Shown here in pieces: positions 1 to 61,310 of a stretch of 61,310 nucleotides of DNA. The notes beneath the pieces are model-generated. The model had not been told where the DNA came from. It saw only the letters and a list, made by a program, of their open reading frames with translations, and made no database searches. How positions within the stretch are numbered: the first letter of the stretch is position 1; the number at the start of each line of letters is the position of its first letter. A program made the translations under genes and the position numbers. The stretch lies in NCBI GenBank assembly GCA_021161905.1, contig JAGGZT010000071.1:1-61310 (forward strand), read 5' to 3'. Source of the DNA: Acidobacteriota bacterium. Its GTDB lineage: Bacteria; Acidobacteriota; B3-B38; Guanabaribacteriales; JAGGZT01.

Positions 1-2307
1 GAGGATTATCCTTCCTCGGGCTATCCTTTCTATCTCGGTCGCCATCTTCCGAAAGCCTTCGTCCGATACCAGATGGATGAAAAGGCTCACCGCAAGCACG
101 GTATCAAAGCTCTTATCCTTGAAGGGGAGGTTTTCTCCATCAAAGTTTACCAAGAGAGCGCCCTTTCCCTTTGCCTTTAGGAGCATAGGAAGGGCGAAAT
201 CCGCTCCTACTTTAATAAGGTTTTCCGGTATTGCAGAGAGGATCCTTCCATCGCCACAGCCTACTTCGAGGATTTTTCCATTATCTTCCCCATATTGGTT
301 GAGAAGGGAACGAAGTGCCTCTTTTTGGGCAAAATCAGTATTTTCAAGCTCTGAAATAGCAACTCCAAGGCGCATAACCCGGTGAAGCCCGGAGAACTCC
401 TCTGCCCGTTTTTCCCAGAAGTAATGGAAGGAAAAGGTTTTTAACTCTGGGATCTCCGCTTTTACCAGTATCTTTCCATCTTCCATCATCTCCTCGGAGA
501 GGATTCGGTAATGATGGCGTTGAAGCAGTTCCCTCAAGCTTTCCCGTGATTGGATGTTTATATGCCCAACAAAGCCAAGCCAGCCAAGCCGTGCCCGTTC
601 CCCAGGATCGGCAGGGAGGGATTTCTTCCTCTCCCTATGTTTTTCCCCTATAGGGGTATGAATGATCAATCTCGCCCCAGCTGAGGCTATTTGGGGAAGC
701 TTATGGAGGAGGATATCAAGTTCCCAATCGTAGAGATGTTCGAAGACATCAGCCATTACGATGACATCGAATCTTCCCTCTTCCTTGAGCTGATCGATAT
801 TCAGTATGTCGAGTTTTTGCACCTTGGCATTTGGGGTCGAGGAGATGAGCCTTTGAGCATAGCGGACTGCATCAGCGCTATAATCGATGCCAAGGGCAAA
901 TTTTACCCTTTTTGCTGCCTGATAAAGGAGTTCCCCTCTCCCACAACCGATATCGAGTAGGCGGTCTGACGGGACAAGCTGGCAGGCGGAGAGTATGCGG
1001 GCGATTCGGGGATAGAGTGCTTTCCCTCGGCTTTTTTTGAAGAGCGCTACCTCCTCAGGACCGCCGAGCATATTCTCGAGATAATACTCGTCGTAAGTGG
1101 CCTCTGCCAGGCGGAAGAAACCTGCTCCTAAGTCGATAATCCTTTCCCCCTCTTTCTCCTCCTCCCTTTCCTCTTCTTCACCTAAATGAGCGATGATCCT
1201 TTTCACCAGTCGTTCGCCGTTTTTACTCCAGTCGAGTTCTTCTTCTGCTTTCTTCCTTGCGTTTTTCCTCATCCGGGCGAGGAGATCCCTCCTTTCAGCA
1301 AGGAGGAGCATTTTCGCTGCGAGATCGAGGTGATCGACCTCGAACCGGGGAAGGAGGTAGTCCGAGGGAAGTATCTCCTTGACCCGGGCAAGAAGACCGG
1401 TCTCCTCATTTTCCACCCATTCGTTCATAGCTGGAGCATCAGTGGTAATGACGGGGATCCCCGAAGCAAGTCCTTCCAGGATGGTTAAACCTAAACCCTC
1501 TGCCTTCGATGGTTGAACAAGGACATCGCCTCGATGGTAGAGTCCAGGAAGAGGAAGACTTTTCTCTACCACTTCAATTGCAGGATGGGAGGAGATGGCT
1601 TCCTGAACCTCTTCGGGATAGCCGGTAAGTGGACGTTGGGTATGGATGAGCAATCTCATCCTTTCGTTCGCCCGGAATGCCTCGAGGAAGGCGGAGACCA
1701 CTGCCTTGGTATTCTTTCGCTCTCCTGCTCCGCCCCAACCAGCATTATGGAAGAAGACAGTGAGTTCATTCCCCCTGGCTTTGGGAAAAAGCTTCCAATT
1801 TACCCCCCAGCGGTTCAGAATGAGTTTCTCCTCTGGTATTCCTTCGTTTAGAAGTAGCTGGTAGCAGATCCTGGTAGGGCAGATGATGAGGTCGCATTTT
1901 TTGTAATGGGGTATCTCCTCTCGCTTTACCCAGTCGATGGTGAGATAGCAAGCGATGGGGATACCGGCGTTATTTAGAGCGTCGATCAGTTCAAACTGCC
2001 GTTCTTCGTTTAAGATGACGATGTCAAGGTTATTTTCATACGCCCAATCGACGACCCTTTCTTCAGGGATGAAATAATCGAGGTTTATCTCCAGATTTTC
2101 GGTAACCCACTCTCCACTCACCTCAGGGGGGATGAAACGGACCTTCCCCGGTGCTATCGGTACCGGTCCCGGTCGGGCAAGGAGGAAGGTGTTCGCTCCA
2201 GCAGAGGAGAATGCTTCAAGCATCGCCCGGGTTACATAGGCTTGCCCTCGGGGAAACCAGCAGGAGATAAAGCCGATATTGTATCTACCTTTATAGTCAA
2301 GCGTCAT
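1..2307 (-). CDS. GT4 glycosyltransferase fused to two SAM methyltransferase domains (3' end outside window)
   Basis: From ATG at 2307 the frame stays open to base 1 (769 codons, no stop), so the gene is cut by the window edge. Residues about 1-385 are a GT-B retaining glycosyltransferase; the E-x7-E nucleotide-sugar motif is E270/E278 in AEGLGLTILEG. A Glu/Arg-rich linker follows near 386-400. A class I methyltransferase has the glycine motif LLDIGCGRGELL at 450-461 and an acidic VMADVFEH stretch. A second one starts with ILEVGCGDGRIL at 679-690 and is incomplete. A cytoplasmic bifunctional or trifunctional enzyme that adds a sugar and methylates glycan or its nonreducing end is inferred; substrates are unknown. 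It is the most downstream visible gene of the minus-strand glycan locus, 51 bases after the YfhO-like gene. Confidence 0.88.
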   Translation of the reverse strand, partial: MTLDYKGRYNIGFISCWFPRGQAYVTRAMLEAFSSAGANTFLLARPGPVPIAPGKVRFIPPEVSGEWVTENLEINLDYFIPEERVVDWAYENNLDIVILNEERQFELIDALNNAGIPIACYLTIDWVKREEIPHYKKCDLIICPTRICYQLLLNEGIPEEKLILNRWGVNWKLFPKARGNELTVFFHNAGWGGAGERKNTKAVVSAFLEAFRANERMRLLIHTQRPLTGYPEEVQEAISSHPAIEVVEKSLPLPGLYHRGDVLVQPSKAEGLGLTILEGLASGIPVITTDAPAMNEWVENEETGLLARVKEILPSDYLLPRFEVDHLDLAAKMLLLAERRDLLARMRKNARKKAEEELDWSKNGERLVKRIIAHLGEEEEREEEKEGERIIDLGAGFFRLAEATYDEYYLENMLGGPEEVALFKKSRGKALYPRIARILSACQLVPSDRLLDIGCGRGELLYQAAKRVKFALGIDYSADAVRYAQRLISSTPNAKVQKLDILNIDQLKEEGRFDVIVMADVFEHLYDWELDILLHKLPQIASAGARLIIHTPIGEKHRERKKSLPADPGERARLGWLGFVGHINIQSRESLRELLQRHHYRILSEEMMEDGKILVKAEIPELKTFSFHYFWEKRAEEFSGLHRVMRLGVAISELENTDFAQKEALRSLLNQYGEDNGKILEVGCGDGRILSAIPENLIKVGADFALPMLLKAKGKGALLVNFDGENLPFKDKSFDTVLAVSLFIHLVSDEGFRKMATEIERIARGRIIL

Positions 2308-2358
2308 CTACCAACTACCGCAATACATTCCATTTTACAGTTTTTATGATATCACGTT

Positions 2359-4764
2359 TTACGCCAAAGAGGTAGAGCGAGGAGAGCGGTGACGGTAATA
2401 GCGGGTAAGGAGGAGGAGAAAAACTAAGAGAATTAATGCTGACAGTGATATTCCCTTTCCCAAAAGGTAGCTCTTTGGCTTAAAGACGAACATTATCCGA
2501 TGCTTGCCCGGGGTGAGATAGATCGCCCGGAGAATATAATTTGCCCTTAAAATGGGAAGCTCCTTTCCTTCCCCTATCTCATAAGCCTTCCAACCAGGAT
2601 AATAGATCTCGGAGAGGACGAGATAGCCAGGAGAAGCAAGTTCCGCGGTTATGATCATCCGATTCGGCGATGAGGAAATTATCTTTGTCCGTGTTTCCCC
2701 TTTTTTGTTTGAAAGGGTGCCTATTCTTTTCTCCAAGATGACCGTTTTTCTTGGATCTATCTCAGTTAACCGAGTAAGTATCTTCCCTTCCTCGGCTATC
2801 ACCTCTGCCTGATGAACGATGAAAGCCCGAGGTAGAACCTCCTTGTTCTCGTAGATATGGATGGTGAGGGCTCTCCCCTTTTTATCGAGTGTCTTTTCTC
2901 GGAATACTTCGGAGAAAGCGGGGTTACTACTTTCCTCTTTAGCTATGATGTATTTCACATTGAGGAGGCTTAGAAGGTTGAGGTTCTTTATATCCGAAAG
3001 CCTCACCCGTTGGATGGGAAGCATTTCCCCTGGTGATGTGTCCCTAAGCCCGGCGATCAGGTTGGTAAATTCAACATACCGCCTGAGGACAAGGGGATGG
3101 GCGCCAGTTATCTTCTCTATACTGTAATGGCCGGTGAGGTGTTGCCTTGTCCGCACCAGATCGAGTATCCGAAATTGGGATTTATCGCTTTTTAGGAACT
3201 CTATCGTCGGTATTGGAGCGAAGACCTTATTTAAACTTTCCGTCTTGGTGAAGGGAAGATGAAGTATGAAGAGATCGACGATGATTATCGCGGTGATAAG
3301 AAGAAAAAAGGATCCCCTTTTGAGCTTCCCTTTGAGGAGATAGAAGATGGCGATTCCCCCTCCTACAAAAAAGAAGAGGAAGGAAAGTAGATTTTTCCGG
3401 AGAAGATGGTAGAAAAGAGGGACCTTGGCGGAGATGAACGCTCCCTTTTCCTGATAGAAGGTGGTACCGATCTTCTTTATAAAGCTCATCGCCGGTGAAG
3501 GAAGGAGGATAATAAGGGCTCCGATTATGAGGCTTAGCCCAACGAGGATTATGATCGTCAGGCGAAGTTTTGTTTCCTTTTCTTTCCTCTCTTCGCTTAA
3601 GAGCCAATCGGTGCCCAATCCGGCGAGGATAGCGAGGGCAAAACCGTAGAGGAAGAGGTAGGTTGCCGGAATGCGAAAACCGCGGAAGAGAGGAATAAGG
3701 TAATAGCATAAGGCGAATAACGGGGTACTTCTTCCTAAAGAGAACAAAAGGGCAAAGGAGCCGAGGACGATGAAGATGGTTTTATGCCTTCCCCGGGTGA
3801 AGATAATGCCCAATCCGGCGAGGATCAGAGGCAGGATGCCACAATATAGTCCAAGCTCCCAGTAATTGGGAGCGCCGAAGTAATCTCCGTTTACCGGACT
3901 TCCGTAAATGGTAGGGAAAATGGCGGTTATAAGGTGACGGATGGGTAGGGAGAGCGAGGAGGCATAGCTTAGACTTGCCTCCGTTCTCGTGGTCATCTTT
4001 ACGAACTCTAATTGGGGAAGAAGACCCCCAAGGCTCAAAGGGATGAATATAGCTAATCCGCAAACCGCAGTGATGGCTCTTTTCTTTAAGATCGAGATAT
4101 CTCGCTCTTTCTTGTAGAGGAAGACCAAGCTTAGGGCGAAGTAAAGGAAGAGGGCAAAGCTTGAATAAGCGAAGAGCTGAGGATTGCTTCCGGAAAACTG
4201 GAGGAATAAAGCGAGAGCAAAGAGGAGAGTGGTAATCATCCTGGGGTTAAGGATGAGTGCTTCAGTAGCCAAGAAAACGAGGGGAACGAGGGAAATGACG
4301 ACGAAGTTATTCAGCTGTCCTACCCCAAGTCGGTTCATCAGGGGAGCAGAGAAGGCGAAGATGATGCCCGAGATGAAGCTCGCTTCCCTTGAGAGCCCGA
4401 TCTTTCTCCCGAAGAGATAGGTGAAAAGGCAGGCAGCGAGGGTATGGAGGAAGAAGAGCAGGCTGAAAGCAAAGCCGAGAGGAAGGAAGAGGATGAGGAA
4501 GTTTGGAAAGTAGAAGTAAGTCGGTCCCAAGGGATCGGCAATGAATGGAGCCCCTGAGAAGATGAGGGGGTTCCATAAAGGAAGCTCGTGATAGAGAGAA
4601 AAGCTTTTTGTTATAAATTCTTTGAAGAAAGCGTATTGGGTGATTAGGTCAAAGGCAGGAGAGAAGATTCGGTCGGGTTGAGTAAGCGGTTTGGAGAAGA
4701 AAAGAAGAGAGAAGAGAAGAAGGAGCACAGGAAAAGCGATCCCTTTCCCCCTCGTTTGAACCAT
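2359..4764 (-). CDS. YfhO-like polytopic membrane protein (candidate GT-C glycosyltransferase)
   Basis: 801 residues. About a dozen hydrophobic segments fill residues 10-510, followed by a soluble extracytoplasmic beta-rich domain and a last membrane helix near 775-795. The first loop after TM1 carries the GT-C-type acidic motif in SPAFDLITQYAFF and a WNPLIFSGAPFIADP stretch. The C-terminal YYPGWKAY and PGKHRIMFVFKP pieces are characteristic of the YfhO membrane-protein family. YfhO proteins in Firmicutes glycosylate lipoteichoic acid using polyprenyl-phosphate sugars on the outer face of the membrane; a similar role here is inferred. The gene sits 4 bases after a GT2 gene that could make that donor. 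Start ATG 4764 has a GGAGA-type ribosome-binding site. Confidence 0.75.
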   Translation of the reverse strand: MVQTRGKGIAFPVLLLLFSLLFFSKPLTQPDRIFSPAFDLITQYAFFKEFITKSFSLYHELPLWNPLIFSGAPFIADPLGPTYFYFPNFLILFLPLGFAFSLLFFLHTLAACLFTYLFGRKIGLSREASFISGIIFAFSAPLMNRLGVGQLNNFVVISLVPLVFLATEALILNPRMITTLLFALALFLQFSGSNPQLFAYSSFALFLYFALSLVFLYKKERDISILKKRAITAVCGLAIFIPLSLGGLLPQLEFVKMTTRTEASLSYASSLSLPIRHLITAIFPTIYGSPVNGDYFGAPNYWELGLYCGILPLILAGLGIIFTRGRHKTIFIVLGSFALLFSLGRSTPLFALCYYLIPLFRGFRIPATYLFLYGFALAILAGLGTDWLLSEERKEKETKLRLTIIILVGLSLIIGALIILLPSPAMSFIKKIGTTFYQEKGAFISAKVPLFYHLLRKNLLSFLFFFVGGGIAIFYLLKGKLKRGSFFLLITAIIIVDLFILHLPFTKTESLNKVFAPIPTIEFLKSDKSQFRILDLVRTRQHLTGHYSIEKITGAHPLVLRRYVEFTNLIAGLRDTSPGEMLPIQRVRLSDIKNLNLLSLLNVKYIIAKEESSNPAFSEVFREKTLDKKGRALTIHIYENKEVLPRAFIVHQAEVIAEEGKILTRLTEIDPRKTVILEKRIGTLSNKKGETRTKIISSSPNRMIITAELASPGYLVLSEIYYPGWKAYEIGEGKELPILRANYILRAIYLTPGKHRIMFVFKPKSYLLGKGISLSALILLVFLLLLTRYYRHRSPRSTSLA

Positions 4765-4768
4765 TCTT

Positions 4769-5461
4769 TTATCTCCTCAGGGCGAAGAAGAGTCGGAAGA
4801 TATTCCTTATTGCACTGGGCACCCGACGAAGAACCCCTACTCGGGAGCCCCGTTTTTCCACCACCACGGTGGGGATTTCCTTCTTGGGGAGCCCTGCCCG
4901 CTCCGCCCGGATGATGAGCTCTGAAGCGAAGATGTCCTTTTCCGTTTGGCAGAGGGAGACAATGGGGAGGATTTTGCTTTTGTTAAACGCCTTGATTCCA
5001 TGAGTATCGCTCCCCTTGAATCCCAAAAGGATCCGGAGGAAAAGGTTGAACCCAGCGGTTATCGCCCGACGAATAAATGGTCGCTCATCCCTCGCTCCGG
5101 GCGCCCGTTTTGAGCCCACGATCACATCGTAGGTGGAAAGGAGGGAAAGCGCTTCCTTGAGAAACCTTATATCCCAATAATCGAGCTCAAAACAGACGAT
5201 GCGCTCTCCTCCTGCGGCAAGGATGCCTTTCTTCAAAGCACGCCCATAGTTAGGTTCATCGGTGGTTATCACCTTTATTCGCTTGTTATCTTCAGCGAGT
5301 GCTGAGGCTATCTCCCTTGTTTGGTCGGTACTCCCGTTTTCGCTTAGGATGAGTTCGTAATCTATCTTTTCCTTCTCGAGGGCTTCCGTAAGCTCGGAGA
5401 CCGAGCTTTCAAGGAGTTTTTCCTCATTATATATGGGGACTATTATGGAGACTTCTGGCAT
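4769..5461 (-). CDS. GT2 glycosyltransferase, polyprenyl-phosphate sugar synthase-like
   Basis: 230 residues, a complete GT-A fold with no C-terminal membrane helices. The N-terminus SIIVPIYNEEKLLESS and the SENGSTDQT motif are typical of GT2. The second acidic motif that usually reads DxDxQ is altered to ELDYWD at about residue 93-98, so metal binding may differ from standard family members. The later THGIKAFNK segment corresponds to the acceptor-side region of DPM1/DpgS-like enzymes. It lies between a YfhO-like gene (4-base gap) and a large membrane protein gene (3-base gap), which suggests it makes the lipid-linked sugar used by one of them; that link is inferred. Because the DxD motif is atypical, a different donor or reduced activity is possible. 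Confidence 0.72.
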   Translation of the reverse strand: MPEVSIIVPIYNEEKLLESSVSELTEALEKEKIDYELILSENGSTDQTREIASALAEDNKRIKVITTDEPNYGRALKKGILAAGGERIVCFELDYWDIRFLKEALSLLSTYDVIVGSKRAPGARDERPFIRRAITAGFNLFLRILLGFKGSDTHGIKAFNKSKILPIVSLCQTEKDIFASELIIRAERAGLPKKEIPTVVVEKRGSRVGVLRRVPSAIRNIFRLFFALRR

Positions 5462-5464
5462 AGG

Positions 5465-7804
5465 CTATCCTTTTTTCCTGAGAGGTTGTGCAATTACCTT
5501 GATCACCTCTATCTCTCTGTTTTCGAAGACGGGGATAAAGAACCTCCCCGCCTCGAACTTTTCCCGATTAGGATAATGGCTTTCCCTCTTTTTGTAAATA
5601 ACAATGTAGTCAACGCCGAGGCTGCGGAATATATGGTGAGCTTTTTGAGGGTTTTTAGTCTCAAAGGCATAGTTGAGAAGGCGGAGGACATCCTCATACA
5701 GCTTCTCCTGGGTAAGGAAAACCCTGGAGTATCGAGGGTCGAAGAAGGCGGTGCGTCTTTTGCCATACCAGGCTAAGCGTCGGGTGAAGTCTATGGGCTT
5801 TGGTTGAACCTTAGCGGGAAGGGGCGTCATCCGGTATATCCAGTGGTAAGCCTGGTACTCCACCTTAGGAGTGATCCAGAAGTAGTACGATTCAAGGAAG
5901 ATGCCGCAGGCACTGTAGATAACAGCGGAAAATCCTATGAAGGCGAGGAATAAGGAGATCAGCTTTAGGTTCTTCCTTATAAGGAAGAGGATTCCCCATA
6001 TTATCATCCCAACGATAAGGATGAAAAGCTGAGCCATTTTCACCCTTCCTGAAGATATTTCTATCCCTGCCCTATGAAGGATAAGGGGGAAGAGGAGGGT
6101 AAAGCTAAGGAGAATGAGGAGGGCTGTTGCGAATAGGAGGTGATAGAAGGTGCGATATCTTTCAATAAAGGAGCGAAATCGGCGGGAAAGATCGTCGATC
6201 CCGGCGAAGAAATGGGTGGCGAAGAGGGCGAGGGCTGCCCAAACGATTAAAGCAACCCGGACGATTACATTGTTCGGTCCGGAATATCCTGGACGGAAGA
6301 AGGTCATCAGTATCCCACCACCAAAGATGAGTGAGAGGAGAAGACGATTGAATGGGGTAGAGAAGGCTTTCCTCCTTATAAGAAGTAATCCGAGGACCCC
6401 GAAGATGATGATGGGACCGAACTCAAAGAAGTAGTAAAGGGGAGCGTCGAGCAGATTGGTGAGGTTGCTTTCGCCGAAGAAGTGGGCGAACAAAGCCCCA
6501 TTCAACAGCCCCCCGGTTCCTGCGATTTTAAAGACGAGCTGTGGCTTTGCCAAATTGCTTTTAAGGGTAAGGATAAAGGGAAGGGCGAGGAGCCCTCCGA
6601 TGATCCCGGTTATTAGGAGGAAGGTAAGCTCCTCTTTCCATCTTTTTTCCCACAGGGAGAGGGCGAGTTCGATCAAAAAGAAGATGAAGAGCCCTACAGC
6701 GAGCCCAAGGGTGACATAGCTTGAGAGAGCGGGGGCAGAGGCAATAAGTAATCCACCGATCACAAGGTAGCCTCTTCCCCCGGTCCTTCGAAACCTTAAG
6801 AGGAGGAAAAGGTAGATGACAGCGACTATGAACCCAGCTATGTGCTGGGGTACCCAGATCAGGTTCACATAGAAGGAGTGGATCGACTTCGCCCGGAGAT
6901 CAGCCCAGAAATCGACATATTTGCTGGGGATAAGAGCGCGGATGGTGGCGAAGTTTAATCCTATGCTAATTCCCCTTTTCACGATGAGATTTTTAACAAT
7001 ATGGATGAAGACGAAGACGATATCGAACCCGCCAACCAAACTGAGGGTGGCAGTGGTAAGGAGAGCTGGTTTTTCCTCTCCAAAGTATTCCCGGGCAAGG
7101 AGATAGAAGGTGAAAACGAGGAGAAAGGGGAGAAGAAGGGCAAGGGCAAAAAGGGTGCTCAATATGTCCAGCCGAAGGTGAGCGATTTTGACCAAGGCAG
7201 CGCCCATTATGTGAAAGAAGTAGAAGTACTCCATAGGATAGGGGTCGGCGATATAGGGGTTTCCTGGTGGGAGCTCATTTGAGTTTAAAAGGGCAAGTCC
7301 AACATACATCCTGTTCATCCAGTCGGATACTGCGGTACGGTGGACACCGCGAGCATCCTCGTATCCATGGAAGGCGATGGAGAGATATACGAGCAATGTC
7401 AGCACTAAGGTAATGATAATGAGCCACTTAACCTCGCTTCGTGCGATCGGCTTGATATCCTTCCGTTCCTTCTTCTTAAGAAGAGAGCCGAGGATTAAAA
7501 GGACGAATAATGTAGCCAAGGAGAGAAGGATATAACTCCGGCTGAAACGATAAAGCCTTCCTCCTATAAACAGGGTTAACGGGGTGATGCCGAGGCTTAT
7601 ACCGATAGAGAGAACAAGTGTTCTTATGTCGAAGAGTCCCCGGTACTCACCGATGAGAAGGAGAGCAAGAGCGCCTGGAACGATTAAGAGGAGGATTATT
7701 CCCCCCAGGCTGGAAAGAAAAGGCGAAGAAAAAGCGGAAAGCCCGAAGCCGATGCCCATTGCTATCCCTATCTCTATGAGGACAGCTTTTTTCTTTCCCT
7801 TCAT
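5465..7804 (-). CDS. Large polytopic membrane protein, DUF2298-like GT-C candidate
   Basis: 779 residues with many hydrophobic helices spread over residues 10-640 and a soluble C-terminal tail of about 130 residues. The loop after the early helices contains DWMNRMYVGLALLNSNELPP, then an aromatic run MEYFYFFHIMG. This resembles the DW...PP...YYYF pattern of the DUF2298/YYY membrane family, which is thought to be GT-C-like. The tail (FDPRYSRVFLTQEKLY, LGVDYIVIYKK) resembles the soluble end of membrane glycosyltransferases. It acts in the cytoplasmic membrane; a role in transferring a lipid-linked sugar outside the membrane is inferred from fold and neighbours. Junctions are tight on the downstream side (3 bases to the GT2 gene). 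The exact family is uncertain. Confidence 0.62.
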   Translation of the reverse strand: MKGKKKAVLIEIGIAMGIGFGLSAFSSPFLSSLGGIILLLIVPGALALLLIGEYRGLFDIRTLVLSIGISLGITPLTLFIGGRLYRFSRSYILLSLATLFVLLILGSLLKKKERKDIKPIARSEVKWLIIITLVLTLLVYLSIAFHGYEDARGVHRTAVSDWMNRMYVGLALLNSNELPPGNPYIADPYPMEYFYFFHIMGAALVKIAHLRLDILSTLFALALLLPFLLVFTFYLLAREYFGEEKPALLTTATLSLVGGFDIVFVFIHIVKNLIVKRGISIGLNFATIRALIPSKYVDFWADLRAKSIHSFYVNLIWVPQHIAGFIVAVIYLFLLLRFRRTGGRGYLVIGGLLIASAPALSSYVTLGLAVGLFIFFLIELALSLWEKRWKEELTFLLITGIIGGLLALPFILTLKSNLAKPQLVFKIAGTGGLLNGALFAHFFGESNLTNLLDAPLYYFFEFGPIIIFGVLGLLLIRRKAFSTPFNRLLLSLIFGGGILMTFFRPGYSGPNNVIVRVALIVWAALALFATHFFAGIDDLSRRFRSFIERYRTFYHLLFATALLILLSFTLLFPLILHRAGIEISSGRVKMAQLFILIVGMIIWGILFLIRKNLKLISLFLAFIGFSAVIYSACGIFLESYYFWITPKVEYQAYHWIYRMTPLPAKVQPKPIDFTRRLAWYGKRRTAFFDPRYSRVFLTQEKLYEDVLRLLNYAFETKNPQKAHHIFRSLGVDYIVIYKKRESHYPNREKFEAGRFFIPVFENREIEVIKVIAQPLRKKG

Positions 7805-7856
7805 CCCAAGTATTCCCTTTTTCTCCGGGCATTATAATAGTTTATCGACAAATACA

Positions 7857-9245
7857 TTACAACCGGCTAAGGAGACGGAAGGGGATGATGAACTTATCGA
7901 TGACGAGCTGTTTGAACCCCGGATATACATCCATATGGACATATCCCTTCAGGAACGCCCAGTATTGGATAAAGAAGAGCCCGTTATAGAGAAGGAAGAA
8001 GTAGGTTATCCTCCTGACCCAGTTGAATGAGTATCGCTCCTCAAGCCTTTTATAGAATGAAGCGATGCCAAAGGCGAAGATGAGGCCGGAGGAGATTAAC
8101 CTCCTTGCCCCAAAGGCTTCTCCTGCCCACCATTCGCAAACGGCGCTTGCGAGATAAAGCTGAAGGGAAAGTCCGAGAAGGAGATAGAGCGATAAGGTTC
8201 TCCTCTTTCTGGGTACGAGGAGGAAGCCGAGGAGAGCAAGTCCATAAAGCGGAGTCCAGGTGATGAGCCCGTGACGACGAGAAAAGAGGAGTCTGTGAAA
8301 GGCGGGTTTAAGGAAATAGATGAACCCCGATGTGTAAGGGCGAAATTCGTTCTGAGGGATGAGGAGATATTTATCATATATCGCTTTCCAGACGAGGGAA
8401 TGAGGGGAGAAAGCGAGGACGAGGAAGAGGAGGAATAGCAGATGATTCAGGAAAAGCTTTCCTACCTCTTTTAGCTTCCTCCTTTTGAGGAGCTGGGAGT
8501 AGAGTATCAAGGACTCGACCAAAGGGATGGCGAGGAAAAGGGAATTCTGCCACCGCACCATAGAGGCGAGTCCCCCAAGCAATCCAAGTACTGCCCATTC
8601 CCTTGCCTTCCGTTTTCCTCTTGTTTTATCCCAGTAAGAGAGGAAAAGGGAGCTTACGAAAAGCGAAGTCATATGGGAATAGGAAGGGGAGGCTAAGGAG
8701 TAGTAAAGGGCGTTCGTTCCCAGCCAGATTCCCAGGGTAGAGTAGAAGGATATCTTCTTTGGGAAGTAGCGGTTGAGGAAGCGGTAGATGATGATGGCAG
8801 CGAGGAAGGAGTAGAATATGCTGGCGAGGCAGTAGCCCCCCTCGAGGAAAAGACGGGGGAAGTAAGGGCTTCCTTGAGGAAGGAAGGGAGAAAAAAGGAG
8901 GAAGAGCAGATAGCCTAAGAGGAAAAAGGGAGCTGCGAGAAGTGCTGGACCGAAGGCGAATGGACTGGGGGGGTACCCGGTGCGGGGTACCTTAAGGAGC
9001 CCCCAGCCGATGGTGTCGTCGAAATCGAGGTAGTTATTGCTTAAGTCGAGATCACGATCGAAGATGAGAGAGGGGAGGTAGATGTAGTACATTATCCCAT
9101 CCCCTGCTACTAAGTGGTTAGGAAGTCTCTTTGGGAGGAGGATGCGGAAGCCAAAATAGGTGAGGCTGAAGAAGACGAAGATGAGGAAGAAAATGAGGAG
9201 GTGGTTATTCCACACTTTGCTCAGGGTTTTCCCTTCCTTAGCCAT
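7857..9245 (-). CDS. Polytopic GT-C-like membrane protein (paralog of the protein at 13286-14671)
   Basis: 462 residues, about 10-11 hydrophobic segments. After TM1 comes GDGIMYYIYLPSLIFDRDLD, whose acidic residue occupies the catalytic loop position of GT-C glycosyltransferases. Later signatures are LITWTPLYGLALLG and CEWWAGEAFGARRLISS. All of these recur in the 461-residue protein at 13286-14671, so the two genes are paralogs within one locus. Family members work in the cytoplasmic membrane with polyprenyl-phosphate sugars; substrate here is unknown. The gene overlaps the upstream GT4 gene by 8 bases, pointing to translational coupling. Confidence 0.7.
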   Translation of the reverse strand: MAKEGKTLSKVWNNHLLIFFLIFVFFSLTYFGFRILLPKRLPNHLVAGDGIMYYIYLPSLIFDRDLDLSNNYLDFDDTIGWGLLKVPRTGYPPSPFAFGPALLAAPFFLLGYLLFLLFSPFLPQGSPYFPRLFLEGGYCLASIFYSFLAAIIIYRFLNRYFPKKISFYSTLGIWLGTNALYYSLASPSYSHMTSLFVSSLFLSYWDKTRGKRKAREWAVLGLLGGLASMVRWQNSLFLAIPLVESLILYSQLLKRRKLKEVGKLFLNHLLFLLFLVLAFSPHSLVWKAIYDKYLLIPQNEFRPYTSGFIYFLKPAFHRLLFSRRHGLITWTPLYGLALLGFLLVPRKRRTLSLYLLLGLSLQLYLASAVCEWWAGEAFGARRLISSGLIFAFGIASFYKRLEERYSFNWVRRITYFFLLYNGLFFIQYWAFLKGYVHMDVYPGFKQLVIDKFIIPFRLLSRL

Positions 9246-10491
9246 TTTTTGTCTCCTCTACAAAGGGTTTATAGAATCGGACAAGCTCCTTTGCTACTTC
9301 GCTAGGAGAAAATCGAGAAAGGAAGCGTTTTCGCGCCTCCTCGTCCCATTTCCCCTCTTCCTTTAGGAGCTCGCAGGCAGCCAAGCATATCGCCTCAGGG
9401 GAACGGGGAGGTACCACTCTTCCTAAAAGTCCCGGCTCAACGAAGGCGGAGATGCCAGTGGTTTCAGTGACAATAAACGGGGTTCGGACTGCTACCGCCT
9501 CCGCTATCACCCGGTTCATCGCCTCGAGGATTGAAGGGACGACGAGAAGGTCTGCTCCCGCGAGATGGTCCCTTCCTTCGGAGAAGTGTATCCCTCCGGC
9601 GAAGATGACCCTGTCCCTTACCCCGATCCTCTCGGCAAGGAGAGAGAGGTACTCCTGATAATCACCGAAGCCGGGCACCTTGGTGGATGGTCCACAGATG
9701 AGGAGTATCGCCTCTGGTATTGAGTTTATAATCATTCTGAAGCCAGAAATGAGGTAGTGGATCCCCTTGAATGGATGGAGCCTCCCTAAGGATAGGATTA
9801 TTTTTCTATCTTCCGGAATGTTATATCTTTCCCGTATCTTTTTTCTTGCTTTTTCTTTAAACCCTCTATCCCCTACCCCCTTTTTGAAGAACTCATCGAG
9901 GATGTTGAGTACGATCACTTCCGATTTTCCGGGTGGAGCTCCCCTTTTCTGGACTATTTCATCCATAAGCGGAGAGATGGAGCGTATCCTCACTGCTCGG
10001 CGGAAGGTCAGTTTGAGTAGCCAGCGGGGGACAAAGAAGCGGGCGTAGCCGTAGCTTGCGTCGTCTATTACTAAGATATCTTCCCCCATAGGGGAAACGC
10101 CGAAGGGGATGGGGACGAAGAGGCTCCCAATGGCAGCTATCGCCCCGTAGGGATAGGCGATTTCAACATGGATGATGTCTATCTCCTTTCGTTTTTTTCG
10201 GTAGTAGCGGATGTAGCCGATAAGGGCGGGGATAAATATCGGGGAGTGGAAGATTATTCCGCTTATTCTCCTTATCAGTCGGCTGAACCACCCTTTCCCG
10301 AGGGAGATGTAGGAAACCTTGGCACTCGCTGTTTCATTCGCTTTGAGTGCCTCAGCTATCTCGCTTTTTGGGAGCAAGCCCACTATCTCGAAGGTGTGCC
10401 CGAGGCGGGAGAACCCCTCCCCCAGGTCCTGATAGATACCATAACCCATCGTCTTAGGGTTATATGATGGCATAAACATCGATATCTTCAT
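9238..10491 (-). CDS. GT4 family glycosyltransferase
   Basis: 417 residues with the two Rossmann halves of a GT-B fold. The N-terminal acceptor half starts MKISMFMPSYNPKTMGYG. The donor half starts near residue 215 at KIILSLGRLHPFKGIHYLI and contains the E-x7-E motif in PSILEAMNRVIAEAV. It is a cytoplasmic retaining enzyme that transfers a sugar from a nucleotide donor to a growing lipid-linked glycan; donor and linkage cannot be read. Its 3' end overlaps the paralogous GT-C gene by 8 bases, and it lies 9 bases after the flippase gene, so all three are probably co-transcribed. Confidence 0.86.
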   Translation of the reverse strand: MKISMFMPSYNPKTMGYGIYQDLGEGFSRLGHTFEIVGLLPKSEIAEALKANETASAKVSYISLGKGWFSRLIRRISGIIFHSPIFIPALIGYIRYYRKKRKEIDIIHVEIAYPYGAIAAIGSLFVPIPFGVSPMGEDILVIDDASYGYARFFVPRWLLKLTFRRAVRIRSISPLMDEIVQKRGAPPGKSEVIVLNILDEFFKKGVGDRGFKEKARKKIRERYNIPEDRKIILSLGRLHPFKGIHYLISGFRMIINSIPEAILLICGPSTKVPGFGDYQEYLSLLAERIGVRDRVIFAGGIHFSEGRDHLAGADLLVVPSILEAMNRVIAEAVAVRTPFIVTETTGISAFVEPGLLGRVVPPRSPEAICLAACELLKEEGKWDEEARKRFLSRFSPSEVAKELVRFYKPFVEETKNG

Positions 10492-10500
10492 CTTCCCTCC

Positions 10501-12015
10501 TCATAGGATACGACAGATGGCCTCCTTCAGGGGAAGCCCTGATCTTCTTATAAGGTTTTTTTCCTCTTCGGAGATGACACGAAGGATTCTGAGCATTATT
10601 AGGAAGATGAGCCCTCCGAGCAGGGTAAGGATGATCACCTCCTTTATCGAGGTTCCGAGCATCCGCTTAAGCGGAATGAGCACTGAGGAGAAAACGAGTG
10701 ATGCTCCAAGGGTCTTTAACAGGAAGCGGTAAGGAAAGTGCACCTTGAACAATAGATAACAGGCGAAATTCTCTATCACCGCGATCAAGAGGCGGAGTAA
10801 CCCTAAGCCAATAGCGGCGGCGATGATGCCGAACCTCGCGCTAAGGATGTAGAGAACCGGGATGTTGAGGAAGATAAGGGAGCGGATGAGGAGAACTGTT
10901 TTATATTTTTCGTAAATGGGGAGGATCACCGTACCGCCTACAAGCATTGTCTCGAGGAAGAGGAAGCTTATCAGTATTCGAGCGATGGGGACGGAGGGGA
11001 GGAAATCGGCTTTGTAGAATAAGGGGATGAGATCCGGAGTGAGGATAAAAAGCCCCGCCCCTGCCGGTATAGTGAGGAGGATTTGGATCTTCTCGAGGTT
11101 GTCATAGGTTCGTCTGAGCTTTTCTATGTCGCCTGTAGCATAGACATTTCCTATTAATGGGCGGAATACCCCGCGCATACTGCTTACTAAGAAGACGATC
11201 ACCATCATTACGAATTTAAAACCAAGGCTGAAGTAGGCTACTTCCTCTTTTGCCCGGACAAGGGCGATGATGAAGACGGCGAAGTCAACCCCGATAAAGT
11301 ATCTGCTCAGCTCGTAGAAATAGAAGAAAATGGAGTAAAGGGAGAACCTCTTTCCTATCTCCCTTGCTTTAAATTCTTCTTTTTCCTCCTTTTCCACCGC
11401 TTTTATACTTTTCAGGCTATATCTCCCAGCGATAAAAGAGACGGTGAGGTTCGCTGCGGTCATCGCTATCAGGATGCCGATTATGTCGAGCCCTGCCATT
11501 ACAAACCATATGACCAGCGCTGGCTGGATAAGCTGAAGGAGGGCAGTGGTAAGGTTTACTATCTTCTGTTCAAAATAGGAGTATAGAACATTGTAAAAGA
11601 AGAGGGTAAGGCTCCTTAGCACCACTATGATGCTTATCAGACGGATGTAAAGCACCCCCGAGGCGCCGAAGCCGAAGCGAAGGGAGAACCGGGTGGCGAA
11701 TATGTTTAGAAGGAGGACGAGGATGAGGAGGACGGCGCTTCTTAGGGAGATGGTGAGCTTGAGGAAGGAAAGGAGTCCCTTCTTTCCGAACCTTTCTTCA
11801 ACCTCAGGGACAAACTTGGGGAGGCTTTCACTTATCCCGAGCCCAGAGTAAGAGACGATGGTGTTCACCGTAGCCAGGATGACCGAATATATGGCATAGC
11901 GAGAGACACCGAGAAAGCGAACGACCACGATGGACGCTGCCCAGTTTATAGCCATTATCAGAGGGGAGGAGATGACATTCCACAGGATCCCTCGGGTTAC
12001 CTTCCTGATGAGCAT
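10501..12015 (-). CDS. Wzx-like oligosaccharide flippase (MOP/MATE superfamily)
   Basis: 504 residues, about 12-14 hydrophobic helices, the usual length for the polysaccharide-exporter branch of the MOP superfamily. The N-terminus MLIRKVTRGILWNVISSPLI followed by VVRFLGVSRYAIYSVILAT is typical of Wzx/RfbX proteins. Charged loops such as YATGDIEKLRRTYDNLEKIQ separate the two halves. It would translocate undecaprenyl-diphosphate-linked oligosaccharide from cytoplasm to periplasm, making this an O-antigen/EPS-type Wzx pathway. No unmistakable Wzy polymerase or chain-length Wzz protein was recognised nearby. The start ATG at 12015 follows a GAGGG ribosome-binding site. Confidence 0.85.
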   Translation of the reverse strand: MLIRKVTRGILWNVISSPLIMAINWAASIVVVRFLGVSRYAIYSVILATVNTIVSYSGLGISESLPKFVPEVEERFGKKGLLSFLKLTISLRSAVLLILVLLLNIFATRFSLRFGFGASGVLYIRLISIIVVLRSLTLFFYNVLYSYFEQKIVNLTTALLQLIQPALVIWFVMAGLDIIGILIAMTAANLTVSFIAGRYSLKSIKAVEKEEKEEFKAREIGKRFSLYSIFFYFYELSRYFIGVDFAVFIIALVRAKEEVAYFSLGFKFVMMVIVFLVSSMRGVFRPLIGNVYATGDIEKLRRTYDNLEKIQILLTIPAGAGLFILTPDLIPLFYKADFLPSVPIARILISFLFLETMLVGGTVILPIYEKYKTVLLIRSLIFLNIPVLYILSARFGIIAAAIGLGLLRLLIAVIENFACYLLFKVHFPYRFLLKTLGASLVFSSVLIPLKRMLGTSIKEVIILTLLGGLIFLIMLRILRVISEEEKNLIRRSGLPLKEAICRIL

Positions 12016-12065
12016 TTTTCCCTCGCCTTTCTTCCTTCAGGTTATAGATGATGGAACGCTCTCGA

Positions 12066-13289
12066 TCAACCTTTCCCCACCGTTCCCTCAAGGACCTCCC
12101 GGTAAAAGCGGATGTAGGTATCGGCTATTTTATCGAGGGAGAAAATTCTCTCCGCTTTTTCCCTTGCCTTTTTGCCCATCTTTCTTCTTTTCTCCTCGTC
12201 TAAGGCGAGCTCGATTACCGCTTTAGCAAAGTCTTTCGGCTCTTTCCCGGGTACGATGATCCCGTCCTCCCCGGGGGTTACGATTTCCTCCGATATCCCG
12301 GGCATAGCGGAGATGACCACGGGAATGGAAGAAGCCATCGCCTCGATGATTACTGTGCCGAACCCCTCCTTTCGCGAGGGAAAGAGGAATATATCGGATG
12401 CCATAAGATATTCTTCTACATTCTCCTTGGCGCCGGCGAAGATGATCTTTTTTCTTAAACCGAGTTCCTCTATTTTTTCAAGCATCCTTCGAGAGAACCT
12501 CGTTCGCTCTGGCTCTTTCTCCTCATCGAACTGGTAGGGACCCACGATCAATAGATAGGCGTTTCTCACCTTCTTATTTATTTCCGCGAAAGCGGAGACG
12601 AGGATATCCGCTCCCTTCCGCTCGATGAAGGAGCCGACGAAGGTGATTATGATCCCGGCAGTGGGAAGATCGAGTTTTTTTCTCAGAGTGCTTTTATCGG
12701 TAGCGGGGCGGAATCGTTCGGTATCCACCCCCTGGGTTATTATCCTTATTTTCTCTTTGGGGAGCCCGACAGCGAGATAAGCCTGATAAAGCGCCCGGGA
12801 TATGGCGACATAGCCATCCAAGATGGAAAAAAGAAAGAACTTCACCCTTCGGAAGTGGTCCTTTGTCTTTATCGTTATTGCATCATCCGCCCCCATCAGG
12901 GTCATCTCCATAATCATCTTTTTCCTGAAGAGCCGGGAGAATAAAGATGCCGCATAAAGGGCATCGGTCTTGGTGTGGAGGTGGATGAGATCAAACTCCT
13001 TTCGATGTTTTATCAGGTATAAAAAGAGCTTAATGGCGAAGCTTAGATTCCACAATCTTCTTCTCTTTCTTGGGCTGGTTTCGATCAGGGGTACGCCGGG
13101 TACTATCCGGTGGATGAGGTAGCCGTCTTTTTCCTCTTCTTTTAGATAATCCTTCCTTCCCGCCGAAACGAAAGTAACCTTTACCCCCTTTTTTACCAGC
13201 TTCTTCGCCACCTCCTGCATCTGGATGCCCTGCCCTGAGAAATCGGGGTAGAACTTCTGGATGATCATTAGGATGCGAAGCTGGTTCAT
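12066..13289 (-). CDS. GT4 family glycosyltransferase
   Basis: 407 residues. The N-terminal half has LRILMIIQKFYPDFSGQGIQ, with the Gly-rich acceptor loop. The donor half begins ITFVGSFIERKGADILVSAF and ends with the E-x7-E motif in PSRKEGFGTVIIEAM. It is a cytoplasmic glycan-assembly enzyme with unknown sugar specificity. Its start overlaps the stop of the GT-C gene at 13286 by 4 bases (ATGA), and 50 bases separate it from the flippase gene downstream. The same GT4-next-to-GT-C arrangement occurs at 7857-10491. Confidence 0.86.
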   Translation of the reverse strand: MNQLRILMIIQKFYPDFSGQGIQMQEVAKKLVKKGVKVTFVSAGRKDYLKEEEKDGYLIHRIVPGVPLIETSPRKRRRLWNLSFAIKLFLYLIKHRKEFDLIHLHTKTDALYAASLFSRLFRKKMIMEMTLMGADDAITIKTKDHFRRVKFFLFSILDGYVAISRALYQAYLAVGLPKEKIRIITQGVDTERFRPATDKSTLRKKLDLPTAGIIITFVGSFIERKGADILVSAFAEINKKVRNAYLLIVGPYQFDEEKEPERTRFSRRMLEKIEELGLRKKIIFAGAKENVEEYLMASDIFLFPSRKEGFGTVIIEAMASSIPVVISAMPGISEEIVTPGEDGIIVPGKEPKDFAKAVIELALDEEKRRKMGKKAREKAERIFSLDKIADTYIRFYREVLEGTVGKG

Positions 13290-14671
13290 TTCCCTCCCTC
13301 GTAGAATGAACCCCGGTTAAAGAGGAAACGATAGGCGATATCGAAGAGCCTTGGCGGCACCTTGAATATCTGGTTATAGGCTACCTTACGGAAGGAGACC
13401 GGTTTGTCCTTGGGGATCATCCCGGTTACATACTGGATGATGAAGAAAAAGTTCCAAATGATGAGGAAGGCTGAGATAAGGTAAATCGCCTTTCGGGGGA
13501 ACCTCTTTTTTTCGAGATAGTCGATGAAGCCGGCAAGGCCGAAAGCAAAGATGGGAGTGGTGGAGATGAATCTCCTCGCCCCGAAGCTCGCCCCACCCCA
13601 CCAGGTCTCATAACAGCCGAGGATATAAACCAGGGCAAAGAAGGCGGTGAGGAAGGGGAGGGAGAGCTCCGCCTTTTTTCGCGAGATAAGGAGAAGACCG
13701 AGGACGGCAAGGAAGATAACGGGTGTCCAGCTAAATAGACCATGGAATGAGGAGAAGAGAACCTCGAGGAAATGGTAAGGGAAATAGGTGAATTTTTTCA
13801 CGATGAAGGGGGTCGGTCCCAACCGGCCATTAAGGATGTAGTAGATGATAAGTTGTGGGGTGAAGATTAGAACGGTGAGGAGGACGAACAGGGTAAGTCC
13901 GATGAGGGTTGATTTCGCTTTTGTCCTGAACTCGGCCTTCCTCGTTTGGTAAAGGATGATCCCTCCTTCGACAAAGGGAATGGTGAGGAAAACCGCATTT
14001 AGATCGCGGACGAGAAGGGCGAGCCCACCAAGCGCCCCCAAGATGAGAAACCGGCGAAAGGAAAGGTCTCCCCTCGTTTTCTCCCAATAGAAGATGAAGA
14101 GGGAAACGGTAAAGAGCGAGGTAGAATGCGCCATCGGCGGGGTGAGGTACATATAGAAGACGAGCGAGGATCCGAACCAAAGGAGGATAAGCGAGATGAG
14201 TGAGGGGAAAAAGGAGAAATGGCGTCGGAGAAGGAGGTAGATGAGTATAAGCCCCAAAAAACCGTAAAGGAGGGAGGCAAAGGAAATCATAAAGATGTAG
14301 GGAAAGGAATACCCATCTGCTGGGACTTGGTAGCCAAGGAGATTCGCCCCTTTGACTGCAAGATGAGCCAGGGTGAAAAACGGGCTCCAGAGGAGGGAGC
14401 AGCCGATGGTAGCATCGTTCAGGCGGTGTCCTGTTGGGGTGACGGTGGTGATGAAGGGAAGGAAGCCCTTATATTTTTCGGGGTTGCTCTCGTAAAAATG
14501 GCGGTACTCGTTTTCGAACTGGAGGTCCCGATCGAAGAAAAGGGAGCGGAGATAGGAGAAGTACTTTATCTCATCGGTGGCGTGGAGCCTTGGGGTAAAG
14601 AGAGGAAGACTCAAGCCGAATATGAGGATGAGGAGGAGAATCTCCTTCTTTTTTTCACTGAGGCTTTTCAT
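13286..14671 (-). CDS. Polytopic GT-C-like membrane protein (paralog of the protein at 7857-9245)
   Basis: 461 residues, about 10-11 hydrophobic helices. It shares with the 7857-9245 protein the post-TM1 loop (ATDEIKYFSYLRSLFFDRDL), the LFSWTPVIFLAVLGLLL helix and the WWGGASFGARRFIS motif. The Asp-Glu in the first outer loop fits the catalytic position of GT-C enzymes. A periplasmic-face transferase using a polyprenyl-linked sugar is inferred. It overlaps its upstream GT4 gene by 17 bases and its downstream GT4 gene by 4 bases, so translation is probably coupled across all three. Confidence 0.7.
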   Translation of the reverse strand: MKSLSEKKKEILLLILIFGLSLPLFTPRLHATDEIKYFSYLRSLFFDRDLQFENEYRHFYESNPEKYKGFLPFITTVTPTGHRLNDATIGCSLLWSPFFTLAHLAVKGANLLGYQVPADGYSFPYIFMISFASLLYGFLGLILIYLLLRRHFSFFPSLISLILLWFGSSLVFYMYLTPPMAHSTSLFTVSLFIFYWEKTRGDLSFRRFLILGALGGLALLVRDLNAVFLTIPFVEGGIILYQTRKAEFRTKAKSTLIGLTLFVLLTVLIFTPQLIIYYILNGRLGPTPFIVKKFTYFPYHFLEVLFSSFHGLFSWTPVIFLAVLGLLLISRKKAELSLPFLTAFFALVYILGCYETWWGGASFGARRFISTTPIFAFGLAGFIDYLEKKRFPRKAIYLISAFLIIWNFFFIIQYVTGMIPKDKPVSFRKVAYNQIFKVPPRLFDIAYRFLFNRGSFYEGGK

Positions 14672-15881
14672 CTTCCCTTCCCTTCTTGGTAAATGGGGCT
14701 AAAGCGGAGAGGAAATCCTCCGCCCCCCGCTCCCAGCTGAAGTTTTCCTTGATGAACCGATGTCCCTCTTCTCCCATAGTCTTCGCCAATTCTGGGTTTT
14801 TCAGGAGAGATATCACCTTCTCAGCGATCGCCTCTGGCTCAGGAGAAACGAGGAAGCCCGTTTCTCCATCCCGCACCGTGTAAAGAGGTCCCCCTTCCGC
14901 TACCGAGACCACCGGGAGATGGGAGTAAGCCGCTTCGATCACCGAGAGCCCGAAACTTTCAAGTTTTCCTGGATGAAGATAGAGATCGGCGGCGTAGTAA
15001 TAGGAGGGAAGTTCGGGGTCGGGGATGAAACCGGCGAATATGACCTTCTCCTTTACCCCTAATTTAGAAGCGAGCTTCTCAAGTGACTCCCGTTCTGGAC
15101 CGTCCCCTACGATGAGAGCACGGGCTTGGGGTACCGCCTTCAGTATGTGGGGCATCGCCTCGATTAGGAGATGTATTCTCTTTCTTGGATGGAGATAATT
15201 GGTGGTGATAATTATCTTCTCTTTTTCGGTTAACTTATATCGCTCTTTTATCTTTCCCCTATTTTCCCTCTTCTTAAACCGCTCTTCATCGACCCCATGG
15301 GTGATCACCGTTGCCTCCCGCCCGTATACCCTTTTTATCTCCTTTTTCCCGAATTCGCTGTTTGCGAGCACCCAATCGGCGCTTCTCACGAACCACTTAT
15401 CAAATAGACGGTAGAGGCTGAAAAACGGAGAGAGAAACCATCCTGCGATACCCATCCGGCTTATTATCTCCTTTCTGTCACGGTAGATGAATCGAGGAGG
15501 CTCATAGCAAAAGTAGAAGCAGGGTTTTTTAACCCTTTTTATCTTCTTGATGTACCAGAGGAGAGGAAGCGCTGGTCCGAAGAAGGTATAGCAATCGGCG
15601 TCAGGAGGGAGATGAGAAAGAAGTGAGAATGAGAAGAGATAGTCGAAGATGGCGTTCAGATAGCGGTTTCTGAAATACTCAAGCCTTCTTCTTGTATTGA
15701 TCAACCGCACTTGAGGAGGAAGCTCGGACTGGCAAGAGGGATGGAAGTGATGGCAGAGGATGGTTATCTTTGCCCCTTTCCGGGAGAGGGCGGAGGCGAG
15801 TTTGAGGATGAGTCGCTCTGCACCGGAGAGCAGTTTGAACTTGGGAAAGATGAAGACGATGTTAAGACCCTCCTCAGCCAT
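14655..15881 (-). CDS. GT4 family glycosyltransferase (ALG2/mannosyltransferase-like)
   Basis: 408 residues. The N-terminus NIVFIFPKFKLLSGAERLIL, the CYTFFGPALPLLWYIKK stretch and the CYEPPRFIYRDR motif resemble GT4 mannosyltransferases of the ALG2/PimB type. The donor half carries YLHPRKRIHLLIEAMP and the E-x7-E motif in PGKLESFGLSVIEAA. A mannosyl or related hexosyl transfer to lipid-linked glycan in the cytoplasm is inferred from family resemblance only. The gene overlaps the next upstream gene by 8 bases. Start ATG 15881 has GGAGGA unusually close to the codon. Confidence 0.84.
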   Translation of the reverse strand: MAEEGLNIVFIFPKFKLLSGAERLILKLASALSRKGAKITILCHHFHPSCQSELPPQVRLINTRRRLEYFRNRYLNAIFDYLFSFSLLSHLPPDADCYTFFGPALPLLWYIKKIKRVKKPCFYFCYEPPRFIYRDRKEIISRMGIAGWFLSPFFSLYRLFDKWFVRSADWVLANSEFGKKEIKRVYGREATVITHGVDEERFKKRENRGKIKERYKLTEKEKIIITTNYLHPRKRIHLLIEAMPHILKAVPQARALIVGDGPERESLEKLASKLGVKEKVIFAGFIPDPELPSYYYAADLYLHPGKLESFGLSVIEAAYSHLPVVSVAEGGPLYTVRDGETGFLVSPEPEAIAEKVISLLKNPELAKTMGEEGHRFIKENFSWERGAEDFLSALAPFTKKGREDEKPQ

Positions 15882-17115
15882 TCCTCCTTTTCCGTCTCCT
15901 TATTGCCCGCTCAAAGCAGTTGAGATACTGCTCTCCAACCTTGTCCCAGGTGTGCTTCCTCTCGATCCTTTTCCTCGCTTCTTCCGCCAACTTCCTCCTC
16001 AGTTTGGGAGAACGAGCGAGCTTTATTATCGCCTGTGCCAGGGCTTTTTCGTCCTTTTCCGGTATTAAAATGCCGTTTTCCTCGTTGGAGATTACGCTTG
16101 GTATCCCTCCTATCTCGCTCGCTACTACCGCCTTTTTTGAGGATAGCGCCTCCATAACCACATTGGGGAGCCCATCCACATTTCCTTCCGCATCGTGGAT
16201 CGAGGGGACGGCGATGATGTCGGCAGCGTTCATAAAGGCGGGAACCCGTTCCCGGGGTAATTTGCCGGGAAAGAGGAAGTAATCTGCTACCTCGCACTCG
16301 GAGGTGAGTTTTTTTAAATTCTCCTCCAAGTCACCTGAACCGGCGATGAGGAACCGGATGTTAGGTACCTCAGCTATTACCATTGGCGCTGCTTTTATCA
16401 GATATTCAAACCCCTTCTTCGCCACCAGCCTTCCGATGGCGAAGACGAGGATGTCGTTTCCCCCCAATTTTAGCTCACTTCGCACCTCCTCCCGCATCCT
16501 TTCATTAGGATGGAAGGCTGCAGGGTCCACCCCGTAGGGGATAGTGGTGGCGCACTCCTTCCCTCCCCCTATCTTGAGTGCTCGTTCTTTTAGATCGTCA
16601 CTCGAGGCAGTGATCCAATCGGCGGCATCGAGGGCGATTTGGGCGGATTTTTTGAAGATCCATCCTTTTTCAGCGAGGAATACATCTGAGCCATGAAGGC
16701 TCACCACCAAGGGAAGTCCGGTTAATCTCGCCGCAATAGCCGCGGGAAGTCCGTTTGGGAGAAGCCAGTTTGCTTGGATGAGGTCAAAACGGTAGCGCCG
16801 GGTGAGGGAGAGGATGGAGAAAAAAAGGGAGCCCAAGGCAAGTGGGGCGATAAGGAATATCCCGTCCCTTACCCGTTCATCAGCCTCAAGTGATTGGGCA
16901 TAGCCCCATTTTGCGAGAGATTTGGTTGGTGCGTAATGGTAGATGTGGAAGTGGATATTTCCCCCTTCCCTTACCGTAAGTTTTGGGTGTTCCGGGATAA
17001 GAAGGTGAACCTCATTCCCCTTTTTTGCGACCGCCTTGGCAATGCTTTCGATGAAGGGAGCAATCACATCCCCCGGGAAACGGGGATATGAGGAGCTCAC
17101 CATTAAGATCCTCAT
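15874..17115 (-). CDS. GT4 family glycosyltransferase
   Basis: The start is placed at ATG 17115 (413 residues) because it forms an ATGA overlap with the stop of the upstream gene, follows GGGGAGGAA, and begins with the canonical MRILMVSSSYPRFPGDVIAP. A 14-residue upstream extension is unlikely. Residues 1-190 are the acceptor half (HGSDVFLAEKG near 150). The donor half has LVFAIGRLVAKKGFEYLIKA and PSIHDAEGNVDGLPNVVMEA. The insertion NVDGLP before the conserved E is seen in teichuronic-acid/colanic-acid type GT4 enzymes. The exact donor is unknown. Confidence 0.85.
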   Translation of the reverse strand: MRILMVSSSYPRFPGDVIAPFIESIAKAVAKKGNEVHLLIPEHPKLTVREGGNIHFHIYHYAPTKSLAKWGYAQSLEADERVRDGIFLIAPLALGSLFFSILSLTRRYRFDLIQANWLLPNGLPAAIAARLTGLPLVVSLHGSDVFLAEKGWIFKKSAQIALDAADWITASSDDLKERALKIGGGKECATTIPYGVDPAAFHPNERMREEVRSELKLGGNDILVFAIGRLVAKKGFEYLIKAAPMVIAEVPNIRFLIAGSGDLEENLKKLTSECEVADYFLFPGKLPRERVPAFMNAADIIAVPSIHDAEGNVDGLPNVVMEALSSKKAVVASEIGGIPSVISNEENGILIPEKDEKALAQAIIKLARSPKLRRKLAEEARKRIERKHTWDKVGEQYLNCFERAIRRRKRRNG

Positions 17116-17852
17116 TTCCTCCCCTGTTTCTTCTGGAAGCCGCGATAGCGCCACCACAGCTTGAGCACGGTGACGAAGGCAGAGTATATCTCCCCGAAGG
17201 TCAGATTGGAGGTTCCCCGTTGGCGATTTACGAACACGGTGGGCACCTCCCCAATGCGGAAGCCGAGAAGGTGGATCTGATAGGCGAGCTCACTTAATAC
17301 AATATATCCCTTTTCTTCTATCTTGTCGAAATCGAGCGAAGCAAGCACCTCGCGACGATAGAGACGATAACCGTTGGTGTAATCGGAGATGGGGATCCTG
17401 AGGATAGCTTTGACATAGAAATTGGCTAAATGGCTAAATATGGTTCTCATTGGACCCCAATTTACTATCTTGCTTCCGGGAAGATACCTCGAGCCTATCA
17501 CCACATCGTATTCTTTTGCCTTCTCAAGCAGTTTTGGAAGATCGACAGGGCTATGGGAAAAATCCGCATCCATCTCCATAATGTAGCTGTATTTCTCCCC
17601 TTGGGAAAGCCCGTAGCGGAAGCCATCGATGGTGGCGCCTCCTCTTCCTCCTTTCCCCTCACGATGGATTATCTTCACCCGGGGTTCTTTTTCCGCTATC
17701 TCGTCCACGATCTTCCCCGTTCCGTCCGGGGAGTTGTCGTCGACCACAAGGATATCCAGGGGATAAGGGAGGTGAAGCAGTTCCGCTATTAGTCGCTCGA
17801 TATTCCCCCGCTCGTTATAGGTGGGAATGACGATTAGCGTCCGTTCGTCCAT
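17112..17852 (-). CDS. Polyprenol-phosphate mannosyltransferase-like GT2 (DPM1 type)
   Basis: 246 residues, a single-domain DPM1-type GT2 without membrane helices. Visible motifs are IVIPTYNERGNIERLI at the N-terminus, VVDDNSPDGTG for nucleotide binding, and MEMDADFSHSP for metal and donor binding. VIGSRYLPG and the acceptor-side TNGYRLYRREVL segment follow. Such enzymes transfer a hexose, typically mannose, from GDP-sugar to a polyprenyl phosphate, producing the donor for outside-facing GT-C enzymes. The GT39-type membrane protein at 19202-20464 and others nearby are candidate users. It overlaps the following GT4 gene by 4 bases and lies 1 base from the DegT-family gene. Confidence 0.85.
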   Translation of the reverse strand: MDERTLIVIPTYNERGNIERLIAELLHLPYPLDILVVDDNSPDGTGKIVDEIAEKEPRVKIIHREGKGGRGGATIDGFRYGLSQGEKYSYIMEMDADFSHSPVDLPKLLEKAKEYDVVIGSRYLPGSKIVNWGPMRTIFSHLANFYVKAILRIPISDYTNGYRLYRREVLASLDFDKIEEKGYIVLSELAYQIHLLGFRIGEVPTVFVNRQRGTSNLTFGEIYSAFVTVLKLWWRYRGFQKKQGRK

Positions 17853-17853
17853 C

Positions 17854-19062
17854 TTAGCCTAATATCTTCTCGAATGCCTCTACAATGTAGTCGAGATCCT
17901 CCTGGTTGAGGTATTGGTGGCACCCGATGTAAAATCCGTTTTTGCCGACAAAGTCGGCGTTGGGCAGTTTTCCCTGATATTCCTCCTTGAGGAAGGAGTA
18001 AGCTGGCTGTTGGGTAGGGATGGAACCGAAGAGAGGCCTTGTTTCCACCCCCAATTGTTCCAGCTCATGGCGCAATTGATACCGCGTTATCGGTGCCTCC
18101 TGCTTCAATACTATGGGATAAGCGAGATAGCTCACCCGCTCGTCGAAGAGAGGAAGCCTCAGCACCTCCTCGTATTTTTTTAACCGTTCGTTTAAGTAGC
18201 GGACATTTTCCTGTCTCCGCTTGAATATCCAATCTGCCTTCTTCATCTGGGTAATACCGAGTGCTGCCTGGAACTCCATCGTTTTGAAGTTGTAGCCGAT
18301 GATATCGTGGGTGAACCTTGGGTCGTGATCCTCCTCATCAGTTGGCTCTTTGGGACAGTATCCCTTGCTTCGGGTGCAGACGGGGCAATCGCAGAGCCTC
18401 CCGTTTGCCTTTATCTTCATCACCAGCCTTCTTATTTCTGGATCATCGGTGGTTATCGCTCCCATCTCTCCAGCCTGAATGTTATGGGCGATATAGAAGG
18501 AAAAAGCACCGAAGGAAGACCAACTTCCGGTTCTTTTCCCCTGGTAAATGGAGCCGTGTGCCTGAGCGGAGTCCTCCACCACCACCAGGTTATATCTCTC
18601 CGCTATTTTGTTTAGCCGGTCCATCGCACAAGGATAACCCATCAAATGCACTGGGAGGAGGACGGAAAAGTGGTCAGGGTTAGGGGTGTTTTTCAGGAGT
18701 TCCTCAACAGCTTCTGGAGTGATGTGGAAGGTTTCTGGATCTATATCAACGAAAACAGGCTCAAATCCTGTCTGAACGATGGCGTTCACCGTGGCAATGT
18801 AGGTAAGAGGGGTTGTTATGATCTTGCTTCCTCGACTCACCCGGTATTTATCGTGGTGTACCAGAGCGGATAAGCCCGCCATAATGGCGGCGGTTCCTGA
18901 ACTCAGGGCAACCGCGTATCTTGTGCCGATATATTCGGCAAATATCTGTTCGAATTGAGCGACCTTCCTTCCCTCCGAAAGCCTCCCCTGATCGAGCACC
19001 TCGAAGATGGCTCGTTTTTCCTCCTCGGAGATCCGAAAATCGCCAACCGCTATCTTTCGCAT
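17854..19062 (-). CDS. DegT/DnrJ/EryC1-family enzyme with His in place of the PLP lysine and a four-Cys motif
   Basis: The start is ATG 19062 (402 residues): AGGAGA lies 7 bases upstream and a probable promoter at 19099-19127 would exclude the longer frame. The fold type I PLP domain is clear: SSGTAAIMAGL at 54-64, TTPLTYIATVNAI at 83-95 and VVEDSAQAHGS at 161-171. The usual SFxxxK lysine is His193 in SFYIAHNIQAGEMGAI. His at this position is known from the PMP-dependent sugar 3-dehydrases E1/RfbH and ColD, not from aminotransferases. Cys224, Cys226, Cys229 and Cys236 form C-x-C-x2-C-x6-C right after the active-site region, suggesting a metal or Fe-S site. A deoxysugar dehydrase is inferred; a plain aminotransferase is less likely. 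Confidence 0.82.
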   Translation of the reverse strand: MRKIAVGDFRISEEEKRAIFEVLDQGRLSEGRKVAQFEQIFAEYIGTRYAVALSSGTAAIMAGLSALVHHDKYRVSRGSKIITTPLTYIATVNAIVQTGFEPVFVDIDPETFHITPEAVEELLKNTPNPDHFSVLLPVHLMGYPCAMDRLNKIAERYNLVVVEDSAQAHGSIYQGKRTGSWSSFGAFSFYIAHNIQAGEMGAITTDDPEIRRLVMKIKANGRLCDCPVCTRSKGYCPKEPTDEEDHDPRFTHDIIGYNFKTMEFQAALGITQMKKADWIFKRRQENVRYLNERLKKYEEVLRLPLFDERVSYLAYPIVLKQEAPITRYQLRHELEQLGVETRPLFGSIPTQQPAYSFLKEEYQGKLPNADFVGKNGFYIGCHQYLNQEDLDYIVEAFEKILG

Positions 19063-19098
19063 CGCTCGTTCTCCTAAAACAAAGGCAATCAGGCTCAA

Positions 19099-19127
19099 AT
19101 TATATCATAAACCATAAGGCTATAAAA
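19099..19127 (-). promoter_or_regulatory. Sigma70-type promoter with extended -10 for the DegT-DPM1-GT4 run
   Basis: On the minus strand TATAAT lies at 19104-19099 preceded by TGA, giving an extended -10 element (TG-n-TATAAT). A weak -35 (TTTTAT) lies 17 bases further upstream at 19127-19122. Transcription would begin about 30 bases before the ATG at 19062, with the AGGAGA ribosome-binding site in the leader. Confidence 0.55.
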
Positions 19128-19201
19128 TCTCCTTTCGTAAGCTGAGACTATCAGTACCATTCCTTCACATCCTTTTCGGTTTTAGCGACCGGTTCCTCAT
19201 T

Positions 19202-20464
19202 TTATACAGGAGGGGCAAGTTCCGCTTGCCATCTCTTTAAGAATATCCTCTGAAATAGTAGGGAGAGGCTATAGCCGGCGAAGATGATAAAGCCGAGATC
19301 GGCGGTGGGGATACGGTATCGCTCTTGGGGGAAGTAAAGCATACAGGTGAAAGCGGAGGAGATGATGAGGAGATATAAGGGGAGGAGTTGAGTTGAGACC
19401 CTTCTTGCCCGTAGTGCTCCGAGGATGGCGAGGAAGAATAGAGGGAAGTAAGAGAGCCAGCTGATCAGTCGATGGTGAAGAGATGCCTTGAGTATCGATG
19501 GTCCTACCGGGATGAAGAAGTAGAATATCTTCTTCGCAAGGAGGATGAGAAACCACCGCTTATGGGATAGGATGTAGGAAAACGCCAGCCGGTAATAGAT
19601 CTTCTCCATCTCTTCATAACTCAGGTTCCTATATTTCTCTCGAAGGTTTACATAATCTATCTTGATTTTCGGGTTTGCTCCCATATCCCCTTCTCCCACC
19701 GCTTCGGGGTGATTCCCGGTCCAGAAGGTTATTCCCCCTTCCGCGGTTATCAGGACGAACCTCCCGTAGGCTATGTAATTTCGGATGATCCATGGGGTGA
19801 GGGTGATAAGAAAGAGAGCGATCAAAACCAATCCCTTCTTCATCCCTTCCCTTACCTTTCCCTTTGGAATGAAGAAAAAGACGGGAGCGAGGGGGACGAA
19901 GGTGAGGATAGCGGGGCGACAGAGAGAGGCAGCGCCAAGGGTTAATCCACAGAGGACCGAGGGGGTGAGTTTCTTACTTTCTTTTGCCCGGTAGAGAAGA
20001 AGCAGTGCCATCAGAACCAGGCTCATAAATAGGGTCTCACTAAGTATCCTTATTGAAAGCCAGATGAAAAGAGGATAGAAGGCGGAAATAAGAGCGGCAT
20101 AAAGCCCAACCTTTTCCCCGAAGATCCTTTTCCCTAAGAGAAAGAAGAGGATGACATTTAGGCCCCCTATTATGCAGTTTAAAAGGCGGATCAGAATGAG
20201 GTTTTCCCCGAAGAGAAAGAAGAAAAAAGCGACGAAGAAGGGGTAAAGTGGTGCCCGGCGATGGTGCTCCCAGCCCATAAATCCTTCCTCGTCTCCGTAA
20301 TTGAACCCTTTTCCCTGGGCAAGGTTCCTCGCGAGGATGATGTACTCTCTTCCGTCCCGGGCGAGCGGTTGATCCTTCCAATAGAAAAGGGCGAGCCCCA
20401 TCCTAAGGAGAATGGCGGTGATTACCAAGATGATAAGTAGTGTCTTCACCTTCATCTCTCTCAC
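19202..20464 (-). CDS. GT39/PMT-like membrane glycosyltransferase (GT-C)
   Basis: 420 residues. TM1 is followed by LARDGREYIILARNLAQGKG, the acidic-loop signature of the PMT_2/ArnT group, then RAPLYPFFVAFFFFLFGEN and further helices to about residue 400. WTGNHPEAVGEGD is an outer loop. Such proteins transfer a sugar from polyprenyl phosphate to glycan, lipid or protein on the periplasmic face. The start overlaps the upstream gene stop by 4 bases; an in-frame ATG three codons later is an alternative start. About 100 bases with the DegT promoter separate it from the DegT gene. Confidence 0.78.
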   Translation of the reverse strand: MREMKVKTLLIILVITAILLRMGLALFYWKDQPLARDGREYIILARNLAQGKGFNYGDEEGFMGWEHHRRAPLYPFFVAFFFFLFGENLILIRLLNCIIGGLNVILFFLLGKRIFGEKVGLYAALISAFYPLFIWLSIRILSETLFMSLVLMALLLLYRAKESKKLTPSVLCGLTLGAASLCRPAILTFVPLAPVFFFIPKGKVREGMKKGLVLIALFLITLTPWIIRNYIAYGRFVLITAEGGITFWTGNHPEAVGEGDMGANPKIKIDYVNLREKYRNLSYEEMEKIYYRLAFSYILSHKRWFLILLAKKIFYFFIPVGPSILKASLHHRLISWLSYFPLFFLAILGALRARRVSTQLLPLYLLIISSAFTCMLYFPQERYRIPTADLGFIIFAGYSLSLLFQRIFLKRWQAELAPPV

Positions 20465-21390
20465 CTTGACAATTTAAGCCAAGAAAAAAGGCCAATGCCA
20501 GCGTTTATGAGCATCAGGAAGAGGATGAGGAAGGAGAAGCTCACCGCGAGCTCGGGGGAGATGTTGAACTGAGAAAAAAGGAGGATGAGCGTCGCCTCCC
20601 GCGTTCCCAGTCCAGCGACGGTTATCGGGATGAGGCTTACCCCCTGGGCAAGAATGACCATAGCGAGGAAGGAAAGGACGGGAATGTCAATCCTTAAGGA
20701 ACGCGCGAGGAGGAGGTAGCGGAAGAAGGCAAAGAGGAAGGCGATCACCGTTATTCCGAAAAGGAGGAGAAAGTGTTTTGAAGAAAAGGGACTTTCGAGA
20801 AGAGCTTCGTTTTTATGTGCAAGTCCTCCCTTTCTCTTCAGGAATAGGGGTGCCAGTTTCCTTATGCTCTGCTCCCTCAGCTTCGGATGAAGGAGGATAA
20901 TGAGAAAGATTATCGCCATTATGAAGAGGAGGACGAAGATGGAAAGATGGTGATATAGAGGACCGCGAAGGAGGATAAGCGAGCCTATGGAAAGGAAGAG
21001 AAGACCAGCGATGTCGAACCCCCGATCGGAAAATACCGCGATTAAGGAGGAGGAAAGGGGATACCCCTTCCCTTTCAGATAGACCCCTTTGGCGAGCTCC
21101 CCTACCTGCCCCGGTGTAGCGATGCCGGCAAGAAGTCCCAAGGCATAGAGGTGGAAGGTTTCGACTAATTTTACCTTTACCCCCAAGTTCCTCAAGATGA
21201 GCTGGAAGCGATATGCCTTAAGGAGGATGAACAGAGGAGCGAGGGAGGCGGAGATGAGGATGTAGGACCAGTCAGCCGAGGATAGACGCTTGGCGAGGGT
21301 AGCGAGATCTATCCGCGATAGGATGTAGACGAGGATGACGATTCCGATCCCGCGGATAAGCCATTTTAACCCCTTCTTCTTTCTCTCCAT
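20461..21390 (-). CDS. LPG synthase TM-region family membrane protein (UPF0104/AglD-like)
   Basis: 309 residues with about 8 hydrophobic helices. The segments FHLYALGLLAGIATPGQVGE and VSLIPITVAGLGTREATLIL match the conserved cores of the lysylphosphatidylglycerol-synthase transmembrane family (flippase-like domain). The soluble aminoacyltransferase domain of MprF is absent, as in many glycan loci. Members next to glycosyltransferases are proposed to move lipid-linked substrates or act with them; function here is inferred. The gene overlaps the downstream GT39 gene by 4 bases and begins 6 bases after kdsD. Confidence 0.78.
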   Translation of the reverse strand: MERKKKGLKWLIRGIGIVILVYILSRIDLATLAKRLSSADWSYILISASLAPLFILLKAYRFQLILRNLGVKVKLVETFHLYALGLLAGIATPGQVGELAKGVYLKGKGYPLSSSLIAVFSDRGFDIAGLLFLSIGSLILLRGPLYHHLSIFVLLFIMAIIFLIILLHPKLREQSIRKLAPLFLKRKGGLAHKNEALLESPFSSKHFLLLFGITVIAFLFAFFRYLLLARSLRIDIPVLSFLAMVILAQGVSLIPITVAGLGTREATLILLFSQFNISPELAVSFSFLILFLMLINAGIGLFSWLKLSR

Positions 21391-21396
21391 CTTCCA

Positions 21397-22362
21397 TTAA
21401 GCGATCCCTGCCTTGAGGATATCGTGGAGGTGGATGGTGGCATAGGGATGGTTCTCTTTGTCGACTACGATCAAGGCGGTAATGGAGAAATCCTCCATCA
21501 CCCGGAGTGCTTCCGCTGCCAGGGTCTCTTCCTTTATTGTCTTGGGGTTTTTCGTCATCACTTGGGATACGGGGAGCTCGAGGACCTCCGTTTTCTTCTC
21601 GAGGATACGTCTTAAGTCGCCGTCAGTAACCACTCCTACCAATTTCCCCTCATCGTCTATCACCGAGGTGATGCCGAGACCCTTGGAGGTCATCTCGAAT
21701 ATCGCCTCCTTCAAGGTGACCTGGTGGTTGACCATTGGATGCTCATAGCCCGAATGCATCAGGTCGCGCACCCGGAGGAGCAGTTTCTTCCCCAAGGTTC
21801 CTCCCGGATGAAGGATGGCGAAATCCTCCCTCTTGAAGTTCCGTCGTCTGAGAAGGGCTGAGGCTAAGGCGTCTCCCATAACCAAAGTGGCGGTGGCGCT
21901 TGAGGTAGGGACGATCCCCAAGGGGCAGGCTTCCTTCTCCACCCCAACATCGAGGGTCACATCGGCACTTTTGGCGAGGGGAGAATCGAGTTTCCCCGTG
22001 ATAGCGATCACCTTTACCCCAAACCGTTTGAAATAGGGAAGGAGGGAAACCACCTCCTCAGTGGTCCCGCTATAGGAGATGGCGATGACGAGATCATCGG
22101 AGGTAACGATGCCGAGGTCTCCATGTTTCGCCTCAGCGGCGTTTAGAAAGAAGGCAGGAGTGCCGGTCGAGGAGAAGGTAGAGGCGATCTTCTTCCCGAT
22201 CAAGCCCGACTTCCCCATCCCGGTTATGATTATCCTTCCCTTACAGTTTAGAAGAAGCTCTACCGCCTTGACGAAATTCTCATCGAGCTTATCTCCCACC
22301 TTCCTCAGGGCTTCGCCCTCTAAGCGGAATATCCTTTTCGCCTCGGCAAGATCGTCCTTCAT
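21397..22362 (-). CDS. kdsD: D-arabinose 5-phosphate isomerase (KdsD/KpsF type)
   Basis: 321 residues from ATG 22362, chosen over a GTG one codon earlier because AGGAGGGAG is well spaced and the junction is TGATG. An SIS domain covers about 35-165, with GMGKSGLIGKKIAST, AISYSGTTEEV and the EACPLGIVPTSSATA region. Two CBS domains follow from about 200 to 320. It interconverts ribulose 5-phosphate and arabinose 5-phosphate, the first step toward CMP-Kdo for lipopolysaccharide or Kdo-containing capsules. No other Kdo gene (kdsA, kdsB, kdsC) is visible here, so the gene may be the locus copy of a larger set. It supports a diderm envelope. Confidence 0.93.
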   Translation of the reverse strand: MKDDLAEAKRIFRLEGEALRKVGDKLDENFVKAVELLLNCKGRIIITGMGKSGLIGKKIASTFSSTGTPAFFLNAAEAKHGDLGIVTSDDLVIAISYSGTTEEVVSLLPYFKRFGVKVIAITGKLDSPLAKSADVTLDVGVEKEACPLGIVPTSSATATLVMGDALASALLRRRNFKREDFAILHPGGTLGKKLLLRVRDLMHSGYEHPMVNHQVTLKEAIFEMTSKGLGITSVIDDEGKLVGVVTDGDLRRILEKKTEVLELPVSQVMTKNPKTIKEETLAAEALRVMEDFSITALIVVDKENHPYATIHLHDILKAGIA

Positions 22363-23225
22363 CACTCCCTCCTTTCGAAGCGGAATAGGGCAATCTGTTC
22401 TGAAACCAGCCCTACGAGGAAGATGATCACCGCCATACTGATTAAGAGCACCGAGGAGTTGGTTACATGGCGCTCAGTTATTATGGTATAGATGCCGTAG
22501 CCTCCCCCCAAGAGGAGGAAGAAGAGGGCAAAGGGGATGAATATCTTGAGCGGATGGAAGAGGGTGATCGTTTTCAGAATGAGGAGAAAGAAGCGAATGC
22601 CGTCGGATATCAGGTTTATCTTGCTTCTTCCGCCCTTCCTCTTGAATTGATTGACCGGTTCGAACTTGACCGAATATCCCGCTTTGAGGAAGGCTAAGGT
22701 GCAGGTGGTAGGATAGGAGAAGCCATTAGGGAAAAGATGGACGAACTCGAGGAGGTGTTTCCTCTCCGCCGCCCGGAAGCCCGAGGTAAGATCCGGTATC
22801 CTCACCCCGGTGAGCATAGAGGCAAGTCGGGCAAGTATGCGATTTCCCCACTTCCTGCTCAAGGGAGAAGCATAATCCTTCCCCCTGGTACCCACCACCA
22901 GGTCATAATCGGCGAGTTCTGAAACCAGTTTCTCGATATCCCTTGGATTATGTTGACCATCGCCATCCATAAGGACGACGATCTCCCCCGTAGCGTTTCT
23001 TATCCCCGTTTTTACCGCCGCCCCATTTCCCTTGTTGTAAGGATGGCGGATGACCCGCGCCCCCTTTCTTTCGGCGATCTCCGCAGTCTTGTCGTTTGAG
23101 CCGTCATCCACTACCAGGATCTCGGAGACGAAGGATAGCTTTTTTACTTCGGAGATTACCTCCCCTATAATCCCTTCCTCGTTATAGGCAGGGATGACTA
23201 CGCTTACCCGCCTCTTCTCCTCCAT
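22362..23225 (-). CDS. GT2 glycosyltransferase with two C-terminal membrane helices
   Basis: 287 residues. The GT-A domain is at 1-215: VSVVIPAYNEEGIIGEVI, VVDDGSNDKTAE, LMDGDGQHNP (DxDxQ-type metal motif) and LTSGFRAAERKHLL. Two hydrophobic helices at about 228-248 and 260-280 anchor it. This is the GtrB/DPM-like architecture that makes polyprenyl-phosphate sugars. It is the first minus-strand gene of the block reading away from 23225, preceded by AAGGAG and a probable promoter. Its stop overlaps the kdsD start. Confidence 0.85.
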   Translation of the reverse strand: MEEKRRVSVVIPAYNEEGIIGEVISEVKKLSFVSEILVVDDGSNDKTAEIAERKGARVIRHPYNKGNGAAVKTGIRNATGEIVVLMDGDGQHNPRDIEKLVSELADYDLVVGTRGKDYASPLSRKWGNRILARLASMLTGVRIPDLTSGFRAAERKHLLEFVHLFPNGFSYPTTCTLAFLKAGYSVKFEPVNQFKRKGGRSKINLISDGIRFFLLILKTITLFHPLKIFIPFALFFLLLGGGYGIYTIITERHVTNSSVLLISMAVIIFLVGLVSEQIALFRFERRE

Positions 23226-23265
23226 TTTTCTCCTTAAAAATGCCGCCGAACCTTTTTAGAGACCG

Positions 23266-23294
23266 ATTTTAACACAAAAGATTGTAAAATAAAA
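23266..23294 (-). promoter_or_regulatory. Probable extended -10 promoter for the GT2-kdsD run
   Basis: On the minus strand TAAAAT at 23271-23266 is preceded by TGT, an extended -10. TTTTAT lies 17 bases upstream at 23294-23289. The arrangement matches the proposed promoter at 19099-19127. It lies in the divergent gap before the plus-strand FAD gene. Confidence 0.45.
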
Positions 23295-23346
23295 AGTGCA
23301 TCAAAGTAAACAGAGAGGGAAGAAAAATACGAGGAGAGGAAAAGTA

Positions 23347-24630
23347 ATGGCAGAGGTGGTGATAATTGGGGGAGGATTAGCAGGGCTTTCTGCTGCCTAT
23401 CATCTGAAACGGAGCTTTCTCCTCTTCGAGAGGGAGGAGCGAGTGGGAGGGCTTTGTCGCAGTATAAAGCGGGATGGCTTTACCTTCGATTTTACCGGAC
23501 ATCTCCTTCACTTTAAGAAAGAGGATATAAAGAAGTGGGTTTTCTCCCTCCTTGGGGGAAACTTGAGACGACACCGCCGTTCCTCCTTTATCTATTCCAA
23601 GGGGATCTACACCCGTTATCCCTTTCAGGCGAATACCTACGGACTCCCCCCTGAGGTGCAGGCGGAATGCATCCTGGGTTTCATCGAAGCGCAGAGAGAC
23701 AAGGGGCATAATGGAGGAGAGACCTTTGAGGGTTGGATCCTTCGCCATTTCGGGAAGGGAATCGCCAAACACTTTATGATTCCCTATAATGAGAAGCTAT
23801 GGACGGTTCATCCGAGAAGGCTTACTACTGACTGGCTTTCCGGGTTTGTCCCCACCCCGAGCTTGCGGGAGGTCATCGCTGGTGCCCTCTCCGATCAGCC
23901 AAAGGGGTTTGGCTACAACGCCTTTTTCTATTATCCCGAAGAGGGGGGGATAGAGGTTCTACCCCGGGCGATCGCTTCTAAGGTTGGTGACATAAATACC
24001 GGCGTAGAAGTGAAGGGGATCGATATCAAAAGGAAAAAACTTCTCCTTTCGAGGGGAGGCGAGGTTCCCTACCGCTTCCTTATCTCCACCATTCCCCTTC
24101 CCGAGCTTCTTAAGCGGATAAACCCCCTTCCCGAGGAGATAATGAAGGCGGGAAAAGCTCTTTCCTATGCCTCGGTTTATAACTTGAACTTAGGGATAAG
24201 AGGAAGAAAAAGGAGAAAAAGGCACTGGGTCTATTTCCCCGAGCGGGAGTTCCCCTTCTACCGGATTGGTTTCCCCACCTTCTTCTCCCGGAAGATGGCT
24301 CCTCCTGGGTTTTCGGCTATCTATACCGAGGTCTCTTACTCTCCTCATCGTCCCCTCGATAGGGAAAGGATAGATGCCAAGATAATAAAGGGGCTTATTC
24401 AAGCGGGAATAATAGAGAACGAGAAGGAGATCGTGTTGAGGCTTCCTCTTGATATCAAGTACGGTTATGTGATCTACGACGAGGAGAGGAGAAAGGTCCT
24501 TCCCTTGATCAAGGAGTTTCTTGAAGGAGAGGGGATATTTTCTATCGGGAGATACGGTGCTTGGGAATACTCAGCAATGGAGGACGCCCTTTCCCAGGGG
24601 AAGGCGATCGCCGAACGCCTCAACGGTTAG
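23347..24630 (+). CDS. FAD-dependent amine-oxidase-like oxidoreductase of a glycan locus (UDP-galactopyranose mutase/PPOX-like)
   Basis: The start is ATG 23347 (427 residues), preceded by GAGGAGAGG; 17 upstream codons are basic and lack support. The dinucleotide-binding motif VVIIGGGLAGLSAAYHL is at the N-terminus, followed by FEREERVGGLCRS and the glycan-locus signature GHLLHFKK. The C-terminal FAD segment is SIGRYGAWEYSAMEDALSQG. Proteins of this type in polysaccharide clusters are related to UDP-galactopyranose mutase and protoporphyrinogen oxidase, but the substrate is usually unknown. It is the only plus-strand gene in the first 35 kb, divergent from the GT2-kdsD run and convergent with the next GT2 gene, overlapping its 3' end by 11 bases. 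Confidence 0.8.
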   Translation: MAEVVIIGGGLAGLSAAYHLKRSFLLFEREERVGGLCRSIKRDGFTFDFTGHLLHFKKEDIKKWVFSLLGGNLRRHRRSSFIYSKGIYTRYPFQANTYGLPPEVQAECILGFIEAQRDKGHNGGETFEGWILRHFGKGIAKHFMIPYNEKLWTVHPRRLTTDWLSGFVPTPSLREVIAGALSDQPKGFGYNAFFYYPEEGGIEVLPRAIASKVGDINTGVEVKGIDIKRKKLLLSRGGEVPYRFLISTIPLPELLKRINPLPEEIMKAGKALSYASVYNLNLGIRGRKRRKRHWVYFPEREFPFYRIGFPTFFSRKMAPPGFSAIYTEVSYSPHRPLDRERIDAKIIKGLIQAGIIENEKEIVLRLPLDIKYGYVIYDEERRKVLPLIKEFLEGEGIFSIGRYGAWEYSAMEDALSQGKAIAERLNG

Positions 24631-25615
24631 TTTTTTCCCTCTTTTTATTATGATAATGAATTTCCGGCTTCTTATTGAGGAGGAGTTCGAGCCCTCTTAC
24701 CCGGTAAAGAAGGTCCTCGATAAGCTTTCTGTTGGCGAAGATCAGGTCTGAGACGAGGCCGATTAAGCTTATCTGGAAGCCGATTATGAGGAGAATTGAA
24801 GCTAAGATGAGCGATTGGATATGTCCTGCCCCATTCCCTGTGAAGTAGTAATAGAGGAAGCGGACGGAGATGGCGAGACCAGCCAGGAAGAGGATGCCTC
24901 CGATGATGGAGAAGACCTTTAGCGGTTCGTACATCGCATATACCCGGAGGATGGTGCTTGCCGATTTTTTGATGTAGTTCCAGGTGGATGTATAGAGCCG
25001 TGATTCCCTGAGTTTCTCGTTCGTCCGCACCGGAATGTGGGTGATACTTATGTTCTTCTTTCCCGCCTGGATGATCGTCTCCAGGGTATAGGTGAACTGA
25101 GAGACGATGTTTATCCTCAACGCCGCCTCCCTGTTGTAGGCGCGGAAACCGGAGGTGGCGTCAGGTATTTTGGTTCCTGAAAGCTGACGCACCACCCAAC
25201 TGCCGAGCTTCTGGAGCTTCTTCTTTATAAAGGAGAAGTAGGGGATGCTCTCTACATTCCGGTCGCCCACTACGATGTCCGCTTTCCCCTCGAGGATCGG
25301 CTTTATCAGGTTGGGGATATCTCCTCCGTAGTACTGATTGTCGGCATCGGTGTTGACGATGATGTCCGCTCCAAGCTTAAGGGCAGCATCGAGCCCGGTC
25401 ATAAAGGCGACAGCCAGCCCCTTTCTCTCGGTGAAGCGGATGATATGATCTACCCCGAGCTTCTTCGCCACCTCGCTCGTCCGGTCGGTTGAGCCGTCAT
25501 CGATGACGAGTATCTCCACCTCATCCACCCCGGGTATCTCTCTCGGGATGTCCTTCAGGGTGATGGGGAGCGTCTCCTCTTCGTTCAGACAAGGTATCTG
25601 GATGATGAGCTTCAA
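24620..25615 (-). CDS. GT2 glycosyltransferase with C-terminal membrane helices (polyprenyl-phosphate sugar synthase-like)
   Basis: 331 residues from a TTG start at 25615, with AGGAGG about 7 bases upstream. The GT-A domain has LIIQIPCLNEEETLPITL, VIDDGSTDRT, VNTDADNQY (metal motif) and DATSGFRAYNRE. Two helices at about 235-300 anchor the enzyme. The domain plan equals bacterial GtrB-like or DPM synthases that charge polyprenyl phosphate with a hexose. The upstream gene (48-base gap) encodes an 823-residue GT-C candidate, a natural consumer of the product. The last 11 bases overlap the converging FAD gene. Confidence 0.84.
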   Translation of the reverse strand: MKLIIQIPCLNEEETLPITLKDIPREIPGVDEVEILVIDDGSTDRTSEVAKKLGVDHIIRFTERKGLAVAFMTGLDAALKLGADIIVNTDADNQYYGGDIPNLIKPILEGKADIVVGDRNVESIPYFSFIKKKLQKLGSWVVRQLSGTKIPDATSGFRAYNREAALRINIVSQFTYTLETIIQAGKKNISITHIPVRTNEKLRESRLYTSTWNYIKKSASTILRVYAMYEPLKVFSIIGGILFLAGLAISVRFLYYYFTGNGAGHIQSLILASILLIIGFQISLIGLVSDLIFANRKLIEDLLYRVRGLELLLNKKPEIHYHNKKREKTNR

Positions 25616-25663
25616 TCCTTTCCTCCTTTTATTCGATAATATACCAAATGAGAGGCGGGATGT

Positions 25664-28135
25664 CTAATCCCAGCTGATGTAGTCTATCTTCACCCCGAGC
25701 TCCCTGATATCAGGCGAGCCGAGATCACGAGCGGGGTTCATCGTGGTCGATTTGATATAGAGGATGGGCATCTTCTCCCGGGTGAGCTTTTTCCTTATTC
25801 TTTCCGGTATGGGGATGCGATAGGTATTAAAGCCGTTTTCTACCGTGAGCTCCCCGATCTTTTCGTTGAGAAGGTAAAAGCTCACCTCTGGCTTTTTTAT
25901 CCCCTTGGGCCTTCCTCCATCCATCCGCAGGGTGATGGTTGAAGCATTGGCTAAGGAGGGGAGATATACCGAGGCTATTCTGCCCGTCCAGCGGAAACTC
26001 ACCGTCCCCTCTTTCTCCTTCTGGTAGAAGCCGGAACGGAGGAGGATGTCGTCCTCGCCCACATCGATCGTTTTCCCCTCTTTGGAGAGTTCAGAGGGAT
26101 GAATAAGCCTTTTCAAGGTCATCTTGATATAGATGCCCTTTTCCTCTCGTGGAGGGCGGTTGTAGCTGAACTCCATAAATGAGCTTTTGAACCACTTCTC
26201 CTCGACGAGCCCGAAGTAGTAGGGACCATCGGGAATCTCTGTCCGCCAGCTCGTTAGGAGATAGATTTGGCGGAAGTTCTTTCGCCAGTAGGGGAGGAGC
26301 TTTTCAAGAAGCCAAGGGGAGAGCTTGAAGTAGCGGAGCTCAGCTACTTCGGAACCGCTCAAGGTGCTTAGGGGAAGGGAGACGAGGTGGATGAGTGAGG
26401 TGGAGATGTTCTCGGTTATTACCAGACTTCCCGGTTTTATCTCCCTCTTTAGCTCCTTAACGAGGTTGATAGCGCCAGCAAATTCCCGATGGGGATAGAT
26501 GAGCTTATCGTAGGAGATGAAGGAGTAAAGAAGATAGGCGAGGATGAGAATACTTGCTACCCTGAGGAATCTTTTTCTTTGTCCAAGGTCCCAGAGTTTA
26601 CCTATGAGGTAAGCGATAAATAGCACTAATCCTGGGTAGATTAAGGGAACGAACCGCCGCATCACCCAGAAGTAGTCCGGTATCACTCGTATCCGGTAGA
26701 AGTAGAAACCGGCGAAGAAGAGAAGTGAGGAGAGGAAGAAGAACTCCGCTCCCCGCCTCAGCCGGTACCAGAGATAAACGAAGACAATACTCCCCGCGAT
26801 GACGCCGAAGTCGGTGAGGAACCAGCCCATCCGGTGGTAGGTGCCCGCATTCGGATCGTTCCAGCCGTAGATGAAGTAGGGGCGGTAGAAGTAGGCATAG
26901 AAGAGAGCGAGCGAGAGGGAAATAGCGGTAAGAAGGGGGAGTGGATGTTTGTAGGCGATCACCCGCCTGAAGAGCGCTTTCAGCCTCGAGGAGATGATCA
27001 CCGCGATGAGGAAGAGAAGAAGGGCAATGGGAGCAAGTTTCATCCATAGTTTGATGTCGTTTAACACCCGGGCAAAGGTGTTCCAGAGGTAATAGTGAGC
27101 GATGAACTCGCCGTGGAGGAAGAAATGGAGAACGAGGAGGGAAAAAGGAAGGGCAAAGAATAGCGTTTTTTTACCGAAGTGGGAGAGGAAAAGGCCGAGG
27201 ACAAAAAGGGAGGCGGGAATCACCAAGAGCGAGCAATCGACCCGTACCAGCATTGTTAATCCGAGGGAAAGACCGGAGAGCACTCCGAAGACTGGATCCC
27301 CCTCTTCGAGGAAAAGATCGAGGAGGAATATCCCGGAAAGAAGAAGGTATTGGACCAGTATTTCCGAGGTAGGAAAACGGGCGAACCAGATGGCGATCAC
27401 ATTAATGGAAAGGAGGAAGGAGGCTAAGAGCCCTACCTTTTCCCCGTAGAACCTCTTTCCGAGGAGATAGAGTGCCCCCACTCCAAGGACCCCGAAGATG
27501 GCAGGAAGGAATAAAGCGAACCTTATCCCGAAAATGGAGTAGAGGATGCCGTACCAAAGGGGAAAGAGATGATAGAACTGGGGCACCAAGGTAAGCTTGC
27601 TTTTTGAGGCGATGTAGATCCCCATCTGATTGGGCCTGAACCCCTTGAGGAAAAGGGGCTTGAGTTCAGGGGGAAGGACTGCACTTGCTTTATTCTCGAA
27701 GATTATCGAGCCCCTTTTGGCGATGTTAATCCCCATATTGACATAGACCCCGGGGTCCCTCCCTCCGAAGATGCACTCCCCGGGCTTGCCGAAGAGGAAG
27801 AGAGCAAGGATGAGGATGGCGATTATTATGAGGTGGGATCGTTTAAGAGGAAGGCCGGGGCGGAAAGGCGTTAGTTTGCTTTTCGTGCCGAGTATCAGAA
27901 GGAGAGAGAAAAGAATATCAGCAAACAGCAGGTTTACTAAGGAGAAATGGGCGAACTCGGCAAGTAGCAAGCCAAACCAGCTCGAGGCGATGGTACTTAC
28001 TAAGACGATGAGGAAGATAAGTTCAAAGGGATCAAGCTTACGAGAGGCTTTCCTTCCGAAGGGGGTGAGGAAGAGAGAATATCCAGGAATGGCGAAGATG
28101 ATGAGCAGAGAGATCATTCCGAAAAGCAGATGCAT
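25664..28135 (-). CDS. Large GT-C-type membrane glycosyltransferase
   Basis: 823 residues with about 12-14 helices in residues 1-550 and a soluble C-terminal domain of about 270 residues. The outer loop GRDPGVYVNMGINIAKRGS carries the Asp expected for GT-C catalysis, and PQFYHLFPLWYGILYSIFG follows. The C-terminal portion is beta-rich (FRWTGRIASVYLPSLANAST) and could be a carbohydrate-binding module, which would fit a polymer acceptor; that is inference. It acts on the outer face of the cytoplasmic membrane. It lies 6 bases after a GT4 gene and just before a GT2 gene that could make its lipid-linked donor. Confidence 0.75.
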   Translation of the reverse strand: MHLLFGMISLLIIFAIPGYSLFLTPFGRKASRKLDPFELIFLIVLVSTIASSWFGLLLAEFAHFSLVNLLFADILFSLLLILGTKSKLTPFRPGLPLKRSHLIIIAILILALFLFGKPGECIFGGRDPGVYVNMGINIAKRGSIIFENKASAVLPPELKPLFLKGFRPNQMGIYIASKSKLTLVPQFYHLFPLWYGILYSIFGIRFALFLPAIFGVLGVGALYLLGKRFYGEKVGLLASFLLSINVIAIWFARFPTSEILVQYLLLSGIFLLDLFLEEGDPVFGVLSGLSLGLTMLVRVDCSLLVIPASLFVLGLFLSHFGKKTLFFALPFSLLVLHFFLHGEFIAHYYLWNTFARVLNDIKLWMKLAPIALLLFLIAVIISSRLKALFRRVIAYKHPLPLLTAISLSLALFYAYFYRPYFIYGWNDPNAGTYHRMGWFLTDFGVIAGSIVFVYLWYRLRRGAEFFFLSSLLFFAGFYFYRIRVIPDYFWVMRRFVPLIYPGLVLFIAYLIGKLWDLGQRKRFLRVASILILAYLLYSFISYDKLIYPHREFAGAINLVKELKREIKPGSLVITENISTSLIHLVSLPLSTLSGSEVAELRYFKLSPWLLEKLLPYWRKNFRQIYLLTSWRTEIPDGPYYFGLVEEKWFKSSFMEFSYNRPPREEKGIYIKMTLKRLIHPSELSKEGKTIDVGEDDILLRSGFYQKEKEGTVSFRWTGRIASVYLPSLANASTITLRMDGGRPKGIKKPEVSFYLLNEKIGELTVENGFNTYRIPIPERIRKKLTREKMPILYIKSTTMNPARDLGSPDIRELGVKIDYISWD

Positions 28136-28141
28136 TTGATC

Positions 28142-29506
28142 TCATTCCTCCTTTCCTCTTCCGCCGATCCCGAGTTCCGAGATCGCCCTCTTTATTATTT
28201 CGGGGTAGGGGTGGTTTATATTTTTGAAGTCGGCGAGTTGCGATAAACGCTCATGATAGAGCTTTTTGGCGAATTTTGCCCTTTCCCTGGCAACCCTCCT
28301 CTGCGCTTTGGCGAGCTCTCGCTTGCTTTTATCTTTAAGTTCCTTGATAAAGGAGATGTATCCTTCCACTTCTTTTTCCAAAGGGTGGTTTTTTATGATG
28401 TACTCCCTCGCTCGCTCCCCATAGGCCTGGCGGAGATCAGGTCGCCAATAGAGGAGCTCGAGGGTGTAGAAGAGCTCCATTTCCTCGTATTTTCCCGGAT
28501 CTATCTTGATAACGGTATCATCGGGGAGTTCCCTGAATTGGCCCAGGTTCGAGGTTATGACCGGCTTCCCTGCGGACATAAGCCGGAGCAGGCTTGCCGA
28601 GGTCTCACCACCGGTAGGATAGCGCAGGTTTAGGGCGACATCGGTTATCGCTATTATGTCCTCATAGGTTTCTTTCTCCACAAACCCAGTGGTTCTCACC
28701 TTGTCCGATATCCCTCGCTCGGCGAGCATCGAATCTAAAGGGAGTTCGTTCGATACCTCGCCCACGATGAAGAAGTAGGAGTTGGGGTAGAGGGAGTGGA
28801 AATGGGCGAATATGTTCAGTATGGTGCGTGCCCCTTTCATCTCGGAAAAGAGCCCAAAACTTGAGATGATGTAGCTATCTGAAAGCCCAAGCGCCTCCTT
28901 GAGCTTTCTTCCATCCCTCTTCTCCGAGGGCTTTATCCCCATAGGGACGAATGAGACCGGCACATCGGGGCATTCCCGTTCTACCAGATCCTTGAGATAC
29001 CGGTTGTGGACGATTACTCCGAGCGAGAGCTCAACCGCCCGGCGGAAGCAGGGATAAAGGAAATAAAAAAGATTGCTCCCGAGCCCGGAAAGAACGAGCT
29101 TTGCCACCTTCTCCCCTTCCTCGCCATGGTTCTCCTTAAGTTCCCGATAGTAGCTCGCCTCGTCGAAGAAGGGGATGGTGAGCGCTCGGATCATATGATG
29201 GAGCATTCCCTCGTGGAGCACCACGATGCCCGGGTATTTCTTTAAGGTATTGTAGATATAGACATGGTAGGGGTTGTTTCCCAGTTGATAGATGTTCATA
29301 TCGTAGCCCCGCTCCTTTAAGAGCCAGTCGTAGCGGAGGTAGTTTATCGTCTCAAAGCGGGAGGTTATCTCTTTATTGGTCGGTTGGTAATCGTCGATGA
29401 TGAGGTCGATATCGAACTCCTCCTGAAGGAGGGGGAGTAATTCCTCCGAGTAGTGGGAGACACCGCTTTTTATCGGGCTTAACGGAGAGAAGTAGGCGAT
29501 CCGCAA
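28142..29506 (-). CDS. GT4 family glycosyltransferase (paralog of 38536-39891)
   Basis: 454 residues from a TTG start at 29506. The N-terminal half begins RIAYFSPLSPIKSGVSHYSE. The donor half has SSFGLFSEMKGARTIL and the region NLRYPTGGETSASLLRLMSA, where this subgroup replaces the classical E-x7-E neighbourhood. A C-terminal helical tail from about 395 is Lys/Arg-rich. The same plan and motifs occur in the 451-residue protein at 38536-39891. It acts in the cytoplasm on a lipid-linked glycan with unknown specificity. One base separates it from the next GT4 gene. Confidence 0.85.
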   Translation of the reverse strand: MRIAYFSPLSPIKSGVSHYSEELLPLLQEEFDIDLIIDDYQPTNKEITSRFETINYLRYDWLLKERGYDMNIYQLGNNPYHVYIYNTLKKYPGIVVLHEGMLHHMIRALTIPFFDEASYYRELKENHGEEGEKVAKLVLSGLGSNLFYFLYPCFRRAVELSLGVIVHNRYLKDLVERECPDVPVSFVPMGIKPSEKRDGRKLKEALGLSDSYIISSFGLFSEMKGARTILNIFAHFHSLYPNSYFFIVGEVSNELPLDSMLAERGISDKVRTTGFVEKETYEDIIAITDVALNLRYPTGGETSASLLRLMSAGKPVITSNLGQFRELPDDTVIKIDPGKYEEMELFYTLELLYWRPDLRQAYGERAREYIIKNHPLEKEVEGYISFIKELKDKSKRELAKAQRRVARERAKFAKKLYHERLSQLADFKNINHPYPEIIKRAISELGIGGRGKEE

Positions 29507-29507
29507 C

Positions 29508-30560
29508 TTAACCCTCCCTCAATATCTCCGTCAGATGGTCGATAACATAATCCCAGGAGAGGTCCTTCACCCTGCGGTATCCCTCCTCGCCGAGCTCCTT
29601 AGCCAGCTTCCTCTTCTCGTAGAGGAGGTCCATCTTCTCGGCGAAGAGCTCGGGAGAAGGGGGGATGATGAAGCCCGTTTTCCCATCCTCAACGAACTCG
29701 AGCACCCCTCCAGAGTCAGGAGCGGTCAGCACCGGTTTTTTGGAAAGAAAAGCCTCGATGGTGATATAGCCGAAATCCTCCCCAATGGGGGCGAAGAAGA
29801 CAGCAAGCGAGCTTGCGTAGAGGTGGATGAGTTGGGAATCGGGAACGAAGCCGAGGAGCTTCACCCTATCTTTAAGACCATATTTCTCTATCAAATATTC
29901 CAGATGAGGGCGGAAAGGACCAGAACCAGCGATGAGTGCCCGAACCGGCGAGCGGACATATCTCATCGCCTCGATGAGGAGATCGCCTCGTTTCACCCAG
30001 TCGAGCCTTCCCGCATAGAGGATGAAATCGCCATATTCTTCGAGGCGGAATTCATCCTTCAGTCGGGGAAGGGGGTAGAGGGTTTTGGCGTCAAGGCCAT
30101 TGTATTTTTTGAGCCTTCCTGCCACCGTCTTCGAGCCGGAAAAAAGCCTCCTTGCCTCCCTTAAGGTGATGTTGTCCAGCTCCACGATGGCATCCCTTAG
30201 GGTGATATCCTCGGGGCTGTTGTTAAGGCTACTGAGCTTGGTGCCGAAGACATCGTATGCCTCCCGGTGCTGATGAAAGAGCCAGACTACCTTGTTCGGA
30301 TGGCGGATGAGATAGGAGGGGAACTTGGTGGCGATGACCAGGTTTATCTCCTTACCCGCATCGTCCCAGAGGTCGAGGAACCGCCAGAGCAGGGCATCTT
30401 TAAGGACATTGCTCTTTGGAAACCAACGAAAAGGAAGGGCGACGATGTCGGTCTTGTACCCCCGACGGACGAAGTTATCCTTGAGGAGCTCGACCAGAAG
30501 TTCTGCCCCCCCGTGGATGAACGGCATTTGAGCGTGTAGGATTAAGACCGTCCCTCTCAT
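29508..30560 (-). CDS. GT4 family glycosyltransferase (paralog of 37462-38532)
   Basis: 350 residues. The N-terminus is VLILHAQMPFIHGGAELLVE, then IATKFPSYLIRHPNKVVWLF. The donor half has ILYAGRLDWVKRGDLLIEA and the E-x7-E motif in GEDFGYITIEAF. The protein at 37462-38532 matches along the whole length (GGAE, LPFKWYPN, IATKFPSYLARHKNKVVWL, EDYGYVTVEAF), so the two are paralogs. It overlaps the sulfatase-fold gene by 4 bases (ATGA). It is probably an early or side-chain transferase in the same glycan. Confidence 0.87.
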   Translation of the reverse strand: MRGTVLILHAQMPFIHGGAELLVELLKDNFVRRGYKTDIVALPFRWFPKSNVLKDALLWRFLDLWDDAGKEINLVIATKFPSYLIRHPNKVVWLFHQHREAYDVFGTKLSSLNNSPEDITLRDAIVELDNITLREARRLFSGSKTVAGRLKKYNGLDAKTLYPLPRLKDEFRLEEYGDFILYAGRLDWVKRGDLLIEAMRYVRSPVRALIAGSGPFRPHLEYLIEKYGLKDRVKLLGFVPDSQLIHLYASSLAVFFAPIGEDFGYITIEAFLSKKPVLTAPDSGGVLEFVEDGKTGFIIPPSPELFAEKMDLLYEKRKLAKELGEEGYRRVKDLSWDYVIDHLTEILREG

Positions 30561-32782
30561 TTTATATACCCCAGCGCCCGTAGTCTGTTTTTCGTCTCCT
30601 CGTCGAGATGGATTCGCCGTTTCATCCTTCTTCCTACTACTCGATGAGCCCGTTTGATAAAGGAGAGTAGTTCCTTTTTCATCCGGGCGAAAAGTGGCGG
30701 TTTGGATCCGATGAGGTTTTTCTTCTCCTTTGGATCGGAGCTCAGATTGTAAAACTCTTCCTTCGCCCCTGAAGGAGGATAGATCGTCAGGATGTATTTG
30801 TGGTTCTCTCCCCGGATGGAATGTTTCTTCGGTCCGAACTTATTGGCACCACTCATCAGGAACCGCGAAGGAGGTATCTTCCCTTTAAGGTAGGGAAGAA
30901 GATTTTCCCCTTGCTCTCCAGGGAGAGGAGAGAGGTTGAGAAAGGCGAGAGTGGTGGGGGCGATGTCGATGGTGGAGACCTCCACATCTACCCTTCGTCC
31001 GGCGTATTTCCCCTTTGGGAAATGGATTATAAGGGGTACCCGGAGCATCTCCTCATAAAGGGTCTCTCCGTGTCCAAAGCTTCCATGTTCCAGGAATTCT
31101 TCTCCGTGGTCTGAGGTGATGATGACCAGAGTATCGTCGATAAGGCGGGTTTCCTCGAGTTTGGCGAAGAGACGCCCAAGCTGGCTGTCGGTATAGGCGA
31201 TCTCCCCATCGTAGAGAGCGGTGATGTGGTTTAGGTCGGCTTTGGAAAGCCCTTCCCTTCTTGCTTTCTCTATGCTATCCCTTGTCCCATCTATTTTCCC
31301 TTTGTAATCCCGGTCGAAGAGCTTATCGTACGGTGGAGGTGGGGTATAATCCAGGTGGGGGTCGAAGTAGTGGAGGAAGAGGAAGAAGGGGAAGCGGTTG
31401 TTTCCCTCGATGGTCTTGATGGCGAAGTCGGTTACCTCTCTTGCCCTTGCCTCCTGTGAGAAGAAGAACCGGTTGAACCCGCGAGCAAATCCGTATTTTT
31501 CCGAGACGAAATCGTGGCTCACGAAGGCGTAGCAGGCGAAGCCACGACGCCTCAAGTGCTCGGTGAGGATGGGGACATTGGGATCAAGGGCGGTATCCAC
31601 CTTAATCACTCCATGGAACGAGGGGTAAAGCGAGGTGAGGATCGAGATATGGGAGGGGAGGGTCCAGGGGGAAGGAGCGATCGCCTCGGTAAATATCACC
31701 CCCTCCTTCGCCAGTTTATCGATGTTTTTGCTCGTTTCCCTTGGATAGCCATAACAGCTTAAATGATCCGCTCTCAGGGTATCGATGGAGATGAGGATGA
31801 TATTGGGAAGCCTGCTTTTTTTCTCCTGGTAGATCACTGGATCAGAAAAGCAGGCGATTATGTTCTCTTTTGCTCCCTTTTTATCGGGAAGGGAAAGAGA
31901 TTTGATGAGGGGGGTTGCGCTGAAAACGAGTTCTCCCTCCTTCCCCTGATAAGGGGAAAGATCAAGGGTGAAGTCCTGCCATCCACCTCCCTCAGGACTC
32001 GAGGTGTCTACTACTCTATCGAAGAGGGTTTTCTCCCTATTGCCCCTTCGCAAAGCCACCGAAAAGCGTACTATCCTCCTTTTCCCCTCTCGGTTCAAGA
32101 TGCCTATCCCGAAAGAGAGCTTTCCCTTAGAAGGAACCTTAATCGGAAAGCTCACCCGATAGGGAGAGGGAGCGGTTAAAGCGGTTCTCGTTTCTTTTCC
32201 TATTTTGGCGCTCGTGAGGTAAGCGGGGAGAGAGATCAGGTCAAAGGCGGCGGAGAGCCTTCTCGTATCGTCGTTTTTCCTGTCAAGATCGTGTGGAGAT
32301 ATGGCATAGGAGAAGAAAAGATCAACCCGGTTCTCCCGATTTCTGAGTATATTCCTCGGGAGCAGTATTCGGTATCTTTCCCATTCTTCCTTTAGCTCTA
32401 TTTCGGAAAGCCCCTTCCCATTTAGAAGGATATTTGCCTTTAGCTTTTCACCCTTAGGGTGTTCGAAGGGACGAGCGGAGAGGATCAATTCCCCATTACT
32501 CACCGGAAAGAGATGGGCGGAGAGATGGGCTTCGCCGGAAAGCGCCCAAAGGAAAGGTTTCTTTCCCAACCATAACTCCTCTTCCCCCCATCCGTTCAGG
32601 AGAAATGTCCGTTCCCGCCCCATATCGATCTGGTAGGGGGTGATGAGTTCCGGCTTCATCCTATCGAGATGATCGAGAAGGTAATAGCTGGCAGAGCTTT
32701 CCCTTGTGAGGAAGAAAACGAGGGATATTATAAAGGCTATCGCCCCGAGGGCTGCGATAAGTTTGAGGGTAGCTTTCTTCAT
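30557..32782 (-). CDS. Membrane-anchored sulfatase-fold hydrolase/transferase with Thr nucleophile
   Basis: 741 residues. A single N-terminal hydrophobic helix (about 7-25) anchors the protein facing outward. Residues 40-310 are beta-rich, with jelly-roll-like stretches (GKLSFGIGILNREGKR, WQDFTLDLSPYQGKEG). The alkaline-phosphatase/sulfatase domain runs from about 324: metal Asp334 in NIILISIDTLRADH and the C-terminal ITSDHGEEFLEHGSFGHGE. The catalytic position, Cys/Ser in formylglycine sulfatases (C-x-P-S-R), reads T374-L-P-S-H. Thr is the nucleophile in phosphoethanolamine/phosphoglycerol transferases of this superfamily, so a phospho- or sulfo-group transferase or esterase acting on the glycan is possible. 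It overlaps neighbours by 4 bases on both sides. Confidence 0.82.
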   Translation of the reverse strand: MKKATLKLIAALGAIAFIISLVFFLTRESSASYYLLDHLDRMKPELITPYQIDMGRERTFLLNGWGEEELWLGKKPFLWALSGEAHLSAHLFPVSNGELILSARPFEHPKGEKLKANILLNGKGLSEIELKEEWERYRILLPRNILRNRENRVDLFFSYAISPHDLDRKNDDTRRLSAAFDLISLPAYLTSAKIGKETRTALTAPSPYRVSFPIKVPSKGKLSFGIGILNREGKRRIVRFSVALRRGNREKTLFDRVVDTSSPEGGGWQDFTLDLSPYQGKEGELVFSATPLIKSLSLPDKKGAKENIIACFSDPVIYQEKKSRLPNIILISIDTLRADHLSCYGYPRETSKNIDKLAKEGVIFTEAIAPSPWTLPSHISILTSLYPSFHGVIKVDTALDPNVPILTEHLRRRGFACYAFVSHDFVSEKYGFARGFNRFFFSQEARAREVTDFAIKTIEGNNRFPFFLFLHYFDPHLDYTPPPPYDKLFDRDYKGKIDGTRDSIEKARREGLSKADLNHITALYDGEIAYTDSQLGRLFAKLEETRLIDDTLVIITSDHGEEFLEHGSFGHGETLYEEMLRVPLIIHFPKGKYAGRRVDVEVSTIDIAPTTLAFLNLSPLPGEQGENLLPYLKGKIPPSRFLMSGANKFGPKKHSIRGENHKYILTIYPPSGAKEEFYNLSSDPKEKKNLIGSKPPLFARMKKELLSFIKRAHRVVGRRMKRRIHLDEETKNRLRALGYIK

Positions 32783-34212
32783 TTTTCCCCTATCACCGCG
32801 TAATCCTGATAACCGAAGATGAGGTCATTCAGCCGTTTGATGTTGTTGTTGAGCTTGGCGAATTGGCTGATTAGTGGTTCCCCCAAGCTTGGAGGTGGGG
32901 TGAGGGGTTCTAATTTTCCCTCTTCAGGAACCGGAGAGAGGAAGATGACCTCCACCTTGGAAAAGCCCGCTGCCTCATAAAGAAAGCGAAGCGCCTCAGG
33001 ATGAATGGGGCGGATATGGGAGGGGTCGGTGAAGAAGTGAGAAAGGGCGAAAAGGCTCCCCGGATTCACCGTCTCCAGGATAAGTCGTCCCCCAGAAGGT
33101 AGCTTCTCCCAGGCGAGTTCAACCAGTTTTTTCCCTTGCTCAGGGGGAAGATGTTCGATCAGCTGGGAGGCAAAGATACCGCTTACCCCCCCCGGAGCAA
33201 GTGTTTCTAAGTGAGAGACCGCTTCCGCCTTCACCACCTTAAGGTCCTTTTCGCGAGCGCGAAGGAGCATTTCTTCATTCAGATCGATCCCATAGCCCTC
33301 AATTCCTTCTTCCTTCAAGAGCTGGAGAAATTCCCCCCTTCCACAGCCGAGATCGAGCACCTTATCGCCCAGGTGAAAGTATTTGAGATATATCCTCTGC
33401 CTTCTTTTTATTTCCTCCTCGCTACCCCGGTGTCTCGTCTCGAAGGTGAAGTAGTAATGATCGGAAAGCCCCTCCTTTTCCTTGGCTACTTTCGTTAGCT
33501 TTCTCTTTCTTTCCTCTCCCACCGCGGCTAATGCCTCCTTGAGCTCGGAGAGGAGATGTTCCAGCTTCTTTCTGAGCGAGAGCTCCCCCATCTTGAGGTC
33601 GGAGATATCCCTTCCCGCCTTTTCGGTAAATTGGGAGAAGGCTTTTGTTTCTTCTTTAAGCTCCTCTACTATGTTCTCCAGGGTGATGATGTTTCCCTCG
33701 AGGCGGGAGTAGAGGAGATCCATTCGGGAGGTTAAGCCCTGGGAAAGCTCGGAGAAGAAGGAGCCCACCCTTGAGGAGAAATCGGTGTTTATCTCGTTTA
33801 TTCTGTCGTTCAGTCGGTTCAGATGGTTGTTTAACTCCGAGATGATCTCGTTTAATGCCCGGACAAGCCCTGCGTTAAATTCCCTCTGTCTCTCGAAATA
33901 AGGGGAGAAAACGCCATAAAGAAGGGGACGAAGGACTCGCCGGAAAAGCACGAGGAGCTTGCCGACCACCCTGCGCCGGGAGCTATAGTGGACCGGAGCG
34001 TCGATGAGGTAATGCTCGTTTAGAAAGCGGATTGCCTCACCAGAGGAAGGTTTGGGGAACTGGATCATTCCCTCCATTCGGTCCACTGCTTTCTGATATT
34101 CGATGAGATTTTTTATCCCCTCGTAGATCGGTGGGGCGAACTTTTCTCCCTTTTTCTTTCCCCGGATGATGTTGCGTAGTTTCTCTACCCTTTTCTCGAA
34201 TTCCTCAGTCAT
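32779..34212 (-). CDS. SAM-dependent methyltransferase with long N-terminal coiled coil
   Basis: 477 residues. Residues 1-75 are charged; 80-105 are basic and hydrophobic (VVGKLLVLFRRVLRPLLYG) and could sit on the membrane. Residues 110-245 are heptad-rich coiled coil (LNNHLNRLNDRINEIN, LRKKLEHLLSELKEAL). The methyltransferase domain follows at about 260-450, with GDKVLDLGCGRGEFLQLL and FASQLIEHLPPEQG. Methyltransferase plus coiled coil recalls WbdD, which ends O-antigen chains and uses its coiled coil as a ruler; here the order is reversed and a kinase domain is missing. A chain-terminating role is inferred. The gene overlaps ugd by 8 bases and the sulfatase-fold gene by 4. Confidence 0.83.
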   Translation of the reverse strand: MTEEFEKRVEKLRNIIRGKKKGEKFAPPIYEGIKNLIEYQKAVDRMEGMIQFPKPSSGEAIRFLNEHYLIDAPVHYSSRRRVVGKLLVLFRRVLRPLLYGVFSPYFERQREFNAGLVRALNEIISELNNHLNRLNDRINEINTDFSSRVGSFFSELSQGLTSRMDLLYSRLEGNIITLENIVEELKEETKAFSQFTEKAGRDISDLKMGELSLRKKLEHLLSELKEALAAVGEERKRKLTKVAKEKEGLSDHYYFTFETRHRGSEEEIKRRQRIYLKYFHLGDKVLDLGCGRGEFLQLLKEEGIEGYGIDLNEEMLLRAREKDLKVVKAEAVSHLETLAPGGVSGIFASQLIEHLPPEQGKKLVELAWEKLPSGGRLILETVNPGSLFALSHFFTDPSHIRPIHPEALRFLYEAAGFSKVEVIFLSPVPEEGKLEPLTPPPSLGEPLISQFAKLNNNIKRLNDLIFGYQDYAVIGEK

Positions 34213-35542
34213 CTCTTTTTTCTTTCGCGAACTCGCTTCGCCTCACCCGTCCTACGCAATCGTAGATGAAGCCGAGCTTCTTCATCCGCTCTGGCTCGTA
34301 GATGTTTCGGAGATCGATCATAACCGGTTTTTTCATCAGGCTCTTTATCCGTTCGAGGTCGAGATTGCGGAACTGGTTCCACTCGGTGATGATCACCATC
34401 GCATCACAACCGGAGACGGCATCGTAAGGGTCGCTTGCATATTCGATATCGGGATATATCTTACTCGTATTCTCCATAGCTGCCGGATCATATGCCCTTA
34501 TCTTCGCCCCTTTCTCTTTTAACCTTCCTACTATCGCGATGGCGGGTGATTCTCGGATATCGTCGGTGTTTGGCTTGAAGGAAAGGCCAAGCACGGCGAT
34601 CTCCTTCCCTTTTAGCTCTCCAATTACCCGGGCTATCTTCTCCACCATCAACTCCCTCTGCCTCTCGTTCACCCCGATTACCGCCTTCACAATGGATAGA
34701 TCATACCCTTTCTCCTCAGCGATCTGGACGATTGCCCGAGTATCTTTGGGAAAGCAGCTTCCGCCGAACCCTGGTCCTGGGTGGAGAAATTTGGGACCGA
34801 TCCGTTTATCAAGCCCCATCCCCTTCGCTACTATGTGGACATCAGCTCCCACCAGCTCGCAGAGGTTTGCCATCTCGTTGATAAATGAGACCTTGGTGGC
34901 GAGGAAGGCGTTGGAAGCGTATTTTATCATCTCCGCGGTCTCGATGTTGGTTATTACAAACGGGGTCTCGATGAGGAATAAAGGGGAGTATAAGTCCTTC
35001 ATAATGGCTATCGCCTCACTCGACTCCGCCCCTATTACCACCCGATCGGGTCGCATAAAGTCCTCTATCGCTGAACCCTCACGGAGGAACTCGGGGTTCG
35101 AGACCACATCGAAGTTGACCTTCTCCTTCTGGTGTTCTTTGATGATCCGCTTTATCCGCTCGCCGGTTCCCACTGGTACCGTGCTCTTGGTGACGATCAC
35201 CTTGTAGCCGTTCATATTTTCGGCGATGCTTCTTGCTACCTCGTCAATATAGGAGAGATCGGCGGAACCATCCTCCTTCGGTGGGGTACCCACAGCGATG
35301 AAGATGACAAGCGCCTTCTTTACCCCTTCGGCGATATCGGTGGTGAAGGTGAGGAGCCCTTCCGCCATATATTTCTTTATCTTTTCCTCGAGCCCTGGTT
35401 CATAAATCGGGATCTCCCCCCGATTGAGCATCTCGATCTTCTCTTTATCTTTGTCGATGCCGGTGACCTTTAAGCCAAACTCGGCGAAACAGGCGCCGGT
35501 GACCAGCCCTACATAGCCAGTGCCAACTATTGCGATGTTCAC
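34205..35542 (-). CDS. ugd: UDP-glucose 6-dehydrogenase
   Basis: 445 residues from a GTG start at 35542, preceded by GAGGAGGGGG. NAD-binding motif IAIVGTGYVGLVTGACFAE is at 4-22; KSTVPVGTG is at about 119-127; the catalytic Cys263 lies in GPGFGGSCFPKDT. NTDDIRESPA belongs to the UDP-binding C-terminal domain. It oxidises UDP-glucose to UDP-glucuronate with 2 NAD+, supplying an acidic sugar for the surface glycan. It is the first gene of the minus-strand run that continues through the methyltransferase, sulfatase-fold and GT4 genes, with a consensus-like promoter just upstream. Confidence 0.96.
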   Translation of the reverse strand: MNIAIVGTGYVGLVTGACFAEFGLKVTGIDKDKEKIEMLNRGEIPIYEPGLEEKIKKYMAEGLLTFTTDIAEGVKKALVIFIAVGTPPKEDGSADLSYIDEVARSIAENMNGYKVIVTKSTVPVGTGERIKRIIKEHQKEKVNFDVVSNPEFLREGSAIEDFMRPDRVVIGAESSEAIAIMKDLYSPLFLIETPFVITNIETAEMIKYASNAFLATKVSFINEMANLCELVGADVHIVAKGMGLDKRIGPKFLHPGPGFGGSCFPKDTRAIVQIAEEKGYDLSIVKAVIGVNERQRELMVEKIARVIGELKGKEIAVLGLSFKPNTDDIRESPAIAIVGRLKEKGAKIRAYDPAAMENTSKIYPDIEYASDPYDAVSGCDAMVIITEWNQFRNLDLERIKSLMKKPVMIDLRNIYEPERMKKLGFIYDCVGRVRRSEFAKEKRDD

Positions 35543-35599
35543 TTTTCCCCCTCCTCGAATTTGGTCGATCTTCTTTCCCTCTCTTTGATCAGCGTAATC

Positions 35600-35628
35600 A
35601 AGGTAGCAAAATCCCTATCTATTGTCAA
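35600..35628 (-). promoter_or_regulatory. Sigma70-type promoter for ugd
   Basis: On the minus strand a perfect TTGACA -35 is at 35628-35623, a 17-base spacer, then TACCTT as -10 at 35605-35600. It points at the GTG start at 35542. The 304-base gap 35543-35846 otherwise holds the opposite-facing promoter at 35723-35752 and no recognisable gene. Confidence 0.6.
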
Positions 35629-35722
35629 CTTTAGAAGAGCGCATTTACTCGCTTACCTCTTCTCTTCTGAGGCGGCTTTGGGATTGATTTTTTAGCGGAC
35701 GATTCAGCTGGGAGAGATTTTC

Positions 35723-35752
35723 TTGACATATTCTTAGATGAAGGGTTAAACT
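35723..35752 (+). promoter_or_regulatory. Sigma70-type promoter for the outer-membrane barrel genes
   Basis: TTGACA at 35723-35728, an 18-base spacer and TAAACT at 35747-35752. It drives the gene starting at 35847. The leader of roughly 85 bases is AT-rich and ends with AAAGGAGGAG before the ATG. Confidence 0.55.
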
Positions 35753-35846
35753 AAATTATGATTTTAAAGAAAAATAGTGAAACGAAAATTATATAGTTAT
35801 ATTTAAATGGCTCAATGACCTTGATGAATCGCAAAAGGAGGAGGCT

Positions 35847-36455
35847 ATGAAATGCATAGGAAGGATGTTGCTGGTCATCCTTCTCTTGGGAAGCGCCGTT
35901 CTCGCCTTGGCTGAAGAGAAGGGAAAGCGGTTCGAGGTTTCCTTATCCGGCGGTATTTCCTATGCCACTTCCAGCTTTGGTTTTTCGCCTGAGGTCGGTT
36001 TTTCCTTCTATCCGGTGGAGAACTTCGCCCTTTCCTTCGGCTTTGGCGTAGCCTATCACCTCCCCGAACTCGATTTCCGACAGTTTGCGGATTTGGTGGG
36101 GGATGCTACCCAGGATGAGATCATCATACGGGTAAGAAGCCAGTATCGCTTATTTTCCACCCTCAGTGCGGAGTACTCCTTCGATCTTTCCCCGCGGATT
36201 AAACCCTTTGCCAACGCAGGGATCGGCTGGTGCGGTGATTATGTGGACATCAATGTATACAACTGGACCTCTTCCAACCTTGCCAATTCTAAGGATGTTA
36301 GATATCGGAAGAACGGTTCCTTCTTCCTCTTCGGTGGTGGGATCGGGTGCCCCCTGGGAGAAAAGGGGGTCTTGAAGCTGATGCTGCGGGTTCTCAACCC
36401 CGGCGGGGATTTTTCTACCTATCAGGTAATCGCTCGTTTGGGCTTCAGGTTTTAA
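35847..36455 (+). CDS. Small outer-membrane beta-barrel protein
   Basis: 202 residues. The signal peptide is about 1-22 (LLVILLLGSAVLALAEE). Alternating polar/aromatic strands follow (FEVSLSGGISYATSSFGFSP, FALSFGFGVAYHLPEL), and the chain ends in the aromatic C-terminus RLGFRF that the BAM complex recognises. Length suits an 8-stranded barrel such as OmpX/OmpA-N or OmpW-like proteins. The function cannot be assigned; a porin-like or structural role is possible. AAAGGAGGAG precedes ATG 35847. The next barrel gene starts 19 bases after its stop, so the two form a small operon. Confidence 0.7.
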   Translation: MKCIGRMLLVILLLGSAVLALAEEKGKRFEVSLSGGISYATSSFGFSPEVGFSFYPVENFALSFGFGVAYHLPELDFRQFADLVGDATQDEIIIRVRSQYRLFSTLSAEYSFDLSPRIKPFANAGIGWCGDYVDINVYNWTSSNLANSKDVRYRKNGSFFLFGGGIGCPLGEKGVLKLMLRVLNPGGDFSTYQVIARLGFRF

Positions 36456-36474
36456 ACAAATACGAGGTGCTCCG

Positions 36475-37122
36475 ATGAAGGTATCGATCGGTTTATCGAG
36501 TAGGAGATTTGTGGTTCCTCTCATCATTCTTCTTCTTTTTAGCTCCGCCTTAGCCCTTGGTGATGATGAGAGGAAGAACGAAATAGCGGGCTATGTAAGC
36601 GGTTATTTTTGCATAGGCGACGGAGCGGAAAGTTACCTCTCCTTTGATATTGGGTATGAGAGAAGGTTCAACGATCGGATCTCCTTCGCGGTATCGGTAG
36701 GGTATGTTCCCCTGATGTGGGATTATAACTTGGCAAGCTCGGCAAGGGTGAATTTTAAGAAGAGCTTCGGTGGCTCCAGGAATTTCACCAGCGTCTCTAA
36801 GGTGGGGTCCGAGCTCGATCTTTATTTCGGTCTCTACTTCTATCTCCTTCGTCAGAGGGATAAAAGGTATGATCTCTTCCTCTATCTGGGAAACAGTTAC
36901 TATCGGTGGTCTGAGAGCCATAAAGCATATTCTGATGATTCCTCCCGTACTGAGACCCTCTCCAACTCGGATTCCTTTTTCTCTCCATTGGATGTGGGCG
37001 TTGGACTTAGGTACAGATTTAGCAAGAGACATTTCTTGAGGGGAGAGTGGCGGTTGGGAAATGTCCTCTCGGGGGAAGAGCAGATATGGAAGCTCCTTCT
37101 CGGTCTTAGCTATCGGTTCTGA
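36475..37122 (+). CDS. Small outer-membrane beta-barrel protein
   Basis: 215 residues with a signal peptide of about 28 residues (VVPLIILLLFSSALALGDD) and amphipathic strands, including YLSFDIGYERRFNDRISFA, DLYFGLYFYLLRQRDKR and LDVGVGLRYRFSKRHFL. It ends GLSYRF, an aromatic outer-membrane C-terminus. Its last third closely matches the decayed fragment at 44121-44353. It is co-directional with and 19 bases after the first barrel gene. No specific function is recognised. Confidence 0.7.
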   Translation: MKVSIGLSSRRFVVPLIILLLFSSALALGDDERKNEIAGYVSGYFCIGDGAESYLSFDIGYERRFNDRISFAVSVGYVPLMWDYNLASSARVNFKKSFGGSRNFTSVSKVGSELDLYFGLYFYLLRQRDKRYDLFLYLGNSYYRWSESHKAYSDDSSRTETLSNSDSFFSPLDVGVGLRYRFSKRHFLRGEWRLGNVLSGEEQIWKLLLGLSYRF

Positions 37123-37150
37123 GAATCAAGTCAGGCTTAGGAGAAGGGTA

Positions 37151-37165
37151 AGCCCTGTCCCTACA
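37151..37165. repeat. REP-like half unit
   Basis: This 15-base stretch repeats the 3' half of the complete palindromic unit at 37309-37338 (AGCCCTGTCCCTACA in both). It has no matching left arm, so it is a truncated copy or relic. Confidence 0.5.
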
Positions 37166-37251
37166 CAAGATATGGAGAGAATATAACGGTATGCTCGGTT
37201 CCTTGTGAAAGATAAGAGGGGCGCAAGTATCACCGATCATCTCTTTAGAGT

Positions 37252-37279
37252 GGAGGGACAGCCCTCGCCGCTGTCCGCA
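37252..37279. repeat. REP-like palindromic unit, inverted copy
   Basis: GGACAG at 37255-37260 and CTGTCC at 37271-37276 form a short hairpin. Its reverse complement resembles the unit at 37309-37338 (GCGGACAG, variable middle, CTGTCCCT). The two lie head to head about 30 bases apart, as in BIME-type REP pairs. Confidence 0.6.
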
Positions 37280-37308
37280 TTTTTGATAATTGCCCGTTTT
37301 TCTCAATA

Positions 37309-37338
37309 GGGCGGACAGGAACGAGCCCTGTCCCTACA
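37309..37338. repeat. REP-like palindromic unit
   Basis: GGACAGG at 37313-37319 and CCTGTCC at 37327-37333 are perfect inverted arms around a 7-base loop. It pairs in opposite orientation with the unit at 37252-37279. It sits between the barrel genes and the next GT4 gene in a 339-base gap. Confidence 0.65.
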
Positions 37339-37406
37339 TAGATTGAGATATAAAACCCCTACAAATATGGGGATAGGGACAAACGGTCTTTTCTTTTCTT
37401 TCCTGT

Positions 37407-37436
37407 TTGACAATGGATGAAAAGCTGTGCTACCTT
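37407..37436 (+). promoter_or_regulatory. Candidate promoter for the plus-strand GT4 gene
   Basis: TTGACA at 37407-37412, an 18-base spacer and TACCTT at 37431-37436, the same -10 hexamer as the ugd promoter. The -10 overlaps the left arm of the hairpin at 37429-37459, so either this promoter or a transcribed hairpin is used, not both in full. Confidence 0.4.
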
Positions 37437-37459
37437 CCTTACAAAATAAGGAGGGTAGC
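37429..37459 (+). promoter_or_regulatory. Long inverted repeat covering the GT4 ribosome-binding site
   Basis: Arms of 13 bases at 37429-37441 and 37447-37459 pair fully (12 Watson-Crick pairs and one G-T) around a CAAAA loop. The right arm contains AAGGAGGG, the ribosome-binding site for TTG 37462. If transcribed, the hairpin would hide the site. As DNA it would be an operator-like palindrome over the -10 element. Confidence 0.6.
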
Positions 37460-37461
37460 AA

Positions 37462-38532
37462 TTGGCGCTTCTCAAAGCCCCGGCGGATACGAGAGTGCTT
37501 CTTTGTGGCGCCCAGGTGCCTTTCTTTCGTGGAGGGGCAGAACAGCTGATCTCCTCCCTCTCCGAGCATCTCCGTCGGCTCGGCTATCAGGTGGATGTGA
37601 CCCAGCTTCCCTTCAAGTGGTATCCCAATCGCAATATCTTCCATCACGCTTTAGCTTGGCGCCTGCTCGATCTTTCTGAGGCGCATGGGGTTAGCATAGA
37701 CATCCTCATCGCTACCAAATTCCCCTCCTATCTCGCCCGCCACAAGAATAAAGTGGTCTGGCTGGTGCACCAGTTCCGTCAGGTGTATGATTTCTACGGC
37801 ACCATCTACTCCGGCTTCGATGCTCATAGTAAAGAAGACAACGAGATAAGGGAGATGATAATCAAGATGGATAAGCTCGCCCTGTCCGAGGCGCGGGCGC
37901 TTTTTGCCATTTCGAGAAATGTGGCGGAAAGGCTGGAGAGATATAATGGCTTGAAGGCAGAACCCCTTTACCCTCCCTTACCTCATCCGGAACGATATTA
38001 TACCGAGGGCTATGGGGATTTCATCTTCTCTGCCTCACGGCTGGAGGAGGATAAGCGGATAGACCTCCTCCTTCGCGCCCTTGCCCATACCGATAAAAGG
38101 ATACGAGCGAAGATCGTAGGAAGAGGGACGAGGAGGGAGAAGCTTGAGCAATTAGCGCGGGAGCTCGGGGTAAGGGATCGGGTGGACTTCCTCGGTTTCG
38201 TCCCCGAAGAGGAGCTGTATCGCCTCTATGCCAATGCCTTTGCCGTTTACTTCGCCCCCATTGATGAGGACTACGGCTATGTTACTGTGGAGGCGTTTAC
38301 CTCGAAAAAGCCGGTGATAACCGGGAAGGATTCCGGAGGTATTCTCGAATTCGTTGAGGAGGGAGAAACCGGTTTTATCTGCCAGCCGGAACCGGAAGCT
38401 GTGGCAAAGAGGATAGAACTCCTCTTTAAGGATAAGGATTTGGCGAGAAGGCTCGGTGAGGCGGGTTACTGCAGGGTAAAGGATATCACCTGGGAGAAGA
38501 CGATAAAAGCCCTTCTCTCTGCCGCCTCTTAA
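37462..38532 (+). CDS. GT4 family glycosyltransferase (paralog of 29508-30560)
   Basis: 356 residues from TTG 37462, with AAGGAGG upstream inside a strong hairpin. It matches the 29508-30560 protein throughout: FFRGGAEQLIS, LPFKWYPNRN, ATKFPSYLARHKNKVVWL, SASRLEEDKRIDLLLRA and the E-x7-E motif EDYGYVTVEAF. It is a cytoplasmic glycan-assembly enzyme of unknown sugar specificity. It converges with the next GT4 gene, 3 bases apart; that neighbour is the paralog of the gene adjacent to 29508, so the pair seems duplicated with one member flipped. Confidence 0.85.
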   Translation: MALLKAPADTRVLLCGAQVPFFRGGAEQLISSLSEHLRRLGYQVDVTQLPFKWYPNRNIFHHALAWRLLDLSEAHGVSIDILIATKFPSYLARHKNKVVWLVHQFRQVYDFYGTIYSGFDAHSKEDNEIREMIIKMDKLALSEARALFAISRNVAERLERYNGLKAEPLYPPLPHPERYYTEGYGDFIFSASRLEEDKRIDLLLRALAHTDKRIRAKIVGRGTRREKLEQLARELGVRDRVDFLGFVPEEELYRLYANAFAVYFAPIDEDYGYVTVEAFTSKKPVITGKDSGGILEFVEEGETGFICQPEPEAVAKRIELLFKDKDLARRLGEAGYCRVKDITWEKTIKALLSAAS

Positions 38533-38535
38533 TTA

Positions 38536-39891
38536 TTAGAGGATTATCTCCATCTCTTTGACCAGCTCTGGGGGAAGATCGCCTATCTTGGCTCCGAATG
38601 GGGCTAAGATTGAAGATAGATCGGAGAGAGCCTTCTCTCGCCAGTGGCGGAGAAAAGGAGGAAGATTTGAGCGATCTATTCTCCTCTTCTTTCCAGGAAG
38701 GGAGAGCGCCTTTTCTATCGCCTTTATATAGTCATCCTTCATCAGGGGAAGGGTGTGTTCCTTTTTGGCGTATCTTCTTGCTTTTTCCCCCATTTCCTCC
38801 CGGAGTCTCTTATCCTCAATAAGCTTGCTGAGGGCGCTTACCAACGCCCTTTCCTCGTTGATCAGGGATATCCTCATCACGCATTCATCGGGGATGTCTG
38901 CTAAATGGGGAAGCTCTGAGATGAGGACTGGTTTTCCCGCCATCATAATCCGAAGGAGGGTGGCGGAGGTCTCGTAGACAGTGGGATAGCGCAGGTTAAC
39001 CCCGATATCGGAGATGGCGAGGTAGGTGGCAAAATCATCGTAGGGGACGAAGCCGGTTATTATCACCCGATCTTTTATCCCCAATTTTTCCGCCTCCTTT
39101 GCCACATCGAGCTCCGCTGAAGGTTTTCCCACTACCAGGTAGCGGATGTTAGGGAATTGAGGAAGAAGTTTTTTCACCGCTTTTAATACCGAGGGGATCC
39201 GCTTCTCCGGGGTAGCTGCGCCAAAGGAGGCGATCACTACTTCGTCGTCGCAGATGTTATGTTTCCTTTTCAGTTTTTTGATCTCCTCCTCGCTCACTTC
39301 CAATTCAGCCACCCCCATCCTGATCAGCGATACCGGCACTTCAGGATGTTCTTTGTTGATCAGGGAGATAAGATACCGCTGGTGTACCGCCACGGCAAGG
39401 CTGGTATCTATCACCAATTTGTTGTAAGGAAAGCGGAAGTAAAGGGGCTTTCCTCCCATTCCGGTAACGACTATCCGGGCTAACAACCTCCCCTTCTCCC
39501 CCGGATAACAATATTCTATTTCTTCGATGTAAGGGGTGAGGTTCTTTCTATCCACAAAGTATTTGAGCCGTGAATGGTGAAGGTTGTAGTCGTGCAGAAC
39601 GGTGAGCCCGGGGTGAGAAAGAAGGAAGGGGTAGATGTATTGATGGTATCCTGAATTTCCCATTTGATAAATGATGAGTTGGTAGGGGTCTTTGATATTC
39701 CTGAAGGAGAATTCCGAGGCGGGAAAGGCTTTCTCTTTGAAGGAGGAGGTGGGGCTGTACCCTTCATCGATGTAGATGTCTATCTCGAACTCCTCCCAAA
39801 GAAGGGGGATGAGCTCGGCGGAGTAATCGGCGATGCCCGATTTCGCCGGGGGAAGTGGGCTGAAAAAAGCGATCCTCGGCTTTCTACTCAT
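38536..39891 (-). CDS. GT4 family glycosyltransferase (paralog of 28142-29506)
   Basis: 451 residues. The N-terminus RIAFFSPLPPAKSGIADYSA, the VLHDYNLHHSRLKYF segment, ASFGAATPEKRIPSVLKAV and NLRYPTVYETSATLLRIM match the protein at 28142-29506 in order and position. A short C-terminal helical tail follows from about 395. It probably adds a related sugar in a second glycan or in a branch of the same one. It overlaps the upstream coiled-coil gene by 4 bases (ATGA). Confidence 0.85.
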   Translation of the reverse strand: MSRKPRIAFFSPLPPAKSGIADYSAELIPLLWEEFEIDIYIDEGYSPTSSFKEKAFPASEFSFRNIKDPYQLIIYQMGNSGYHQYIYPFLLSHPGLTVLHDYNLHHSRLKYFVDRKNLTPYIEEIEYCYPGEKGRLLARIVVTGMGGKPLYFRFPYNKLVIDTSLAVAVHQRYLISLINKEHPEVPVSLIRMGVAELEVSEEEIKKLKRKHNICDDEVVIASFGAATPEKRIPSVLKAVKKLLPQFPNIRYLVVGKPSAELDVAKEAEKLGIKDRVIITGFVPYDDFATYLAISDIGVNLRYPTVYETSATLLRIMMAGKPVLISELPHLADIPDECVMRISLINEERALVSALSKLIEDKRLREEMGEKARRYAKKEHTLPLMKDDYIKAIEKALSLPGKKRRIDRSNLPPFLRHWREKALSDLSSILAPFGAKIGDLPPELVKEMEIIL

Positions 39892-40484
39892 TTTCCCTTT
39901 TTAAGGCTTTCGAGCTCCTTGGAAAGCCTGAGGGCAAGAGAGGTGAGTTCCTCCTCTTTTTTCCCTATGTCCTCGAGGATGAGATCCATCCGCTTTATGG
40001 GGAGGTGGGTAACCAGACGGAGGAGCTCCGCCTCCTTGGCAGCGATTAGGGGGATTATTGACTGGAAGAGGTGGATCATCGCCTGGTTCAGCTCCCGCTC
40101 CGCCAAAATTATCTCGTTTCTTATCTCGTTTTCCCGATTGAGGAAGTCGATGATCCGCGAGGTTGTCTCGAACCCAAGGGGATCGCCGAAAAAGAAGGAG
40201 AGGATCTTCCTCCCCACCGCCCGGATAGCCCGGATTATAAGGGGTTTCTGTCTCTCACTAACTCTTTCGTTTATCCAGCGGTTTAGGTCGGCTAAGATTA
40301 TGCCAACCCGTTCCCCCTTTCCCGTTTCTATCGATCTTCGAAAGAGCTCATCAACCGCGGTAAGACGCCGGTTGAACTCCTCCTCTGCCTCCTTTCGCTT
40401 TTTGGTGAGAGCTTCCAAGGTCTCGTCCTTGAGCCGTTCTTCTATTTTTTTCTTATCCGGCTCAAGGATCTCATCTTTCTTCAT
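39888..40484 (-). CDS. Coiled-coil protein of unknown function in a glycan operon
   Basis: 198 residues, strongly charged. Residues 1-60 and 100-195 are helical with heptads (LKDETLEALTKKRKEAEEEF, LRLSKELESLKKGK). A basic, hydrophobic stretch near 85-105 (IIRAIRAVGRKILSFFFG) resembles the membrane-proximal stretch of the methyltransferase at 32779-34212, and a coiled coil follows it in both. No methyltransferase or other catalytic domain is present. It may be a scaffold or length-sensing partner for the GT4 enzyme with which it overlaps by 4 bases; that is inference. It overlaps the upstream gene by 14 bases. Confidence 0.7.
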   Translation of the reverse strand: MKKDEILEPDKKKIEERLKDETLEALTKKRKEAEEEFNRRLTAVDELFRRSIETGKGERVGIILADLNRWINERVSERQKPLIIRAIRAVGRKILSFFFGDPLGFETTSRIIDFLNRENEIRNEIILAERELNQAMIHLFQSIIPLIAAKEAELLRLVTHLPIKRMDLILEDIGKKEEELTSLALRLSKELESLKKGK

Positions 40485-41121
40485 TCTCCTCTCCAGTTAA
40501 GGGTTGGATTAGTCGATCGCTTCCCTCTTTACCCTCTGCCTCGATGAGGAGGGCGTAATCCTCTATTTTTCCGCAGGGCAAAGGGACCCTCACTTCACAG
40601 GTGCCCTCCTCGTTGGTAAGGGCAGAGACGATCTCAATAGGTGGATGCCCCTCACGGATTAGTTTAAACGAAACTCGGATACCCATAAGCGGTTTCTCGG
40701 TGATACCACGAGTGGTCGCTACTTTAAGGAAGATTTCATTCTCTATTTCCCCCTGGGAAAAGGAGAGGAGTTTCAGGTTCAATCCCTCAACATTCAGGGC
40801 GGATGATAGATGGTTGATGATGAGATCGTCGAGGCTTCCTGTGGGGGAGAGGGGGCGTTTTTCCTCCAGTTTTTCTTGATGGTCAAACCTGAGTTTACCG
40901 CTCGCTATCTCGCTCACCACCGTTCTGTGTTGCCTCCGCATCAGGGTTAGTCTCTCTTCCTTGCTGAGTTCTTTATTTATATAGGTCCTCCGCGAGGCAA
41001 CGATCCTTCCCTTTTCATAGATCAGCGTTTCTATCAGCAGAGGAGCTTCTCCTCGTTCCTCGGTTTGGATGTGGAAGGTCTTTCCCTTATGAGTGACCTC
41101 GGTATTGAGCCCCATAGTCAT
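40471..41121 (-). CDS. Unknown protein with N-terminal THKGKTFHIQTE-type domain
   Basis: 216 residues, no signal peptide or membrane helix. The first 65 residues (GLNTEVTHKGKTFHIQTEE, IVASRRTYINKE) resemble a small domain seen in uncharacterised bacterial proteins; no function is recalled. Residues 125-200 look like a beta-sandwich (IRVSFKLIREGHPPIEIVSA, GTCEVRVPLPCGKIEDYALL), comparable to Ig-like/CARDB folds. It is the first gene of a three-gene operon with the coiled-coil protein and GT4, headed by a near-consensus promoter. The product may be cytoplasmic; its role is unknown. Confidence 0.68.
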   Translation of the reverse strand: MTMGLNTEVTHKGKTFHIQTEERGEAPLLIETLIYEKGRIVASRRTYINKELSKEERLTLMRRQHRTVVSEIASGKLRFDHQEKLEEKRPLSPTGSLDDLIINHLSSALNVEGLNLKLLSFSQGEIENEIFLKVATTRGITEKPLMGIRVSFKLIREGHPPIEIVSALTNEEGTCEVRVPLPCGKIEDYALLIEAEGKEGSDRLIQPLTGEENEER

Positions 41122-41171
41122 CTTACAGCTCCCCGTGGTGGATTATGAGGGACCGGTTATCACGAGAAATT

Positions 41172-41201
41172 ATTATAGGGAGGGGCGTTTGAGCTTGTCA
41201 A
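41172..41201 (-). promoter_or_regulatory. Near-consensus sigma70 promoter for the 41121-38536 operon
   Basis: On the minus strand TTGACA at 41201-41196, an 18-base spacer and TATAAT at 41177-41172. Both hexamers are perfect. The -35 lies 3 bases past the uvrA stop, so the promoter separates the operon from uvrA. Confidence 0.75.
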
Positions 41202-41203
41202 TT

Positions 41204-44041
41204 TCAATTATGGGAGAGTGCCCTTTCCCTCCTTAATACCTCGCGGAGGAATTGCCCGGTATAGGAACCCTCTACCTCTGCCACCTCCTCCGGGGTGCCG
41301 GTGGCTATTACCCGTCCTCCTTCCTCGCCTCCTTCAGGACCGAGATCAATGATGTAATCGGCACATTTTATCACATCAAGGTTGTGCTCGATCACCACCA
41401 CCGTATTCCCTAAGTCCACCAGCCGGGACAAAACGGCGAGGAGTTTCTTTATATCATCGAAGTGAAGGCCAGTGGTCGGCTCGTCGAGGATGTAAAGGGT
41501 ACGGCCAGTACTTCTCTTGGACAGCTCGCGGGCGAGCTTCACCCTCTGCGCCTCACCTCCGGAGAGAGTGGGTGCCGGCTGGCCCAGCTTGATGTAGCCT
41601 AAACCCACATCTACCAGGGTCTCAAGCTTTCTCCTGATACTGGGGATGTTCCCCATCAGCTTCAGCGCTTCGTTCACCGTCATATTTAGCACATCGGCGA
41701 TGTTCTTCCCCTTGTACTTCACCTCGAGGGTCTCCCGGTTGAACCTCGTCCCCTTGCACTGATCACAGGTGATGTAAACATCGGGGAGGAAGTGCATTCC
41801 GATCCTAATGATGCCGTTCCCCTCACAGGCTTCGCACCGCCCTCCTTTCACATTGAAGCTGAACCGACCGGGACGATACCCCCGCATCCTCGATTCCGGA
41901 AGCCGGGAGAAAAGCTCCCTGATGTGGGTGAAAACGCCGGTGTAGGTGGCGGGGTTGGAGCGAGGGGTTCTTCCTATCGGATCTTGGGTGATGTTTATTA
42001 CCTTGTCTATATGCTCTATTCCCTCTATCCTCTCGTGCTTTCCTGGCTCCTCGGGCGATTTGTATATCTGGGAGGCAAGCGCCCGGTAAAGGATCTCATC
42101 TATGAGGGTGCTTTTCCCTGATCCCGAAACCCCGGTAACCGCAGTGAAGAGGCCGAGCGGTATCTTCACATCGATCTTTTTCAGATTATGCTCCTCTGCG
42201 CCCCTTATCACCAGGAATTTCCCTTTGGGCTTTCTCCTTTTTTCCGGAAGGGGGATGCGGAGTTTCCCCGAGAGGTATTTCCCGGTGATCGAACGATCGC
42301 ATTTTTCGAGCTCATCCGGCGGTCCGGCGAAGACGACCTCTCCTCCCTGTTCGCCCGCTCCCGGTCCCAGATCAATGACATAATCGGCGGTCCTTATCGT
42401 CCTTTCGTCGTGCTCCACCACGATCACCGTGTTTCCCAGGTCGCGGAGTTTGCAGAGAGTATCGAGGAGTCGGCGGTTGTCCCGCTGATGGAGCCCAATG
42501 CTCGGCTCATCGAGGATGTAGAGCACCCCCATAAGGCGGGACCCGATCTGGGTGGCGAGCCTTATCCGTTGTGCCTCACCTCCGGAGAGGGTGTAGGTTG
42601 CCCGGTTGAGCTCGAGATAATCGAGGCCCACATTCATCAGGAACTGAAGCCGTTCCCTTATCTCCTTTAACACCCTCTCTGCAATCAGTTCCTCTTTGGG
42701 AGATAGCTTGAGCTTTGAGAAAACCTTAGCTGCCTCCTTTATCGAGAGGGAGGTGTAATAGGCGATATTCTTACCGGAAACAGTAACCGCTAAACTCTCC
42801 TTCCTCAGCCTCGCCCCACCGCATTCAGGACAGGGACGGAGCGACATATACCGCTCGATCTCCTCCCTCACCGCCTCGGAGTCGGTCTCCTGGTACCGCC
42901 GCATCAGGTTGGGGATGATCCCCTCAAATGGAGCGTAAAAGCGATAGTGGCGGTTGATCTTCTTTATGTCGAACTCTATTCTCCCCTTGGTGCCGTAGAG
43001 GATCGCTTCCTTCGCCCTCTCCGGAAGATCACGGAACGGGGTCCTCATACTGAAACCATAGTGCTTAGCAAGGGATTCGAGCATCTGATACTGATAGGAA
43101 TAGGGGTTGTCACTCACCACCCTTATCGCCCCCTCGGCAAGGGATTTCCCCTCATCGGGGATGATCTTCTTCGGCGATATCTCCCGCATCACTCCGAGAC
43201 CGTCGCATACCGGGCAGGCACCGTAGGGAGAATTGAAGGAGAACACCCTCGGGGATAGCTCGGGGATGCTCACCCCGCAGTAAACGCAGGCTAATCGCTC
43301 GGAAAAGAGCTGGTCCTCCCCGTTCTCCCGCGCTATTACCACCACACCGTCTGCAAGCTCCAAGGCGATCTCGATGGAATCGGCGAGCCTTCCTTCGATC
43401 CCTTTCTTCACCACCAGCCGGTCCACCACCACCTCGATCTCGTGCTTTTTGTTCTTGTCGAGTTTTATCTCTTCGGATAGGAGATGGATCTCGCCATCTA
43501 TCCTCGCCCGGATGAATCCCCTCGCCATCAGTTTCTCGAACTCCCGGCGGAACTCCCCTTTTCTCCCTCGGACGATCGGGGCGAGGATCATAATCTTTTC
43601 CCCCTGAGGAAGCTCGAGTATCCTATCCGCTATCTGCTGGACCGTCTGGGATGAGATCTCTCTGCCGCAGATGGGGCAATGGGGATGCCCTACCCGGGCG
43701 AAGAGGACCCGGAGGTAATCGTATATCTCGGTTACCGTGGCTACGGTGGAGCGGGGGTTTTTGCTCGCACTTCGCTGTTCGATGGCTATTGCCGGGGATA
43801 AGCCTTCGATCGATTCCACCTCCGGTTTTTCCATCTGTTCGAGGAACTGCCGGGCATAGGCGGAGAGGGACTCCACATAACGCCTTTGCCCTTCGGCATA
43901 GATGGTGTCGAAGGCGAGGCTCGATTTTCCCGATCCCGAGACCCCGGTTATCACCACCAGTTTGTCCCGGGGGATCTCGACATCGATATTCTTTAAGTTA
44001 TGCTCTCCTGCCCCCTTAACGATGATCTTATCGACAGCCAT
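41204..44041 (-). CDS. uvrA: UvrABC excision nuclease subunit A
   Basis: 945 residues, full length for UvrA. It has two ABC ATPase halves: Walker [10 protein letters not shown] at 33-41 and GVSGSGKST near 640, with signature motifs [14 protein letters not shown] and [14 protein letters not shown]. Zinc-binding Cys sets are CPICGRE, CVYCG...CPVCDG and CEACEGNG...CDQCKGTR. It recognises bulky DNA lesions as a dimer and loads UvrB in nucleotide excision repair. ATG 44041 follows AAAGGAGAGAG. A hairpin with a T run lies 24 bases upstream, so uvrA probably has its own start or depends on readthrough. Confidence 0.98.
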
Positions 44042-44064
44042 CTCTCTCCTTTTGGGAAAGAAAA

Positions 44065-44083
44065 AACCACCACTTCGGTGGCT
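44065..44083 (-). terminator. Rho-independent terminator between pabC and uvrA
   Basis: On the minus strand AGCCACC and GGTGGTT pair (7 bp, one G-T) around GAAGT, followed by TTTTCTTT. It would end transcripts from the pab run before uvrA, or act as an attenuator in the uvrA leader. Confidence 0.6.
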
Positions 44084-44120
44084 TATAATTTAAGTTAGCA
44101 GAGGTTGCCCTTGGTGTCAA

Positions 44121-44353
44121 GAAGCCCATTACTATTGGGCACATTTAGCCACTAAGCATTTGGTATTACTTCCTACCGCACCGAGAGGCAATCAAGCTTC
44201 CGTGGTTATTTATCCTTATTTAGATGTGGGCTTAGGATATAAGCATAGATTTAACGAAAAGTATTCCCTGAAGGTTGGACGGAAATGAAAGAAGCCCTGT
44301 TTAGAAAGAGAGTGTTTTATCAAGGTTTTTTCGGCTTAAGCTACCGGTTTTGA
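44121..44353 (+). pseudogene. Decayed fragment of the outer-membrane barrel family (3' third)
   Basis: Reading from CAT 44127 gives HYYWAHLATKH, then YLDVGLGYKHRFNEKYSLKV, which parallel NSYYRWSESHK and SPLDVGVGLRYRFSKRHFL in the protein at 36475-37122. The frame then stops at TGA; shifting by one base near the stop gives WTEMKEALFRKR and GFFGLSYRF followed by TGA. The intact protein ends GLSYRF. The fragment therefore has one frameshift and has lost the first two thirds of the gene, including start and signal peptide. It fills most of the 364-base gap 44042-44405. Confidence 0.75.
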
Positions 44354-44405
44354 GATACCGAAGGTGTTCTTTTCCCCGTAATTATTACATCTTACTGACC
44401 CGCGG

Positions 44406-45266
44406 TCATCTCACCGAAAAGAGCCAATTTCGCACCGCCTCCGCTTCATCCTGGGCGAGTGAAGGTAGGTGTTGCCCATCTATCTCCCGGATCGGCATAA
44501 CGCCTATCAGGGAGTTAGTGACCCATACTGTCTCCGCCTGTAGGAGTTCCTTTAGGGTGATCATCTCTTCCCGGACCTCGGCGCCGCGCTCATTGAGGTA
44601 ATCGATTACCCTCCTCTGGGTGATCCCCGATAGTTGATAGGCGCTTTTCGGTTTCCACCATCGGTTGTCTCTCCGAAAGAGTAAGGATCCTGTCGCTGTT
44701 TCCGCCACATAGCCCTTTGGATCCAGAACGATAGCCTCATCCTTTCCCGCATCAGCTGCCTTTTGTCTTGCTTTAAGATAAAAGAGGTAATTCAAGGACT
44801 TGTGCTCGGCAAGAGGAGGTGAGAAGCCCGCCCGATAGACAAATAGCCTCCAACCCTCGTGGTATCGTTTCCTCCCTGGCGGTGAGTATGGCTCGGCGAT
44901 GAGACAGAGGGTTGGCTTGGAGGAGGGGGGAAGTCCCAGCCCTGAGATTATTCCTCTTGTGAGGATGATCTTCACCCGGGCAATGGCTCTCGCAAGGTCG
45001 TTCCTTCTGAGGAGCTCTTTAAGCACCTTATCCCAGTTGATCCTTGGTAGCTCGGGGAGCCTGAGCTCAGCCGCGGATTTCCTCAGCCGGTCTAAGTGAT
45101 CCGGGAGAAAGAAGATTTCCCCTTTATCCGCGCGAAGGGTTTCGAAGAGGCCATCACCATAGAGGAATCCCCGATCCAAAGGTGAAATACGGGCATCTTT
45201 GAGAGTAGTGAACGACCCGTTCAGCCAGATGACCGCGTCTTTTCTTTCTCCTTTATCATCCATCAT
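44406..45266 (-). CDS. pabC: 4-amino-4-deoxychorismate lyase (class IV PLP aminotransferase fold)
   Basis: 286 residues. The N-terminal ISPLDRGFLYGDGLFETLRA is typical of the class IV fold. The PLP lysine is in AEHKSLNYLFYLKAR, and GYVAETATGSLLF and QLSGITQRRVIDYL follow. Branched-chain and D-amino-acid aminotransferases share the fold; the direct coupling to pabB (4-base overlap) supports aminodeoxychorismate lyase, which releases pyruvate and gives p-aminobenzoate for folate. It is the last gene of the minus-strand run; a terminator lies downstream. Confidence 0.88.
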   Translation of the reverse strand: MMDDKGERKDAVIWLNGSFTTLKDARISPLDRGFLYGDGLFETLRADKGEIFFLPDHLDRLRKSAAELRLPELPRINWDKVLKELLRRNDLARAIARVKIILTRGIISGLGLPPSSKPTLCLIAEPYSPPGRKRYHEGWRLFVYRAGFSPPLAEHKSLNYLFYLKARQKAADAGKDEAIVLDPKGYVAETATGSLLFRRDNRWWKPKSAYQLSGITQRRVIDYLNERGAEVREEMITLKELLQAETVWVTNSLIGVMPIREIDGQHLPSLAQDEAEAVRNWLFSVR

Positions 45267-46678
45267 CGTCTAAAGGTCTTTTTCAGGGAGCGGATGAGAT
45301 CGAAGAGGGTTTGTCCTTTGTGAAGGGTCTCCTGATACTCTGCCTCTTCATCGGAATCGTAAACTACTCCGCCCCCAACCGCGAAGTGGAACAGCCCCTT
45401 ATGGAGGATACCCGTTCTGATACCGATGTTCAAATCCATATTCTTATGCCAGCCGAGATAGCCAATGCAGCCTGTATAGACATGGCGGACATTTGGTTCC
45501 AGCTCGTCTATGATCTCCATCGCCCGGATCTTGGGGCATCCGGTGATAGAGCCTCCGGGGAAGGTTGCTCGGAGGATATCGCCGTAGGTTATTCCGGGAC
45601 GGAGCTTCCCAGTGATGATGGAGATCAGGTGAAATACATTCTGGTATTCTTCCACTCGCTTGTGCTCCGCTACCCTGATGGTTTTTGGAGCGCAGACCCT
45701 TCCCAGGTCGTTTCTAAGGAGGTCAACGATCATAGAGAGCTCTGCATCCTCCTTAGGGTCTTTGAGGAGCTCTTTTTTTAATCGCTTATCTTCTTCCTTC
45801 GTTCTTCCCCTTCTTCTCGTGCCCTTGATGGGACGGGTCTCGATGTAATCATCCTGGCGAAAGAGGAACCGTTCCATAGAGGTGGAGAGGATCTGATGGT
45901 CGCCCCCATTCACGAAGGCGTAAAAGGGGGCGGGGTTTCGCCTGAAGAGCTCGATCCAGAGTCGCCACGGGTCCCCCCGGAAGGGGAAGGAAAACCTCTG
46001 CGATAGATTGACCTGATAGACATCCCCTTCCCGGATATAACGGCGGATGCGCCGTACCGCTTCGAGGTATTCCTGGTGGGTGAAGTTGCTCCTCAATTCA
46101 CCAGCTTCAAGGGGGGTATCTGGTTTGCTATCCCCTTGCTCAGAGAGGGGAATATCGAAGGCATTCTCCTCTTCGCCATAGGCCAAGAGAATCCGGTTTA
46201 TCGTCCCTTTAGCCCGGTCGTAGATCAGGATATCTCTTGGGAAAAAGAGGAAGAGGTCGGGAAGAAGAAGGTCATCTGAAGCAGACTGAGGAAGCTTCTC
46301 GATGGTATTTTTGAGTTCGTAAGCAAAATAGCCTACTGCTCCACCCATAAAAGGAGGGGTGGCGAGAGGGAAATCGGGTTCAAGATGGGTCAAGAGATCA
46401 TCAACGAGGGAGATAGGATCCCCTTCCCCTCTCCAACAACCCTTTGGGGTGATCACCTCGTAATTTCTTCCCTTTGCCCGGAGGATGAGGAAAGGATCAC
46501 CACAGGCTATGGAATAACGACTGCAGTCAAGCCCTCCTCCGCTGAGCAGAACCGCGCTTACTTCCCCTTCGGCTATCTCCTGAGCCAGTTCCAAGAATTT
46601 CTCGTCCGATCCATTCCGGAAGGTCGTTTCCATCGTCAGGATGCGCACCTGCCTGGGAATGACTGAAGCCCACCTCAT
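45263..46678 (-). CDS. pabB: Aminodeoxychorismate synthase component I
   Basis: 471 residues. The N-terminal domain covers about 1-195. The chorismate-binding domain at about 205-465 has GDVYQVNLSQRFSFPF, ETRPIKGTRRRG, VDLLRNDLGRV and FPGGSITGCPKIRAMEIIDE. The Lys in PIKGT is the catalytic residue of PabB; anthranilate synthase TrpE has Ala there, so PabB is favoured over TrpE. It aminates chorismate with ammonia from PabA. It overlaps pabA and pabC by 4 bases each, so stoichiometric coupled translation is likely. Confidence 0.93.
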   Translation of the reverse strand: MRWASVIPRQVRILTMETTFRNGSDEKFLELAQEIAEGEVSAVLLSGGGLDCSRYSIACGDPFLILRAKGRNYEVITPKGCWRGEGDPISLVDDLLTHLEPDFPLATPPFMGGAVGYFAYELKNTIEKLPQSASDDLLLPDLFLFFPRDILIYDRAKGTINRILLAYGEEENAFDIPLSEQGDSKPDTPLEAGELRSNFTHQEYLEAVRRIRRYIREGDVYQVNLSQRFSFPFRGDPWRLWIELFRRNPAPFYAFVNGGDHQILSTSMERFLFRQDDYIETRPIKGTRRRGRTKEEDKRLKKELLKDPKEDAELSMIVDLLRNDLGRVCAPKTIRVAEHKRVEEYQNVFHLISIITGKLRPGITYGDILRATFPGGSITGCPKIRAMEIIDELEPNVRHVYTGCIGYLGWHKNMDLNIGIRTGILHKGLFHFAVGGGVVYDSDEEAEYQETLHKGQTLFDLIRSLKKTFRR

Positions 46679-47346
46679 AGTTCACCCTCCGTCTTTTTGA
46701 AGGGAGGTTTCTCTTTTCCCCAGCCCAGCCGGGGGAAGCGGTCGGGGTCTTCAAGTGGGGATGGTTTTTTAACTTTCCAGTCTGGCTGAAGGCGGAGGAA
46801 GTTATAGACCAGCTCCAAGCCATATTCAGAGAGGAAGGATTCGGGATGGAACTGAACGCCGTAGATGGGAAGATGGCGATGCTTAATTCCCATAATCACA
46901 TCGTCTTCCGACTGGGCTAACGGTATGAGATCAGGAGAACGGATCAGGATCTTAAGCGAGTGGTAGCGCGCGGCAAAGAAAGGCGAGGGGATACCGGAGA
47001 AGATCCCTTCGCCGGTGTGGTGGATTTTCGAGCGCTTGCCGTGAATGGGCAGGGGGGCTTTGACCGTTTCCCCGCCGAACACCTCATTGATGACCTGCAT
47101 CCCAAGGCATACCCCTAATATCGGAATGGTATCCCCGAAATGGCGGACGACCTCCTTGCTGATCCCGGATTGGGCTGGTGTGCAAGGACCGGGGGAAAGG
47201 GTAATCCAATGAGGCTTCAATTCCTCGATTTCCTTTATGCGGATTTCGTCGTTCCTATAGACCAATACCTCGATATCGAATTCGAGGAAGAGTTGGGCTA
47301 AGTTGTAGGTGAAGGAATCGTAATTATCGATGATAAGAAGACGCAT
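46675..47346 (-). CDS. pabA: Glutamine amidotransferase, aminodeoxychorismate/anthranilate synthase component II
   Basis: 223 residues, about 30 longer than usual because of a charged C-terminal tail. Class I amidotransferase motifs are LLIIDNYDSFTYNLAQLF, the SPGPCTPAQSG oxyanion region, the nucleophile Cys in ILGVCLGMQVI, and the His-Glu pair in YGVQFHPESFLSEYG. It supplies ammonia to the adjacent PabB. Such subunits are sometimes shared with TrpE. GGAGGC precedes ATG 47346. Confidence 0.93.
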   Translation of the reverse strand: MRLLIIDNYDSFTYNLAQLFLEFDIEVLVYRNDEIRIKEIEELKPHWITLSPGPCTPAQSGISKEVVRHFGDTIPILGVCLGMQVINEVFGGETVKAPLPIHGKRSKIHHTGEGIFSGIPSPFFAARYHSLKILIRSPDLIPLAQSEDDVIMGIKHRHLPIYGVQFHPESFLSEYGLELVYNFLRLQPDWKVKKPSPLEDPDRFPRLGWGKEKPPFKKTEGEL

Positions 47347-47390
47347 TGCCTCCTTCTATTTCTCGGAACCCTTTACCTCTTTAAGAAAAG

Positions 47391-47798
47391 CTATCTTAGC
47401 TTTGGGGAGGAGACGATCATCCCATCAGAAAGGACGATATCATCCGCTGTTCCCTCTTGTCCATCCTTTCCCGGGGCAACTATTCGGTAGCTTCTGCCGT
47501 TGGAGTGGTAGGAGAAGGGGTTTCCCCAGGCATCTCGCTCGGGGAGAAGGACGAGGTAGTTTGGGGAGAGAGCGGACTTGAGCACCCCCACCCCCTCGCC
47601 GACGGGGTAGCTTCCGGTATCCGCCTGGTAAGAGGAAAGCGCATCGGCGATCGCCTTCAGGTCGTCCTTCGTTCTGTCGATCTTCCCCTTATCCAGGGCG
47701 CCGAGAAGGATCTGAGGGTAGGTCTTTTCCTTCTCCTCCTTCTTGCAGGCAGGAAGAAGAAGGGAAAGGACGATGAAAGCAAGGATGAGTTTTTTCAT
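47391..47798 (-). CDS. Small lipoprotein with a GspG-like pseudopilin C-terminal domain
   Basis: 135 residues. A type II signal ends in the lipobox LLLPAC with Cys18 as lipidated residue. The mature part has DDLKAIADALSSYQADTGSYP, YLVLLPERDAWGNPFSYHS and PGKDGQEGTADDIVLSDG, which match the C-terminal half of type II secretion major pseudopilins (GspG), including their Ca-binding region. The N-terminal methylated helix of a real pseudopilin is replaced by a lipoprotein signal, so it cannot assemble a pilus. Its role is unknown. It overlaps the upstream gene by 4 bases. Confidence 0.78.
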   Translation of the reverse strand: MKKLILAFIVLSLLLPACKKEEKEKTYPQILLGALDKGKIDRTKDDLKAIADALSSYQADTGSYPVGEGVGVLKSALSPNYLVLLPERDAWGNPFSYHSNGRSYRIVAPGKDGQEGTADDIVLSDGMIVSSPKLR

Positions 47799-49339
47799 TT
47801 TCTCTCTCCTACTCCTCCTTGGGCGGAGGGTGGAATTATGAGCCGCGGCTCTTTTTTCTCCGCCTCTTTTCTCTTTTTTACCGCAAGCTCTATGCTTCGT
47901 TTAACCAAGGTCAGGGCAAAGGGGATGAATTTGATCTCGTGAGATGAGAAGGCGTGCGCGGTGGCGAGGGCTATTTCCGCCTCGAGCTTCATCCCCTTCT
48001 GGTAGAGGAAGTAGCCCATCTCGATAAGCCTTCTCTTATATAATTCCTTTTTCTCTTCGGTGAAGTACCGCTCCGCCTCTTCGAGGAATATCTTATTCCT
48101 CCGTTCCTCCCGCTGGATGTCTGAGAGGATGAGGGGGCTTTCCTCAGCGGTGGCGAATCTTTCCACCCCCTCTTTTATCTCCTCCTCAGGGATAAACCAG
48201 CCAATTATACCGGGAAGCTGGAACAGTCTATCTCCCTGTTCAAACAGCGCCTCTCGGGCTGCGATATCTTCCTCGGGTATAAATTGATAGATAAGCGGTT
48301 TTTCGAACCTTTCTCTGGGTTCCCCGATCCAGTTGCGCCAGCTTACAAATTCGGCTGGGGGTTTCCCCCCTCCTTTCTCGTTTAACCCTGCGTATTCGCC
48401 AAGGAGGGTCCTGATGTAGTCCGCCGGGGCTTCTACCATCTGGATCCCTTTTGTCTCCTCCGCCCGCCTGATCGAGCTCATTAATTCCTCATAGGGAACG
48501 CTATGGGTGATGAAGCGGAGGATGCCCTTCGTGTCCGAGGCGATTATCTGGAAGAAACGAACCTCGCCCCTTCCCTTCGGCATAACGAGGACCAAGAGTC
48601 GCTCGCCTAAGGAATCGATGGGGGAAAGGTATCCCTCCTCTTCCTCCTTTCTTTTTTCTCCAGGCGTTTCCCGAGAAGGTGGCTCTACTCCTTTGCTCTT
48701 TAGTTGGTGGATCGCTTTTCTTATCTTCTTTATCCGCTCCTTGTCGCTGGTTCTTTCGAGTTCAGAGAGAAGAAGGGAGAGTGAAGCAGGGGTTTCGATC
48801 TTTCCCAGGGCGTCGATGATTGCTCCATCGAGTTCAGCCCTTTCCCCAAGGAGTAGAGGGAAAAAGGCGATCGCCTTCTCAGGAAGAAGGGCAAGATCAG
48901 CAATTAAAGAGAGCTTCACATCTAAAGGGAGCTCCTTAACCCGGGAGGAAAGCGATGAAAGGTCCGCCTCCTCGTCTTTTATGAGGGAGAAAAGCTTCAT
49001 CCCCTCCCTGATGGCGGAAGAAACCCCCGGTTCGAGCTTTGCCCCGACTGCTTCCGCTATTTCCACCGCCTTGAGCCTTAGAGAGAGGGGAAGAGCGGAA
49101 TTCTCCGCAACGAGTTTTGCTATCTTCCCAAGATCTGGATCATCAAGCCTTTCAACAAGCGTTAATATGTGAGCGATATCCTCCTTCTTCTCAATCTTCT
49201 TCTTTATCGCCTGCGCAATCTCCTTTTTCCGGTCCTTGATCGAGGGAAGGAGGGAGGCTAATGCCTCCTCATCCTTCCCCTTGATTGCTTCAAGCGTTTC
49301 GGAAAGAAGTTTTGCCGGTTTTATCCTCTCCTTTGACAT
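47795..49339 (-). CDS. Unknown cytoplasmic protein with HEAT-like helical repeats
   Basis: 514 residues without signal or membrane helix. Residues 1-225 are short helices rich in Leu, Lys and Glu (LTLVERLDDPDLGKIAKLVA, IDALGKIETPASLSLLLSEL), like HEAT or armadillo repeats. A charged linker (GEKRKEEEEGYLSP) follows. Residues 240-510 are mixed alpha/beta, with IPEED- and PLILSDIQREERR-type segments, and are not recognised. It lies 7 bases after btuB and overlaps the lipoprotein gene by 4 bases, so it should be co-transcribed with the B12-uptake genes. No specific function is assigned. Confidence 0.7.
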   Translation of the reverse strand: MSKERIKPAKLLSETLEAIKGKDEEALASLLPSIKDRKKEIAQAIKKKIEKKEDIAHILTLVERLDDPDLGKIAKLVAENSALPLSLRLKAVEIAEAVGAKLEPGVSSAIREGMKLFSLIKDEEADLSSLSSRVKELPLDVKLSLIADLALLPEKAIAFFPLLLGERAELDGAIIDALGKIETPASLSLLLSELERTSDKERIKKIRKAIHQLKSKGVEPPSRETPGEKRKEEEEGYLSPIDSLGERLLVLVMPKGRGEVRFFQIIASDTKGILRFITHSVPYEELMSSIRRAEETKGIQMVEAPADYIRTLLGEYAGLNEKGGGKPPAEFVSWRNWIGEPRERFEKPLIYQFIPEEDIAAREALFEQGDRLFQLPGIIGWFIPEEEIKEGVERFATAEESPLILSDIQREERRNKIFLEEAERYFTEEKKELYKRRLIEMGYFLYQKGMKLEAEIALATAHAFSSHEIKFIPFALTLVKRSIELAVKKRKEAEKKEPRLIIPPSAQGGVGERK

Positions 49340-49346
49340 CTTCTCC

Positions 49347-51395
49347 CTAATGAATGGTGTAGCTCATCCCAATGCTGAAATGGAACCCGGGAGCAGGTGT
49401 AAGGTAAGGGGTTGTTCCTATATAGATGCCACGGGTTTCGTACTTCTGGTTAAGAATGTTTGAGAGGCGAAGGAAGAGCTCGCCATCTTTCAGTCGATAG
49501 GAGACCTTAGCGTTAAGCAGCTGATAAGATGGGAGCTCGGGAAGGAGGTTCTCCTCATCTCCGCTAAGAGGAGCGGATGAGACGAAGAGTCCCTCAAGAT
49601 AAGCCTTCACCCTTTCCCCGAGTGAGAGATCAAGCCCCAGGGACATCTTGTGCCGTGGCACTAAGGGTATCCTGTTTCCCGCGTTTTCCCCAGCACGAAA
49701 CCGGGCATCGGTATAGCTGTAGCTTGCATATCCGCTGACCGAGTCCGTTAACCGTCCCCTAAGTTCCATCTCGACACCCTGCCTCCTGCTTTTTCCTACA
49801 TTCTCGTTCCTTCCCCCGCGGAAGGAGTCGAAGACAAATACTATCTCATTCTCCATATCCATTCTATACCAACAGAGGTATCCCTTCAACCCTTTGCCAG
49901 AGCGGAACTTTATCCCCGTCTCGTAAGAGAGGGCGGTGGTGGGGACGAGATCGGGGTTCGAGCCGAAGGTGGGGTAAGCGAACATCTGAATGACCGTTGG
50001 GGTGAGGAAGGCTTCCCCGATGTTTCCATAGAGGGCGAACTTGGGGTTGAGCTGGTAGCTTCCTCCAAAACGGATGGTCCCTTTGGCGAATGTTTTGTCG
50101 TTGTTGTTTTGCGGAAGGACGAGATCGTGATAGTGGAAGCTCTTCCTGTCGTATCTTGCCCCGAGGGTAAGTAGAAGCCTCGATATCGGCTCAAACCTAT
50201 CTTCGATGAAGTAGCCCTCTACCCGCTGGTCGGTCGAGTTCTCCGAAACGAGGTAAGGGTTTTCTCCCTGGGCGTTGGTAGTATATCCCTTGGCGCCGAA
50301 GGTATGACTGGTGAGCTCGATGCCCAAAATAGCAGTATTTGCCCTGCCCAAAAGGTCCCCGTTCCAGGTTAATTCCGCCACCACTCCTTTGCTTTTTGCC
50401 TTGCTTTCGGTTAAGAAGCCACCGTATAAAGCTGCCATCCTCCCGGTAGTGAGGGTGTCGATATCCTGGCTCCTCCTGAAGACATTGGCGTTTAAGAAGA
50501 GACCGGGGGAGAACCTCCGCTTGATTGAAACCGAGATAAGGTTGCCATCTTCGAAGTTCCTGTCCACCAGATTGAAGGGAGCCTGTTTTCTATCCTGTTC
50601 GAGCTCCTCCTCGGTGAGCGCCCCGGGGTTTCCCAGCCGATTGTTGCTATAGCTTGCTATGAACTCGATGTCTGTCTTGTCGTCTGGTTTATACCCCATC
50701 TTTCCAAATAGGTTCTTCATCTTTAGGTAGCCGTTTTGCCGGAAGCCATCAGACCTTCTGTATTTTCCCAAACCGAAGAAGGAGAACTTCCCCAGGCTTC
50801 CGCCACCCTTTACCACATAGCGCTGGGAGTGGTAGCTTCCGTAATCGAAGCTTAGGTCGAGCCTCGGCTCTTTACCACCACTTTCGGTGATGAAGTTCAC
50901 CCTTCCCGCCATCGCTCCATCGCCGTAAAGGGAGGAAGCGCTTCCCCTTATCACCTCCACCCGGCTTATCGCCTCCAGGGGGATGAGTTCGAGGTTCACC
51001 CGGTTGTCGTCCGGCTCGTTTATCCTCACCCCGTCGAACGCCACTGCCAAGGCGTTTCCCTCGGCGAATCCGCGGAGGGAGACCGTCCCCTCAACCCCGT
51101 TTCCCACATCGTCGTAGACGAGAAAGCCAGGAAGGGAGTAGAATATATCCTGAGGGATGGTTGCCCCCGAGGTGGTGATCTTGGAGCGGGTGATGATGCT
51201 CACGCTCGCCGGCAGGGTAAAGGGGTCTATCCCCTCTGCGGGAAGCCGGCTGGCGGTGATCACTATCTGCTCCTTGTAAACCAGCTTCGGGGGCTTCTTC
51301 TTTTCCTTTGTCTCCTGTTGTCCTCCCAGAGTGGGTGTTGCTATAAGGGAGAGAACGAGGATCGAGACTAAATACTTGAGCTTTTTGCCTATCAT
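49347..51395 (-). CDS. btuB: TonB-dependent outer-membrane receptor, probable cobalamin transporter
   Basis: 682 residues. Signal peptide about 1-24. TonB box EQIVITASRLP is near residue 44-54, the plug is at about 60-190 (SVSIITRSKITTSG, VSLRGFAEGNALAVAFDGVR, VIRGSASSLYGDGAMAG), and the barrel continues to the end. A barrel receptor at the 3' end of a riboswitch-controlled btuFCD set is almost certainly for vitamin B12 or cobinamide. The chain ends SYTIH, with His in place of the usual terminal aromatic. It starts 4 bases after btuD. Confidence 0.9.
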   Translation of the reverse strand: MIGKKLKYLVSILVLSLIATPTLGGQQETKEKKKPPKLVYKEQIVITASRLPAEGIDPFTLPASVSIITRSKITTSGATIPQDIFYSLPGFLVYDDVGNGVEGTVSLRGFAEGNALAVAFDGVRINEPDDNRVNLELIPLEAISRVEVIRGSASSLYGDGAMAGRVNFITESGGKEPRLDLSFDYGSYHSQRYVVKGGGSLGKFSFFGLGKYRRSDGFRQNGYLKMKNLFGKMGYKPDDKTDIEFIASYSNNRLGNPGALTEEELEQDRKQAPFNLVDRNFEDGNLISVSIKRRFSPGLFLNANVFRRSQDIDTLTTGRMAALYGGFLTESKAKSKGVVAELTWNGDLLGRANTAILGIELTSHTFGAKGYTTNAQGENPYLVSENSTDQRVEGYFIEDRFEPISRLLLTLGARYDRKSFHYHDLVLPQNNNDKTFAKGTIRFGGSYQLNPKFALYGNIGEAFLTPTVIQMFAYPTFGSNPDLVPTTALSYETGIKFRSGKGLKGYLCWYRMDMENEIVFVFDSFRGGRNENVGKSRRQGVEMELRGRLTDSVSGYASYSYTDARFRAGENAGNRIPLVPRHKMSLGLDLSLGERVKAYLEGLFVSSAPLSGDEENLLPELPSYQLLNAKVSYRLKDGELFLRLSNILNQKYETRGIYIGTTPYLTPAPGFHFSIGMSYTIH

Positions 51396-51399
51396 ACTT

Positions 51400-52218
51400 C
51401 TACCTCCTTTTTGGTTTATTTCCTCTTTGTTTCTTCAAGCCATCTTTGGGGAATACCACGATTGCCCCGGTTTCCCCCTCCTTTTTCACCGAAAGAGGGA
51501 AGTGGTAAATCTCGCTTAGGTTCTCCTCGGATAGGACCTCAACCGGGGTGCCGAAGGCACGCCTCCCGCACCGGTTTAGGAGAAGTAGTTTATCGGCATA
51601 AAGCGATACGAGGTTGACATTGTGGCTGGTTAGGATAACGGTGAGGTTCTCCTTCTGATTGAGCTCGCTTAGCAGGTTGAAGAACTCGTACTCGTGCTTG
51701 AGATCGAGCTCGGCGGTTGGCTCATCGAGGAGGAGGACCTTTGGCTCCTGAGCGAGTGCTCGAGCGAGAAGAACCCGTTTCTTCTCCCCTGCACTCAGGG
51801 TGGTTATCATCCGCTCTGCCAGATGGAGGGCATCCACCCGAGATAGCGCCGATTTCGCTATCATAAGGTCGTTCCTCCCGGCGAACCGCCACCAGCCTAA
51901 ATGCGGTGCCCGTCCCTGAAGGACGATGTCCATCACCTTGAAATCGAAGTAAAAGCTCACCTCTTCGGGAAGGTAAGAGAGCCTTCTCGCTATCTCCCTC
52001 CGTCCGAGGTTGGCGATGTCCTCCCCGAAGAGAAGTACTTCGCCCGCTTCCGGCTTTAGGGTCCCGGCGATGAGCTTGAGGAGGGTGGATTTCCCCGCTC
52101 CGTTCGGTCCTATTATTCCCAGAAACTCGCCCCGCTCAGCGGAGAAGGAAAGGGATTGGAGGATCTTCTTTTTCCCGAAAGAAAAGGATAATCCTCTTAC
52201 CTCAATCGCCGAGCTCAT
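51400..52218 (-). CDS. btuD: Cobalamin/Fe-siderophore-type ABC transporter ATP-binding protein
   Basis: 272 residues. Walker A GPNGAGKSTLLKLIAG is near 37-52, signature TTLSAGEKKRVLLARALAQ, Walker B VLLLDEPTAELDL, and the switch His in ILTSHNVNLV. It energises import of B12 across the inner membrane with BtuC and BtuF. Its start overlaps the 3' end of btuC by 17 bases, which favours coupled expression. The FecE/FhuC/BtuD subfamily is shared by siderophore transporters; the riboswitch and context decide for B12. Confidence 0.92.
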   Translation of the reverse strand: MSSAIEVRGLSFSFGKKKILQSLSFSAERGEFLGIIGPNGAGKSTLLKLIAGTLKPEAGEVLLFGEDIANLGRREIARRLSYLPEEVSFYFDFKVMDIVLQGRAPHLGWWRFAGRNDLMIAKSALSRVDALHLAERMITTLSAGEKKRVLLARALAQEPKVLLLDEPTAELDLKHEYEFFNLLSELNQKENLTVILTSHNVNLVSLYADKLLLLNRCGRRAFGTPVEVLSEENLSEIYHFPLSVKKEGETGAIVVFPKDGLKKQRGNKPKRR

Positions 52219-53221
52219 CCCTAAGCCTCCTCAGGAGAAGAAAGATAAAGAAGGGTCCTCCTACCCCAGCGGTTATTACCCCCACGGGTAGTTCGGTTGG
52301 CGCCATCACGCTCCGAGCCAAGGTGTCTGAGAGGATGAGGAAGATCGCCCCGGCTATCGCCGATAAGGGGAAGCCTATCCTGGTATCCGCCCCGGCGAGA
52401 TAGCGGACGATGTTTGGGATGATGAGACCGACGAATCCTATCGCCCCGGCAAGCGATACGGAGAAACCGGTAAGGAGGGAGGCGAGGAGGAAAGATATCT
52501 TCTTTATCCGTTCCACATCGACGCCAAGGGAAAGGGCGCTCTCCTCCCCCACCATCATCAGGGACAGGGGGCGGGAAAGAAGGAAGACGGGGATTATGAG
52601 TAGCAAAAAGTAGGGAATGGTGGTGAGTACGGTGTCAAGGCTCTGGCTTGAGAGGTCTCCCATCATCCAGAAGAGCATCCCCTTCACTGTACTTGATGGG
52701 GAGAGGGAGAAGAGGAGCATCGCTGCTGCCGAGAAGAAGGAAGAGACTATCACCCCCGCAAGGATGAGTCGCACCGTGCTCATTCTCCCTCCCCGTTTTG
52801 CTACCAAATAGACGATGATGATGGCGATGGTACCCCCGGCAAAGGCGAAGAACTCGCTTCCGATGAGGGTTGCTCCCATACCGAGCGATATCCCGATGAT
52901 GGAGCCGAGCACCGCCCCACTCGACACCCCGAGTATATAGGGATCGCCAAGCGGGTTTCTGATAAGGGATTGGTAGATCCCACCAGCGAGGGAGAGCGCT
53001 GCTCCCACCATAGCGGCAAGAAGTACCCGGGAGAGCCTTATCTCGATGACGATGACCCCGGATGTCCCCCTTGCTTCTCCATTTTTGAGAAAGGAGAGAA
53101 GGGAGGAGAAAACATCGGAGAAGGCCACCTTCACCCCGCCCAAGCCAAGGGAAAGGAGGCAGGCGAGGAAAAGAAGGAGGAGGGAACCTCCGATGAGCAA
53201 GAAGAATCTCCTCCTCTTCAT
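52202..53221 (-). CDS. btuC: Cobalamin-type ABC transporter permease
   Basis: 339 residues, about 10 membrane helices, the standard length of the FecCD/BtuC family. Motifs include AAMVGAALSLAGGIYQSLIR, NPLGDPYILGVSSGAVLG, and GFVGLIIPNIVRYLAGADTR, the last contacting the ATPase. It forms the homodimeric channel of the inner-membrane B12 importer. The gene lies 3 bases from btuF. Confidence 0.93.
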   Translation of the reverse strand: MKRRRFFLLIGGSLLLLFLACLLSLGLGGVKVAFSDVFSSLLSFLKNGEARGTSGVIVIEIRLSRVLLAAMVGAALSLAGGIYQSLIRNPLGDPYILGVSSGAVLGSIIGISLGMGATLIGSEFFAFAGGTIAIIIVYLVAKRGGRMSTVRLILAGVIVSSFFSAAAMLLFSLSPSSTVKGMLFWMMGDLSSQSLDTVLTTIPYFLLLIIPVFLLSRPLSLMMVGEESALSLGVDVERIKKISFLLASLLTGFSVSLAGAIGFVGLIIPNIVRYLAGADTRIGFPLSAIAGAIFLILSDTLARSVMAPTELPVGVITAGVGGPFFIFLLLRRLRDELGD

Positions 53222-53224
53222 CTT

Positions 53225-54106
53225 TTACTCCTTGTTGAAGGCTTCAGGATGGAGGATCTTCGCCATCTCTTCGATGCCGAGTACGATCCTTGGTCCTGGT
53301 CTTAGGATCAGGTCCTCGTTTAGGGAGTAAATCCTCCCTTTTCTTACCGCGGGAAGAAAACGGTATCTCTCTTTGAACCATTTCATCTCCCCTTCGGTAA
53401 GCGGGGGAAGGAAGATCACCTCGGGTTCGCTTCGCGCCAGCTCCTCAGGGCTCAGCCGAACCAGCTTCTGATCAAGGGAAGAGGTTATGCTTTCTCCACC
53501 TGCTATCCTGATCGCATCGGTGAGAAATGTTCCTTCCCCTGGTGCCATAAGAGGCTTATGCCATATGAGATATAAAACCTTGACCGGTTTCGCGCCTGCG
53601 AGCCGTTTCCTTATCCTCTCGATCCTTTCTTGGAACCTCTTTGCTTCTTTTCCCCCTTCCTTCTTTTTTCCGATGAGCGTTCCTATCAGTTCGATCTCCC
53701 TCGCTATCGAGGAAATATCGGTCGGCTTGGTTACGAATACCGGGATACCGAGGCTTTCAAGCTTAGCTATTGTCTCCATCCTGGTGCCGGCGGTAGTGGC
53801 GAAGACGATGTCGGGCGCAAGGGAAACTACCTGCTCGATGCTCGGAGAAAACCCACCCACCTTCGGCTTCGCCTTCACTTCTTCCGGGTAATTGCACATA
53901 TCGCTCACCCCCACCACCAATTTGCCACCATCAACGGCGAAGAGGATTTCGGTTAGGTTGGGAGCAAGGGAGATTATCCTCTTTGGGGGGTAGGGGTATA
54001 TCACCCTCCGCCCGAGTTCGTCCCTTACCTCCCTCCTTCCCCCAGCAAGGGGGATGAAGAGGAGCAAGCCGATCGTTATTAATTTAAGGTTGATCCCTTT
54101 TCTCAT
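53225..54106 (-). CDS. btuF: Periplasmic cobalamin-binding protein
   Basis: The start is placed at ATG 54106 (293 residues) because it directly precedes a normal signal peptide (LKLITIGLLLFIPLAGG). The longer frame starting at 54166 would begin upstream of the riboswitch terminator hairpin and is unlikely. No good ribosome-binding site is seen before either start. The mature protein has two lobes of the class III binding-protein fold, with RIISLAPNLTEILFAVDGG and FSPSIEQVVSLAPDIVFAT. It captures B12 in the periplasm and delivers it to BtuCD. Confidence 0.88.
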   Translation of the reverse strand: MRKGINLKLITIGLLLFIPLAGGRREVRDELGRRVIYPYPPKRIISLAPNLTEILFAVDGGKLVVGVSDMCNYPEEVKAKPKVGGFSPSIEQVVSLAPDIVFATTAGTRMETIAKLESLGIPVFVTKPTDISSIAREIELIGTLIGKKKEGGKEAKRFQERIERIRKRLAGAKPVKVLYLIWHKPLMAPGEGTFLTDAIRIAGGESITSSLDQKLVRLSPEELARSEPEVIFLPPLTEGEMKWFKERYRFLPAVRKGRIYSLNEDLILRPGPRIVLGIEEMAKILHPEAFNKE

Positions 54107-54121
54107 TTTTACAAAATTAAA

Positions 54122-54156
54122 GGCACCCAACCTCCCGATATTGAGGAGTGGGTGCC
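54122..54156 (-). terminator. Rho-independent terminator of the cobalamin riboswitch
   Basis: On the minus strand GGCACCCA (54156-54149) pairs with TGGGTGCC-type sequence at 54129-54122, extended by CTCC/GGAG, and is followed by TTTAATTTT. The 5' arm can instead pair with GGAGGGTTGGGTG at 54176-54164, forming an antiterminator. Confidence 0.7.
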
Positions 54157-54199
54157 CTATACTCACCCAACCCTCCCTCGAAGGTTGGTGGTGTTAGCT

Positions 54200-54372
54200 A
54201 TTGGCGGTTCCTGACTTACGGATCATCCTACTCACCGCAGCCTTCCCAGGAACCCTGGCTTTCTTCAGCCTACAGGCTCCCAGTGGCTTTTTCCCCTTTC
54301 GGGTAAGCGGCTTTCGTCCCCGAACACAGTAGCGGGGCTGTGGCGGATTCTCACCGCACTTCCCTTGTAAAA
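54200..54372 (-). promoter_or_regulatory. Cobalamin riboswitch (AdoCbl/B12 aptamer)
   Basis: The minus strand carries GGGAAGTGCGGTGAGAATCC, then CAGCCCCGCTACTGT (54340-54326), and the 3' B12-box segment GTAAGTCAGGAACCGCC (54219-54203). These are the hallmark conserved pieces of the cobalamin aptamer, in the right order and spacing. It lies between the promoter at 54385-54413 and btuF. Vitamin B12 binding is expected to lower expression of btuFCDB and, by readthrough, the genes that follow. The exact outer limits are approximate. Confidence 0.92.
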
Positions 54373-54384
54373 AGAGCCATCCCT

Positions 54385-54413
54385 ACTATATCCCCTCCCT
54401 TTATCCCTGTCAA
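54385..54413 (-). promoter_or_regulatory. Sigma70 promoter of the riboswitch-btu operon
   Basis: On the minus strand TTGACA (54413-54408), 17-base spacer and TATAGT (54390-54385). The transcript would start about 10 bases before the riboswitch aptamer. Confidence 0.8.
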
Positions 54414-54437
54414 GCTGTTTCCCCATAAAAGGGGATG

Positions 54438-54466
54438 TTGAAAATGTTCGGGATTTTCTGTATCAT
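54438..54466 (+). promoter_or_regulatory. Sigma70 promoter of the mtnA-tsaD run
   Basis: TTGAAA (54438-54443), 17-base spacer and TATCAT (54461-54466). It lies 31 bases before the mtnA start and diverges from the riboswitch promoter. Confidence 0.7.
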
Positions 54467-54496
54467 AGCCTCTGTTCAATTCTTTCGGGGGTAGTT

Positions 54497-55537
54497 ATGT
54501 TCAAGACGATAGAGTGGAAGGACGACAAGGTAATAATGCTCGATCAACGGCTTCTCCCCGGGGAGAAGGTCTATCGCACTTATGAGAAGGGGGAAGAAGT
54601 AGCTCAGGCGATAGCGGATATGGTCATCCGGGGGGCGCCGGCGATCGGGGTGGCTGCTTCCTTTGGATTAGCCCTTTTTGCTGTTCGCTTTACCGGTGAT
54701 AACGAGGAAGCTTTCGCTTCCTCATTTGCCCGGATGTGTGAACTGATGAGGTCCTCCCGACCTACCGCGGTGAACCTCTTTTGGGCGGTTTCTCGGATGG
54801 AGGAGGTGTTTCGGAATAGTCGAGGAAGAGGGGTTTCCGCCATAAAGGAGGCGCTCAAGAAGGAGGCTTTCGCAGTCTATGAGGAGGATATATCGATAAA
54901 TAGAAGGATGGGTAAAAACGGCGCCTCCTTGATCCCCGATGGTGCTACCGTGCTTACCCATTGTAATGCCGGGGCATTGGCTACCGCTGGCTACGGCACT
55001 GCCCTTGGCGTTATCCGCGCTGCTCGCGAGGAGGGAAAGAAGGTCTCCGTGTTTGCCGACGAGACGAGACCTTACCTCCAGGGGGCGAGGCTCACCACCT
55101 GGGAGCTCCTTGAGGACGGTTTTCCCGTCACCCTGATCACCGATAATATGGCGGGCCATTTCATCAAGAGTGGGGAGATAGACCTCATCATTGTGGGGGC
55201 GGATAGGATTGCAGCAAACGGGGATGTGGCGAATAAGATCGGAACCTACACCCTGGCAGTGCTCGCTAAGGAGAACGGTATCCCCTTTTATGTCGCTGCC
55301 CCGATATCCACTATAGACCTTTCCACCCCATCGGGCGATTCCATCCCCATCGAGGAGCGCGATCCCACCGAGGTGGTGGTGATAAACGGGAAGAGGATTG
55401 CTCCCTCCGGGGTGAATGTCCGCTACCCCGCATTTGATGTCACCCCGGCGCGATATATCTCCGCCATCATTACCGAGCAGGGGGTAGCTCGTGCTCCTTA
55501 TGCGGATAGTTTAAGGAAATTGGTTGGTGCTTTGTGA
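54497..55537 (+). CDS. mtnA: S-methyl-5-thioribose-1-phosphate isomerase
   Basis: 346 residues, the normal length. Catalytic Cys156 is in [19 protein letters not shown] and Asp236 in [19 protein letters not shown]. The N-terminal region has [17 protein letters not shown]. It converts methylthioribose 1-phosphate to methylthioribulose 1-phosphate in methionine salvage; the alternative of a ribose-1,5-bisphosphate isomerase or eIF2B-like role is less likely given both residues. The start has only a weak GGGGGT ribosome-binding site. Its stop overlaps the tsaD start (TGATG). No other salvage gene is visible. Confidence 0.94.
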
Positions 55538-56559
55538 TGCTCGTCTTAGGTGTTGAAAGTTCCTGTGATGATACCGCAGCAGCGGTGGTTTCTGATGGGA
55601 AGAGGATACTCTCGAACATCGTCTCCTCCCAAATCTCGGCGCATCGGGAATACGGTGGGGTGGTGCCAGAGCTCGCCTCTCGCCATCATATAAGGAACAT
55701 CATACCAGTTGTCTCCGAGGCACTCGATAAGGCAGAGGTTGGCCTCGAAGATATAGACGCCTTCGCCGCCACCAGGGGACCTGGCTTAATCGGCTCCCTA
55801 CTCGTCGGGCTTTCATTTGTGAAGGCGGTTTCTTATGCTGTTAGGAAACCGTTTGTCGCTATAAACCACCTCGAAGCCCACATCCATTCGGTGCTCATCG
55901 AGAACGAGGGGGTGGAGTTTCCCGCCCTCGCCCTGGTTGTTTCCGGTGGTCATACCAGTCTCTTTTATCTGCCTGAGCCCTTCCGCTATCGTCTCTTAGG
56001 AAGAACGAGGGACGATGCTGCGGGCGAAGCCTTCGACAAGGTGGCGAAGCTCCTTTCCTTGGGTTATCCTGGCGGTCCCGTAATTGAGAGATTGGCGGAG
56101 GGGGCTCGAGGCGATATCCCCTTTCCCATAGCCAAAATAAGCGATGGTAGCCTCGACTTCAGCTTCTCTGGTCTTAAGACAGCGGTACTCCGCTATGTGA
56201 AGAAAGGGATGCCGGATGAGGAGCGTGATGTCTGGCTTAAGAACATAGCGGCGAGCTTTCAGGAGGCGGTTTCTACCGCTATCTGCGACAAGTTGAAGCG
56301 GGCAGCTCGTTTTTATAACCCCCGTTCGATACTTATCTCGGGGGGGGTCTCCTGTAATCGCTATTTAAGAAAGAGGATCACCTCAGCCTTCAAGGGGAAG
56401 AGGGTGAAGGTTTATTTCCCTTCGCCCGAGCTTTCCACCGATAACGGGGCTATGGTGGCTTCGCTTGCTTATTTTAAGCTTATCCGAGGGGAAGCCTCTT
56501 CCCTTTCGGTCGATGCCGATGCTGATTTAACCTTAGCACAAGGGGAGGGAGAAGGTTGA
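55537..56559 (+). CDS. tsaD: tRNA N6-adenosine threonylcarbamoyltransferase
   Basis: The start is ATG 55537 (340 residues, TGATG junction); a GTG one codon upstream is possible. The N-terminus is LVLGVESSCDDTAAAVVSDG. The metal ligands His111 and His115 lie in NHLEAHIHS. The PELASRHH and LVVSGGHTSLFY motifs are typical of the Kae1/TsaD ASKHA fold. It transfers the threonylcarbamoyl group to A37 of ANN-decoding tRNAs together with TsaB and TsaE, which are not in the window. Confidence 0.97.
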   Translation: MLVLGVESSCDDTAAAVVSDGKRILSNIVSSQISAHREYGGVVPELASRHHIRNIIPVVSEALDKAEVGLEDIDAFAATRGPGLIGSLLVGLSFVKAVSYAVRKPFVAINHLEAHIHSVLIENEGVEFPALALVVSGGHTSLFYLPEPFRYRLLGRTRDDAAGEAFDKVAKLLSLGYPGGPVIERLAEGARGDIPFPIAKISDGSLDFSFSGLKTAVLRYVKKGMPDEERDVWLKNIAASFQEAVSTAICDKLKRAARFYNPRSILISGGVSCNRYLRKRITSAFKGKRVKVYFPSPELSTDNGAMVASLAYFKLIRGEASSLSVDADADLTLAQGEGEG

Positions 56560-57527
56560 TACCGGGAAAAGGAGGGACCTATATCGGGTTTGATATCGGA
56601 GGAACCAATATCCGCGGGGGGCTGGTCGACTCCCAGGGGAGGCTCAACACCCTGCTCGAAGAGAGGACGAGGAAGGAATCCCTTGAGGAGTTCTTCTCTC
56701 AGATTGGTTCTCTTTATAAAAAGCTTTGTTCCCTCGTTCTCCTCGATGGGGTAAAGGGGGTTGGCTTTGGCTTCCCCGGTTTCATCGATCTAAAGAGCAC
56801 GGTGGTTGAGCGTTCGCCAAACCTGCCCATTCTTAACGGGATTAACCTAAAAGAGAAGCTTTCCTCTGAGATCGATGTCCCCTTCTTCATCGAAAACGAT
56901 GCCAATGCAGCAGCTATAGCCGAGGCCCATCTTGGCTGGGGGAAAGGGGGGAAAAGCTTTTTCCTCCTCACCATCGGCACCGGCTTGGGAGGAGGCCTCG
57001 TTCTTTCGGGAAGGATCTGGCACGGTATTCGTGGTTATGCCGGGGAGATAGGCCATATAACCGTCGATCCCAATGGCTTTCCCTGTTCTTGTGGCAATCG
57101 CGGTTGCCTTGAGACAGTGGTCTCGGGAAGCGGTATTGTGAAAAGGGTAGGTTATTATCTCGATAAGGGGGAGTATTCCGCCCTTCTAAATGTTGAGGGT
57201 GAGTTGACCGCTGAGATCGTTTACCAGTATGCCAAAGAAGGGGATCCCGTTGCCCGAAAGGTGCTCGATGAGGTGGGAAGGACTTTGGGGATCGTTATCG
57301 CTAATATCCTGAACTGTCTTAATCTGGAGTTGATCGTTCTTGCGGGCAAGGTGATGCGAGCGGCTGAGTTTCTCCTTCCTCCTGCCCTTTCCGAAGTCGA
57401 GGCGAGGGCTATACCTGGGGCTCTCTCCTCTGCCGAGATCAAGGTCTCCAAATTGGGCAATGAGGTAGGGGTGGTTGGTGCCGCCCTCGTTGCCCGGGAA
57501 GCCCTTTCCCAGGAAGATTCAAGATGA
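56556..57527 (+). CDS. ROK-family glucokinase
   Basis: 323 residues from a TTG start at 56556 that overlaps the tsaD stop (TTGA). ATP motif [17 protein letters not shown] is at 9-25, catalytic Asp115 in [14 protein letters not shown], and the ROK zinc Cys set CSCGNRGC is at 177-184 after [11 protein letters not shown]. Zinc and the HExGH-like region mark a sugar kinase, not the repressor type, as no DNA-binding helix-turn-helix is present. Glucose is the most likely substrate; other hexoses cannot be excluded. Its stop overlaps the lepA start by 4 bases. Confidence 0.88.
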
Positions 57528-59329
57528 AGAAGGAGTTTATCCGCAATTTCTCTATAATCGCCCATATCGATCACGGTAAGTCCACCTTGGCTGATCGGTT
57601 GCTTGAGCTAACCGGGGCGCTTTCCCCTCGCGAGATGGCGGAGCAGGTGCTTGATACGATGGATCTTGAGCGGGAGCGAGGGATAACGATAAAAGCCCAT
57701 TTCGTCCGTCTCACCTATCAGGCTCAGGATGGAAGGGAGTACATTCTGAACTTGATCGATACTCCGGGTCATGTTGATTTTACCTATGAGGTCTCGCGGA
57801 GCCTGGCTGCCTGTGAGGGAGCACTGCTCGTGGTCGATGCCTCCCAGGGGGTGGAGGCGCAGACGCTATCCAACACCTACCTCGCTTTAGAGAACGATCT
57901 TGAGCTCATCCCGGTGATAAATAAGATCGACCTCCCGGTGGCGGAACCGGAACGGGTGAAGGAGCAGATAAAGCAGATAATAGGACTTCCCCCTGAGGAA
58001 GCGCTTTTGGTAAGCGCCAAGGAAGGAACCGGTGTTCCCCCGGTTCTCGAGGCGATCGTAAAGAGGATACCACCGCCAAGAGGTGATTACGATAAGCCTC
58101 TAAAGGCGCTTATTTTCGATTCCTGGTTCGATCCCTATCACGGGGCGATCGTCTTGATCCGGGTGGTTGATGGCCGGGTTGCTCCGGGGATGAAGATCAA
58201 ACTTATGTCTTCGGGCAAGAGCTATGAGGTGCTTGAGGTAGGGGTTTTCACCCCCAAGCGGATTAAGGTTCCTGAACTCTCAGTGGGGGAGGTGGGTTAT
58301 CTCATCGCCGGTATCAAACAGCTTGCCGACACAAAGATAGGGGACACCATCACCGAGGAGGAAAATCCCACTTCTCATCCCTTCCCCGGTTTCCGGGAGA
58401 TAAAGCCGATGGTGTTCGCCGGGCTCTATCCGGTGGATACCGGGAAATACGAGACGCTCCGTGATGCCTTAGCCAAGTTAAGGCTCAATGATTCCTCCTT
58501 CTTCTACGAGCCGGAAACCTCGGCAGCACTTGGTTTTGGCTTCCGTTGCGGTTTCCTTGGCTTACTTCATATGGAGATAGTGAAGGAAAGATTGGAGCGG
58601 GAATTTGGCCTCGAGCTCCTCACCACCGCCCCCAATGTGAAGTACCGGATCACCACCAAGAAGGGGGAGGTCTTTGAGGTGGAGAACCCCACCAAGTTCC
58701 CCAAGATGGGGGACATCCTGAAGATAGAGGAACCGTTCATCACCGCCACCATCATCACCGATGCCTCTTACATCGGTCCTATCCTTACCTTGTGTGAGGA
58801 ACGCCGAGGGGAACAACGGGGAATGGAGTATCTCTCCGGCAACAAGGTGGTGATAACCTATGATCTTCCCCTTAATGAAGTGATAGTGGATTTCTACGAT
58901 AGGTTGAAGTCGGTCTCTCGAGGGTATGCCTCGCTCGATTATCAGCATGCAGGGTATCGGGAATCCGATCTGGTGAAGGTGGATGTTCTGGTCAATGGGG
59001 AGCCAGTTGATGCCCTTTCCTTCATCGCCCATCGGGATCGGGCGTACTACCGGGGCAAGGCGATGATCTCCAAGATGAGAAAGATCATCCCCCGCCAGCT
59101 CTTCGAAGTGGTTCTTCAGGCAGCGATTGGGGGCAAGGTGATCGCCCGTGAGGTGATAAAACCGTTGAGGAAGAATGTGCTCGCCAAGTGTTATGGTGGT
59201 GATGTAACAAGGAAGATGAAGTTGCTTGAGAAACAGAAAGAAGGAAAGAGGCGGATGAAGCGATTGGGGAAGGTGGATATCCCGCCTGAAGCTTTCTTCG
59301 CTGTCCTTTCTTCGGAGAAGGAGAGGTGA
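57524..59329 (+). CDS. lepA: Elongation factor 4 (back-translocating GTPase LepA)
   Basis: 601 residues, full length. The GTPase G1 motif AHIDHGKST is at 13-21, G3 DTPGHVDF and G4 NKIDLP follow, and the LepA-specific C-terminal domain ends [16 protein letters not shown]. It acts on the ribosome in translation. The ATGA overlap with the ROK gene places it in the mtnA-tsaD-ROK run. Confidence 0.97.
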
Positions 59330-59345
59330 TTTTGGTTCCCTAATC

Positions 59346-59354
59346 TGGTATAAT
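59346..59354 (+). promoter_or_regulatory. Candidate extended -10 promoter before lepB
   Basis: TGGTATAAT at 59346-59354 is a perfect extended -10. No clear -35 lies at the expected place. Transcription would start only about 10 bases before ATG 59371, leaving AAGGAGA in a very short leader. Confidence 0.4.
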
Positions 59355-59370
59355 TTAAGGAGAGGGCGCG

Positions 59371-60045
59371 ATGGAGGAGGAATATAAGAAGTCGGTGGTA
59401 AGAGATTACTTCGAATCGATCGTTATCGCAGTTATCCTTGCTTTATTCGTTATTACCTTTGTATTTCAGTCTTTTAAGATACCGACCGGTTCGATGGAAG
59501 ATACCCTTCTTATCGGCGACCATATAATCGCTAACAAGATGATATTTGCTCCTACCAGGTTCTCCTTTGAGCGGAAGATCCTTCCTGTTCGGGACATCAA
59601 GCGGGGGGATGTGATCGTCTTTCGTTATCCGGTAGATCCCAACTGGAACTTCGTGAAGAGGGTGATCGGGCTTCCCGGGGATAAGATTGAGATCAAGGAC
59701 CGGGTGGTATATGTGAACGATAAACCCCTCTCTGAGCCTTATGTGGTTCACAAATTCCCCTACCTAACCACGATGGGAGATAACTACGGTCCGGTGGTGG
59801 TGCCTAAAGGTTGCTATTTCGTCCTCGGAGATAACCGGGATAACTCCCGGGATAGCCGTTATTGGGGGTTCGTCCCTCGAAGCCTCATTCGAGGGCGTGC
59901 GTTTATCATCTATTGGTCTTACGAGGCAGAGCGGGGCACCTACCTTGAAACCGGGTTTAAGAACCGGGTACGGAACTTCTTCTCCATTCTCTTCCACTTC
60001 TTCACCAAGACGAGGTGGAGAAGAAGCTTCACCTTGGTTCGGTAA
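59371..60045 (+). CDS. lepB: Signal peptidase I
   Basis: 224 residues. One N-terminal membrane helix is at about 16-33. The catalytic Ser41 is in KIPTGSMEDTLLIGD and Lys96 in PNWNFVKRVIGLPGD; box E is LGDNRDNSRDSRYWGFVP. It removes signal peptides from exported proteins at the periplasmic face. A basic, aromatic C-terminal tail follows the last box. The start lies 41 bases after lepA, the classical lepA-lepB order. Confidence 0.96.
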   Translation: MEEEYKKSVVRDYFESIVIAVILALFVITFVFQSFKIPTGSMEDTLLIGDHIIANKMIFAPTRFSFERKILPVRDIKRGDVIVFRYPVDPNWNFVKRVIGLPGDKIEIKDRVVYVNDKPLSEPYVVHKFPYLTTMGDNYGPVVVPKGCYFVLGDNRDNSRDSRYWGFVPRSLIRGRAFIIYWSYEAERGTYLETGFKNRVRNFFSILFHFFTKTRWRRSFTLVR

Positions 60046-60074
60046 AATGGAATGGATTTTAAGGGAGGGATAGG

Positions 60075-60446
60075 ATGATAAAACTGAGGAAGGAACTCGG
60101 AGCAGGGAGTTTGGGTACGATTATTACCCTGCTTGTGGTTGTTTTTCTCATCTATATGTTGGTGAAATTTTTTCCCTCTACCCGGAGTTCGTTTGAGTTC
60201 AAGAATGCGATGAAGAGGGAAGCCCAATTTGCAAGGAGTAGGCCAGGTTATGATCAAGAGCTGAAAGCGAGACTTCTAAAAAAGGCGGAGGAACTTGGCT
60301 TACCCATTAACGCCAGCAATCTAAAGGTAGAGATCTCCCACGGCTATGTCTATATCACTGCCACCTATGATATAGAGATCAAGACTTTCTTCCACACCTT
60401 CAAGAGACACTTCGAACAGAAGGTAGAAGGTCCAGTCTTCCGCTGA
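60075..60446 (+). CDS. DUF4845-like small membrane protein
   Basis: 123 residues. One membrane helix (GTIITLLVVVFLIYMLVKFF) is at about 14-33, followed by a periplasmic or extracytoplasmic domain with LKVEISHGYVYITATYDIEI near 85-105. The size, domain layout and position directly after lepB match the DUF4845 family, known from lepA-lepB-DUF4845-rnc order in gamma-proteobacteria. Family assignment is by layout; function is unknown. GGGAGGGA precedes ATG 60075. Confidence 0.72.
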   Translation: MIKLRKELGAGSLGTIITLLVVVFLIYMLVKFFPSTRSSFEFKNAMKREAQFARSRPGYDQELKARLLKKAEELGLPINASNLKVEISHGYVYITATYDIEIKTFFHTFKRHFEQKVEGPVFR

Positions 60447-60458
60447 GGATTTCTCTTT

Positions 60459-61085
60459 TTAACCTATGCGTTCTTTTACTTTAGCCAGTATTCTATCTTT
60501 AAGCTCGTTTCCCTCCTTTTCCAAGGCGTCTGCCTCGGTGGATGCTTTTTCTACATAATCCTCATCCTTGATGGAGGGAAGGTTTATCCTCACATTGAGC
60601 AAGGCACCGATAAGAGCGGAATATGCGGTAAGCGATGCTACCCCGAGATCGGAGATGGCGTTAGGGTTACCCCCTTCCGCGAGCTTCCCTAAGATGCGTA
60701 GAAGTTCGATAGCCGAGGAAGCGGTTTTCCGGGGGACCTCAGCCGCCTCGAGGAACGCCTTCGCTATCGCTTCCTTTCTCTTCGCCTTCTCCTCGTCGGT
60801 CCCTTTGGGGAGTTTGAACGCCTGCATCACCTTATCGAAGGCAGAAGCATCTTCATCGGCGAGCTTTATCAGCTTCTCTTTTAACTCTATTACCTTCCCC
60901 TTTGCTTCGGAGAAGAGGGGGTGGTCTTCAGCATACTTCTCCTTTTCTAGAGTAAGATTGATGAACATTTCGGCGAGCGAGCAGGCGAGGGAGCCACTTA
61001 TCGCTGCCAAGCTTCCCCCGCCGGGAACCGGCTCGGATGAAGATAGCTTTTCCTGGAATTGATCGATGGTGAGCTCTTTGAACAT
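60459..61085 (-). CDS. fchA: Formimidoyltetrahydrofolate cyclodeaminase
   Basis: 208 residues, a single all-helical FTCD_C domain with EPVPGGGSLAAISGSLACSL near the N-terminus and GNPNAISDLGVASLTAYSAL near 140-160. It converts 5-formimino-THF to 5,10-methenyl-THF and ammonia. The formiminotransferase domain that is fused to it in animals is not here and must be separate. GGAGGAGG precedes ATG 61085. It follows hutI with a 31-base gap, so histidine degradation is the likely context. Confidence 0.94.
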   Translation of the reverse strand: MFKELTIDQFQEKLSSSEPVPGGGSLAAISGSLACSLAEMFINLTLEKEKYAEDHPLFSEAKGKVIELKEKLIKLADEDASAFDKVMQAFKLPKGTDEEKAKRKEAIAKAFLEAAEVPRKTASSAIELLRILGKLAEGGNPNAISDLGVASLTAYSALIGALLNVRINLPSIKDEDYVEKASTEADALEKEGNELKDRILAKVKERIG

Positions 61086-61116
61086 AACCTCCTCCTTATA
61101 AATATATTAGTCAGGT

Positions 61117-61310
61117 TTAGAGATAGCAGATATCGCCTCCTCGATCGATGACCAATTTCCCTTCCTTTATCACCTTATTAATGTGATTATCCCCAAAGTG
61201 GTAAACCAGGTGGGAGTGATTTTTGAAGTTGAAGATGAGGATGTCAGCTTTCTTCCCTGGCTCAAGGCTTCCCAGCTCGTTTTCCCTGCCGATGGCATAG
61301 GCGGCGTTGA
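61117..61310 (-). CDS. hutI: Imidazolonepropionase, C-terminal 63 residues (5' end outside window)
   Basis: Reading the minus strand in frame from 61310 to the TAA at 61119-61117 gives AAYAIGRENELGSLEPGKKA, then ILIFNF, YHFGDNHINKVIKEG and a short tail. These are the conserved C-terminal amidohydrolase segments of HutI, including the YHFGxNH signature. It hydrolyses 4-imidazolone-5-propionate to formiminoglutamate in histidine catabolism. The gene lies immediately upstream of fchA on the same strand; catalytic metal residues are outside the window. Confidence 0.9.
   Translation of the reverse strand, partial: NAAYAIGRENELGSLEPGKKADILIFNFKNHSHLVYHFGDNHINKVIKEGKLVIDRGGDICYL

Follow-up and report, generated by a model that had tools for sequence, protein, structure and literature searches.

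A family of His-type DegT proteins with a compact four-cysteine loop: candidate PMP-dependent sugar 3-dehydrases related to, but distinct from, E1 and ColD

Enzymes that join vitamin B6 with an iron-sulphur cluster are very few, and those named in a review are E1 and SpnQ (PMC8987622). E1 (also known as RfbH, AscC or DdhC), the CDP-4-keto-6-deoxyglucose 3-dehydrase (3bcx), has the DegT fold with a histidine in place of the PLP-binding lysine and needs the reductase E3, whereas SpnQ, the dTDP-4-keto-2,6-dideoxyglucose 3-dehydrase, accepts ferredoxin or flavodoxin systems (PMC8987622). ColD, the GDP-4-keto-6-deoxy-D-mannose 3-dehydratase (2gms), shares the fold and the histidine, but has no Fe-S cluster and employs neither E3 nor a ferredoxin/flavodoxin system, using glutamate (PMC8987622). 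One study could not prepare E1/E3 in active form and put this down tentatively to a defective cluster (PMC7851689).

The window analysed here, the whole stretch of 61,310 nucleotides from an Acidobacteriota contig, encodes a protein that appears to work like E1 or ColD, yet the tests applied here place it in neither group. The gene, its key codons and its downstream neighbour are as follows.

17854-19062, minus strand: gene of the putative dehydrase, referred to below as family A; 402 residues plus stop, ATG at 19062, stop codon 17854-17856, coding part 17857-19062.
19068-19074, minus strand: probable ribosome-binding site AGGAGAA, 5' of the ATG.
18484-18486, minus strand: His193 codon, at the position of the PLP-binding lysine (H220 in E1, H188 in ColD) in the PDB alignment.
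18355-18393, minus strand: putative cluster or metal loop, C224-x-C226-x2-C229-x6-C236, from alignment and conservation.
18564-18566, minus strand: Ala166 codon, aligned with the E1 ligand Cys193; never Cys in family A or its sister family B.
17112-17852, minus strand: next gene downstream, a GT2 glycosyltransferase like archaeal dolichol-phosphate mannose synthase (5mlz, E=2e-26).

The reading frame is unbroken and its ATG directly follows TTTTAGGAGAACGAGCG, a plausible ribosome-binding site. Pfam DegT_DnrJ_EryC1 (PF01041) spans the whole protein (315 bits, cut-off 19.8), and the AlphaFold model has a mean pLDDT of 96.1 and a pTM of 0.94. In a phmmer search of the PDB the E1 dehydrase entries 3bcx and 3bb8 scored best (E about 1e-58), followed by ColD (1e-50), and the alignment pairs H193, which sits in SFYIA-H-NIQAGEMG, with H220 of E1. 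The translation and this pairing bear out the initial annotation, which had pointed to His193 in place of the PLP lysine and to the C-x-C-x2-C-x6-C motif at residues 224-236.

The folds closest to the predicted model are those of GDP-perosamine synthase (3dr4, 3bn1; the top match, 29% identity), ColD and E1. GDP-perosamine synthase has the same presumed substrate, GDP-4-keto-6-deoxymannose, but is a Lys-type aminotransferase without the Cys loop. This match, together with the habit of annotation pipelines of naming such proteins DegT/DnrJ/EryC1/StrS family aminotransferases, could be taken to mean that the window protein is an ordinary PLP aminotransferase, in which His193 merely looks like a lysine replacement and the cysteines are incidental. 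Such a reading is hardly credible and was rejected, as the histidine is present in all 44 family A sequences (68/68 when family B is included) and the Lys-type proteins form a separate clade without the cysteines.

A scan of bacterial and archaeal genomes returned family A members at 54–66% identity, below which identity falls to about 34%; a relative at 37% was found on a Solidesulfovibrio plasmid, and a later search added a family A member at 48%. His193 and the four cysteines are unchanged in 35/35 distinct members of the first set and, after further genomes, in 44/44 distinct homologues from bacteria and archaea, so the His and Cys pattern is not due to chance. The conservation check that had been suggested thus gave invariant residues throughout family A, while the Cys motif occurs in 0/28 Lys-type homologues; neither a variable ligand nor a lysine-bearing protein with the motif was found. 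Record titles name the cultured Methanobrevibacter cuticularis (L034), Methanoperedens, Nanoarchaeota, Thermoplasmatota, Elusimicrobia, Omnitrophota, Chloroflexi, Spirochaetes and Peptococcaceae, among others; the members are thus taxonomically scattered and, judged by these names, seem to come mostly from oxygen-poor habitats, a distribution suggestive of gene transfer. No description of the family was found in the open-licence literature searched, and family A is a discrete, widespread and apparently undescribed family of DegT proteins. Two further cysteine positions lie outside the loop motif: C381, in G-C-H-Q-Y, is kept in 43/44 members, and residue 347 is Cys in 36/44 and Ser in the window protein.

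The relation to E1 is clearest in the cysteine ligands, whose positions in E1 are taken from 3bcx numbering, the review (PMC8987622) and the initial annotation. The spacing C193-x57-C251-x-C253-x7-C261 was confirmed on the chain numbering of 3bcx in the alignment, where C224 and C226 pair with C251 and C253, in both proteins as a CxC directly after a conserved Gly-Arg, and C236 probably matches C261. The E1 [2Fe-2S] motif is nevertheless incomplete in the window protein, as the C193 equivalent is Ala166 and there is an extra cysteine, C229, in the loop, so that three of the four E1 ligand positions appear to be kept and the fourth moved. The difference in spacing noted earlier stands, but the motif is related to that of E1, with C224, C226 and probably a third cysteine at E1 ligand positions.

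The same exchange is seen in the sister family B, which comprises 24 sequences at 37–41% identity. These are His-type, with the histidine at the position of His193 in VAHIIT, and carry CxCx2Cx8C, the fourth Cys being followed by x-K-R-F exactly as after C261 of E1. Family B is frequent in Omnitrophota and also occurs in Nanoarchaeota and on a Solidesulfovibrio magneticus plasmid; its members are found at the loci

L133-L153, L158, L159 and L016:11989-13194.

Across the whole set, the CxCx7C loop is paired with Cys193 in 31/31 E1-type sequences, and the extra loop Cys with a non-Cys residue at position 193 in 68/68 family A and B sequences. CxC-loop proteins carry either the remote Cys193 or the extra loop Cys, never both; every loop-bearing protein has four cysteines, while His-type proteins without loop cysteines lack all of them, these counts being drawn from few clades rather than from independent events. 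The all-or-none pattern is better explained by a four-thiolate cluster or metal site that was inherited at its old position while one ligand was swapped than by an unrelated zinc site, though the pattern is no proof of iron.

In phylogenies the His-type group, consisting of E1, ColD, families A and B and a few others, splits from the Lys-type proteins with support of 100/99. Family A is a single clade (100/99), also with the Cys loop columns left out, and is separate from the E1 clade (100/99 as well). E1 and ColD come out as sisters (100/98), so ColD groups with E1 rather than with family A; if that relationship is correct, the loop was lost toward ColD or gained more than once. With the loop columns removed the clades hold, but support for the deep split in the His group is poor (50/85). 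A tree that unites family A, L016 and E1 to the exclusion of ColD is not rejected (p-AU 0.06), and under it the CxC loop of A, B and E1 may have had a single origin. Direct membership in RfbH/E1 was rejected on the motif, the clade and a score of 260 bits against the RfbH model NCBIfam NF011936, below its 423-bit cut-off; identity to E1-type homologues is about 31–35%. The earlier description of a His-type, PMP-dehydrase-like protein distinct from both E1 and ColD and bearing a compact four-Cys site is upheld by motif, clades and conservation. In a relative from the same phylum (L015:1501-2664, G073), which neighbours the His-type proteins L011 and L014 without a Cys loop on the tree, the PLP-lysine position is occupied by Gln.

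Gene neighbourhoods in relatives point to the substrate. Among 34 family A loci gmd is present in 19 (directly adjacent in 12), compared with 3/47 control loci (Fisher p about 1e-6). A ColC/Fcl-type SDR adjoins the family A gene in 18/34, compared with 4/47 for the controls (Fisher p about 1e-5). The controls are loci of other DegT genes and include two true ColD loci, L074 and L078, which show the same arrangement as family A loci; in 11 of the 34, several of them on short contigs, neither gene lies nearby. A pooled count of 27/43 was set aside, L044 and L177 being apparently the same contig. The full set is seen in L039, with Gmd (507 bits, cut-off 415), family A and an Fcl-type SDR (L039:9217-10155), and all complete companion SDRs checked keep Ser/Thr107, Cys109, Tyr136, Lys140 and His179 (E. 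coli Fcl numbering), the residues for reduction and epimerization. A further eight loci from Omnitrophota and Nanoarchaeota have gmd in seven cases, several with a second Gmd/Rmd-like SDR. Genome content separates the groups less, with Gmd above the curated cut-off in 12/20 family A genomes and also in 6/14 control genomes, so the neighbourhood is the stronger evidence. Family A thus differs from E1 in standing among gmd and ColC rather than rfbF-rfbG, and many of its members resemble ColD in standing between Gmd and a ColC/Fcl-type SDR. RfbH itself co-occurs with family A in L019, L021, L035 and L047 (with rfbF and rfbG in the last three), showing that family A coexists with E1 rather than replacing it; a single organism may therefore produce 3,6-dideoxy sugars of two kinds.

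The window's own locus does not follow the arrangement of those relatives, as gmd and colC are absent from it. The next gene, the GT2 glycosyltransferase, resembles in sequence a GDP-mannose-using enzyme, and a relative of it lies directly 3' of family A in L029 (L029/L010), L031, L032 and L041. The gene lies within a large cell-surface polysaccharide cluster (2359-35542) with many GT1, GT2 and PMT-like glycosyltransferases, a flippase-like protein and a UDP-glucose dehydrogenase (by reading translations), and a KpsF-like SIS-CBS protein and an LPG-synthase-like membrane protein (by Pfam). The host genome, of about 2.1 Mb and estimated at 100% completeness, has no Gmd or Fcl above cut-off, just Gmd/Rmd-like SDRs on a second contig:

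G000:C58:1136-3021 (L107), host genome: tandem Gmd/Rmd-like SDRs after an RmlD-like gene.

Matches scoring like this pair occur in the genomes of L017, L019, L029, L033 and L043, which also lack Gmd above the cut-off, and the C58 pair could supply the 4-keto-6-deoxy sugar in the host. In that case the pathway in this host might lead to a 3,6-dideoxy sugar of the D series. The presence of this pair without Fcl, the several Omnitrophota loci in which family A accompanies Gmd and a second Gmd/Rmd-like SDR, and the occurrence of family B among genes for an HddA-like kinase, an HddC-like guanylyltransferase and TPP enzymes would all suit a His-type DegT protein with another outcome or substrate, such as a D-series GDP-sugar 3-dehydrase leading to a GDP-tyvelose-like product via an Rmd-type reductase, an enzyme acting on a heptose, or one catalysing other C3/C4 redox chemistry. 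This is improbable, as the companion reductase, where a family A locus has one, is mostly of the ColC/Fcl type with epimerase residues. The most likely substrate is still GDP-4-keto-6-deoxy-D-mannose: where the initial annotation had suggested that the protein may be an Fe-S or zinc dependent deoxysugar dehydrase, the context in relatives adds GDP-sugars (Gmd/ColC), a specification beyond the reach of the single window.

The supply of electrons bears on whether the loop holds a working cluster. No Fer2-domain protein was found anywhere in the host genome, compared with 12/14 control genomes that have one, and so the assembly has no E3-type reductase (Fer2/FAD/NAD), a further difference from E1 systems; the remark that no reductase partner is visible holds genome-wide to that extent. 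A rough scan for a Fer2 motif came up empty around family A loci and around E1 control loci alike, so a missing neighbouring E3 says little and the genome-wide absence says more. The host does encode 32 Fer4_7 (4Fe-4S) stretches, some in small ferredoxins, and flavodoxin-like proteins, and it is possible that a ferredoxin feeds the putative cluster. SpnQ provides a precedent, being a PMP/[2Fe-2S] 3-dehydrase that works without E3, but it acts on a dTDP sugar and has an E1-type motif, a comparison made from the review's description (PMC8987622).

The main rival to a ferredoxin-fed cluster is a ColD-like hydrolytic cycle, in which the same C3 dehydration would end in enamine hydrolysis, PMP would be regenerated from glutamate, no electron donor would be needed and the four cysteines would hold a structural zinc. 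There are proteins, tRNA-guanine transglycosylase among them, in which a compact CxCx2C site holds zinc, and both the gmd/ColC context, which is that of ColD, and the absence of a Fer2-type reductase from the host genome agree with such a cycle. It is nonetheless rather unlikely, given that two and probably three of the cysteines lie at E1 [2Fe-2S] ligand positions, that the four-Cys set is kept through the exchange of Cys193 for a loop Cys, and that ColD has none of the loop cysteines, all four of which are invariant in family A.

The reading favoured here, with moderate confidence, is instead that the window protein belongs to a new lineage within the E1/ColD group and is a PMP-dependent sugar-nucleotide C3-dehydrase whose most likely substrate is GDP-4-keto-6-deoxy-D-mannose. 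Its cysteine site would resemble that of E1 and probably hold a [2Fe-2S] cluster. The use of PMP, the removal of the C3 oxygen, the GDP-linked substrate, the cluster and its electron donor are all argued from sequence and gene context. Gmd or a Gmd-like SDR would first make the 4-keto-6-deoxy sugar, as context suggests in relatives and by extension in the host genome. As the histidine, fold and homology suggest, PMP would then form a Schiff base at C4, and His193, like its counterparts in E1 and ColD, would take a proton and drive the C3 hydroxyl off. A cluster, most likely of the [2Fe-2S] kind, would sit in the four-Cys loop where E1 has its own, with Cys229 replacing Cys193. Electrons relayed by this cluster from a ferredoxin would reduce the hexoseen intermediate, giving GDP-4-keto-3,6-dideoxymannose. 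The last step, to GDP-colitose or another GDP-3,6-dideoxyhexose, would fall to a ColC/Fcl-type SDR in most relatives and to an Rmd-type SDR in others, and glycosyltransferases would use the product for a surface glycan.

What is new is probably the combination in one enzyme of features so far known from two separate enzymes. More tentatively, anaerobic bacteria and archaea may use the family for an E1-like, reductive synthesis of GDP-3,6-dideoxyhexoses (GDP-colitose, perhaps GDP-tyvelose) driven by a cluster, in which a one-loop PMP/Fe-S 3-dehydrase, served by a general ferredoxin in place of E3, replaces ColD between Gmd and ColC. If this is true, a large uncharacterised set of proteins in anaerobes would open E1 radical chemistry to study in new proteins, and many entries named simply aminotransferases would be corrected. 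It would also show the rebuilding of a cluster ligand set within one fold; taken with family B, the cluster site would be able to re-site a ligand and may predate the cluster-free ColD, and the order of cluster gain and loss in E1 and ColD would become testable.

Family B itself may serve a different pathway. In several of its loci the gene has as neighbours an HddA-like GHMP kinase, an HddC-like guanylyltransferase, a B12-radical SAM gene and the alpha/beta pair of a TPP-dependent E1. This context suggests a GDP-heptose pathway, the product being perhaps a GDP-heptose-derived branched or deoxy sugar. Two family A genes (L097 and L098) and a Cys-less His-type relative (L099) lie among sugar genes on contigs classed as viral in IMG/VR; the classification may be wrong, or large viruses may carry these genes.
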